Positions 1 to 40,164 of a DNA stretch of 40,164 bases are shown one piece after another. Numbering within the stretch: position 1 is the stretch's first letter; each line of letters starts with the position of its first letter. The DNA is taken from positions 1 to 40,164 of the forward strand of contig CAIZLD010000053.1 in NCBI GenBank assembly GCA_903933715.1, read 5' to 3'. Under the pieces are notes generated by a model that was not told the origin of the DNA, did no database searches, and saw only the letters and a list, made by a program, of their open reading frames with translations. The translations under genes were made by a program, and so were the position numbers. Source of the stretch: an uncultured Spartobacteria bacterium. GTDB lineage: Bacteria; Verrucomicrobiota; Verrucomicrobiia; Chthoniobacterales; Chthoniobacteraceae.

Positions 1-192
1 CGCGCTGCGTTGCTCGCTCGGGCACTGCCCCCAGCCGCGATCAGCGGCTCCCCCTCTCATATGCGAAGCCTCATTGCAGATCGCTGAGGCTTTGCGAAGC
101 GATAATAGGAAACTACAGCCGCTTCGCTCGCGCCTTGCGCGCTAATCCGTGGCGCTCGCATCTTGATCCGGAAATTTCTTTTGGCAGATGCT
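1..192. other. Non-coding left edge with short inverted repeats
   Basis: No convincing gene is seen here. The stretch lies downstream of the minus-strand phosphoribosyltransferase gene. It holds two short dyads: AGCCGC/GCGGCT around 32-49, and a looser GAAGCCTCA/TGAGGCTTTG pair around 65-96. Repeated cgctcg/gcgcgc words follow to about 150. It resembles worn intergenic repeat DNA like that seen elsewhere in the window. Neither dyad has a T-run that would make it a clear terminator. Confidence 0.4.
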
Positions 193-840
193 CTATCGGG
201 AAAACTCCGATAAAATCCGGATCACCTCCGCGTCTTCAACCGCGTCGAACTGCTCATAAAATTGGCCCACCGCAAAAAACTCTTCGGAAGGGGTCAATAC
301 CAAGACCATTTCAGCGGACCGTTTGAGTTGATCGACCTTGTCGGCCGGAGCCACTGGAACCGCCAGAATCCGGCGGGCCGTGCCACTGCGCCCAAGAGCT
401 TCCAAAGCCGAAATCGCAGTGGAGCCGGTCGCCACTCCATCGTCCACGAGCACCACCGTTCGCCCTTCCACGCGCACCGGCTCCGCGCTTCCCCGGAATC
501 GCAGCAGCCGCCGCTCCAGTTCCTCCCGTTCACGGCGCACCGCCTCCTGGATAAAACCGGCGCCGACCCCCAGCACCTCAATCACGGTGTGGTCAAGCCA
601 CAATTCGCCATGCGAGGAGACCGATCCGATCGCCAGCTCGGGGTTCCCTGGCGCGCCGAGTTTGCGAGCCAGCCAGACATCCAAAGAAGCCCCCAAAATG
701 CGGGCGACCTCGGCTCCCACCACGACGCCGCCGCGCGGAATGGCCAGAACCAGCAGATCGCCCCGGTTCGCGATTTCCATATTCCGCAATGCCGTCCCGA
801 GCATCCGGCCCGCTTCGGTTCGATCCCGGTAAATCTTCAC
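193..840 (-). CDS. Phosphoribosyltransferase-family protein
   Basis: This 215-residue protein has the type I phosphoribosyltransferase fold. The signature VVLVDDGVATGST (about residues 129-141) is the PRPP-binding loop with its paired acidic residues. An upstream LAIPRGGVVVGAEVA segment is typical of the stand-alone COG1926 group, often named only phosphoribosyltransferase. Those proteins begin, as here, with a YRDRTEAGR-type segment. The start is GTG with no clear Shine-Dalgarno site, and no in-frame ATG lies nearby. The substrate base cannot be read from the sequence, because the hood region matches no specific purine or pyrimidine enzyme I can name. The gene is followed by non-coding DNA and preceded, 33 bp away, by another minus-strand gene. 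Confidence 0.88.
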   Translation of the reverse strand: MKIYRDRTEAGRMLGTALRNMEIANRGDLLVLAIPRGGVVVGAEVARILGASLDVWLARKLGAPGNPELAIGSVSSHGELWLDHTVIEVLGVGAGFIQEAVRREREELERRLLRFRGSAEPVRVEGRTVVLVDDGVATGSTAISALEALGRSGTARRILAVPVAPADKVDQLKRSAEMVLVLTPSEEFFAVGQFYEQFDAVEDAEVIRILSEFSR

Positions 841-873
841 CCAAACGAAACGCGGCGGACCCTGGAAACGAGC

Positions 874-1899
874 TTATTTAACCGCCGGAGCCGGGGTCGG
901 ATTGGCGGGAGCTGCAGCCGGTTCCGCGGCAATCACTTCCTCCAATTTGCCGATCCATACCGGCAAATCGGGGTGTTCGGGATTATTTTTGATCAACCCC
1001 AGCATCTCAGAAATCCCACGGTTGCGAAGCCCGATAGCGACGGCATCGCTGGCACGGCTCCAAAGGAGCGAGGGGAGGCGCACTTTGTTGAACTGTTCGA
1101 TCTTGAAAGCCAGGTTGGAATTGCTGGCCTGTTGCGATTCGCGCTGGATTTTGGCATCCCAAATGGCGAGCACCTTCGGGTCTTTGTTTTGACGGTAATA
1201 CGGGAGCAGGGTGTTTTGGGTGATCCCGTCGACATTGGACGAAACGGGTTCCCAATCCTTGATCGACGAAACCAGCTTCTGGATCCCATACCACTGGACA
1301 AAAATGCTGTTCCCGATCGCCTGCTTGGTCAACGGCTGATCCGAAAACAGCACGTCGTCATCCGCCGGGGATTTCTTGCCCCGGAGCGCCGGATTGCGCT
1401 CTGCCATTTCTTTGGCCCTCTGTCGCCGCAGGGTGATTTCGTCGTCCTTGGCAAAGGCGGCGGCCACGGAGGCGATGTGGGCTTGCAGCGCCGGTTCAAG
1501 CTGTTGAACCGGGGTTCCCATGGCTCGCTGGAGCGTCAAAAAAAGATAGTTCAGGTGAATCCGCACGGCGCTCTGCGCTTCTTCGCTCTTAAGCTTCTCC
1601 CCTTCGCTCCGCTTCCAATCCTGGAAAGCGGTTTGCTCATGAGCTTTGCCATCAAACTGCGTTGCCTGAACGGCTTGCGTATAAAAAGAAATAGCGGCGG
1701 AATTGTTGGCGGCCGCCCCGCGGAAATCCTGCAACAGCTTGATCTGCGCGATTTTCTCATCGGTGGCCCGCCGGTCTTTGATTTGCTTAAGGAGCTCCCT
1801 CACCTGATGTATATCAACCGGAGGAGCGTCTTGAGCCCAGGAGGGCGCAACCAAAGCACCGATCAAACACAAGGCGCAACCGAGGGGACGTAGTTTCAT
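874..1899 (-). CDS. Secreted protein of unknown function
   Basis: This 341-residue protein starts with a clear Sec signal peptide: MKLRPLGCALCLIGALVAPSWA, with cleavage expected after SWA. The mature part is mainly helical and rich in Q, K and A. It ends in an Ala/Pro tail (PAAAPANPTPAPAVK), as in many periplasmic or envelope proteins. I recognise no enzyme motif. It lies 73 bp downstream of metH on the same strand, so cotranscription is possible but not shown. Codon use and composition match the neighbours. Confidence 0.8.
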   Translation of the reverse strand: MKLRPLGCALCLIGALVAPSWAQDAPPVDIHQVRELLKQIKDRRATDEKIAQIKLLQDFRGAAANNSAAISFYTQAVQATQFDGKAHEQTAFQDWKRSEGEKLKSEEAQSAVRIHLNYLFLTLQRAMGTPVQQLEPALQAHIASVAAAFAKDDEITLRRQRAKEMAERNPALRGKKSPADDDVLFSDQPLTKQAIGNSIFVQWYGIQKLVSSIKDWEPVSSNVDGITQNTLLPYYRQNKDPKVLAIWDAKIQRESQQASNSNLAFKIEQFNKVRLPSLLWSRASDAVAIGLRNRGISEMLGLIKNNPEHPDLPVWIGKLEEVIAAEPAAAPANPTPAPAVK

Positions 1900-1972
1900 A
1901 AAAAAATTGATAGTGAAAGCTGCCCTTCTGATGGCTTAAAAATCATCCAAAGTAAAGGAAAGCTGACAACAC

Positions 1973-4900
1973 TCAACGGTTGGGGGCCAGCCATTGTTCC
2001 ACCCACGGGATGTTTTCTCCCTTGCGGGCGGCATAATCGGCGACCTGGTCGGCCCCGATTTTTCCGACAGCGAAATATTTCGAGTCGGGATGGGAAAAAT
2101 ACAATCCGCTGACCGCCGAACCGGGCATCATGGCGCACGACTCGGTGAGATGGATCCCGGCACGGTTCCCGGCGTCGAGCAGCGCAAAGAGGGTCCGTTT
2201 CTCGGTGTGATCGGGAGAAGCCGGATAACCGGCTGCCGGGCGGATGCCGCGATACCGCTCGTGAAGCAGGTCGCTCCAATCCAGCCGTTCGTCTTTCCCA
2301 AAACCCCAAGCCACGCGGGCTTCCCGGTGAAGAAACTCGGCGAAGGCTTCAGCCAGCCGGTCGGCGAGCGCCTTGACCATAATGGCGCTGTAGTCATCGC
2401 CCGCAGCTTCAAATTGCGAAGCCAGCTCACTCCCGCCGTGGATCGCCACGGCAAAGCCGCCCAGGTAATCGCAGCCCGGCTTGGGCTGCACGTAATCGCT
2501 TAACGCGTGGTTTTGCTGTCCGGCCGGTTTGATCATCTGCTGCCGCAGAAAATGGAGGGTTGCCAGCGGCGTGGAACGGTCCTCGCCCCCATAAAGTTCC
2601 ACATCATCCCCCGCGGCATTGGCGGGCCAAAAAGCGTAGACCCCTCGCGCCTGCAATTGCTTTTTGGCGATCATTTGGGCCAGTAATGCCTGGGCATCCG
2701 CAAACAATTCCGTGGCTTGCGGACCGATCTCCGGGTCATCCAGAATCCCCGGATACCGGCCCCGCATTTCCCAGGTGTGGAAAAACGGCGACCAGTCGAT
2801 GAACGGGACGAGTTGATCCAAACGGGGCGCGATCTCCCGGACCCCGGTAAAATCAGGCTTCGGAGGAACATATCCGGCCCGCTCGATCACCGTCCGATTG
2901 AGGCGCGCCGCCTCCAGCGTGAGCAGCTTCTTTTCCCCGGTTCGAGCCGCGTGCGCCTGCCGCAATTTTTCATAATCGGCCCGCAAAATAGCCTCATAGG
3001 CGGGGCGCTGTTCGGCGTTCAATAAGGAGCTGACCACCCCGGCGGCGCGGGAAGCGTCGAGAACGTGGACCACGGGCTCATTGTAATGGGGGGCGATTTT
3101 GACCGCCGTATGCGCGCGGCTGGTCGTTGCGCCGCCCACGAGCAGCGGGAGCGTGAATCCCTGGCGCGCCATTTCCTGCGCGACGTGCGTCATCTCGTCC
3201 AGCGACGGCGTGATCAACCCGCTCAAGCCGATGATATCCGCGCCGTGTTCGCGGGCGGCGGCAAGGATCTTCTCGGCCGGACACATCACCCCCAGGTCGA
3301 TCACCTCAAAATTGTTGCATTGGAGCACCACGCTCACGATGTTTTTGCCGATGTCATGCACGTCCCCTTTTACCGTGGCCATGATGATTTTTCCCTTGGA
3401 TCGGGCGTGCGCATCAGCGCTTTTTTCCGCCTCCATAAACGGCATCAGATAAGCCACCGCTTTTTTCATCACGCGGGCGCTTTTGACGACCTGCGGCAGG
3501 AACATTTTTCCCGCGCCAAAGAGGTCTCCCACGATCTCCATCCCGGCCATGAGCGGCCCTTCAATGACTTCAATCGGGCGACCCGCTTTCTGCCGCGCTT
3601 CTTCGACGTCGTCCTCAATGAAATCGACAATCCCCTTGACCAACGCGTGCGCCAGCCGTTCCTCGACGGGAGCGCCGCGCCACGCCTCGTCTTTCACGAC
3701 GGCTTTGCCGGCGCTTTTGACCGTCTCGGCGAACTCGACCAGCCGCTCGGTGGCATCGGGGCGGCGATTGAGCAGCACGTCCTCCACCCGCTCCAGCATC
3801 TCCTTGGGAATCTCCTCGTAAACCGCGAGCATCCCGGCGTTGACGATCCCCATGTCAAGCCCGGCTTTGATGGCGTGGTAAAGGAATGCCGAGTGCATCG
3901 CCTCGCGCACCGGGTTGTTCCCCCGGAACGCAAATGAGACATTGGAAATGCCTCCGCTGACTTTCGCGTGGGGCAGGTTTTCTTTGATCCAGCGGGTCGC
4001 CTCAATGAACGAAACACCGTAGTTGTTGTGCTCCTCAATCCCCGTGCCGACCGTAAGCACGTTGGGATCGAAAATGATGTCGCCGGGCGGGAAGCCGACT
4101 TCCTCGGTCAAAATCCGGTACGCGCGGCCGCAGATCTCCTTACGGCGCTCGGTGTTGTCGGCCTGCCCCGCTTCGTCAAACGCCATCACCACCGCCGCCG
4201 CGCCGTAACGCCGCAGTAACCGGGCTTGCCGCTTGAATTCCTCCTCGCCCACTTTGAGCGAGATCGAGTTGACCACGCATTTGCCCTGCACGCATTTCAG
4301 CCCGGCTTCGAGCACGCTCCATTTGGAGCTGTCGATCATGATCGGGATGCGCGAAATATCCGGCTCGCTGGCGATCAAGTTGAGGAAGTGAGTCATCGCC
4401 GCCTCCGAATCGATCATCCCCTCGTCCATGTTGATATCCAGGAGGTTTGCGCCCCCTTCCACCTGCTGCCGGGCCACGGCCAGGGCCGCCTCGTAATCCC
4501 CGGCCAGGATCAGCTTGGAAAACTTGGGCGAGCCGGTGATGTTCGTCCGTTCGCCGACCATCAGGAACCCGCTCTCGGGCGTAATAATGAGCGGTTCGAG
4601 CCCGCTCAGGCGCGTTGCCTGGGGCAGTTCGGGACGGCGGCGGGGCGGGCAATCCCGCACCGCTTCGACTATCGCCCGGATATGGTCGGGGGTGGTTCCG
4701 CAACAACCGCCGACGATATTGAGCAACCCGTCCTGCGCCCATTCCCGTATCTGCGGCGCGAGCGTCTCGGGGGTTTCCGGGAAACCGGTGGGCGAAAGCG
4801 GATCGGGCAATCCGGCATTGGGATAACAGCTCACATAAAACGGAGCGCAATTCGAGAGCGCCTCCAACGAGGGGCGCATCTCCTTGGGTCCCAGCGCGCA

Positions 4901-5614
4901 ATTGAGCCCGAGGCTTAATATCGGGGCGTGGGAGAGCGAAATCGCGAACGCCTCGACCGTTTGCCCGGTGAGCGTGCGCCCGCTCAAATCGGTAACCGTC
5001 CCGGAAATCAGGATCGGCAGCTCCACGCCGAGCTTCCCGAACACCTCCGTAATCGCAAACAGCGCGGCCTTGGCATTGAGGGTGTCGAATATCGTCTCGA
5101 CCAGCAGCACGTCCACCCCGGCTTCGATCAGCGCTTCCACCTGCTCGCAATAAGCGGTTTTGACCTGGTCAAACGTCACTTCGCGCCGGGCCGGGGCGTT
5201 CACATCTCGCGAGAGGGAAAGCGTCTTGCTCATCGGCCCGATCGAACCGGCCACAAAAGCCCGTTTGCCGGATTTTTCCACCGCACGCCGGGCACAGGCG
5301 ACCCCGGCCTGGTTCAATTCCCGGACCAGCGGTTCGAGCCCGTAGTCGGCCAGCGAAATCGACTGCGCATTGAACGTGTTGGTCTCGATGATATCCGCCC
5401 CGGCCGCCAGGTATTGCGCATGGATCTCCTCCACAATGGCGGGCTGGGTCAAACAAAGCAGATCGTTCGCCCCCTTGAGCAGCCGATGATGACCGGCAAA
5501 ACGCTCGCCCCGGTATTGTTCTTCGGAAAGCCGGTAAAGCTGGACCATTGTCCCCATCGCTCCGTCAAGGATCACAATACGTTCGGCTAGAAGCTGGGCG
5601 AGAGGATGGTTCAC
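1973..5614 (-). CDS. metH: Cobalamin-dependent methionine synthase
   Basis: This 1213-residue protein transfers a methyl group from 5-methyltetrahydrofolate through cobalamin to homocysteine, giving methionine. All four modules are present. The homocysteine domain comes first, with zinc ligands C239, C304 and C305 (GGCCGTTPD). The pterin domain follows ([23 protein letters not shown]). Then come the B12 cap and Rossmann module with the lower-ligand motif DVHDIGKN (H753), and last the AdoMet reactivation domain ([25 protein letters not shown]). Length and order match full-length enteric MetH. The start [22 protein letters not shown] fits the family. I found no cobalamin or SAM riboswitch in the 162 bp upstream. 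The organism therefore needs or makes B12. Confidence 0.97.
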
Positions 5615-5776
5615 CGTGGAAATCTACAAAAACAGCGCGGAAACTCAAGTAACAAATTAACGCATCATGATTGAACGATGGATATCCCCGAGCCACGCAT
5701 AAGGTTTTCGCCAACGGATTTTCCGTGAATCGAAACTGGTCTCGTTGAAAAACCGGGTTAGACTCCTGCCTTTGCC

Positions 5777-6535
5777 ATGCCCGAATTTCCCCGTATCACC
5801 CGCGATCCGAACGTGATGAACGGCAGACCTTGTCTGCGAGATACGCACGTCGCCGTCACCACCGTTCTTTCCCTTTTGTCCACGGGGCGCACTGAAATTG
5901 AAATCGTGCGGAGATTCCCGTCGTTGAGCATCGACGACATCCACGAAGCGTTGCTTTTTGCAGCCTGGGAAGTGGACCCCTCTGAAATGGCCCGTTCCGC
6001 AATGACGGAAGCCGCCAAACCGGCGCTCCCGGCTCCCCCCCGGTATCTGCAACCGCCCAAACCAAAACCGGTGGAACCGGCCCCATCCGAGGTCGCCCCA
6101 ACCCCGCCGCGGGAACAGGAACCGAACCTCGAATACTTTCACCCTTCCCGGCCCGATCAACCGACCGTGATGCTCACCAGCCACGGGATCATCGACCGGC
6201 GTTGGTCCACGGGGATCATTGCGTGGTGCGACATCCGGGATATCCGGCGAATCCCGGGCGAAAAAACCATCGTCATCAGTCTCCGCAATCCAAAGACGTA
6301 TCTCGCTTCGCTGCCGTTTTTCGAATGGATCGTGGCCCGCATCCGGCTGTTCATCAATCTCCGGGCTCTTTACCTCGACACCGCCTCGTTGGGCGTCCGC
6401 ACCCAGGATCTCCTCACCTCCGCCACCCGCTTCTGGACTCGCAACCGGGGAGCCGGTCGTAAAAAACGCCGGATCAGAATCGGGCGATCCAAGAGAAAAA
6501 AGTCTCTGTTCGCAGATGAGTATCTAGCAGAGTAG
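5777..6535 (+). CDS. DUF433 domain fused to a PH-like (STM3941-type) domain
   Basis: This 252-residue protein has two unlike parts. Residues 1-70 (ITRDPNVMNGRPCLRDTHV, then IVRRFPSLSIDDIHEALLFA) are a DUF433 winged-helix domain, a family linked to antitoxin-like DNA binding. Residues about 75-125 form a Pro-rich linker. Residues about 135-225 (VMLTSHGIIDRRWSTGIIAW.DIRDI, then VISLRNPKTYL, then LYLDTASLGVRTQDLL) resemble the PH-like domain of the STM3941 group. The tail is strongly basic (RKKRRIRIGRSKRKK). No toxin gene lies next to it. Its last 62 bp overlap the convergent prenyltransferase gene. Domain names rest on recognised patterns; the role is unknown. Confidence 0.8.
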   Translation: MPEFPRITRDPNVMNGRPCLRDTHVAVTTVLSLLSTGRTEIEIVRRFPSLSIDDIHEALLFAAWEVDPSEMARSAMTEAAKPALPAPPRYLQPPKPKPVEPAPSEVAPTPPREQEPNLEYFHPSRPDQPTVMLTSHGIIDRRWSTGIIAWCDIRDIRRIPGEKTIVISLRNPKTYLASLPFFEWIVARIRLFINLRALYLDTASLGVRTQDLLTSATRFWTRNRGAGRKKRRIRIGRSKRKKSLFADEYLAE

Positions 6536-7349
6536 CCGCGACGAAGACGCATCCCACAAAAGCGTTGCTGACAAAGAACGCCTGATTGATCGCCTCCAGG
6601 TCCAAACGGCGGGCCACGCGATGCTCATAAACCAGCGCCGCCAACACCAACCCCAAGCTGCCGAAATAAATCGGCCCGAGCCCGGCGGCGGCTCCAAATC
6701 CGCCCAAAAGCAAAAACATCCCCGCATGCAGCCCTTGAGCGAGTTGCAGACTGCGCGCAACCCCCAACCGCACTACCATCGAGTGCATCCCTTCCTGGCG
6801 GTCAAACTCCACGTCCTGTGTGGCATAAATGAGATCAAACCCCGCGACCCATAGAACCACGCCCGCCGCTAGGATCAGCGGCGGCAGCGCAAAATGCCCC
6901 GTCACCGCCAGCCATGCCCCCATCGGCGAGACCGCCAACGCCAGTCCGAGAAAAAAATGGCACCAAGAGGTAAATCGCTTGGTTAACGAATAAAAAAAGA
7001 CCAGTGCCAACGCGACGGGGCTTAAAGCAAAGCAGAGCGGGTTGATGAACCACGTCACCGCCACAAAAGCCGCTGCGCTCCCGATACAGAGCGCCATCGC
7101 TCCGGGATGAGTGATGAGTTTGTGGCGGCCCGCCGTCCGGGGATTGCGCTGATCCATTTGCCAATCGGCGAGCCGGTTGAAAGCCATCGCCGTCGTCCGG
7201 GCAAACACCATCGAAAGCAGAATCAGCCCCAGCAAACGCGCCGAGGGAACTCCCTTGGCCGCCACGAGCATCGACCCGAGCGCAAACGGGAGCGCGAAAA
7301 CGGTGTGAGAAAACCGGATGAACTTCAGAATCCGGGATACCGCGTTCAT
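6474..7349 (-). CDS. mqnP: UbiA-like prenyltransferase, MqnP type
   Basis: This 291-residue, multi-helix inner-membrane protein belongs to the UbiA family. Two Asp-rich motifs that bind the prenyl diphosphate are present: NRLADWQMDQRNPRTAGR and DLIYATQDVEFDRQEGMHS. Both read most like the subgroup first called 'other UbiA', now placed as MqnP in the futalosine menaquinone pathway. That points to menaquinone rather than ubiquinone synthesis. No other mqn gene lies in the window, so the assignment rests on motifs. Its ATG overlaps the stop codon of the upstream secreted-protein gene (ATGA), which suggests translational coupling. Its 3' end overlaps the DUF433 fusion gene on the other strand. 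Confidence 0.85.
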   Translation of the reverse strand: MNAVSRILKFIRFSHTVFALPFALGSMLVAAKGVPSARLLGLILLSMVFARTTAMAFNRLADWQMDQRNPRTAGRHKLITHPGAMALCIGSAAAFVAVTWFINPLCFALSPVALALVFFYSLTKRFTSWCHFFLGLALAVSPMGAWLAVTGHFALPPLILAAGVVLWVAGFDLIYATQDVEFDRQEGMHSMVVRLGVARSLQLAQGLHAGMFLLLGGFGAAAGLGPIYFGSLGLVLAALVYEHRVARRLDLEAINQAFFVSNAFVGCVFVAATLLDTHLRTETFFSWIARF

Positions 7350-7831
7350 TTTGCCGAACCCGTGGCCGCCGGAGCCGGTTCCTCAAACATATCCATCAGC
7401 CGGTCGTCGATGCGGATATCAATGAGCTTCCAGGCGCTGCCCGCGTTGTAAAAATAAAAACGCCACCGGATCGGGAATTGCTTTCCGATTGAAAGGCAGG
7501 TCAGCCGCTTTAGATGCTTGCCGACGTCCTTGGAATCAACGGTTTCATAGCTATTAATGCCGCCAAAAACCCGGATTGCCTCCCGCGTCTTGGCTTTGAG
7601 CATCGCCGTCTCCTTCGGCAAATCGGCGATCTTCGTCCCCAGGAGCAGTTGATCGTAAGCCGTGTCAACGCGACCTTCGATCAGGCGCGCAAAAAAGCCG
7701 TCCACCTGCTGGGCGGGCTCGACCAGCTCCTGGGCTTTCTTCTCAATCTCCACCGGCTCGGCAAAAACCGGCGCGACAACCAGGGTCGCCGCCACAAAAG
7801 TCAAACCGGCAAACAACAAAATTTTCATCAT
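7346..7831 (-). CDS. Small secreted protein of unknown function
   Basis: This 161-residue protein has a Sec signal peptide (MMKILLFAGLTFVAATLVVAPVFA). A short acidic and helical part follows, then an alpha+beta region (FARLIEGRVDTAYDQLL, then FPIRWRFYFYNAGSAWKLIDIRIDDRL). That layout recalls the NTF2/SnoaL-like or DUF4864-like folds often found in small periplasmic proteins, but I cannot place it with confidence. The gene is coupled to the MqnP-like gene by a 4-bp ATGA overlap, so the two are one operon. It is divergent from ppk across a 90 bp gap. Confidence 0.8.
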   Translation of the reverse strand: MMKILLFAGLTFVAATLVVAPVFAEPVEIEKKAQELVEPAQQVDGFFARLIEGRVDTAYDQLLLGTKIADLPKETAMLKAKTREAIRVFGGINSYETVDSKDVGKHLKRLTCLSIGKQFPIRWRFYFYNAGSAWKLIDIRIDDRLMDMFEEPAPAATGSAK

Positions 7832-7921
7832 GGAAATAAATTAGTAGAACCGGCCCCCAGAGAGAAGCAGTTTATCCTAAACCGTTGCCGGGCCGCCTTA
7901 TATAACGTAAGATAGCAAAAG

Positions 7922-10060
7922 ATGCCGCTGGACCTTTCCGCACCCCAAAATTTCATCAACCGCGAACTGAGCTGGTTGGAGTTCAACCGCCGCGTGCTGG
8001 AGGAAGCACAGGACGTGACTCAACCACTCCTGGAACGGGTGAAATTCCTGAGCATTTTTTCCTCCAACCTCGACGAGTTTTTCGAAATCCGGGTGGCGGG
8101 AATCAAGCAGCAGATCGACAGCGGCAGCACCGATGCCGGGCCCGACGACCTCTCGCCCACGGAAATCTTTCAGTGCGCCACCAAAACCATTCACGAGCTG
8201 GTCGCGGCGCAATACGATCTTTGGAACCAGCAAATCGTGCCGCTTTTGGCGCAAAACGGCATCCGGTTTAAAAAGGTCGCCCACCTCAAGGGAGCCCAGG
8301 CGGAATGGGCTCGCCGTTATTTCCGGAACGAAATTTTCCCGGTGCTGACCCCGTTGGCCGTGGATGCCAGCCATCCGTTCCCGCAGGTGCTCAACAAGAG
8401 CCATAACCTGATGGTCCGCGCCCGCCGGCCCGACGAGGAAGAACCGCTTTACGCCATTGTCCAGGTGCCCCGCGGGGCTCCCCGGCTCATCGCCCTTCCC
8501 TGCCAGGAAGAGTCCGAAGCTTGCGAATACATTTTTCTGAGCGATCTCGTAAAACAATACCTCGGCGACCTTTTCCCCGGCCTCCAACTCGAAGGGGTCC
8601 ACGCCTTCCGGATCACCCGCAATGGCGATCTCTATATCGACGACGAAGAAGCCGACAACCTCCTGCGCACCATTGAGCAGGAACTGCTTCGCCGCAACAA
8701 AGGCAATGCCGTGCGGCTGGAAGTCGCCGCCGATTGCCCGCGCGATTTTCAGCTCCTTTTGCTGGAGCGGTTCAAACTCACCGACGCCGATCTCTATCAA
8801 CTCGACGGCCCGATCTCGATGACCCATCTTTCGCGGCTTTTGAGCAACGAAGCGCTGGCCAAGCTCAAGGACCGCCCGTTCTTCCCCGCCCACGATCCGT
8901 CCCTGCCGCCGGGCATCAATGCCTGGGAGCGGCTGCGCCACGAAGACATTCTCTTGCATCACCCGTACGAGCCGTTTGAGGACTTGGTCGATCTGATCGA
9001 AAAAGCCGCCGAAGACCCCAAGGTGCTGGCGATCAAAATGACCCTGTACCGGACCAGCGGCGATTCCCCCGTCGTCGCCGCCCTCGGGGCCGCCGCCGCC
9101 AACGGCAAACAGGTCACCGCGATTGTCGAACTCAAGGCCCGCTTTGACGAAGCCAACAACATCCAATGGGCGCGCAAGCTCGAAGAAGCGGGCGTCCACG
9201 TGGTCTACGGAGTCGTCGGGCTCAAAACCCATTGCAAGATGTTCCTGATCGTCCGGCGCGACAGCGACCGCATCCGGCAATACGCCCACCTGAGCACCGG
9301 CAACTACCACCCGAGCACCGCGCGCATCTACACCGACCTGGGGCTTCTCACCAGCAATCGCGCCATCACCGAGGAAGTGGCCACCCTCTTCAACACCCTC
9401 ACCGGGCTGGCCGAATATCCCGGATTCAAAAAATTGCTCGTTTCGCCATTCGACCTCGCCGTGCGATTCAAAGCCCTCATCGAGCGCGAGCGCGACCACG
9501 CGTTGCAAGGGCGACCGGGCCGCATCATCGCCAAGCTTAATTCGTTGGTGGACGAAACGTTGATCACCGCCCTATACGAAGCGTCATGCGCGGGGGTCAA
9601 AATCGATCTCATCGTGCGCGGCATCTGCTGCCTGCGGCCCGGCGTTCCCGGGGTCAGCGAAAACATCCGCGTATTAAGCATCGTGGGGCGGTTCCTGGAA
9701 CACAGCCGGGTCTTCTACTTTGCCAATAACGGGCATCCCGCTCTCTACCTGGGCAGCGCCGACTGGATGCCGCGCAACCTCTACCGGCGGGTCGAAATCG
9801 CTTTCCCCATCGAAAGCCCCACCCTGCGCAAAGACCTCATTCAGGAAATCCTGCCCGCCTATCTCAACGACCGGGTCAAAGCCCGGCAGCTTCAGCCCGA
9901 CGGCTCGTACATCCGGCTCAAACCGGCACCGGGACAGGAAACTTCGCAAGCGCAGCTCTATTTCCGGGAAAAAGCGCGCAAGCTCAACGCAGCCGCCCCG
10001 TCGGTCTCGGTGGGGGACCACACCCACAGCAATCGCCTCACCCCGATCGCCAAGCCCTAA
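7922..10060 (+). CDS. ppk1: Polyphosphate kinase 1
   Basis: This 712-residue cytoplasmic enzyme builds polyphosphate from ATP reversibly. The N-terminal FINRELSWLEFNRRVLEEA motif is diagnostic. The autophosphorylated histidine sits in KTHCKMFLI (H437, equal to H435 of the E. coli enzyme). The second catalytic histidine is in FLEHSRVF (H594, equal to H592). LSTGNYHPSTARIYTD and LGSADWMPRNLYRR complete the phospholipase-D-like C-terminal half. Length is normal. No strong ribosome site precedes the ATG. The stop codon lies inside the terminal repeat of a fold-back element that fills the gap to the next gene. No ppx gene is adjacent. Confidence 0.97.
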   Translation: MPLDLSAPQNFINRELSWLEFNRRVLEEAQDVTQPLLERVKFLSIFSSNLDEFFEIRVAGIKQQIDSGSTDAGPDDLSPTEIFQCATKTIHELVAAQYDLWNQQIVPLLAQNGIRFKKVAHLKGAQAEWARRYFRNEIFPVLTPLAVDASHPFPQVLNKSHNLMVRARRPDEEEPLYAIVQVPRGAPRLIALPCQEESEACEYIFLSDLVKQYLGDLFPGLQLEGVHAFRITRNGDLYIDDEEADNLLRTIEQELLRRNKGNAVRLEVAADCPRDFQLLLLERFKLTDADLYQLDGPISMTHLSRLLSNEALAKLKDRPFFPAHDPSLPPGINAWERLRHEDILLHHPYEPFEDLVDLIEKAAEDPKVLAIKMTLYRTSGDSPVVAALGAAAANGKQVTAIVELKARFDEANNIQWARKLEEAGVHVVYGVVGLKTHCKMFLIVRRDSDRIRQYAHLSTGNYHPSTARIYTDLGLLTSNRAITEEVATLFNTLTGLAEYPGFKKLLVSPFDLAVRFKALIERERDHALQGRPGRIIAKLNSLVDETLITALYEASCAGVKIDLIVRGICCLRPGVPGVSENIRVLSIVGRFLEHSRVFYFANNGHPALYLGSADWMPRNLYRRVEIAFPIESPTLRKDLIQEILPAYLNDRVKARQLQPDGSYIRLKPAPGQETSQAQLYFREKARKLNAAAPSVSVGDHTHSNRLTPIAKP

Positions 10061-10324
10061 GCTGAATCGAAATTCAGATTCCGAGCCAAACCCAAAGGGT
10101 TTGAAGCCTTTAGCCGGTGGTTGAGCGAAGCGATACCACCGGTTCGATACAAAACCACGTCTCACCCCAAAGGGGTGGCAGAAAACGAGGCGACGGTCTC
10201 TGCCACCCCTTTGGGGTGAATTCTTTCAAACACCTCATCCGGTGGTGTCGCTAACGCTCAACCACCGGCTATTCGCTGGCAACCCTCCGGGTTGGGCAGC
10301 TTTTGAAATGCCGATTCAGCGTAG
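10057..10324. repeat. Fold-back intergenic element, copy A (268 bp)
   Basis: A nested inverted repeat fills the gap between the convergent ppk1 and ABC permease genes. The ends are imperfect terminal repeats around CTAnGCTGAATCG. Moving inward come AACCCnnnGGGTT hairpins, then AGCCGGTGGTTGAGCG facing its complement ACCACCGGCTATTCGCT, and in the centre a CACCCCAAAGGGGTGGCAGA / TCTGCCACCCCTTTGGGGTG pair. It encodes nothing. Two related copies lie at 16007-16251 and 39886-40154. It looks like a non-autonomous mobile repeat (MITE or REP/BIME type), and no transposase is in view. Confidence 0.85.
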
Positions 10325-10328
10325 CCGT

Positions 10329-11447
10329 CTACCCGATCTTGCGCTTGAAACGGGCCGCGCAAAACGAGAAAACTGCCGCTGCCATCAGGCTCAGGATTGC
10401 CAGCGACGGCCAGTATTCCGCAAAAGTCGCCCCGCGCAACACGATGGCTCGGATCAGCTCGATGGCATAGGTCGCGGGAAGCACGGTGCTGATCGCGTAA
10501 AAAATCCAGGGCATCGTCTCGCGCGGGAAGATAAAGCCGGAAAAAAACACGCTCGGCAGAATCAACGCCATCGTCATCTGCAACGCCTGCATCTGGTTTT
10601 CCGCCCGGGTGGAAACGAGAAGCCCGATACTTAAAAGCGTGAAGACATAGACCAGCACCGAAACCGCCAAGCCGAAGAGACTCCCCGCGATCGGCACATT
10701 AAATACCAGCCGCATAATGAGCAAAAGCAGCGCCGCCATCGCGCTGCCGAGACAGAAATACGGGATCAATTTGCCCATCATCAATCCCCAGCGCGAAACG
10801 GGGCTCACGAGCAACTGCTCCAGCGTCCCCCGCTCCCGTTCGCGCACAATCGCCATCGCCGTTGTAAAGAGCGTCGCCATTTGCAGTACCAGCCCGATCA
10901 CGCCGGGGATGAAAAAATTCGGGCTCTTCATCGCCGGGTTGAAAAGCATCTGCGGACGCACCTCAATGGGGATGTTGGAGCGCCCCGATTCCCGCAAAAG
11001 TTGTGCAATCGAATCCCGCATTGTCACCGCCGCCCCGGTATTGAGCGCCTGGAGCGCGGTGGTCGAGTTGGACCCGTCGATGGCCAGTTGCACCGTCGCC
11101 GAGCGACCGGCCCGCAGATTTCGCGAAAAATCGGGCGGAATTTCCAGAGCCGCGTAGGCATGCCCCTTGCGGATCTCCGATTCCATTTCCGCCACACTGT
11201 TCACCCGGCCCACGACTTTGAAGGTCTCCGTGTTCACAAAGCGATCAACCAACTGGCGGCTCTCCACCGTGTGGGCCTGGTCGTAGACGATGAGCCCCAT
11301 ATTTTTGACGTCGTTATCCAACGCAAATCCGAACGCGATCATCTGGATCATCGGCGGGATCAACATGAAAAAGAGCGTCGTCGGGTCCCGCAGCATCGAG
11401 ATGAACTCTTTGTATAAAATTGCGCTAAAACCGCGAAAAAGTTTCAT
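10329..11447 (-). CDS. ABC-2 type transporter permease
   Basis: This 372-residue protein is the membrane part of an ABC exporter. One transmembrane helix near the N-terminus (TTLFFMLIPPMIQMIAFGFAL) precedes a large extracytoplasmic domain (about residues 45-180). Five or so helices follow, with the ABC-2 signature region VRERERGTLEQLLVSPVSRWGLMMGKLIPY. It resembles YbhS/YhhJ-type permeases. It is the last gene of the operon DUF4404, HlyD, ATPase, permease. A 196 bp spacer carrying an inverted repeat separates it from the ATPase gene. Most relatives have two permease genes; only one is present here, so it may work as a homodimer. Confidence 0.92.
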   Translation of the reverse strand: MKLFRGFSAILYKEFISMLRDPTTLFFMLIPPMIQMIAFGFALDNDVKNMGLIVYDQAHTVESRQLVDRFVNTETFKVVGRVNSVAEMESEIRKGHAYAALEIPPDFSRNLRAGRSATVQLAIDGSNSTTALQALNTGAAVTMRDSIAQLLRESGRSNIPIEVRPQMLFNPAMKSPNFFIPGVIGLVLQMATLFTTAMAIVRERERGTLEQLLVSPVSRWGLMMGKLIPYFCLGSAMAALLLLIMRLVFNVPIAGSLFGLAVSVLVYVFTLLSIGLLVSTRAENQMQALQMTMALILPSVFFSGFIFPRETMPWIFYAISTVLPATYAIELIRAIVLRGATFAEYWPSLAILSLMAAAVFSFCAARFKRKIG

Positions 11448-11498
11448 GTCAGGAACGGGTTAAGGATTCCACACAAAGAACGCGACAGAAGAGATTTT

Positions 11499-11643
11499 GG
11501 TCTCACGCAAAGACGCAAAGGCGCAAAGGCCTCGTTTCCATAGCACCCTATTTGTAAAACCGGGCTCAAAAAATTGCGCCATGATCCAAAATACTGGCAC
11601 GTTTGCTTCTTCTCTCCTTTGCGCCTTTGCGTCTTTGCGAGAG
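11499..11643. repeat. Inverted-repeat element with period-8 arms (CGCAAAGR units), copy 1
   Basis: Two perfect 24-bp arms at 11506-11529 and 11616-11639 each consist of tandem CGCAAAGA/CGCAAAGG units and face each other across an 86 bp spacer. The element lies between the ATPase and permease genes of one operon and abuts the ATPase stop codon directly. A second copy with the same arm words lies at 26980-27053. A transcript through it would form a long hairpin, which could reduce permease expression relative to the ATPase. Confidence 0.9.
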
Positions 11644-12594
11644 TCATTCCGTGCCTCCTCCATGTTTCGCCGTGAGCGCCACAAACACGTCCTCCAGCGA
11701 GGGGGAGATCGGGCGCAAATCGACGTCCCGAATCCCCGCTTCCGCGAGATAGCCGCGAATCCGCTCATCGCTCACCGCGTCGTCCACCAGCAAATGCATC
11801 GATTGGCCAAAAACCGTCGCCGCCGAGATTCCCGCCCGGTGCCGCAGCGTTTGGAGCCCCAGCGTTACGTGCTCGCAGGTCACGTCAATCCGGCGCGTCC
11901 CCGGCGGATTCACCTCCGGCAGCATTTTGAGTTCATCGGGGACACCGCAGACAATCAGCTTGGAAAGATAGATGTAGCCGACGTTTGAGCACCGTTCCGC
12001 CTCGTCCATGTAATGCGTCGTGACAAAAAGCGTCATCCCACGACCCGAAAATTCGAATAATAAATCCCACAATTCCCGGCGCGCCACCGGGTCGATCCCC
12101 GCCGTCGGCTCATCCAGAAACAGCACGCGCGGCTCGTGCATCAGCGCACATGCCATCGCCAACCGCTGCCGCCAACCGCCGGAAAGCAACGCCGCGCGCC
12201 GGTCAAGGTAGGGCTCCAAGTGCGTGAGGGTCAGCAATTCATCAAACCGCTTGCGCAACGCCTCGCGCCGCAGCCCGTAAAGTTTGCCGTAAAAACGCAA
12301 ATTCTCCTCCACCGTCAACTCGTCGTAGAGGGAAAATTTCTGCGACATATAGCCGATCGATTCCTTCAGCACATCCGTCTGCTCCACCACATCGAGCCCC
12401 CCGATCCGGGCCGTCCCGCCGCTCGGCTCCAGAATTCCGCAAAGCATTCGGATCACCGTCGATTTTCCCGATCCATTCGGCCCCAGAAAACCGAAGATTG
12501 CCCCGGGCTCCACATTAAAGCTGACGTTGTCCACGGCGGTGAAATCGCCGAAGCGCTTCGTCAACCCCTCGCACTCGATCATCGGCTCGGCCAT
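11644..12594 (-). CDS. ABC transporter ATP-binding protein (export type)
   Basis: This 316-residue cytoplasmic ATPase powers the neighbouring permease. Walker A is GPNGSGKST (about residues 38-46), the signature motif is LLSGGWRQRLAMA, and Walker B is VLFLDEPTAGIDP followed by the switch histidine region TTHYMDEAE. The C-terminal ninety residues are the extension typical of drug and ABC-2 exporters. I chose the ATG at 12594 because the only upstream choice is a TTG at 12603 crowded against a GGAG site, while GGAG sits 11 nt before the ATG. The start overlaps the end of the HlyD gene, which suggests coupling. Substrate is unknown. Confidence 0.94.
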   Translation of the reverse strand: MAEPMIECEGLTKRFGDFTAVDNVSFNVEPGAIFGFLGPNGSGKSTVIRMLCGILEPSGGTARIGGLDVVEQTDVLKESIGYMSQKFSLYDELTVEENLRFYGKLYGLRREALRKRFDELLTLTHLEPYLDRRAALLSGGWRQRLAMACALMHEPRVLFLDEPTAGIDPVARRELWDLLFEFSGRGMTLFVTTHYMDEAERCSNVGYIYLSKLIVCGVPDELKMLPEVNPPGTRRIDVTCEHVTLGLQTLRHRAGISAATVFGQSMHLLVDDAVSDERIRGYLAEAGIRDVDLRPISPSLEDVFVALTAKHGGGTE

Positions 12595-13568
12595 TGGAAC
12601 CAACGCTCCGGAATCAAACGTTCATTGCGGCCCGGCGTGTCGAACCCGGGAAACGTCACCTCGCCGGACATCCCCGCCCGCAACATGCCCTCGGGGTTAT
12701 CCAGCCGGATTTTCACGCCAAACACCTGCCGGACCCGGTCCTCCACCGTTTGCACATTGCGCGGCGTGTATTCGGCCTCCCGGTTGATCTGCTCAACCGT
12801 GCCGTGAAAAACTTTTCCGGGAATCCCGTCCACGCGCAATTCCGCCGCCCGGCCAAGCTGCATTTTCCCAAGCCACGTTGCCGGGACATAGACGCGAATC
12901 CAAAGGTGATCGGTCAGAATCAAAGTCGCCACTTCCCGGTTGGCCGGGACCACATCCCCCACCTTGACGCTCAAGATTTCCAAAATGCTGCGCCCGGGCG
13001 CGACGATCCGCATCTCCTTTAATTGCGCGTCGATATCGGCCAACTGCGCCCGCGCTTGGGCAATCCGCTCCGGTCGGGTTCCTTCGCGGAGAAGCTCGTA
13101 CCGCTGGCGGGCGGCCTCGGTGTTCTTGGCCAACGCATCCGCATTGCTGATCGTCTTTTCGGCTTCCGCGGGAGATAATACTTTGGAAGCCAGCAACTCC
13201 CGGGCGCGCTTCGCATCCGCCTGGGCAAAAACCAACTGAGCCTTGAGCGATTCCCAATCCTGGCGTGCCGCCTCGATCTCCGAAGGGCGCGGCCCGTGTT
13301 CCATCTCCTCAAGTTGCGCCGTGGCCAGAACGCGTCTTGCGAGCAGTTCCTGGGCATCGAGTTCTGCGATCACATCGCCCGCCTTGAGTTCGTCCCCTTC
13401 GTGGAAAGGCAGTTTTTCGATCCGCCCGCCAAAACGCGGCCCGACATGCACCTCGTCCACTTCAATCGTCCCTGAAAGCGGCTCCCGCACAGTCATGCGC
13501 ACCGACGCGATCCAGGCTGCCAGCGCAGCCAGCAGCACGATCATGATGAGCTTCAGGAATTTCCGCAT
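12579..13568 (-). CDS. HlyD-family membrane fusion protein
   Basis: This 329-residue protein is anchored by one N-terminal helix (FLKLIMIVLLAALAAWIASV). A biotinyl-lipoyl-like half-motif follows (GRIEKLPFHEGDELKAGDVIAELD). Next is a long coiled-coil hairpin (about residues 75-185), then the second lipoyl half (ILSVKVGDVVPANREVATLI) and a beta-barrel region (GMLRAGMSGEVTFPG). It resembles YbhG. It should span the periplasm and link the ABC permease to an outer-membrane channel, which is not encoded here. It follows the DUF4404 gene by 13 bp and overlaps the ATPase gene, so it is inside one operon. Confidence 0.92.
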   Translation of the reverse strand: MRKFLKLIMIVLLAALAAWIASVRMTVREPLSGTIEVDEVHVGPRFGGRIEKLPFHEGDELKAGDVIAELDAQELLARRVLATAQLEEMEHGPRPSEIEAARQDWESLKAQLVFAQADAKRARELLASKVLSPAEAEKTISNADALAKNTEAARQRYELLREGTRPERIAQARAQLADIDAQLKEMRIVAPGRSILEILSVKVGDVVPANREVATLILTDHLWIRVYVPATWLGKMQLGRAAELRVDGIPGKVFHGTVEQINREAEYTPRNVQTVEDRVRQVFGVKIRLDNPEGMLRAGMSGEVTFPGFDTPGRNERLIPERWFQWPSR

Positions 13569-13581
13569 GGGAAGACGGTCC

Positions 13582-13917
13582 CTACATCCCCATATTCGCG
13601 AGGACGGCCGCCAGGCGGTTTAAAACAGCAGCCAATTCGGGATGCGACACCTCAAATTTCTCCACCGGCCCTGTCAGCCCGCTCAATGCTTCCTCGAGCA
13701 GCTTGGGGCTCCCGGAACCGCTTGTCGCCTCCAAAGCGGATGCCTCGGCGTAATCGGCAATGCGATGGGCTTCCTCGTCGTGTATGCTCGGAAGCGCGGC
13801 GATCTCTGTTCTCAAAGCTGCCAGCAATTCCAGCAATTCGGTCCTTTTTTCCTCCGGGATATTTCCCGCCTGGCCGATTTCTTCCTCAATTTTTTGAAGG
13901 CGCTCTTCGATCCTCAT
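13582..13917 (-). CDS. DUF4404-family protein
   Basis: This 111-residue soluble protein is mostly helical. It has a charged coiled-coil start (MRIEERLQKIEEEIGQA) and ends in the pattern FEVSHPELAAVLNRLAAVLANMGM. The closing FExSHP...LAxMG is the hallmark I know from DUF4404, a family of unknown function. It heads the ABC export operon, 13 bp before the HlyD gene, and is divergent from panD. Whether it acts with the exporter is unknown. Confidence 0.78.
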   Translation of the reverse strand: MRIEERLQKIEEEIGQAGNIPEEKRTELLELLAALRTEIAALPSIHDEEAHRIADYAEASALEATSGSGSPKLLEEALSGLTGPVEKFEVSHPELAAVLNRLAAVLANMGM

Positions 13918-14007
13918 ATTGAAAAATATACCAGTCTTCCGGCCCGATTACCATCCTTCTCGTTTCTGAGGGTTGCGATTTTTAGCCGTTTGCCTCATGT
14001 TGAGGTC

Positions 14008-14382
14008 ATGCAAATGACGATCCTCAAGTCCAAAATCCACCGCGCCGCCGTCACCGGGGCCAGCATGCATTACGAAGGGAGCATGACGATTGCGGAGGAT
14101 TTGGCGGAAAAAGTGGGGCTTCTCCCCTATGAGAAAATCCTGGTGGGCAACATGGGCAACGGGGAGCGGTTTGAAACCTACGTCATCTACGGCAAGCGCG
14201 GTTCGGGAGCCATCGAACTCAACGGAGCCACGGCCCATCTGGGCAAAATCGGCGACCGCGTCACGATCATGAATTTCGGCCAATACACCCCCGAAGAAGC
14301 AGCCACGCACCGGCCCAAGGTGATTCGATTGGACGAAAACAATCAAATTGTAGCTTCTCACGGGCTGACCGAAGGGGAGTAA
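14008..14382 (+). CDS. panD: Aspartate 1-decarboxylase proenzyme
   Basis: This 124-residue enzyme makes beta-alanine from aspartate for pantothenate and coenzyme A. The chain self-cleaves between G24 and S25 (HYEGSMTIA), turning S25 into the pyruvoyl cofactor. With the start at 14008 the cleavage site has exactly the E. coli numbering. An alternative ATG at 14014 has the better spacing to a GAGG site (14002-14005), so the true start may be two codons later. Other family signatures are NGERFETYVI, NGATAHLGKIGDRVTIM and the final PKVIRLDENN. The open frame extends far upstream, but that extension is not coding. No other pan gene is adjacent. Confidence 0.95.
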   Translation: MQMTILKSKIHRAAVTGASMHYEGSMTIAEDLAEKVGLLPYEKILVGNMGNGERFETYVIYGKRGSGAIELNGATAHLGKIGDRVTIMNFGQYTPEEAATHRPKVIRLDENNQIVASHGLTEGE

Positions 14383-14397
14383 AACCGATTCTTTCTT

Positions 14398-14865
14398 GTG
14401 AATACCGACCTGCTTTTTCAACCGTTCACCTACGGCCTGGCGCTGGGGCTTTTCTGCACCGCGCTGGCCCTGTGGCGGGTGCTGCGGCTCAAAATGGAAC
14501 TGAGCCGTTTCAAGCAGCATTTGTGCGATCGGATCGAGCTGGAATCGGGGGCCGCCAAAAAGAACAAGGAAGAGCTGGAAAACCTCCGGCGCGAAAGCGA
14601 GCAACTGCGCATCCGGGTGGCCTCGTTCAATCAAATGCCGGAGGGACGCCTCCAGCGAGACCTGGAAATTTATGCCCGCGCTGAAAAGCGAATGGTGGTC
14701 AATGTCCCCGGCTTTGCGCCTGCCTGGGAGAACGCCAAGGCGGCCGCGCAAGCGGAGTTGGCGGAAGAAGACGCCGGCCGGAGCCTCCCAAAACGGGTTT
14801 TTTCAAAATTCTTCGGGGCCAGCGCCCCCAAAGAGACGCTTCCCGCACCCCCAACCGATTCCTAA
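14398..14865 (+). CDS. Membrane-anchored coiled-coil protein, unknown function
   Basis: This 155-residue protein starts with a probable GTG codon 15 bp after panD. One membrane helix comes first (FTYGLALGLFCTALALWRVL). A charged coiled coil follows (about residues 30-75, ELENLRRESEQLRIRV), then a short region QRDLEIYARAEKRMVVNVPGF and a low-complexity Ala/Pro tail. The likely topology is a short periplasmic N-terminus with the rest in the cytoplasm. I know no named family. No clear ribosome site precedes the GTG, so it may depend on translation of panD. Confidence 0.65.
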   Translation: MNTDLLFQPFTYGLALGLFCTALALWRVLRLKMELSRFKQHLCDRIELESGAAKKNKEELENLRRESEQLRIRVASFNQMPEGRLQRDLEIYARAEKRMVVNVPGFAPAWENAKAAAQAELAEEDAGRSLPKRVFSKFFGASAPKETLPAPPTDS

Positions 14866-14894
14866 TATAGAGCGAAACGGTGGAAGGGGGGATC

Positions 14895-15458
14895 ATGGGC
14901 TGTCAACCGACCTTAAACACACCTCGGCTGATCCTGCGGCCATTTACTTTGGCAGATGCGCCGGAGTTGCATCAACTCGCCAACGAACCGGAAATCGCGG
15001 CCACGACGCTCCATATCCCGCATCCTTATTCCGAAAAACTGGCCCAAACCTGGATCAAGGGGCACCCGGTGATGTTCGAGAACGGAGACGGGGTGGTCTT
15101 TGCGATCGTCCTGCGGCGGGAAGGGCATCTCATCGGCTGCGTCGGGCTGACGTGCGACCCGGCCAATCGCAATGCGGAGCTCGGCTACTGGATCGGGGTG
15201 CCGTATTGGAACCGCGGTTACGCCACCGAAGCCGCCCGGATGGTGATCGCCTTCGGGTTCGCCTATTTTGGGCTGCACCGGATCAAGAGCAGCTATTTTG
15301 GGTCCAACCCGGCCTCCGGACGCGTAATGGAAAAAATCGGGATGCACTACGAAGGCCGCCGGAGAGAACAGATACTTAAAGAGGGCCGGGGCTTTGAAGA
15401 CATCGTGGAATACGGCATCCTTTGCACCGACTTTACCGCCCAAGCCGCAAAGCCATAG
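14895..15458 (+). CDS. GNAT acetyltransferase, RimJ/RimL type
   Basis: This 187-residue protein has the pattern of GNAT enzymes related to ribosomal-protein N-acetyltransferases. It opens with TPRLILRPFTLADAPELHQL. The central acetyl-CoA region reads LGYWIGVPYWNRGYATEAARMVIAFGF, and N-P-ASGRVMEKIGMHYEGRRRE closes it. The ATG at 14895 directly follows a strong AAGGGG stretch, so I prefer it to the GTG at 14880. The true substrate (a protein N-terminus, a drug or a small amine) cannot be told from sequence. Confidence 0.88.
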   Translation: MGCQPTLNTPRLILRPFTLADAPELHQLANEPEIAATTLHIPHPYSEKLAQTWIKGHPVMFENGDGVVFAIVLRREGHLIGCVGLTCDPANRNAELGYWIGVPYWNRGYATEAARMVIAFGFAYFGLHRIKSSYFGSNPASGRVMEKIGMHYEGRRREQILKEGRGFEDIVEYGILCTDFTAQAAKP

Positions 15459-15482
15459 CTCCCATTCCTCCCATCCGGCCCA

Positions 15483-15947
15483 TTATTCCACCGCCATCCG
15501 GCGCATCGAGTTCGCGGCAAACTGAGCCAAGCCCGCCACCATCGTCGGCACCCCGTGGCAGCGGATCACCTTGAGGCTGCGTTCGGAATTCCCCGCAAGC
15601 TCCGGTTCCCCCTGGGCCACAATCAAAGCGCAAGTAAAATGCTCGCCCAAAATTTCCAGAGCCCGCTTTAACGCCTCTTCCTGCGGGGGATGGATCGGCG
15701 GAGCGGGGGTCGGGTTGGCCTTGGGCGGGCGTTCCCCGAACGTGCGGCCAAGCAGGTCGGCCCCAAAAACAATCAATCCGGTTGCGGTCGTCGAACAGCC
15801 ATACCAGCGCAACATCTGGGTAAACTGCGTCTCACCCGATTCCAAGGCCACCACCTGCGCCTCGGCGACCATCACCACATTGGGGAAATGCTCGGAAACG
15901 ATTTGGTGGGCGGTTTGCAGTGCTTGTTCCCGTGGGTCAGTGGACAT
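15483..15947 (-). CDS. Two-repeat protein of unknown function
   Basis: This 154-residue protein is an internal duplication. Residues about 7-62 (EQALQTAHQIVSEHFPNVVM, then MLRWYGCSTTATGLIVFGADLLGR) align with residues about 90-150 (EEALKRALEILGEHFTCALI, then VIRCHGVPTMVAGLAQFAANSMRR). A Pro-rich linker joins them (PPKANPTPAPPIHPP). Each unit looks like a helix, a beta strand with variable middle, then a Gly-containing helix. There is no signal peptide. I recognise no family. It stands alone, tail to tail with the GNAT gene. Confidence 0.72.
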   Translation of the reverse strand: MSTDPREQALQTAHQIVSEHFPNVVMVAEAQVVALESGETQFTQMLRWYGCSTTATGLIVFGADLLGRTFGERPPKANPTPAPPIHPPQEEALKRALEILGEHFTCALIVAQGEPELAGNSERSLKVIRCHGVPTMVAGLAQFAANSMRRMAVE

Positions 15948-16006
15948 GGTAAGAGCTTCTTAAATTCCACCCCGCCGGAAGTCAACACGTTCCCTCGCCC
16001 TGCAGA

Positions 16007-16251
16007 CTCACGCATCCAAACCCGTAGGGTTTATAGCCATTAGCCGGTGGTTGAGCGTCAGCGACACCACCGGAACAGGGTCGTACCAGCATCTCACCCC
16101 ATCGGGGTGGCAGAAATCCCCCGTTTACTGCCACCCCGTTGGGGTGAATTCCAGGTCGGGTTCAAACCGGTGGTGTCGCTCTGCTCGACCACCGGCTATT
16201 CGCTTACCCTTTGGGTTCATGAGTGGCTTTGAAGGTATTTTGATGCGTGAG
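16007..16251. repeat. Fold-back intergenic element, copy B (245 bp)
   Basis: This has the same core as copy A: AGCCGGTGGTTGAGCG facing ACCACCGGCTATTCGCT, with a central CACCCCATCGGGGTGGCAG / CTGCCACCCCGTTGGGGTG pair. Its ends differ from A and C: a perfect 10-bp terminal inverted repeat CTCACGCATC/GATGCGTGAG at 16007-16016 and 16242-16251. It lies in the 368 bp gap between the two-repeat gene and lepA, so it is in the upstream region of both. Nothing else is seen in that gap apart from about 60 bp just before lepA. Confidence 0.83.
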
Positions 16252-16315
16252 CCGTGCACGTTCCTGACGTGCCTCTTGACGCTGCCTGCCGCCGCCCGCA
16301 TACTGTTAAGTTCGC

Positions 16316-18121
16316 ATGTCCATCCAACAAACCCGCAACTTCTGCATCATCGCCCACATCGACCACGGCAAGACCACCCTTTCCGACCGGTTGCTGGAGG
16401 TCACGAACACGATCTCCATGCGCGAGTCAACCGACCAGCAACTCGACTCGATGGACCTGGAACGGGAACGCGGGATCACCATCAAATCGCATCCCGTTGC
16501 GATGGAATACACGGCGAAAAACGGCCAGCACTACACGCTTAACCTGATGGACACCCCCGGGCATGTCGATTTTGCCTACGAAGTGAGCCGTTCCCTGGCC
16601 GCTTGCGAAGGGGCGCTCCTCATCATCGACGCCGCGCAAGGGGTCGAAGCCCAGACCGTCGCCAATGTCCATTTGGCCCACAAACAGGGGCTCACGGTCA
16701 TTCCCGTCATCAACAAAATCGACTTGCCCACAGCCGACATCGAATCGTGCAAACGGCAGCTCGAAGATATTTTGGCCATCCCGGGAGACGAGGCGATCTG
16801 CACGAGCGCGAAGGCGGGCATCGGCATCGTCGAAATTTTGGAATCCATCGTTGAGCGCGTCCCCTCGCCCAAGGTCATGGCCGACAACCGCGTTCGCGGG
16901 CTCGTTTTCGACTCCGTCTTTGACACCTACCGGGGCGTCATCGGCTACATTCGCATGGCCTCGGGCACCATCCAGCCCGGCCTCGGCGTGAAGCTGATGA
17001 GCAGCAACAAGAATTACGAAATCAAGGACGTGGGAGTCTTCACGCCCAAGATGGAAACCCGGCCCCAGCTCAACGCGGGCGACGTCGGCTACTTCATCGC
17101 CAATATCAAGACGACCGCCGAGATCAAGATCGGCGACACGCTCACCGAGCAGCGCCATCCGTCCGACGAACCGCTCCCCGGCTTCCAGGAAATCCACCCG
17201 ATGGTGTTCAGCGGCATTTACCCGATCAACACCGCCGATTTCGAGCATCTCAAGGCCGCGATGGCCAAGTTGCAAATCAACGACGCCTCCTTTGTCTATC
17301 AGGCCGAAAGCTCCATCGCCCTCGGGTTCGGCTTCCGTTGCGGCTTCCTCGGGCTGCTCCATATGGAGATCATCCAGGAGCGCCTGCGCCGGGAGTACAA
17401 CATGGACATCATCTCGACCTACCCGAGCGTCATCTACGAAGTCCTCAAAACCAACGGCGAACTGCTCACCGTGGATAATCCGGCGTTCCTGCCGGATTTC
17501 AGCGTGATTGAGGAGATCCGCGAACCGATCGTCAAAGCCACCATCATGGTCCCCAACGAAAACATTGGCGACATCATGGGGCTCGTTTTGGAAAAACGCG
17601 GCGTCGTCGATCACACCGAATCGCTCGACACCCGGCGCGTCATGATCTCCTGCGAACTGCCGCTCAACGAAATCCTCGTCGATTTCAACGACAAGATTAA
17701 AAGCATGACGCGCGGTTACGGCTCCATGGATTACGAACCGGCGGGCTACCGGGCGGACAAGCTCGTCAAGCTCGACATGCTGGTCAACGGCGAGCCGGTC
17801 GATGCGTTTTCGAGCATCGTCCACCGGGACAAAGCCGAAGGTCGCGGGCGTCAGTTGGCCTCGAAGTTGAAAGAAGTCATCCCGACGCAGCTTTATGTCG
17901 TCGCCATTCAAGCGGCCATCGGCGGGAAGATCGTTGCCCGCGAGACCGTCTCCGCGAGTCGCAAAGACGTCACCGCCAAATGCTACGGGGGCGATATTTC
18001 GCGCAAACGCAAACTCCTGGAAAAGCAGAAGGAAGGCAAAAAGCGGATGAAATCAATCGGCAAGGTGAACATCCCACAGGAAGCGTTCATCGCCGTGCTC
18101 AAATCGAGCGCCGGGGGTTAG
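16316..18121 (+). CDS. lepA: Elongation factor 4 (back-translocase LepA)
   Basis: This 601-residue translational GTPase binds ribosomes and aids initiation or back-translocation. The GTPase motifs are intact: G1 AHIDHGKTTL, G2 around RERGIT, G3 DTPGHVDF and G4 NKID. The LepA-specific C-terminal domain is present (ETVSASRKDVTAKCYGGDISRKRKLLEKQKEGKKRMK). Length matches the family. The start MSIQQTRNFCIIAHIDHGK is standard. lepB is not next to it, unlike in enteric bacteria. It ends 13 bp from the convergent permease gene. The GGGGG...CCCCC dyad over the junction lacks a T-run, so it is not called a terminator. Confidence 0.98.
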   Translation: MSIQQTRNFCIIAHIDHGKTTLSDRLLEVTNTISMRESTDQQLDSMDLERERGITIKSHPVAMEYTAKNGQHYTLNLMDTPGHVDFAYEVSRSLAACEGALLIIDAAQGVEAQTVANVHLAHKQGLTVIPVINKIDLPTADIESCKRQLEDILAIPGDEAICTSAKAGIGIVEILESIVERVPSPKVMADNRVRGLVFDSVFDTYRGVIGYIRMASGTIQPGLGVKLMSSNKNYEIKDVGVFTPKMETRPQLNAGDVGYFIANIKTTAEIKIGDTLTEQRHPSDEPLPGFQEIHPMVFSGIYPINTADFEHLKAAMAKLQINDASFVYQAESSIALGFGFRCGFLGLLHMEIIQERLRREYNMDIISTYPSVIYEVLKTNGELLTVDNPAFLPDFSVIEEIREPIVKATIMVPNENIGDIMGLVLEKRGVVDHTESLDTRRVMISCELPLNEILVDFNDKIKSMTRGYGSMDYEPAGYRADKLVKLDMLVNGEPVDAFSSIVHRDKAEGRGRQLASKLKEVIPTQLYVVAIQAAIGGKIVARETVSASRKDVTAKCYGGDISRKRKLLEKQKEGKKRMKSIGKVNIPQEAFIAVLKSSAGG

Positions 18122-18134
18122 GTGAAAGCGCCCC

Positions 18135-19238
18135 CTACATCAAAACATTAAACAGATAGCCGACGGCCACAATTCCCGCCGCAACCACACCGAAAAACGT
18201 CAGGATGAGCGGCCACTTGAGCACTTTGCGCAAGATCACGGCTTCGGGCAGCGAAAGGCCGATCACCGACATCATAAACGCCAGCACGGTTCCCAGCGCA
18301 GCCCCCTTGCCCAGCAAAGCCTGAACGACGGGGATGATCCCGGCGGCGTTGGAATACATCGGAACGCCCATCACCACGGCAACGGGCACCGACCACCACG
18401 CCCCCTTGCCCATCACCGATGCCATCCACCCTTCCGGCACATAGCCGTGGATACCGGCTCCAACTGCGATCCCGAGCATCACGTAAATCCAGACCTTCCC
18501 CACAATCTCACGCACAATTCCCCAGGCTTGCTGAATGCGATCGGGCCAGGTGAGCGGGGCTTCCTCCAGAGCGGGTCCGCTCGTTGCGGCATAGACCCAT
18601 TCCTCCACGTAGCGCTCCATATTGAGGCGTCCAATGATCCAGCCCGCGACAAGGGCGATGAAAAGCCCCGTCCCAAGATAGAGAGCCGCCACTTTCCAGC
18701 CAAAAAGCCCAAAGAGCAGCACCAGCGCGATTTCGTTAACCATCGGCGCGGATATCAGGAACGAGAAAGTCACCCCCAACGGCACGCCCGCGGTGACAAA
18801 TCCGATGAACAACGACACCGCCGAGCAAGTGCAAAACGGCGTCACAATTCCCAGCAACGCAGCCAGAATATTCCCGACAAACTCCCGTTTCCCCGAGAGA
18901 ATCCGGCGAGTCCGTTCCGGAGTGAAAAAGGATCGGATGATCCCCACAAAAAAGACGATCAGCGTCAATAAAAGCAGCACCTTGGGAACCTCAAAGAGGA
19001 AGAACTCCACGGCGGCGCTCAAATGCAGCCCCGGTTTGAGCCCGAGCAAATCATACGTGATCCAACGGCTAACGGGCGCAAGATTTGTATAAACCGCAAA
19101 CCAGCCGGTCAGCAGGAGAGCGCCCCAAAGAACGGTCCGCGCCAGCCATGGACGTCTCGGACTCGAACCGGAACAGGTCGCATTCTCGCCGGAACAACAG
19201 CAAGCCGGTGTCGGCATTTCTTTTTCAGATGGATTCAT
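18135..19238 (-). CDS. COG0701 permease (ArsP-like)
   Basis: This 367-residue inner-membrane protein has about eight helices and the family signature PFCTCSAVSLFIGFVTAGVP, then FSFLISAPMVNE. COG0701 (DUF318) includes ArsP, an exporter of trivalent organoarsenicals. The N-terminal cytoplasmic tail has a cysteine cluster, C13-C14-C15 and C22, suited to a soft metal or metalloid. It is the last gene of a five-gene operon led by an ArsR-type regulator, 21 bp after ccdA. Family and operon support a role in metalloid or thiol-linked export. The substrate is inferred, and other soft metals are possible. Confidence 0.88.
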   Translation of the reverse strand: MNPSEKEMPTPACCCSGENATCSGSSPRRPWLARTVLWGALLLTGWFAVYTNLAPVSRWITYDLLGLKPGLHLSAAVEFFLFEVPKVLLLLTLIVFFVGIIRSFFTPERTRRILSGKREFVGNILAALLGIVTPFCTCSAVSLFIGFVTAGVPLGVTFSFLISAPMVNEIALVLLFGLFGWKVAALYLGTGLFIALVAGWIIGRLNMERYVEEWVYAATSGPALEEAPLTWPDRIQQAWGIVREIVGKVWIYVMLGIAVGAGIHGYVPEGWMASVMGKGAWWSVPVAVVMGVPMYSNAAGIIPVVQALLGKGAALGTVLAFMMSVIGLSLPEAVILRKVLKWPLILTFFGVVAAGIVAVGYLFNVLM

Positions 19239-19259
19239 AATTTTTAAAAAGGTCCGGTT

Positions 19260-19958
19260 TCAACGAGCGCCGTAGATCAGATAAATGCCGCCCGCGATCA
19301 CCAGCACGCCACAGATGGATTTCAAGATGGCGATCCCCTTGGATTGCTCGTTCCAATCGAGGTAACGCTGCACGAGTTCCGTTGAAGTGCCCGCCAGCAC
19401 GATCACCGAGCAATGCCCGACGCCGTAAGCCAGCAGCATTGCCGCCGCCCCGATTGCGTTCGTTCTGGCCAGCTTGAATGTGACGCCCAGCACGGGGGCC
19501 ATATATGCAAAAGTGCAAGGCCCCAGGGCGATCCCGAAAACCAACCCGAGAATGAGCGCCGCAAGCAACCCTCTGCTCCGCATCCCCACCTGCCCCGGTC
19601 CCGACCAAGGCATTGGAATGATCCCCAGGAGCACCAGGCCAACCCCAAAAAAGAGAAACGCCACCAGGTAGTTACCCCATGCGCCGATGTCCCCCATCAT
19701 GCGGCCCGCCGCCGAAGTCGCCACGCCGATCAGGGCGATAGTGACAAGGATTCCGGTCGAAAAAAGCGTCGCCGTCCAAAAAGCCCGCGCCGTTGACATT
19801 TTGCCCTGCCCACCGATGAACCCCACAATGAGCGGTATGCTGGAAAGGTGGCACGGGCTCAAGATGATGCTCAAAATACCCCATAAAAATGCGGCCCCGA
19901 TCGCAACAGCCGCCGAACCTTCCACCGCGCGAGTGAGGGCAATAAAGAGTACCTCCAT
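19260..19958 (-). CDS. ccdA: CcdA/DsbD-like transmembrane electron carrier
   Basis: This 232-residue protein has six predicted membrane helices. The two conserved redox cysteines are C36 in LSPCHLSSIP and the one in LGPCTFAYMAPV (about 149). CcdA proteins carry electrons from a cytoplasmic thioredoxin across the membrane to periplasmic thioredoxin-like proteins. Both partners are encoded just upstream in the same operon: the CAKC protein and the secreted CIPC protein. The gene begins 4 bp after the latter. It is more likely part of this operon's redox chain than a cytochrome c maturation factor, since no other maturation gene is near. Confidence 0.88.
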   Translation of the reverse strand: MEVLFIALTRAVEGSAAVAIGAAFLWGILSIILSPCHLSSIPLIVGFIGGQGKMSTARAFWTATLFSTGILVTIALIGVATSAAGRMMGDIGAWGNYLVAFLFFGVGLVLLGIIPMPWSGPGQVGMRSRGLLAALILGLVFGIALGPCTFAYMAPVLGVTFKLARTNAIGAAAMLLAYGVGHCSVIVLAGTSTELVQRYLDWNEQSKGIAILKSICGVLVIAGGIYLIYGAR

Positions 19959-19962
19959 CGCG

Positions 19963-20343
19963 TTAGCGTGTGGCTTGGGTTAGCGGAAACTCGACCCCCA
20001 GTTGCTTCCATTTGGCCAAAATATCGTCTTTCGAAAAGTAACCTTCGTGCCGAAAAAGTTCCTTTCCCCTGGCATCGTAAAAGATCTGCGTGGGGATGAT
20101 CTGGATTGCGTATTTCTTTCCCGCGTCGGGGTCTTTCCAAACGTCGATGAACTCGACCTGCATGCGGCCCGCGTATTCCTGTTTCAAGGCGTCGAGAACA
20201 GGGACCATCATTTTGCACGGAATGCACCGGCTCGCCCCCAAGTCCACCAGACGCGGCATCGCAGGTATTTCCACCGCATATGCCGCCATCGAAACCAGCC
20301 AAACAAGCGCCGCCAAGGGCGCCATTTTGAATCGAGTATTCAT
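19963..20343 (-). CDS. Secreted thioredoxin-like protein
   Basis: This 126-residue protein has a signal peptide or anchor (MAPLAALVWLVSMAAYA). The mature part is a thioredoxin fold with active site C40-I-P-C43 (GASRCIPCKMMVPVLDAL), then the cis-proline segment IQIIPTQIFYDARGKEL and FRHEGYFSKDDIL. CIPC differs from the usual CGPC, so its redox potential may differ. It should act in the periplasm and be re-reduced by the adjacent CcdA protein. It sits 10 bp after the small thioredoxin gene. Confidence 0.88.
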   Translation of the reverse strand: MNTRFKMAPLAALVWLVSMAAYAVEIPAMPRLVDLGASRCIPCKMMVPVLDALKQEYAGRMQVEFIDVWKDPDAGKKYAIQIIPTQIFYDARGKELFRHEGYFSKDDILAKWKQLGVEFPLTQATR

Positions 20344-20353
20344 CGTGAAACTT

Positions 20354-20587
20354 TTAGGCGATCATCGTCTTGATCTCGTCGGGCGAAGGCAACCGGCCGC
20401 TCACCTTGACGACGCCATCCACCACCAACGCAGGGGTCATCATGACACCAAACGCCATGATCTTCTGGATCTCGGTCACTTTCTCCATTTCGTAGGGAAC
20501 CCCGAGCGATTGCGCCGCTTGTTCCGTGATTTCGGCCAACTTTTTGCATTTGGCACAACCGGTTCCGAGGATTTGCAGTTTTTTCAT
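20354..20587 (-). CDS. Small thioredoxin-fold protein (redox-active disulfide type)
   Basis: This 77-residue cytoplasmic protein belongs to the glutaredoxin-like group of very small thioredoxins known from methanogens and from arsenic or permease operons. The active site is C11-A-K-C14 (ILGTGCAKCKKL). The cis-proline segment is GVMMTPALVVDGVVKVSGR. Its ATG overlaps the arsR stop codon (ATGA). It is the probable cytoplasmic electron donor for the CcdA protein or for a thiol step in metalloid handling. No reductase for it is encoded nearby. Confidence 0.9.
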   Translation of the reverse strand: MKKLQILGTGCAKCKKLAEITEQAAQSLGVPYEMEKVTEIQKIMAFGVMMTPALVVDGVVKVSGRLPSPDEIKTMIA

Positions 20588-21012
20588 ATTGAAACTTGTT
20601 TTGCGGCGGATAATTTCCGGCGCGATTTAGAAGCTGTGGAAGCAATAATTCGGGCGCAGCAGCCTTCATCGAGAAGATTTTGCACCCCCTTGGCGCCCAT
20701 CAACTTTGCCAAACGCTGCGCGTCTTTTCGCAAAACAGGCTCGCTTTCCAGAGCCTTTTTCAAACAGCTTAAATTGGCTTCCAGAGCCGCCGGACGGTCG
20801 GAAGGGAGTGCATAGAGCATCCAATTGCGGTAACGTTGCCCGGCCACCAGTCCGCGTTTTTTCAAATAAGCGAGGTGCTGGGAAATGACGACCTGCGACT
20901 TATTGAGAACCGCCTGAATATGGCAGACGCAAAGCGGCGAAACGGAGAGCAGGCTGAGAATCCGCAAACGGGTCTCGTCGGAAAAACATTTGTAGATTTC
21001 GGACAACTTCAC
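20584..21012 (-). CDS. arsR: ArsR-family metal/metalloid-sensing repressor
   Basis: This 142-residue winged-helix repressor heads the five-gene operon. It reads KLSEIYKCFSDETRLRILSLL, then the sensor helix SPLCVCHIQAVL, then the recognition helix SQVVISQHLAYLKKRGLV. C28 and C30 (CVC) match the As(III) ligands of E. coli ArsR (C32 and C34). A further vicinal pair, DEGCCARI, lies near the C-terminus. I set the start at GTG 21012, where family homology begins; a TTG at 21036 is possible. A near-consensus promoter lies only 7 bp upstream of the GTG, so the message may be leaderless. It probably represses its own operon. Confidence 0.87.
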   Translation of the reverse strand: MKLSEIYKCFSDETRLRILSLLSVSPLCVCHIQAVLNKSQVVISQHLAYLKKRGLVAGQRYRNWMLYALPSDRPAALEANLSCLKKALESEPVLRKDAQRLAKLMGAKGVQNLLDEGCCARIIASTASKSRRKLSAAKQVSI

Positions 21013-21018
21013 GCGAAC

Positions 21019-21046
21019 AGAATAAGCGCAGAGCAATATAAGTCAA
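21019..21046 (-). promoter_or_regulatory. Promoter of the arsR operon
   Basis: On the minus strand, TTGACT (21046-21041) and TATTCT (21024-21019) are separated by 16 bp. That is a good sigma-70 match, with 5/6 and 4/6 consensus bases. The expected transcription start, about 7 bp downstream, falls on the GTG at 21012. The flanking sequence ATATAAGTCAATAACGATA is AT-rich and is a plausible place for the ArsR operator, though no clean dyad is visible. Confidence 0.5.
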
Positions 21047-21114
21047 TAACGATACTCACAGCGGGCTTTTTGCATCCGCGGCCCGGGCGGCGTATTTTAA
21101 AAAAGGAGGCTGCC

Positions 21115-21594
21115 ATGAATCCCGGAGATATTCGTTTTTCGGCGGACGCGATGCTGCAATCGCTGGCCAAATGGCTCCGTTTGCTGGGCTACGATTGCGC
21201 GTCCGGCGGTGAACTCCATGGGCTCAAACTGGTGGAGCAAGCCGTTGCCGAGCGCCGGTGGGTTTTATCGCGCAACCGCCGTTTTGCCGCCGAGCTGCCT
21301 CATTTTTTACTATTGCACGCCGACATCGCCCTGATCGCCAGCGGGCGACTTCCGGCGCAGTTGCGCGAAGTGGTGCAACGCTTTTCGCTGGAACCGGCGG
21401 CCTTTCGGTTTACCCGATGCCTGCTCTGCAACGAACCGCTGGTGCAAGTGCCGAAACCCGGCCAGGGCGTCGCGCCGGAAGTGCTGGAGCGGGAAGATCA
21501 GTTCTGGCGATGCCCCCATTGCGGGCGTTTTTTCTGGAAAGGCAGCCACGTCCGCCGCAGCATCGAGAAACTCAACCAATGGCTCACCCTTTGA
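21115..21594 (+). CDS. Mut7-C RNase-domain protein with zinc ribbon
   Basis: This 159-residue protein matches the Mut7-C (DUF82) family, a PIN-like nuclease domain. The N-terminal part reads FSADAMLQSLAKWLRLLGYD, then RWVLSRNRR, with the acidic D residue expected early. The C-terminal zinc ribbon has paired Cys motifs, CLLCNEPL and CPHCGRFFWKGSH. A perfect AGGAGG (21104-21109) stands 5 bp before the ATG, which fixes the start; an upstream extension of the frame is spurious. The last 11 bp overlap the convergent rtcB gene. RNase activity in this family is predicted or shown in few members, so the substrate is unknown. Confidence 0.88.
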   Translation: MNPGDIRFSADAMLQSLAKWLRLLGYDCASGGELHGLKLVEQAVAERRWVLSRNRRFAAELPHFLLLHADIALIASGRLPAQLREVVQRFSLEPAAFRFTRCLLCNEPLVQVPKPGQGVAPEVLEREDQFWRCPHCGRFFWKGSHVRRSIEKLNQWLTL

Positions 21595-23014
21595 CGCAAA
21601 TGACGGGAACGAGTTGGGCCACCTTGCGCGCCAGCCCGGCCTGATTGGCGGCATCGACCACTTCGCTCACGTTTTTGTAAGCGCCGGGAGCCTCCTCGGC
21701 GACGCCCCGCATCGACCGGCACCGGATCACAATCCCGCGCCCGGCGAGCTCTTGGACAAGTTGCCGCCCCTGCCATTTTTGGATCGCCTGATGACGGCTC
21801 ATCGCCCTTCCCGCGCCGTGGACGGCCGAACTGAAGGCGAGCCGCTCGCTTTCCGCCGTGCCTGCGAGAATGTAAGAACATGTCCCCATGCTACCGCCAA
21901 TCAAGACCGGCTGCCCGGCTTCGCGCCAAGCCTCGGGAATCTCGGGATGCCCCGGTCCGAAAGCGCGAGTCGCCCCTTTGCGATGCACATGGAGCTTTTT
22001 GCTTACCCCTTCAACCTCATGCCTCTCCACTTTGCAGGTATTGTGGGAAACATCATAGAAGAGTGTGGGAACAGCCCCTGGAAAAACGAAAGCAAACGCC
22101 TTCCGGGTCAAATGGGTCAACATCTGGCGATTAGCCAGAGCGCAGTTAATCCCGGCCCGCATTGCGCCCAGGTATTCGCGTCCGGTCGTCGAGTGGATCG
22201 GCGCGCAAGCCAATTCCCGCTCCGGCAGCGCCAACCCGTGTTGCGCGGCGGCCATCACCATTTTTCTAAGATAATCGGTTCCGATCTGATGCCCCAAACC
22301 GCGCGAGCCGCAATGAATGCTCACCAACAGATCGCCCCGGTGCAAACCGTAAATTTGCGCGATCCGCTCGTCGTAAATCTCCGCAACCTCCTGCACCTCC
22401 AGGTAATGATTGCCGGAGCCGAGCGTCCCCATCTCGTCCTGCTGGCGACGCTTTGCCTGTTCGGAGACATACTCCGGTTCCGCGCCGTCCATGCAGCCGT
22501 GTTCCTCGCAATATTCCAGGTCTGCATCCGTGCCATACCCCTCTTTCACAGCCCATTGCGCCCCGCCTCTGAGCATCCGGTCCATCTCCGGCAACCCCAG
22601 ATGCACCCGCCCCGTGCTGCCCACTCCGGCCGGGATGGCGCGGGAGAGTTCGTCGGCGAGCGCTTTTGTAGCCGGTTCGAGATCCTTCCGCGTCAAACCG
22701 GTTTGCAAGGTGCGAACGCCGCATGAGATATCGAACCCGACCCCGCCCGCCGAGACCACTCCGTCCTGTTTCGGATCAAAAGCGGCCACCCCTCCGATGG
22801 GGAATCCGTAACCCCAGTGGGCATCCGGCATGGCAAACGAAGCGACCTGGATCCCCGGCAGCGTGGCGACGTTAACCGCTTGCTCGCGCACTTTTTCATC
22901 CATGGCCCGGATCAATTTCTCGCTCGCGAAGATCACTACCGGAACCCGCATCCCGTCTCGTGGAGAAAGCACCCATTCGGTTTCCGATTTACGCTCAAAT
23001 AATGATGTATCCAT
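21584..23014 (-). CDS. rtcB: RNA-splicing ligase RtcB
   Basis: This 476-residue GTP- and Mn-dependent ligase joins RNA 2',3'-cyclic phosphate or 3'-phosphate ends to 5'-OH ends. Conserved blocks are PDAHWGYGFPIGGVAAFD, GGVGFDISCGVRTL (metal ligands D95 and C98), GSGNHYLEVQ, SIHCGSRGLGHQIG and SSAVHGAGRAMSR (the guanylated His). Starting at MDTSLFERK (23014) puts the metal Cys at residue 98, as in the archaeal enzyme. An alternative ATG at 23026 overlaps the archease stop codon. Either start couples it to the archease gene. No rtcA or rtcR gene is present. Confidence 0.96.
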   Translation of the reverse strand: MDTSLFERKSETEWVLSPRDGMRVPVVIFASEKLIRAMDEKVREQAVNVATLPGIQVASFAMPDAHWGYGFPIGGVAAFDPKQDGVVSAGGVGFDISCGVRTLQTGLTRKDLEPATKALADELSRAIPAGVGSTGRVHLGLPEMDRMLRGGAQWAVKEGYGTDADLEYCEEHGCMDGAEPEYVSEQAKRRQQDEMGTLGSGNHYLEVQEVAEIYDERIAQIYGLHRGDLLVSIHCGSRGLGHQIGTDYLRKMVMAAAQHGLALPERELACAPIHSTTGREYLGAMRAGINCALANRQMLTHLTRKAFAFVFPGAVPTLFYDVSHNTCKVERHEVEGVSKKLHVHRKGATRAFGPGHPEIPEAWREAGQPVLIGGSMGTCSYILAGTAESERLAFSSAVHGAGRAMSRHQAIQKWQGRQLVQELAGRGIVIRCRSMRGVAEEAPGAYKNVSEVVDAANQAGLARKVAQLVPVICVKG

Positions 23015-23018
23015 GATT

Positions 23019-23441
23019 TTAAACATCGACCACACACTGCGCCATCCAGGTTCCATCGGGGCGATATTCCACCCGTGCCTCGGTATAAGTCGCCCCTTTG
23101 ATCTCCACACCCGGCTGGTGGCGATCCAGATCAATGAGTTCGCCCCAAAGCCGGGCCATCAGGCGCAACCCGTCCATTTCGACTTCAACCCGGCTGAAAA
23201 GCATTTGGCGGGTGGCGATTTCAAAAACAATCGCGTTCAGCCAATCGACCAACAAGAGAACGTCGTCGGGAGCTTCGCAGGCGATATCGATCCGTTCGCG
23301 TGCCTGAACGGTATCGAGGTCGACCACCACCGCCAGAGCTGCCCGGGCCGCTTGTTCAAAAGCGGCTGCCTTCGACCCCCCGTAACCGCGCACGCCGATA
23401 TCCGCCTCGTGCGAAAAATGTTCCCAGCGCTCCGTGGCCAT
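23019..23441 (-). CDS. Archease, activator of RtcB
   Basis: This 140-residue protein begins with the family signature WEHFSHEADIGVRGYGGSKAAAFEQAA, whose acidic residues bind divalent metal. The body reads DDVLLLVDWLNAIVFEI and HQPGVEIKGATYTEARV, as in other archeases. Archease speeds RtcB guanylation and lets it turn over. The gene begins 3 bp after thpR and runs directly into rtcB, so the three are one operon. Confidence 0.95.
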   Translation of the reverse strand: MATERWEHFSHEADIGVRGYGGSKAAAFEQAARAALAVVVDLDTVQARERIDIACEAPDDVLLLVDWLNAIVFEIATRQMLFSRVEVEMDGLRLMARLWGELIDLDRHQPGVEIKGATYTEARVEYRPDGTWMAQCVVDV

Positions 23442-23444
23442 TCA

Positions 23445-24029
23445 TCAGGAAATCGAGAACGCCCCTCCCGCCGGGTCCCCTCCAAATTCCCGCACCACGA
23501 AATGTCGCGCCCCGGCGCTCCCCTGCTCACTGCGCATTAAAGAAAAATGCTCCACATGCCATTGGCCCGGCGCATCATTCCACCCGTCCGCAAGCATCGA
23601 AGTCACTACCCCGAGCCAAGACCCGCCGCCTTTGATTCGCGCCAGCGTCAGGTGAGCCTTGAAAGCCCGGCGCTCCGGTTCCACAAACGGCGTCAGTGCC
23701 TTCGCAATTTCAGCCTGTAACTTGAGCAGCGATCCCGTCGGCTCCGCGAGCCCCGCCCAAAGCACGGCGGGACGGCGACGGTTCGGGAAAACCCCCAGCC
23801 CCGAGACCGTCAAATCCATCGGCACGCAACGGCATGCCTCCAGCGCGTTCGCAATCGGCACGGGATCAGGCAGTTCCCCCAGAAAAACGAGGGTCAGGTG
23901 GATCGCTTCCGGGTCCACCCAGCGCAATTCCCGATCAAACCGGGCCAACCGCTTGCGAACCCGCTGTTGGAAATCAGCCAACCAGGTTCGCGCCGCCGCG
24001 TCGGGATGGAGCGCCACAAAAAGTCTCAC
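23445..24029 (-). CDS. thpR: RNA 2',3'-cyclic phosphodiesterase (2H family)
   Basis: This 194-residue protein carries both HxTx motifs of 2H phosphoesterases: H44-L-T46 (AIHLTLVFLGE) and H125-L-T127 (FKAHLTLARIK). It starts with the typical MRLFVALHPD. Family members open 2',3'-cyclic phosphate ends to 2'-phosphates, and were first assayed as 2'-5' RNA ligases. Here it leads the thpR, archease, rtcB operon, so it acts on the same RNA ends that RtcB ligates. Length is normal. Confidence 0.94.
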   Translation of the reverse strand: MRLFVALHPDAAARTWLADFQQRVRKRLARFDRELRWVDPEAIHLTLVFLGELPDPVPIANALEACRCVPMDLTVSGLGVFPNRRRPAVLWAGLAEPTGSLLKLQAEIAKALTPFVEPERRAFKAHLTLARIKGGGSWLGVVTSMLADGWNDAPGQWHVEHFSLMRSEQGSAGARHFVVREFGGDPAGGAFSIS

Positions 24030-24067
24030 GGGCTAAATATCGCACCCCGGCAGCAAATTTTAAGCGG

Positions 24068-24484
24068 CTATTTTGCCTGCCGCCGCTTTTCCGCCCCCGC
24101 CATCAACCGCTCGGTGCAAACAATCGCCCGCTTGTGGGTGCAATGGCCGATCTCACCCGCCGGATCAGAGGCGGTGACCTTGATCACAAAAAGTTTTCCG
24201 TCGCGCCCCACATACCGTGCGGTCGCCGTAACTTTGGCTCCGGGCAGCGTGGCCGCCGTGTGAAACATCTCCAGGCTGACCCCCACGGAGAGTTCGCCCG
24301 GGCCATGCTCTCTTTGGAGCAACCGGGCGCTGGCCAACTCCATTAAAGCGACCAGGCGCGGCGTGGCATAAACGCCGGGAAAAGGATCCCCGACCCCCAA
24401 TGCCGAGGCCAGGGAACTGGCGAGATCGGCCTCGGTCACGATCGCTTCGGCGGTGGCGGTGTCGTTCAATTTCAGCGGAGACAT
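24068..24484 (-). CDS. FlK-like hotdog thioesterase
   Basis: This 138-residue hotdog-fold protein resembles fluoroacetyl-CoA thioesterase FlK. The catalytic Thr, Glu and His of FlK have counterparts at T41 and E49 (VYATPRLVALMELAS) and H75 (FHTAATLPG, with G82 after it). The rest (ARYVGRDGKLFVIKVTASD, then GHCTHKRAIV) follows the same family. The start is the ATG at 24484 (MSPLKLND), since FlK homology begins there. Most such proteins outside fluoroacetate producers act on unknown acyl-CoAs. It lies 38 bp upstream of thpR on the same strand, so it may be transcribed with it. Confidence 0.85.
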   Translation of the reverse strand: MSPLKLNDTATAEAIVTEADLASSLASALGVGDPFPGVYATPRLVALMELASARLLQREHGPGELSVGVSLEMFHTAATLPGAKVTATARYVGRDGKLFVIKVTASDPAGEIGHCTHKRAIVCTERLMAGAEKRRQAK

Positions 24485-24603
24485 GACCGCGAGTCTCTGA
24501 AAACGGGCCCGCCAAAACAAGCCATCAAAATAAATTAACGATTCCGTGAAAACTTTTTTGAACGAACGCGAGGGGGCTCTGTCTTAATTAACGTTGAGGG
24601 GGT

Positions 24604-24666
24604 GATTCGGGCTGTGCGCGGGTTTTTAAATAAAGGGGTTTGTTTTTACCGCGCGCGGCCCGAATC
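24604..24666. promoter_or_regulatory. Long hairpin upstream of nadC
   Basis: Arms GATTCGGGCTGTGCGCGG (24604-24621) and CCGCGCGCGGCCCGAATC (24649-24666) pair over 18 bp, with two G-U pairs in the plus-strand RNA, around a 27-nt AT-rich loop. It lies between the divergent thioesterase and nadC genes, about 60 bp before nadC. It does not end in a T-run. It could be a leader hairpin of the nadC message or a remnant of a mobile repeat. The rest of the 24485-24728 gap shows nothing clear. Confidence 0.55.
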
Positions 24667-24728
24667 CATTTTCTCCTCCTTAATAAAATGCCTTGCGATT
24701 TCCGGCGAGGCTCCTTAGGCAGATTGGG

Positions 24729-25583
24729 ATGCCACTTTCTTCTTCCGCTGCCATCCGCACCGCCCTGGCCGAGGACATCGGTTCCGGTGACGTAACGTGC
24801 GCCTATTTTGTCGATCCGCAACAGACCGGGCGTGCCCGGATCATTGCCAAGGAAACCGGCGTCGCCGCCGGGGTCGAGGTGAGCGCCGAGGTATTCCGGC
24901 AGGTCGATCCCTCTCTCAAAGTGGAACTGTTGCAGCCGTCGGGCAGCCGCGTAACACCTGGCGTCGAGGTGCTTTCCATTGAAGGGCCGGTCCATTCCAT
25001 TTTGACCGCCGAACGGGTCGCGCTCAATTTCCTCCAGCAGCTTTCGGGCGTGGCGACCTTGACCCGCCGCTTTGTAGACGCGATTGAAGCGGTCCCGGGG
25101 GCGCGCACCAAGGTTCTCGATACCCGCAAGACCACCCCCGGATTGCGGGCTCTGGAAAAAGCGGCGGTCGTGGCCGGGGGCGGGACCAACCACCGGTTTG
25201 GGCTCTACGACATGGTGATGGTCAAGGACAACCACCTCGCCGCGCGCGACGACCTCGATTTCCTGCGCAACGCCATCGCCCGGCTCCAGGCCGAACGCCC
25301 CGGCGTCCGCGTGGAGCTCGAAGCCGACACCGTGGAGCAAGTGCGCGGGTTCCTGACGTTGGAAGGGGTCGCCGTCATCATGCTCGACAACATGACGCTC
25401 GATGAAATGCGCGAATGCGTCGCCCTCGTGGCGGGCCGGGTGCAACTCGAAGCCAGCGGCGGCGTGAATTTAAAAACGGTCGCCGATATTGCCGCAACGG
25501 GAGTCGATTTCATCTCCGTGGGCGCGCTGACCCATTCCGCCCCGGCGGTCGATTTCTCGCTCGATTTGCAACGCTCGCGGTGA
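24729..25583 (+). CDS. nadC: Nicotinate-nucleotide pyrophosphorylase (carboxylating)
   Basis: This 284-residue enzyme converts quinolinate and PRPP to nicotinate mononucleotide in de novo NAD synthesis. Signature blocks are LAEDIGSGDVTCAYF, LNFLQQLSGVATLTRRF, TRKTTPGLR, VMVKDNHLAARDDLDF, VELEADTVEQV, IMLDNMTLDEM and VQLEASGGVNL. Length is normal. The ATG at 24729 gives the standard N-terminus; the open frame starts 12 codons earlier without support. nadA and nadB are not adjacent. Confidence 0.97.
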   Translation: MPLSSSAAIRTALAEDIGSGDVTCAYFVDPQQTGRARIIAKETGVAAGVEVSAEVFRQVDPSLKVELLQPSGSRVTPGVEVLSIEGPVHSILTAERVALNFLQQLSGVATLTRRFVDAIEAVPGARTKVLDTRKTTPGLRALEKAAVVAGGGTNHRFGLYDMVMVKDNHLAARDDLDFLRNAIARLQAERPGVRVELEADTVEQVRGFLTLEGVAVIMLDNMTLDEMRECVALVAGRVQLEASGGVNLKTVADIAATGVDFISVGALTHSAPAVDFSLDLQRSR

Positions 25584-25602
25584 GCGCGCCTTCACAAAGA
25601 GT

Positions 25603-25676
25603 TATCCGCAGATTTCGCAGATTAACGCAGATTTCATCACTCCTAAAATCTGCGCCCATCTACGTATCTGCGGACG
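25603..25676. repeat. Short inverted repeat with CGCAGATT-type tandem arms
   Basis: The left arm reads ATCCGCAGATTTCGCAGATT followed by AACGCAGATTT. After a short loop the right arm returns as AAATCTGCGCCCATCT and TATCTGCGGACGAT, with a few mismatches. Each arm is a tandem run of roughly 10-bp CGCAGATT units. It lies 20 bp after nadC and before fabG, and could act as a hairpin between the two genes. Confidence 0.8.
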
Positions 25677-25726
25677 ATCCCTTTTGCATTGCCGGGCCGG
25701 GTCGGGATTGCTAGGTTATTTTTTCC

Positions 25727-26473
25727 ATGAACCGTTTTGAAAACCAGACCGCCATTGTCACCGGAGCCGGACGCGGCATCGGAGAAGCCATCGCCCGCCG
25801 CCTAGCCTCCGAAGGAGCCAAGGTCGCCTGTATCAGCCGCTCGGAATCCAACTCCGCCAAAGTTGCCGAAGCCATCAATGCCGTCCACCCCGGCGCGGCC
25901 CGCGCTTATGCCGTTGATGTGGCCGATAAGAAAGCGGTGGAAGCGGTTGGAGCCCAGATTTTCGCCGATTTCGGCAAAGTGGATATTCTCGTCAACAACG
26001 CAGGCATCACCCGGGACGGCCTGGCCATGCGCATGAGCGAGGAAGATTGGGACGCGGTCATCGACACCAATCTCAAGGGGGCTTTCAATTTCATCCAGGC
26101 CGTCATGCGCCCGATGATCAAGCAGCGCAGCGGACGGATCGTCAACATCGCCAGCGTCGCCGGGTTGATGGGCAACGCGGGTCAGGCCAACTACGCCGCG
26201 AGCAAGGCCGGGCTCATCGGCCTCACCAAAACCCTCGCCCGCGAGCTTTCCGGCCGCAATATCACCGTCAACGCCGTCGCGCCCGGTTTTATCAAAACCG
26301 ATATGACCGACGTTCTTCCGGAAGCGATCAAGACCGGCGTGCTCAGCCAAATCCCGATGGGGCGCTTCGGCGAACCCGAAGACATCGCCTCGGCAGTCAC
26401 CTTCCTGGCCAGCCCCGAAGCCAAATATATCACCGGCCAGACCCTCACGGTCGATGGCGGCATGGTGATGTAA
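25727..26473 (+). CDS. fabG: 3-oxoacyl-[acyl-carrier-protein] reductase
   Basis: This 248-residue short-chain dehydrogenase has the NADPH motif TGAGRGIGEAIARRL near residue 12 and the NNAGITRDGLAMRM segment. The catalytic triad is S143, Y156 and K160 (IVNIASVAG, then QANYAASKAG). ITVNAVAPGFIKTDMTDVLPE and ITGQTLTVDGGMVM are specific to FabG of fatty-acid synthesis. Usual neighbours (fabD, acpP, fabF) are absent, so it is a stand-alone copy and might serve another ketoacyl pathway. Confidence 0.92.
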   Translation: MNRFENQTAIVTGAGRGIGEAIARRLASEGAKVACISRSESNSAKVAEAINAVHPGAARAYAVDVADKKAVEAVGAQIFADFGKVDILVNNAGITRDGLAMRMSEEDWDAVIDTNLKGAFNFIQAVMRPMIKQRSGRIVNIASVAGLMGNAGQANYAASKAGLIGLTKTLARELSGRNITVNAVAPGFIKTDMTDVLPEAIKTGVLSQIPMGRFGEPEDIASAVTFLASPEAKYITGQTLTVDGGMVM

Positions 26474-26484
26474 TATAAAAATCG

Positions 26485-26952
26485 ATGCAACTGCTGCTTC
26501 TTCGTCATGCCGATGCCGTTGCTTCGGCCGCCACCGACGATTTGCGGCCTTTGAGCGACAAAGGCCGCCAGCAGGCGCAGCGGGTCGCCCGTTTTTGCAA
26601 AGAAAACGACCTCCGGCCCGAATTGATTCTTTCGAGCCCATTTCTGAGGACGGAGGAGACGGCGCAAATCGTGGCCCGTGAACTCGGGAGCGAGCTGGTA
26701 TTGAGCGCCTTTCTTGCTGCCGGGATGATGCCGTTTGCCGCAATGGAAGAATTGCGCGCCGTTCTCCGCTTTGATTGCGTGATGTTGGTCGGGCACGAGC
26801 CGGATCTGGGATCGCTCGCCGGGGCTCTTCTTGGGGCGGGCAACCCGGGAGCCATCCATTTCCGCAAAGCCACGCTCGCCGCGCTCGAAGTCGAATCGCT
26901 CATCTGTGGCGGGGCAAACCTGGAGTTCCTGGTCCCGGCGAAGCTGATTTAA
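26485..26952 (+). CDS. sixA: Phosphohistidine phosphatase SixA-like
   Basis: This 155-residue protein belongs to the histidine phosphatase superfamily. The nucleophile is H8 in LLLLRHADAV; the rest reads RPLSDKGRQQAQRVA, LILSSPFLRTEETAQIV and the second catalytic His in MLVGHEPDLGSLAG. Length and motif spacing match SixA, which removes phosphate from histidine in HPt or PTS-type proteins. It follows fabG by 11 bp and may be cotranscribed. The true phosphoprotein target is unknown. Confidence 0.9.
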   Translation: MQLLLLRHADAVASAATDDLRPLSDKGRQQAQRVARFCKENDLRPELILSSPFLRTEETAQIVARELGSELVLSAFLAAGMMPFAAMEELRAVLRFDCVMLVGHEPDLGSLAGALLGAGNPGAIHFRKATLAALEVESLICGGANLEFLVPAKLI

Positions 26953-26979
26953 ACACGGGGGGACTCATCCACAGTTGGT

Positions 26980-27053
26980 CTCTCGCAAAGACGCAAAGGC
27001 GCAAAGGAAGAGACTTTTTCTCCTATCTTTGCGCCTTTGCGTCTTTGCGAGAG
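26980..27053. repeat. Inverted-repeat element with period-8 arms (CGCAAAGR units), copy 2
   Basis: Perfect 27-bp arms at 26980-27006 and 27027-27053 begin CTCTCGCAAAG and continue as CGCAAAGG units, facing each other across a 20 bp loop. It is a compact version of the element at 11499-11643. It lies in the gap between sixA and hrpB, 27 bp after the sixA stop codon. An RNA through it would form a very stable stem and may end or process the sixA message. Confidence 0.92.
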
Positions 27054-27098
27054 TTATTTCTTAGCAGTCTTTGCGTGTAAAACTGTATCTTCCTGCCG

Positions 27099-29636
27099 AT
27101 GAACCGACGCGATTTGCCGATCTTTGAACTCGAAGCCAACCTCGTGGCAGCGCTTGCCCGGGATTCGCGGCTCGTGTTGCAGGCGCCCACCGGTTCAGGC
27201 AAATCGACGCAGGTTCCGCAAATCCTCCTCGATCACGGGCTGCTCGGCGAGGGGGAAGTCGTGGTGCTGCAACCGCGTCGGCTTGCCACGCGGATGCTCG
27301 CGGCACGGGTCGCCCAGGAACGCGGCTGCAAATTAGGGGAGGAGGTTGGGTTCCAAATCCGGTTCGATAAAGTCGCCTCCGCCCGGACTCGCATCCGGTT
27401 TGTCACCGAGGGGGTGCTCCTGCGCCAGATGCTCAACGATCCCGGCTTGCGCGGCGTCTCGGCAATCCTCTTCGACGAGTTTCACGAGCGCCACCTCTAT
27501 GGCGATATTACACTCGCCCGCGCCCTCGATCTGCAAGCCGCCCGGCGTCCCGATCTGAAGCTCGTCGTCATGAGCGCCACGCTCGACACGCTGGGGCTGG
27601 AACGCTACCTCGCCCCGTGCGCCACACTGCAAAGCGAGGGGCGGACGTACCCGGTGAATATCCAGTATCTCCCGCACCCGGTTCGGCCCGACCAAACCGC
27701 CGTCTGGGATCTCGCGGCGGACGAACTGGAGCGGCTCGCGCCCACAACCGAAGCCGACGTACTCATCTTCATGCCGGGAGCATATGAAATTTCCCGGACG
27801 ATTGGGGCGATCCGCAACTCCCGCGTGGGCAGCCAGTTTGTCGTCCTTCCGCTGCATGGAGAACTTCCCGTGGCGGACCAGGATGCCGCCGTCGCCCGCT
27901 ACCCCAAGCGCAAGGTGATCGTCTCGACGAACGTCGCCGAAACGTCGCTCACCATTGAAGGGGTGCGCGTAGTGATCGACACGGGGCTGGCGCGCATCGC
28001 CCGGTTTGATCCCTACCGCGGCATCAACACGCTCCTGGTTGAAAAAATTTCCCGCTCCTCGTCCGAGCAACGCGCCGGCCGGGCCGGGCGCACCGCTCCC
28101 GGCGTGGCGTTGCGCCTCTGGACCGAACGCGAGCAGCTCGAACGCCCTCCGCAGGAATTGCCGGAGGTGAAACGGCTCGATCTGGCCGAGATCGTCCTGA
28201 CTCTCAAGGCAAGCGGCGTGGACGATATTGCCGCATTCCGCTGGCTTGAAGCGCCCGAGCCGCGTTCGCTGGAACGGGCCGAAACGCTTTTGCGCGACCT
28301 CGGGGCGCTGGATGACGAAACCGGGATCATCACCGATCTGGGTCGGCGGATGCTCGCCTTCCCGCTTCACCCCCGTTACGCCCGGATGTTGCTGGCGGCG
28401 GAGAATTATGGATGCGTGCGGGAGGTGGCCCTCGTCGCCGCCCTTTCCCAAGGCCGCAATCTGCTGCGGCGCGGCGGCAACGAGATTGACGAAGCCCGCG
28501 AACGAGCCTTGGGCGAAGAACACGCGTCGGATTTGTTCCTGACCTTGCGCGCCTGGAAAATGGCGGGAAACAACGGCAGCATTGCCCATTCATTGGGGAT
28601 GAACGCGATTGCGGCGCGCGAAGCGGGACAGCTTTGTGAGCAATTCCTGAAAATCGCCAAATCCGAGGGGCTCTCCACCTGCGACCGCACTGACCCGGAA
28701 AGCTCCACGGAGGAGGCGATTTCCAAATGCGTGCTGGCCGGGTTCCCCGATCAAGTCGCCGTGCGGCTCGACTCCGGCACCCTCCGTTGCGCCATGGTTC
28801 ACGGGCGGCGCGGCGTGCTGGCCCGCGAGAGCGTCGTCCGCGATGCCCCGCTGTTGGTCGCCACCGAAGTGCGCGAAATCAGCGGCAAAGACGGGGTGCA
28901 GACGTTGCTTTCCCAAGCCACGGCGATCCGGGAAGAGTGGCTGCGCGAGCTTTTCCCCGAAGCCTTTTCCGAACACGTGGAGGCGTTTTATGAAAAAACG
29001 CTCCGCCGCGTGATGGCCCGGCGAGAAACCCGTTTCCGCGATCTCGTTCTCCAATCCAGCCAGACCGACAAAGTGCCGCCCAGCCAGGCGGCGTCCCTGC
29101 TGGCCCGGGAAGTCATCGAGGGGCGTTGCCCGCTGGAGAACTGGGATCACGCGGCCGATCAATGGATCATCCGGCTCAACCGGCTTTGCGAATGGATGCC
29201 GGAGCTGCAACTCCCCCCGCTCGGCCCCGAAGACCGCAACGCCTTGATTGAGCAACTCTGCTACGGCGCGGCGACCTACAAGGAAATCAAAGAACGGGCC
29301 GTCTGGCCGGTCCTCAAATCGTGGCTGAGCCCGCAACAAGAAGCGTTGCTGGAAAAATACGCCCCCGAACGGCTCGAAATGCCCAACGGGCGCAAATTCA
29401 AAATCGCGTATGACCCGTCCGCCGCCCCGTTGATTGCCGTCCGCATCCAGGATTTATATGGGGTCGAGCAGACCCTGCCCATTGCCGCCGGGCGCGTGCC
29501 GGTTGTCATCCAGGTGCTCGCTCCCAATCACCGGCCCATCCAGGTCACACAAAATTTGAGTACTTTCTGGCGGGAATCTTACCCTAAAATCAAACTGGAA
29601 TTGCAGCGTCGCTATCCCAAACATGTTTGGAAATAG
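27099..29636 (+). CDS. hrpB: ATP-dependent RNA helicase HrpB
   Basis: This 845-residue DEAH-type helicase has motif I APTGSGKST (29-37), motif II DEFHERH, motif III MSATLDT and motif VI SEQRAGRAGRT. The C-terminal half carries the HA2-like and HrpB-specific regions, ending in APNHRPIQVTQNLSTFWRESYPKIKLELQRRYPKHVW. That closing block is the family's hallmark. Length is as usual. Its cellular role in most bacteria is not settled; RNA processing is assumed. Confidence 0.96.
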   Translation: MNRRDLPIFELEANLVAALARDSRLVLQAPTGSGKSTQVPQILLDHGLLGEGEVVVLQPRRLATRMLAARVAQERGCKLGEEVGFQIRFDKVASARTRIRFVTEGVLLRQMLNDPGLRGVSAILFDEFHERHLYGDITLARALDLQAARRPDLKLVVMSATLDTLGLERYLAPCATLQSEGRTYPVNIQYLPHPVRPDQTAVWDLAADELERLAPTTEADVLIFMPGAYEISRTIGAIRNSRVGSQFVVLPLHGELPVADQDAAVARYPKRKVIVSTNVAETSLTIEGVRVVIDTGLARIARFDPYRGINTLLVEKISRSSSEQRAGRAGRTAPGVALRLWTEREQLERPPQELPEVKRLDLAEIVLTLKASGVDDIAAFRWLEAPEPRSLERAETLLRDLGALDDETGIITDLGRRMLAFPLHPRYARMLLAAENYGCVREVALVAALSQGRNLLRRGGNEIDEARERALGEEHASDLFLTLRAWKMAGNNGSIAHSLGMNAIAAREAGQLCEQFLKIAKSEGLSTCDRTDPESSTEEAISKCVLAGFPDQVAVRLDSGTLRCAMVHGRRGVLARESVVRDAPLLVATEVREISGKDGVQTLLSQATAIREEWLRELFPEAFSEHVEAFYEKTLRRVMARRETRFRDLVLQSSQTDKVPPSQAASLLAREVIEGRCPLENWDHAADQWIIRLNRLCEWMPELQLPPLGPEDRNALIEQLCYGAATYKEIKERAVWPVLKSWLSPQQEALLEKYAPERLEMPNGRKFKIAYDPSAAPLIAVRIQDLYGVEQTLPIAAGRVPVVIQVLAPNHRPIQVTQNLSTFWRESYPKIKLELQRRYPKHVWK

Positions 29637-29850
29637 GAGAAATAATTAGGTTGACTTATTATATCTCAGGGATTCCCGGACCAAAATTTGCGCAATTCCT
29701 GACACGGATTTTGCTTTTCAAGCATAGAAATCGGACTAATGTGCGAACCGTCAGCAATGTTGGGGCAGGGGAGTTTGCAATTGAGTTAATCAGTGGCGAC
29801 TTGAGACCGATGACCGGGGACCGTCACCTCAGTGCTTGGCAGTTATCAGT
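29637..29850 (+). other. Leader region of the RRM gene, no gene seen
   Basis: This AT-richer 214 bp stretch lies between hrpB and the RRM gene. A short open frame crosses it but has no ribosome site or recognisable product. TTGACT at 29651-29656 could be a -35 box, but no good -10 box follows at the right distance. RRM genes of this kind often have long, temperature-responsive leaders; that is only a possibility here. Confidence 0.35.
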
Positions 29851-30252
29851 ATGAACAACAAACTTTACGTGGGGAATCTTCCCTTTAACGTAACGGAACC
29901 CGATCTGCAGGACCTCTTTGGTCAAGCTGGCACCGTCAGTGACGTGATGCTGGTGCAGGACAAATTCACGGGCAAAAGCCGTGGATTTGCATTTGTAACC
30001 ATGGGCACCGAAGACGAAGCCCAGAACGCCATTGAGCAGTTCCACGGCAAAGCCCTCGAAGGCCGTCCTCTCACAGTCAATGTTGCGCGTCCTCGTGAAG
30101 AGCGCAGCGGCGGCGGTGGTGGCGGCGGTGGACGTTCCTTTGAACGTCGCGGCGGCGGCGGTGGTGGCTACGGCGGCGGCGAACGTCGCGGCGGTGGCGG
30201 CGGTGGCCGTGATCGCGGCGGTGACCGTGGTGACCGCGGTGGTCGCTACTAG
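29851..30252 (+). CDS. Glycine-rich RRM RNA-binding protein
   Basis: This 133-residue protein has one RNA recognition motif (residues 1-80): RNP2 is LYVGNLPF and RNP1 is [10 protein letters not shown]. The tail (about 87-133) consists of Gly and Arg ([17 protein letters not shown], then [13 protein letters not shown]), an RGG-box-like, disordered region. Bacterial RRM proteins of this form occur in cyanobacteria, Planctomycetes and Verrucomicrobia, and some respond to cold. The start is the ATG at 29851, directly before the RRM. A strong terminator follows. The RGG tail suggests RNA chaperone or condensate-like behaviour. Confidence 0.94.
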
Positions 30253-30278
30253 TAAACTCCTCTAAAAAAACGAGTTTG

Positions 30279-30323
30279 ACGCCGGTGTTGTTGTGAAAGC
30301 AGCGACACCGGCGTTCTTTTTTG
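30279..30323 (+). terminator. Rho-independent terminator of the RRM gene
   Basis: A perfect 10-bp stem ACGCCGGTGT/ACACCGGCGT (30279-30288 and 30305-30314) with a 16-nt loop is followed by TCTTTTTTG. It lies 26 bp after the stop codon. The remaining gap to 30461 shows no gene or clear signal. Confidence 0.9.
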
Positions 30324-30461
30324 TACGCGAGAGGAGCGCCGAGGATCGGTGGACGGGATTTTTGAGCGCAGCGGCTGTATTTTTAATACTGCCCAAGCTC
30401 GAAAACCCGGACAACGACCCTCGCCGCCCCAAGACGCGGCTATAGTTTTTTTAAAATTGCT

Positions 30462-31637
30462 CTAAACCCGATGCACCCGCAGCCCCTGGACAAACGTGGC
30501 GACGACCTCCAGCTCGTCGCTCAGCAAGACCAGATCGGCATCGGCCCCCGGGGCCAGCATTCCCTTGCGCGAAAGTTTCAGCGCGCGGGCCGGGTTCAGC
30601 GATGCCATGCGGAGCGCCTCAACCAAAGGAACCCCGGCCGCCCGAACCAGCGTGCGCACCAAATGAATCATCGTCGAGGTGCTTCCCGCCAGCGCGGTTC
30701 CGTCAGCCGTCAAGCCGACCCCCCCGCAAACCTTGCACTGCATCTCCCCGAGCTGGAACGGTGTCTCTTCGGGCAAACCGGAACCTGCGGTCGCGTCGGT
30801 CACCAGGCAAATGTGATCCGGCCCTTTCGCATGGTAAAGCATCCGCATCAAAGTGGGGGAAACATGAGCGCCGTCGGCGATCAATTCACAAATAATCCCC
30901 GGTTCACTCAATGCAAATTCGAGCAGTCCCGCCACCCGGTAGGGACCGCGATGCCGCGCCGTGGACATGCAATTAAAAGTATGCGTGACCCCTTCCATCC
31001 CGTGAACAAACGCCTCGCAAGCCTGCTCGTCCCAGGCGTCGCTGTGGCCGCCGCTCACGCGCACCCCTTTGGCCCGCAGCGCGTCGATCAATTCGAGCGC
31101 CCCCGGCAATTCCGGCGCAAGAGTCATCTGCGTCATGACGTGGGCCCATTGCAGCAACGGCGCGAAGTCCCGGGGGGTCGGGTTGCGGATCAAGTCCGGC
31201 CGATGCGCCCCCGGTTTCCGGGGTGAAAAATACGGTCCCTCGGCATGAATCCCCAGCAATTGCGCCCCTTCGTGAACCTCGTTGCGGTAAGCCTCTGCCG
31301 CACGCAAAACGGCCACAATCTTTTCCGTCGGGGCCGCGATCGTCGTCAACGCAAGCGCCGTCGTGCCGCCCCGCGCGTGGTATTGGCAAATCGCCTCAAA
31401 CGCCTCGGCGGTGGCCTCCATCGTGTCGCGCCCGAGCGCACCGTGAATATGAAGATCGATGAAACCCGGGGCGAGATAGCGTCCGCCGAGTTCCTGAACC
31501 ATGTCGCCCGGCTCCGGGAGCAGCGAAGAAGCAATGGCCGCGATTTTCCCGTCGGCAATCCGAAGATCCCCCCGCGGCTCGATCCGGTCCGGAAAAACCA
31601 GCCGCGCACCTTTGAATAAAATATTGGGAGCAGCCAT
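30462..31637 (-). CDS. nagA: N-acetylglucosamine-6-phosphate deacetylase
   Basis: This 391-residue amidohydrolase removes acetate from GlcNAc-6-phosphate during amino-sugar breakdown or wall recycling. Motifs are LAPGFIDLHIHGALGRDTM (metal His pair), GIHAEGPYFSPRKPGAHR, VSGGHSDA, GVTHTFNCMSTARHRGP and LVTDATAGSG, with the closing GMLAPGADADLVLL. A perfect AGGAGG stands just before the ATG at 31637, so longer versions of the frame are wrong. It follows the aminotransferase gene by 64 bp on the same strand. nagB is not present. Confidence 0.92.
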   Translation of the reverse strand: MAAPNILFKGARLVFPDRIEPRGDLRIADGKIAAIASSLLPEPGDMVQELGGRYLAPGFIDLHIHGALGRDTMEATAEAFEAICQYHARGGTTALALTTIAAPTEKIVAVLRAAEAYRNEVHEGAQLLGIHAEGPYFSPRKPGAHRPDLIRNPTPRDFAPLLQWAHVMTQMTLAPELPGALELIDALRAKGVRVSGGHSDAWDEQACEAFVHGMEGVTHTFNCMSTARHRGPYRVAGLLEFALSEPGIICELIADGAHVSPTLMRMLYHAKGPDHICLVTDATAGSGLPEETPFQLGEMQCKVCGGVGLTADGTALAGSTSTMIHLVRTLVRAAGVPLVEALRMASLNPARALKLSRKGMLAPGADADLVLLSDELEVVATFVQGLRVHRV

Positions 31638-31701
31638 GGTGATCCTCCTAAGATAACGGTTCCTCACCCCCAAATCGAGTGGCAAATCACCCGAGCTTTC
31701 C

Positions 31702-33081
31702 CTACGCCTTGACCGCTTGCCGGATGATCCCAGCCCCGAGATCCCATATCGGCCCGGGAAAATTCCGGCACGCAACGAGGACGGCTTCGAGCGCCTCGAC
31801 AAATTGATCGACCTCTTTTTCGCCAATGATCAACGGCGGCAAAATCTTGATCGCGTCCGTCCCATGCGCGGCCACTTGCGTGAGAATCCGATGGCGGCGC
31901 AATAGCGTGGTGGCGATCATTTGAGAAAAAAGCTCCTTTTCCAAACTGTGCAAAAAGACCCAGCCCAGTTTCGCCCCGAGCTCGCGCGGTTGTTGAAATT
32001 CAATGGCCGTGATGAGCCCTTTGGTCCGCACTTCCTTGATGATTGAGTGTCGCAGTTGGAGCCCGTGGAGCCGGTCCCGCAAGTAAGCCCCCACCCGCTC
32101 GGCGTTTTGCACCAGCCCCTCTTCATCGATGACCTGGAGAGTCGCCAATCCGCACGCCATGGCGAGATTGTTGCGCCCGAAGGTGGAAGAGTGAACCACG
32201 CACCGGGTCAGCGTGCGGAAGGTGGATTGATAAATGGAGCGCCGGGTCACGATCGCCCCGCAAGGCACATAGCCGCCGCTGAGCGATTTCGCCAACGTGA
32301 TGATATCCGGCTCCAATCCCCAATGCTCAAACCCAAACCATTTTCCGGTGCGCCCCAGCCCCGTCTGCACCTCGTCACAAATTAAGAGAGTCCCGTGCTT
32401 GCGGCAAAGGCTCTGGAGGTGGTTATAAAAATCGTCGGCCGGATAATGGACCCCTTTACCCTGAACCGGCTCGATGATTACCGCCGCGATCCCGCCGCCC
32501 GAAAGCCGCGCTTCCACAGCTTCCAAATCCCCCATCGCCACATGGCTGACCCCGGGGAGATATGGCGAAAACCCTTCTCGGAAGGCCTCGCACCCCATCA
32601 GCGAAAGCGACCCCATGCTCAATCCGTGAAAGGCTCCCTGGAGCGCAATCAGCCCTGGGCGTCCCGTGGCGGCGCGGGCAAACTTGATGGCCCCTTCCAT
32701 CGCCTCGGTGCCGGAATTGCAGAAAAAAACCGAATCGAGCTGTTTGGGGAGCCGCCGGGTCAGCGCCTCGGCCAACAAGCCGCTTAATAAGGAGCAATCC
32801 ATCTGCACCATGTTGGGGAGATCCATCTCCAGCGCATCGGAAAGTGCTTGCTTCACCGCCGGATGATTGCGCCCGATATTAAAAACGCTGTACCCGCTCA
32901 GGAAATCGAGAATAGCCGTGCCGTCCCGCTCATAAAGATAAGCGCCACAAGCTTTCGCGTAGATTTTGTCGAACCCGATGGTTCGCTGCACTTTAACCAA
33001 TGTCCGGTTGATGTGGCGGGCATGCAGTTCGTAATTTTCGCCAAAGCGGTCGGCGATCAGCTTTTTAAGTTCGAGGGGCAT
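31702..33081 (-). CDS. Class III PLP-dependent aminotransferase
   Basis: This 459-residue enzyme belongs to the ornithine/acetylornithine aminotransferase class. It shows FFCNSGTEAMEGAIKFAR, LQGAFHGLSMGSLS, LLICDEVQTGLGRTG (the Asp that pairs with PLP nitrogen), and the PLP lysine in ITLAKSLSGGYVPCGA. HSSTFGRNNLAMACGLATL completes the site. The N-terminal extension (KLIADRFGENYELHARHINRTL) is not typical of ArgD. Related proteins act on putrescine, ornithine or sugar-lipid ketones, so the substrate is not assigned. The nagA gene lies just downstream. Confidence 0.88.
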   Translation of the reverse strand: MPLELKKLIADRFGENYELHARHINRTLVKVQRTIGFDKIYAKACGAYLYERDGTAILDFLSGYSVFNIGRNHPAVKQALSDALEMDLPNMVQMDCSLLSGLLAEALTRRLPKQLDSVFFCNSGTEAMEGAIKFARAATGRPGLIALQGAFHGLSMGSLSLMGCEAFREGFSPYLPGVSHVAMGDLEAVEARLSGGGIAAVIIEPVQGKGVHYPADDFYNHLQSLCRKHGTLLICDEVQTGLGRTGKWFGFEHWGLEPDIITLAKSLSGGYVPCGAIVTRRSIYQSTFRTLTRCVVHSSTFGRNNLAMACGLATLQVIDEEGLVQNAERVGAYLRDRLHGLQLRHSIIKEVRTKGLITAIEFQQPRELGAKLGWVFLHSLEKELFSQMIATTLLRRHRILTQVAAHGTDAIKILPPLIIGEKEVDQFVEALEAVLVACRNFPGPIWDLGAGIIRQAVKA

Positions 33082-33120
33082 AATCCCGATTAATCGCGGC
33101 TCAGGACCGTTCCGGTTGGT

Positions 33121-33476
33121 TTAACGCAAAGATTTTTAGCCGCAAAAAGGCGCAAATTTATTAGGCCGTGTTCACGAGTTTTAATGAGGAAACCCAGATG
33201 AGCTCGGATCAAAAATCTCCGTGCCTCCGTGCCTCCGTGTGAAAAAGGCTAAGAAAGGCAGCAAGAGAGATGTGGAGATTCAGAAAACAGGGTCTTTTCC
33301 GGTTAGTCTGAGGGGGTAAGATGCGCAAAGAAAAGACCACGCGCCGGGAGTGTCGAAGCTCGATGGTATTTAACACGGAGGCACGGAGAAAGGCAATCGA
33401 GGAGGGGCGATTTGGGACGGGGTCAGCCCACGCATTAAATCCGGGCTTTTGCGCCTTTTGCGTCCCTTTGCTTTTT
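33121..33476. repeat. Nested pair of tandem-unit inverted repeats
   Basis: The 411 bp gap between the aminotransferase and beta-CASP genes holds no gene. The outer arms are a worn form of the CGCAAAG repeat: CGCAAA...CCGCAAAAAGGCGCAAA at 33125-33157, facing GCGCCTTTTGCGTCCCTTTG at 33451-33470. Inside, a second pair has the unit CCTCCGTG: a left arm of three units at 33217-33240 and a right arm of two units (ACACGGAGGCACGGAGA) at 33373-33389. One element appears to have inserted into another. The inner spacer shows nothing further. Confidence 0.7.
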
Positions 33477-33492
33477 TGAGGTAAAATTCTGC

Positions 33493-34872
33493 CTACAACT
33501 CCACTGCTTCGCCCGGGGTCGGCACGATCACTTCGCTGCCGGGGAGATCGGTGCTCAGTGTATCGCGGAACCAGTCGATTGCGGCGGGATCGCCATGAGA
33601 GAGGACGATTTTCTTCGGCTTGACCTGATTGACCCAGGCCCGGATTGATTCGCGCGAGGCATGGGCGCTGAAGTCAAAGACATCGAGCGCGCATTCCCTT
33701 TTTTGAGCGGGACGACGGCTGTCGAGCTGGATGAGATCGCCCGGTTGCCCGGTTCGAATCACCCCGCCGGGCGAGGCCGGGTCCGCGTAGCCCACAAAAA
33801 ACAGGGAGTTGGCCGGATCGGAGATAAACCGGGAAGCGAAAATGTTGGAAAGCGTGTTCTCGGTCATCATTCCGCTGGTGAAGGCATAAATGCGGCCGCC
33901 TTTGATCGGGAGCGAATCCAGATCGGGGCCGCCGACCACGAACGGCGCGACGGCTTCCAGCAGTGGCAGTTCCGGATGCTGGCGCGGCGACTGACAGGCA
34001 AGTTTGTCGTAAAGTTCGGTGAGCTTCGTGCTCAGCCCGCCGATGTACACCGGAACCCCCGGAGGCAGAACGCCACGCGCTTGCATGGAGGCAAACATTG
34101 CGAGCAGCTCCTGGGTTTTGCCCAGCGCAAAGACCGGGATAAGCACCGCGCCGCCGCGTTCCAACGCCTGCCGGATCGCTTCGCCAAAACGGGCTTCCTC
34201 GCAGGCACGGCTGAACCCGGCCGGGAGCGGACTGTCTCCGCGCGTGGTTTCCATGAGCAGCACGTCGAGCGGTTCCTCGGGAAAACGAGCGCCGCGGGCA
34301 ATCGTCTGGTCGGTGAAATTGACATCTCCGGTATAAAAAAAACTCCGGCCTTCGCTGCGGATCAAGACGCCCGCCGAACCCAAAATGTGCCCGGCATCGA
34401 AAAACTCGAAACTCAGCGGAGCCTCTTCACGAGCGCCGAGCCGTTCTCCGTCAAAGCTCCAGCGCTGCCGCAACGGCACCGGCTGGCAACGCTTGATCAC
34501 CCCTTCCACCTCCCGGTGGGTAAACATCGGGTAGGAGGCGATTCCTTTTTCCTCCCGCATGCGCATCATCACGTTGACCGAATTGTGGAGCATCACGTCG
34601 CCGATCTGCCGCGTCGCATCAGTGGCAAAGAGCGGAGCGCGCGACTGGCGGCGCATCAGCACGGGGATGGAGCCGATATGATCCTGGTGCGCGTGGGAAA
34701 GGAGAATCGCATCCACGCTGTCGTCCTCAAGCGCCTCGATTTCCGGCAGCCCTTCGGTTCCCTCCAGACGCGGATGCATTCCGCAATCGAGCACGATCCG
34801 TTTCCCCGCCGTTTCGAGACTGTAACAGTTGGCGCCGATTTCGACCCGGCGCGTGAGGTTTAGAAATCGCAT
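33493..34872 (-). CDS. Beta-CASP metallo-beta-lactamase-fold RNA nuclease-like protein
   Basis: This 459-residue protein has the metal-binding block LSHAHQDHIGSIPVL, the later His in FFDAGHILGSAGVLI and Asp in YTGDVNFT. The beta-CASP domain follows (LIPVFALGKTQELLA, then AFTSGMMTENTLS), and the closing region is VFDFSAHASRE, then KIVLSHGDPAAIDWF. This is the layout of CPSF-73-like RNA endo- and exonucleases; bacterial members often process RNA. It lies 7 bp after a CHASE2-like gene on the same strand. Confidence 0.93.
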   Translation of the reverse strand: MRFLNLTRRVEIGANCYSLETAGKRIVLDCGMHPRLEGTEGLPEIEALEDDSVDAILLSHAHQDHIGSIPVLMRRQSRAPLFATDATRQIGDVMLHNSVNVMMRMREEKGIASYPMFTHREVEGVIKRCQPVPLRQRWSFDGERLGAREEAPLSFEFFDAGHILGSAGVLIRSEGRSFFYTGDVNFTDQTIARGARFPEEPLDVLLMETTRGDSPLPAGFSRACEEARFGEAIRQALERGGAVLIPVFALGKTQELLAMFASMQARGVLPPGVPVYIGGLSTKLTELYDKLACQSPRQHPELPLLEAVAPFVVGGPDLDSLPIKGGRIYAFTSGMMTENTLSNIFASRFISDPANSLFFVGYADPASPGGVIRTGQPGDLIQLDSRRPAQKRECALDVFDFSAHASRESIRAWVNQVKPKKIVLSHGDPAAIDWFRDTLSTDLPGSEVIVPTPGEAVEL

Positions 34873-34879
34873 TTTATTT

Positions 34880-36073
34880 TTAATCCAGTTGCCGATAAAA
34901 AACGATGAAAGCGAGCAGGCTGCCCGGGAGAACCAACGGAAGCGCCAGGTTCCAGGCAGCCATTAAGCTCAAAGAACAAAGCATGTAGACACAAAAAACG
35001 CCAACGCACAACGCCGCCGCCCCCAGTTTGGTGAACCGGCTGCAAAACCAGGCCAGGATCAACCCTTCAAAAATGAGGATCGCATCGACCTGCCACCCGG
35101 TGCGGCGAATAAAGCTGCCGTGTTCCAAGGTGGCGAGCGCCGCCGCAAAGAGTTCCCCGCGCGAGCCGTTGCGTCCATTGGCCAGCGGAAGCGTGCGGGA
35201 AGCGGTATCGGTGCGGGCCAGCAGCGTGAGCGAGTTTTTGATCCGGGACACCGGCGCGATGGCTTGGTGTCCGGATTGATACTGCTCGGCGGAAAGAATC
35301 AAGTCGGCCAGCGAAAAACGAATCACAGGAATCGTGAAATCGATCAGCATCGACCCGGCAGCGTCCACCGGCACGCGGAGATCGTTGCCAAGTGCAATGT
35401 GGGAGCCGGGGACGACGACGACCTCCTCGGGGGTTACGCCAAACCAGAGCATCGCCGCTTGCAACACAAACGACGGGACCACCTGCCCCCCATAACGGAA
35501 CACCAGGGGCACGCGGTGAACCCGCCCGGTTTTCCCCTCGGGCGATTCGGCAAAGCCCAGCGTCGCCGCAAGCCGCAATGCCTCGCCCGGTTGCGCGGTG
35601 ATGACCGGAAATTCGCGCAATCCGCTCAAATCCCCCTCGACATGCCGGATCACGGGGACTTCCTGGCGCGGCGGCATCAAGGCCGGGTCTTCGGGGAACC
35701 CGAACTCGCCGGATAGGAGCACCTTCGGGGCTCGGAGGAGCTGATTGTGAAGCAGCGACAGTTGCTGCGGGTCCGGCTTTTGCCAATCGAGGACCGGCTC
35801 GACCGCAAGCACCGGTGGATGAAACGGAAGCGCGGCGTTGAGGAAGAGGGAGTAATCGACCGGCGACCACGGCCACGGGTTCGCCCGCAGATCGTCATCG
35901 GCGATCTGCACCAGCACCAGCGGGGCGGGCTCGGACTGCCTGGGGGCATTGATGGCGAGCCAGTTGGCGAAATCGGCCTCGACGCCATTGAGCGGGGAGA
36001 GGCGCGACTCGCGCATCAGCACAAGACCTACGATTAAAACAATGAAAAGAAACTGCCGGTTACTACAGCGCAT
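34880..36073 (-). CDS. CHASE2-like membrane sensor protein
   Basis: This 397-residue protein has one N-terminal helix (FLFIVLIVGLVLM), an extracytoplasmic CHASE2-like domain (VLVQIADDDLRANPWPWSPVDYSLFL, then LPLANGRNGSRGELFAAALATLEHG) and three C-terminal helices. No kinase, cyclase or other output domain follows. I chose ATG 36073, which puts a short basic segment before the helix; a start at 36136 is also open. It may sense an envelope signal together with the beta-CASP nuclease gene 7 bp downstream, but that link is inference. Confidence 0.78.
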   Translation of the reverse strand: MRCSNRQFLFIVLIVGLVLMRESRLSPLNGVEADFANWLAINAPRQSEPAPLVLVQIADDDLRANPWPWSPVDYSLFLNAALPFHPPVLAVEPVLDWQKPDPQQLSLLHNQLLRAPKVLLSGEFGFPEDPALMPPRQEVPVIRHVEGDLSGLREFPVITAQPGEALRLAATLGFAESPEGKTGRVHRVPLVFRYGGQVVPSFVLQAAMLWFGVTPEEVVVVPGSHIALGNDLRVPVDAAGSMLIDFTIPVIRFSLADLILSAEQYQSGHQAIAPVSRIKNSLTLLARTDTASRTLPLANGRNGSRGELFAAALATLEHGSFIRRTGWQVDAILIFEGLILAWFCSRFTKLGAAALCVGVFCVYMLCSLSLMAAWNLALPLVLPGSLLAFIVFYRQLD

Positions 36074-36160
36074 GCGGGTTGCGCTGAAACTATGCTGAAA
36101 ACCGCCCCGGGGAAAGGATGAAAAAAACCGGGGCATTCCACGAATTGATCGGCACCTGCC

Positions 36161-36194
36161 AAAAAAAATAGGGGCGGCTTGGTAGCCGCCCCTA
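36161..36194 (-). terminator. Rho-independent terminator of the outer-membrane protein gene
   Basis: On the minus strand a perfect 11-bp stem TAGGGGCGGCT/AGCCGCCCCTA with a 4-nt loop is followed by TTTTTTTT. It lies 32 bp after the stop codon of the beta-barrel protein gene and separates it from the CHASE2-like gene. Confidence 0.93.
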
Positions 36195-36225
36195 CAGATT
36201 TTGATTTATCGTTCCGGTTTTCAGC

Positions 36226-36894
36226 TTAGAAGCTGAACTTCACACCAGCGACAAGAAGCTGCTGACCGAGCTTGCCGCAGCCCGTGACGAACTCGTTACG
36301 GTTGCGGATCGTGCAGTTCAGCCATTTGTATTCGGTAAAGACGCTGACGGACGAGGTCACAGGGACGTTCACACCGGCCAGAAGCTGCCAGGCAAAGCCG
36401 TCGCGCTCGGTGGAAAGCACAGGGTGCTGACCTTCCCCATATTCGGCGGAGACCTTGAGCTTCGAGGCGAAGTAGCCGACACCCGCGCCAACATAGGGCT
36501 GGACACAGCCGAGGTTGAAATTGGCAATGCCATTGGCCATATAAGCCCAGGTGCCCACGCGAGCTTTCAGAGTCAGCGGCATCTCATCGGGAGCGTCCAA
36601 GTGACGTCCGAAGCTGGTGTAGAGCCCTTCGAGTTCAACGGCGGGGCGGACGAAGTCCTGCTCGCTGCCAAAGAGGTAGCCGCCTTTGAGGCCCGCGGTC
36701 CAGCCGATCTGCTTTTTCGCGTTCCAGCCGTTATCGTTGATATTGTCCTGATTGAGGTTCAAGCCTCCGTCAATCCCAATATAGAATGGGCTATTGGAAG
36801 CGGCGGGAGCCACCACGGTTTTATCCGGCGCGCCAGCGTAAAGAGCGGTGGCGGCGGAGAGAGTTACAGCAAAGAAACAGAGTAGTTTTTTCAT
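36226..36894 (-). CDS. Outer-membrane beta-barrel protein
   Basis: This 222-residue protein has a Sec signal peptide (MKKLLCFFAVTLSAATALYA) and alternating beta strands typical of an eight-strand OmpA/OmpX-like barrel (PFYIGIDGGLNLNQDN, then AGLKGGYLFG, then VQPYVGAGVGYFASKL, then VSVFTEYKWLNC). It ends in the outer-membrane insertion signal VKFSF, with a terminal Phe. It has its own promoter and terminator, which suggests strong monocistronic expression. Function may be structural or adhesive; no enzyme residues are seen. Confidence 0.92.
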   Translation of the reverse strand: MKKLLCFFAVTLSAATALYAGAPDKTVVAPAASNSPFYIGIDGGLNLNQDNINDNGWNAKKQIGWTAGLKGGYLFGSEQDFVRPAVELEGLYTSFGRHLDAPDEMPLTLKARVGTWAYMANGIANFNLGCVQPYVGAGVGYFASKLKVSAEYGEGQHPVLSTERDGFAWQLLAGVNVPVTSSVSVFTEYKWLNCTIRNRNEFVTGCGKLGQQLLVAGVKFSF

Positions 36895-36986
36895 GATGGT
36901 TTTTTTTGGTTGTTTCCTAGTCGAGCGATGGGGACATCGCCGGATGGCAATTTAGGGGATTCCCCGCTCAGCTACAAGGCGAATGT

Positions 36987-37014
36987 GATATAAAAACACT
37001 TGATCCGCAATCAA
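36987..37014 (-). promoter_or_regulatory. Promoter of the outer-membrane protein gene
   Basis: On the minus strand, TTGATT (37014-37009) and TATATC (36992-36987) are 16 bp apart, about 90 bp before the ATG. The leader contains a GGGGAATCCCC dyad. The -35 region overlaps a CTTGATT...ATCAAG hairpin (36999-37015) followed by TGTTTTT, which may end the upstream glycosylase message. Confidence 0.5.
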
Positions 37015-37022
37015 GCCCCTCC

Positions 37023-37628
37023 CTACCCCACCCATGCCGGGTGTTTGGCGATCTTCGCCAAAGCTTGATGCAGCAAACTGCGCCCCGGCTCCATCCGGTG
37101 CCACGGGGATGCGCCGCTCGGGTGCGGCAATGGCACCAGATCGAACGACACCCCGGCGCGCTCGGCCCGGAATTTCTTCCCGATCGTCTCGGTCAATGGC
37201 GCGGCGGGCAGGAAAAGCGAGATCGCCAGTTTGCCCACCGGGATCACCAGTTCCGGTTGGATCAAGCGCAGCTCGGCATCCATCCAACTGCCGCATTGGG
37301 CGATTTCGGCGGGCGACGGGACGCGGTCGCCCCCTTGCGCTGTTTTACCGGGGAAGCATCGGCAAACCGCCGCCATGTAAACCGTCTCACGAAAGGTCGC
37401 CTCGTCCACGCCGCATTGCTCCGAGAACCAGCGGAACATGGTTTTCCCGGCGGTCCACGCAAACGGGCGGCCGAGGATCGGCTCCTTTACCCCGGGCGCC
37501 TGCCCGATGAGCATCACCTTGCTCATCACCGCCTTGCCGGAAATGACCGGCTTGTGCATGGCGGGGCATCGATTGCAGGCGAGCAATTCGGCCACATGGC
37601 GTTGGAGCTGGGCGGCGTTCTTTTTCAT
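37023..37628 (-). CDS. Uracil-DNA glycosylase superfamily protein (COG1573)
   Basis: This 201-residue protein has motif 1 LIGQAPGVKEPILGRPFAW, the usual GEAPGxxE with Gln for Glu, and motif 2 VPLPHPSGASPWHR. Cysteines that could hold an iron-sulfur cluster are in LLACNRCPAMH, VCRCFPGK and AQCGSW. It should remove uracil from DNA, but the Gln change and the CRCFPGK segment mark it as a variant group rather than classic type 4. The start is MKKNAAQLQ at 37628, 9 bp after the cobW stop codon; an in-frame ATG at 37649 would overlap cobW. Confidence 0.85.
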   Translation of the reverse strand: MKKNAAQLQRHVAELLACNRCPAMHKPVISGKAVMSKVMLIGQAPGVKEPILGRPFAWTAGKTMFRWFSEQCGVDEATFRETVYMAAVCRCFPGKTAQGGDRVPSPAEIAQCGSWMDAELRLIQPELVIPVGKLAISLFLPAAPLTETIGKKFRAERAGVSFDLVPLPHPSGASPWHRMEPGRSLLHQALAKIAKHPAWVG

Positions 37629-37636
37629 GGGGCAGT

Positions 37637-38605
37637 TCAAGCCAGGCATTTGATCAACTCGCAGCGGATCGCTTCGGCGTCCAGTTCCTTGCCGATAAAA
37701 ACCATCTGGCTGGTGCGCGTCTCTCCTTTTTCCCAAAGCCGATCCCAGAAAATCGTGAACCGGTTGTTCACGCCATGGAAGAGCGCCCGGCGGGGATTGC
37801 CCGCGATGGAGATAAACCCTTTCGAGCGGAAAATCTTTGCCTTCAGGCTCAAGTCGGCGACAAACGCTTCAAAACGCTCCACCGCAAACGGCTCGTGGAA
37901 GGTGAAGGCGCAGGAGGCGATCTCGTGATGGTGGCGTTGGTTCAGTTCGTCCAAAAAACGCGGGTCGGCGGCCAGCTTGCGGTCCACATCAAACGCGGCC
38001 ATGTCGAGGACTTCCTTCAAATTGACCTGCGACTGGTTGGTGCGGAAGATTTGCGCGTGCCGGTTCAACTCCGTCAACCGCTCCTCGACCCGCCGCAAAT
38101 GCGGTTCATCCACCAGGTCGGTTTTGTTGAGCAGCAGAAAATCGGCCATGATGATCTGCTCGCTGACGGTTTCCGTTTCGGCCAGTTGCTTGAAAATCTG
38201 CTCCGCATCCACGACGGTGATGATCGAATCGAGCTGCACGTATTGTTGCAGTTGCGGGATATTGAGAAACGTCTGGGCGACGGGGGACGGATCGGCGATG
38301 CCGGTGGTCTCGACGAGCAGGTAGTCGAAGCCGCCCCGCTTGATCAGCCCCTGGATGCTCTTGACCAAATCTTTGCGCACGGTGCAGCAGATGCAGCCGT
38401 TGTTCATTTGCAGGATCTCCTCCCGGGCGTTTTCCACCAACTGACCGTCGATCCCGATCTCGCCGATTTCGTTGACGATGACGGCAAATTTGTAGTCGTG
38501 CTGCTCTTTGAGGATGTAATTGAGGAGTGTCGTTTTGCCGGCCCCGAGAAAGCCGGTCAAAATGGTTACGGGGATGCGCGGTTTGGAAGCGAAGGAATCA
38601 GTCAT
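37637..38605 (-). CDS. CobW/G3E-family GTPase, metal chaperone type
   Basis: This 322-residue P-loop GTPase has Walker [10 protein letters not shown] (18-26), the metal motif C71-I-C73-C74 ([13 protein letters not shown]), [11 protein letters not shown] and NKTD. The C-terminal CobW domain is present ([30 protein letters not shown]). Members deliver zinc or other metals to enzymes; many are zinc-responsive. A metal client cannot be named from context: the neighbours are truA and a uracil-DNA glycosylase. No Zur-like operator was recognised upstream. Confidence 0.92.
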
Positions 38606-38652
38606 GGCGAGCCGGTCACTTTAGCGAATCCGGGCGGCTTGCCAAGCCCTGC

Positions 38653-39420
38653 TCAATAAAGCACACGCGCCAAATAAAGCCCCTCGGCGGGGGCGGCGAA
38701 GCTGCTTTTCACGCGGGGCGCTCCCGGCTCCGGCGTGGTGAGCAACCCCTGGAGCCACTCCGGCTCGGCTTTCCCCTGCGCGACCCGCACCAGCGAGCCA
38801 GTCAACAAACGGACCATCTTGTACAGAAAACCGTCCCCCTCGAACTTGAGCGTGATGAGCCCGCCGGGACGTCCCGTGATTTCAATTCGCCGAATGGTTC
38901 GCACCGTATCGGGGCACGGCACCCCCCGGTTGGCCGCGAACCCGCCGAAATCATGCGTGCCGGTGAGAATCTCCGCCCCGTGCCGCAGCCGTTCCAGGTC
39001 AAGCGGTTGAAAAACATGCCAGGCGCGCCCCACTTCCAGCGGCGCAAAAACCGGCTGATTCCAGATGCGGTAAAAATATCGTTTGCCCTTGGCCGAAAAC
39101 CGGGCGTGGAACTCCGGCCCGGCCCACTGGGTCCGAAGCACGCGGATCTCGGGCGGCAGATGGGCATTCAAAGCCGCGAGCCACTGCGCGGAGGTCAAAC
39201 GGTCGCGGGGAACTTCCGCATGGGCCACCTGCGCCAGGGCGTGAACCCCGGCATCCGTGCGGCCTGATCCGTGAAGCGGAATCCGGCTTCCGCCACCAAC
39301 CTTCCCCAAAGCGGCTTCCAGCCGATCCTGAACGGCGTTTTTCCCGGCCTGGCTTTGCCAGCCACAAAACGGCCGCCCGTCGTAGGCGATCGTCAGCTTG
39401 AGCTTGCGGGTGGCGCTCAT
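38653..39420 (-). CDS. truA: tRNA pseudouridine synthase A
   Basis: This 255-residue enzyme makes pseudouridine at positions 38-40 of the tRNA anticodon arm. The catalytic Asp is D56 in GSGRTDAGVHALAQVAH. Other family blocks are IAYDGRPFCGWQSQ, RFSAKGKRYFYRI, GTHDFGGFAA and FEGDGFLYKMVRLLTGSLV. Its ATG overlaps the yqgF stop codon (ATGA), so the two genes form an operon. Confidence 0.96.
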   Translation of the reverse strand: MSATRKLKLTIAYDGRPFCGWQSQAGKNAVQDRLEAALGKVGGGSRIPLHGSGRTDAGVHALAQVAHAEVPRDRLTSAQWLAALNAHLPPEIRVLRTQWAGPEFHARFSAKGKRYFYRIWNQPVFAPLEVGRAWHVFQPLDLERLRHGAEILTGTHDFGGFAANRGVPCPDTVRTIRRIEITGRPGGLITLKFEGDGFLYKMVRLLTGSLVRVAQGKAEPEWLQGLLTTPEPGAPRVKSSFAAPAEGLYLARVLY

Positions 39421-39836
39421 CCCAGCATCGCCTGGCTGTCGAGATAGCCTTGTAAAATCAACACGGCGGCCACCTGGTCGATCACCGAGCGCCCTTTTTT
39501 GACGTTCCGGCCCGTTTCATGGAGTTGCTTTTGGGCAGCCACGGTCGTGAGCCGTTCGTCCCAGAATTTCACGGTGCACGGGGCGAATTTTTGGAGTTTC
39601 TCGGCGAAGTCGCGCACTTTATCGGCGGCAGGCCCGTAGGTGCCGCTCATATTGCGTGGCAGCCCGATCACAACGGTTTCAACTTTCTCCCGCAAAATGA
39701 CTTCCGCGACCCGTTTGTGCGGATTGCCTTCCTTCACATGCACCGTCTCGACCGGGTGGGCGAGCATGCCGAGATCATCCGAAAGGGCCAGCCCAATGCG
39801 AGCTTCACCCACGTCAATTCCAAGAATACGGGTCAT
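39417..39836 (-). CDS. yqgF: YqgF/RuvX-family putative pre-16S rRNA nuclease
   Basis: This 139-residue RNase H-like protein has the first acidic motif ILGIDVGEARIGLALSDD, the middle GLPRNMSGTYGPAADKVRDF, WDERLTTVAAQKQL and the last acidic motif VIDQVAAVLILQGYL. It is implicated in 16S rRNA 5'-end maturation, and was first proposed as a Holliday-junction resolvase. It heads the operon with truA. A fold-back repeat begins 50 bp upstream of its start. Confidence 0.95.
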   Translation of the reverse strand: MTRILGIDVGEARIGLALSDDLGMLAHPVETVHVKEGNPHKRVAEVILREKVETVVIGLPRNMSGTYGPAADKVRDFAEKLQKFAPCTVKFWDERLTTVAAQKQLHETGRNVKKGRSVIDQVAAVLILQGYLDSQAMLG

Positions 39837-39885
39837 AAATTACGGCCACCCTACCCCCAACCGGCCGGACGCGCCAGCACGAAGC

Positions 39886-40154
39886 ACTAGGCAGAATCGA
39901 CATTCAAAAGCCGCCGCAACCCGGAGGGTTGCCAGCGAATAGCCGGTGGTTGAGCGGTAGCGACCCCACCGGTTCAATGCAAAACCGCGCCTCACCCCAA
40001 AGGGGTGGCAGAATACGAGGCGATGGCTCTGCCACCCCTGTTGGGTGAATTCTTTTCAACGCCTCATCCGGTGGTGTCGCTTCGCTCACCCACCGGCTAT
40101 GGGCTTCAAACCCTTTGGGTTTGGGACTCGATCTGAATGTCGATTCAGCCTAGT
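39886..40154. repeat. Fold-back intergenic element, copy C (269 bp)
   Basis: This is the best preserved copy. Terminal repeats ACTAGGCAGAATCGACATTC (39886-39905) and GAATGTCGATTCAGCCTAGT (40135-40154) match at 19 of 20 positions. The core is the same as in copy A, but the element is turned round: the AACCCGGAGGGTTGCCAGCG arm is on the left here and on the right in A. It lies upstream of yqgF, close to the window end, and no gene is seen beyond it. Confidence 0.88.
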
Positions 40155-40164
40155 GGGCTGTCAC

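Follow-up and report, generated by a model that had tools for sequence, protein, structure and literature searches.

A DUF433 winged-helix domain fused to an STM3941-type PH-like domain in one genus of Chthoniobacteraceae

The window analyzed here is a stretch of 40,164 nucleotides (contig CAIZLD010000053.1, assembly GCA_903933715.1) from an uncultured Spartobacteria bacterium of the family Chthoniobacteraceae. An ATG-initiated open reading frame (ORF) of 252 amino acids occupies positions 5777-6535 (+) of the window exactly, and its neighbors are metH, the gene for UbiA, an ORF of 161 amino acids, and ppk. The sequence-only reading had described the product as a DUF433 domain joined by a Pro-rich linker to an STM3941-like PH domain and a basic tail; this architecture was borne out by profile searches and structure prediction. 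No RNA families were found in the window. The 161-aa ORF (7346-7831, -), which has no Pfam match, lies beside ppk both in this genus and in its sister genus, at 48-63% identity, and a protein of 341 amino acids adjoining metH (874-1899, -), likewise without a Pfam match, has conserved counterparts in two further genomes of the genus.

The DUF433 winged-helix domain (residues 7-62; 5795-5962, +) was matched by Pfam PF04255 with 59.3 bits, against a gathering cut-off of 23.6 (E 3.2e-16). In an AlphaFold run on the fusion with 13 aligned sequences, residues 1-60 were modeled at pLDDT of about 88-96, and VIA-align placed residues 5-66 onto the solved DUF433 protein 2ga1 with Z 10.2 and rmsd 0.8 over 62 residues; 2ga1 was also the sole match, a weak one, in a search of solved structures by sequence. 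The full-length model (mean pLDDT 77.7, pTM 0.47) comprises two confident domains (residues 1-79 and 118-223) connected by a loose linker, the tail being disordered, and the low pTM is consistent with two domains that lack a fixed mutual position. The Pro-rich linker (residues 73-116; 5993-6124, +) was modeled at low pLDDT; it comprises 44 amino acids with 32% Pro in the window protein, and 42-109 amino acids with 17-24% Pro and an acidic composition in the orthologs described below. The C-terminal tail (residues 224-252; 6446-6532, +) contains the motif RK(K/R)RRxR in 5/5 orthologs and carries a net charge of +10 to +13 over 32-36 amino acids across the fusions, the charge of the DUF433 domain being -2 to -4.

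Assignment of the second half (residues 117-223; 6125-6445, +) required several lines of evidence. Positions 60-150 of the NCBIfam profile STM3941_fam (NF041635) align with residues 128-213 at 28.0 bits (E 1.8e-6), which is short of the curated threshold (40 bits), and the same match was obtained for the three orthologs scanned (25.7-29.5 bits, E 6e-7 to 9e-6). In the Pfam scan, no model, PF08000 included, matched this half. The model of residues 118-223 shows two packed beta sheets with a C-terminal helix cap, and the order of strands and helices was unchanged when the PH-like part was modeled alone. With VIA-align, residues ~112-231 align to PH, FERM-F3 and PTB domains with Z scores up to 8.9 over 75-90 residues, and the best structural neighbors other than DUF433 proteins belong almost exclusively to these three classes (Z 7.7-8.9). 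A Z score near 8 is by itself no proof of fold, and the Foldseek matches for this half were weak (E 0.16 or higher); the PH-like call is therefore based jointly on the profile match, the topology seen in the models and the agreement in class among the structural neighbors. This combination supports a predicted PH-like domain of the STM3941 type although the profile score is below the curated cut-off. The PH-like fold, which the sequence-only reading had left to structure prediction to refute for residues 130-225, is present in the model at residues ~116-223.

In ordinary STM3941-type proteins, two transmembrane helices precede the PH-like half, and the fusions have neither. Because the match to NF041635 begins at position 60, DUF433 and the linker have taken the place of the membrane part. 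In the stand-alone relatives identified in the phylum (L101-L103, the first of them recovered at 25 bits with the PH-like profile built from the fusions), hydrophobic segments lie at the N-terminus, with a maximum 19-residue hydropathy of ~1.9-2.7, whereas the highest value in the fusions is 1.1-1.3, and no hydrophobic segment stands in place of the lost helices. These observations bear on the possibility that the fusion is a membrane-linked regulator, in which the PH-like domain and the polybasic tail would bind acidic lipids and keep the DNA-binding domain at the membrane until a signal releases it. The tail is indeed basic, and the PH-like half has membrane proteins as its relatives, with STM3941 itself given as a putative inner membrane protein (PMC3405474), but the transmembrane part is precisely what the fusion lost. 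Furthermore, the PH domains of PF08000, a different family, have a short phospholipid-binding hairpin and were considered unlikely to bind lipids (PMC2817789). We thus regard membrane linkage as distinctly improbable. Bacterial PH domains oligomerize and have been proposed as mediators of protein contacts (PMC2817789). The sequence-only reading had suggested a regulator linked to a membrane or a protein, which is plausible; the absence of the transmembrane helices with no hydrophobic substitute favors a putative protein contact over a membrane contact.

The other four genomes of the genus all encode full-length orthologs, 39-49% identical to the window protein, so that the fusion is found in 5/5; these four are metagenome-assembled genomes (L027, L028, L029 and L031) labeled Spartobacteria, Chthoniobacteraceae and Verrucomicrobia. 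The orthologs were recovered with an alignment as the query, a first DNA-pattern scan with the single protein having given none. A profile of the PH-like half detected no fusion among the family's 35 remaining genomes, the other 208 genomes of the order or 387 further genomes drawn from the phylum; searches of plasmid collections yielded matches to the DUF433 part only, and those of phage collections yielded no match. Among the genomes searched, the range of the fusion is thus a single genus of Chthoniobacteraceae. Assembly error, which had been named as a possible origin if the fusion were confined to one genome, was rejected because five separate genomes carry it. Other candidate DUF433 fusions in the family were rejected as well, because most of the long open frames turned out to be stand-alone DUF433 genes extended upstream. 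An ORF in another family member (L092, 717-1421, -) combines DUF433 with ~95 extra residues and a Pro-rich end, possibly an unrelated extension.

The pattern of substitutions differs along the protein. In the closest pair of orthologs, dN/dS is lowest in the PH-like domain (0.10), followed by the tail (0.18), DUF433 (~0.22) and the linker (~0.5); synonymous sites are near saturation in the other pairs, and in most pairs the dN of the linker nears dS. These rates show that both domains are under purifying selection and that the linker is far more relaxed.

In the window and in two other genomes, the fusion gene sits between metH and ubiA, overlapping the 3' end of ubiA. The basic tail is not a by-product of this overlap because RK(K/R)RRxR persists in the two genomes where the overlap is absent. 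In the sister genus (G010, L067), the site is empty: ubiA ends a short way upstream of metH and no gene intervenes. The fusion was therefore inserted there. Its place beside metH, from which it is divergent in 5/5 genomes, may accordingly stem from a single inherited insertion and not from a function in common.

The fusion is also separated from toxin-antitoxin modules. As the sequence-only reading had noted for the window, no toxin gene adjoins the fusion, and this holds in 5/5 genomes; by comparison, a DUF5615-like toxin ORF adjoins 17/20 stand-alone DUF433 genes, a sample from many phyla that was selected with a DNA pattern and is biased toward one subgroup. The family itself is one of PIN-associated antitoxins (PMC3834315, PMC2701414), and the fusion could in principle act in trans as the antitoxin of a DUF5615/PIN-type toxin encoded elsewhere, given that one DUF433-DUF5615 pair is present on another contig of this genome (C71). 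However, this sole DUF5615 match in the genome is already paired with its own DUF433 gene, and at E 0.01, in a survey of PIN-type toxins that covered DUF5615 alone, 4/5 fusion genomes gave no DUF5615 match, although they are 90-95% complete. Action in trans is accordingly very unlikely in our estimate. The pair on contig C71 (L002, 1492-2042) has the canonical antitoxin/toxin arrangement and lies downstream of a site-2-protease-like gene.

Two features of the DUF433 domain set the fusions apart from the antitoxins. Arg24 is present in 35/35 stand-alone DUF433 sequences and is replaced in the fusions by His (4) or Gln (1), the codon for His24 in the window occupying 5846-5848 (+); the YPYLE turn before the last helix, typical of the toxin-linked subgroup, is not kept. 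With Arg24 lost and this turn changed, DNA binding may be altered or gone. In an alternative that takes this to its end, the fusion would be an adaptor that does not bind DNA, with DUF433 retained solely as a folded dimer or a module for protein contact and the work being left to the PH-like domain and tail. The change of Arg24 in 5/5 fusions, the changes at residues ~47-51 of DUF433, the acidic character of this domain, and the lack of an operator in the intergenic alignment and at the metH loci of the family all point in this direction. On the other hand, the fusions strongly conserve the core of DUF433, with a dN/dS of ~0.2 in the closest pair, and members of the family bind DNA, as in the case of VapB10 (PMC3834315). 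We consider the adaptor a serious but rather doubtful alternative.

VapB10, the DUF433 antitoxin of Synechocystis, binds an inverted repeat in its own promoter and activates it (PMC3834315), and the divergent intergenic region common to the fusion and metH (5615-5776, from the metH start at 5614 on the minus strand to the start of the fusion) contains a palindrome, ATCATGAT, that is invariant in the alignment of the five species and forms part of a longer conserved site upstream of metH (5656-5671, -). Together with the divergent arrangement, these facts would fit a local regulator of both its own gene and metH. However, the remainder of the intergenic region shows no conservation across the five species, and the exact palindrome occurs in 25/30 metH upstream regions of the family (L061-L090), usually at a distance of 56-118 bp from metH and irrespective of whether the genome carries the fusion. 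Elsewhere in this genome, the closest match (two overlapping hits with 2 mismatches) falls between metK and a divergent gene encoding an ArsR-family regulator with a methyltransferase domain (L110). In Proteobacteria, SahR and SamR sites with the consensus ATC-10nt-GAT control metH and metK (PMC4239095). As the site precedes metH regardless of the fusion and a similar one lies near metK, we infer that it most likely belongs to a SahR/SamR-like methionine regulon in Chthoniobacteraceae. ATCATGAT was thus rejected as an operator of the fusion itself, fusion-less relatives keeping the palindrome upstream of metH and a similar site lying upstream of metK, and neither the five-species alignment nor the 30 metH loci of the family revealed an operator conserved solely alongside the fusion. 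Local control of metH is the reading to which we assign the slimmest chance; in the best explanation, metH is a mere neighbor. In a single species (L028, ~7955-7990), a near-perfect inverted repeat, GGGGGCTCTCAGCTTTGAGACCCCC, is located just upstream of the fusion start and is possibly a leader hairpin.

The reading that we prefer, at a probability of roughly 40%, is that the fusion is an orphan, antitoxin-derived soluble regulator, in which DUF433 and the tail would contact nucleic acid and the PH-like domain would bind a partner. In this scenario, a DUF433 antitoxin domain would have parted from its toxin and joined the PH-like, cytoplasmic portion of a membrane protein of the STM3941 type, and the resulting gene would have entered the site between ubiA and metH in an organism ancestral to a single Chthoniobacteraceae genus. 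Contact with nucleic acid would be made by the winged-helix domain and the basic tail, with specific DNA binding suggested by analogy with VapB10; the flexible linker would allow independent movement of the two halves; and the PH-like domain would bind a partner protein or self-associate, after the manner of known bacterial PH-like domains. A regulatory role would be in line with the proposal of Makarova et al. 2009 that solo antitoxin homologs regulate other operons (PMC2701414). An elaboration that we consider unlikely is that DNA binding is gated by the PH-like domain sensing a membrane or protein partner, which would be an undescribed mode of control for DUF433 proteins.

The closest known systems each share one part of this architecture. 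The COG2442/DUF433 antitoxins, such as VapB10 and Ava_0674 (PDB 2ga1), have the same winged-helix fold and most of the same core residues, but the fusion is three times longer, has no adjacent toxin, has lost Arg24 and has gained the PH-like domain and the basic tail. Fusions of DUF433 as such are already known: Rv2018 of Mycobacterium tuberculosis (PDB 5af3; Foldseek probability 1.00) also contains DUF433 within a longer protein (PMC2701414), but there the domain is joined to another winged helix, a PIN gene is associated and, unlike in the fusion described here, no PH-like domain is present. With the STM3941 family, the common feature is the PH-like half, profile positions 60-150; the fusion scores below the cut-off of the family, and DUF433 and the linker stand in place of profile positions 1-59, which are hydrophobic in the best stand-alone relatives. 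The bacterial PH domains of PF08000 (PHb), which use the PH superfold for protein contact or oligomerization (PMC2817789), share this superfold with the fusion, which has no sequence match to PF08000. In a partial literature search, no paper describing a DUF433-PH-like fusion was found, none was found that treats DUF433 and DUF5615 together by those names, and only one was found that names STM3941. The architecture, which the sequence-only reading had considered unfamiliar, is thus unusual in being unmatched in this partial search and confined so far to one genus; the fusion is a new combination of known parts.

The locus offers a clean and datable case of domain capture, in which an antitoxin domain without its toxin was combined with the PH-like domain of a membrane protein without its anchor and the empty site survives in a sister genus. 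If the proposed role as a regulator is true, the fusion would illustrate one route by which parts of toxin-antitoxin systems become host genes. The fusion also represents a soluble form of the uncharacterized STM3941 PH-like domain and may be more tractable experimentally than the membrane-bound forms.
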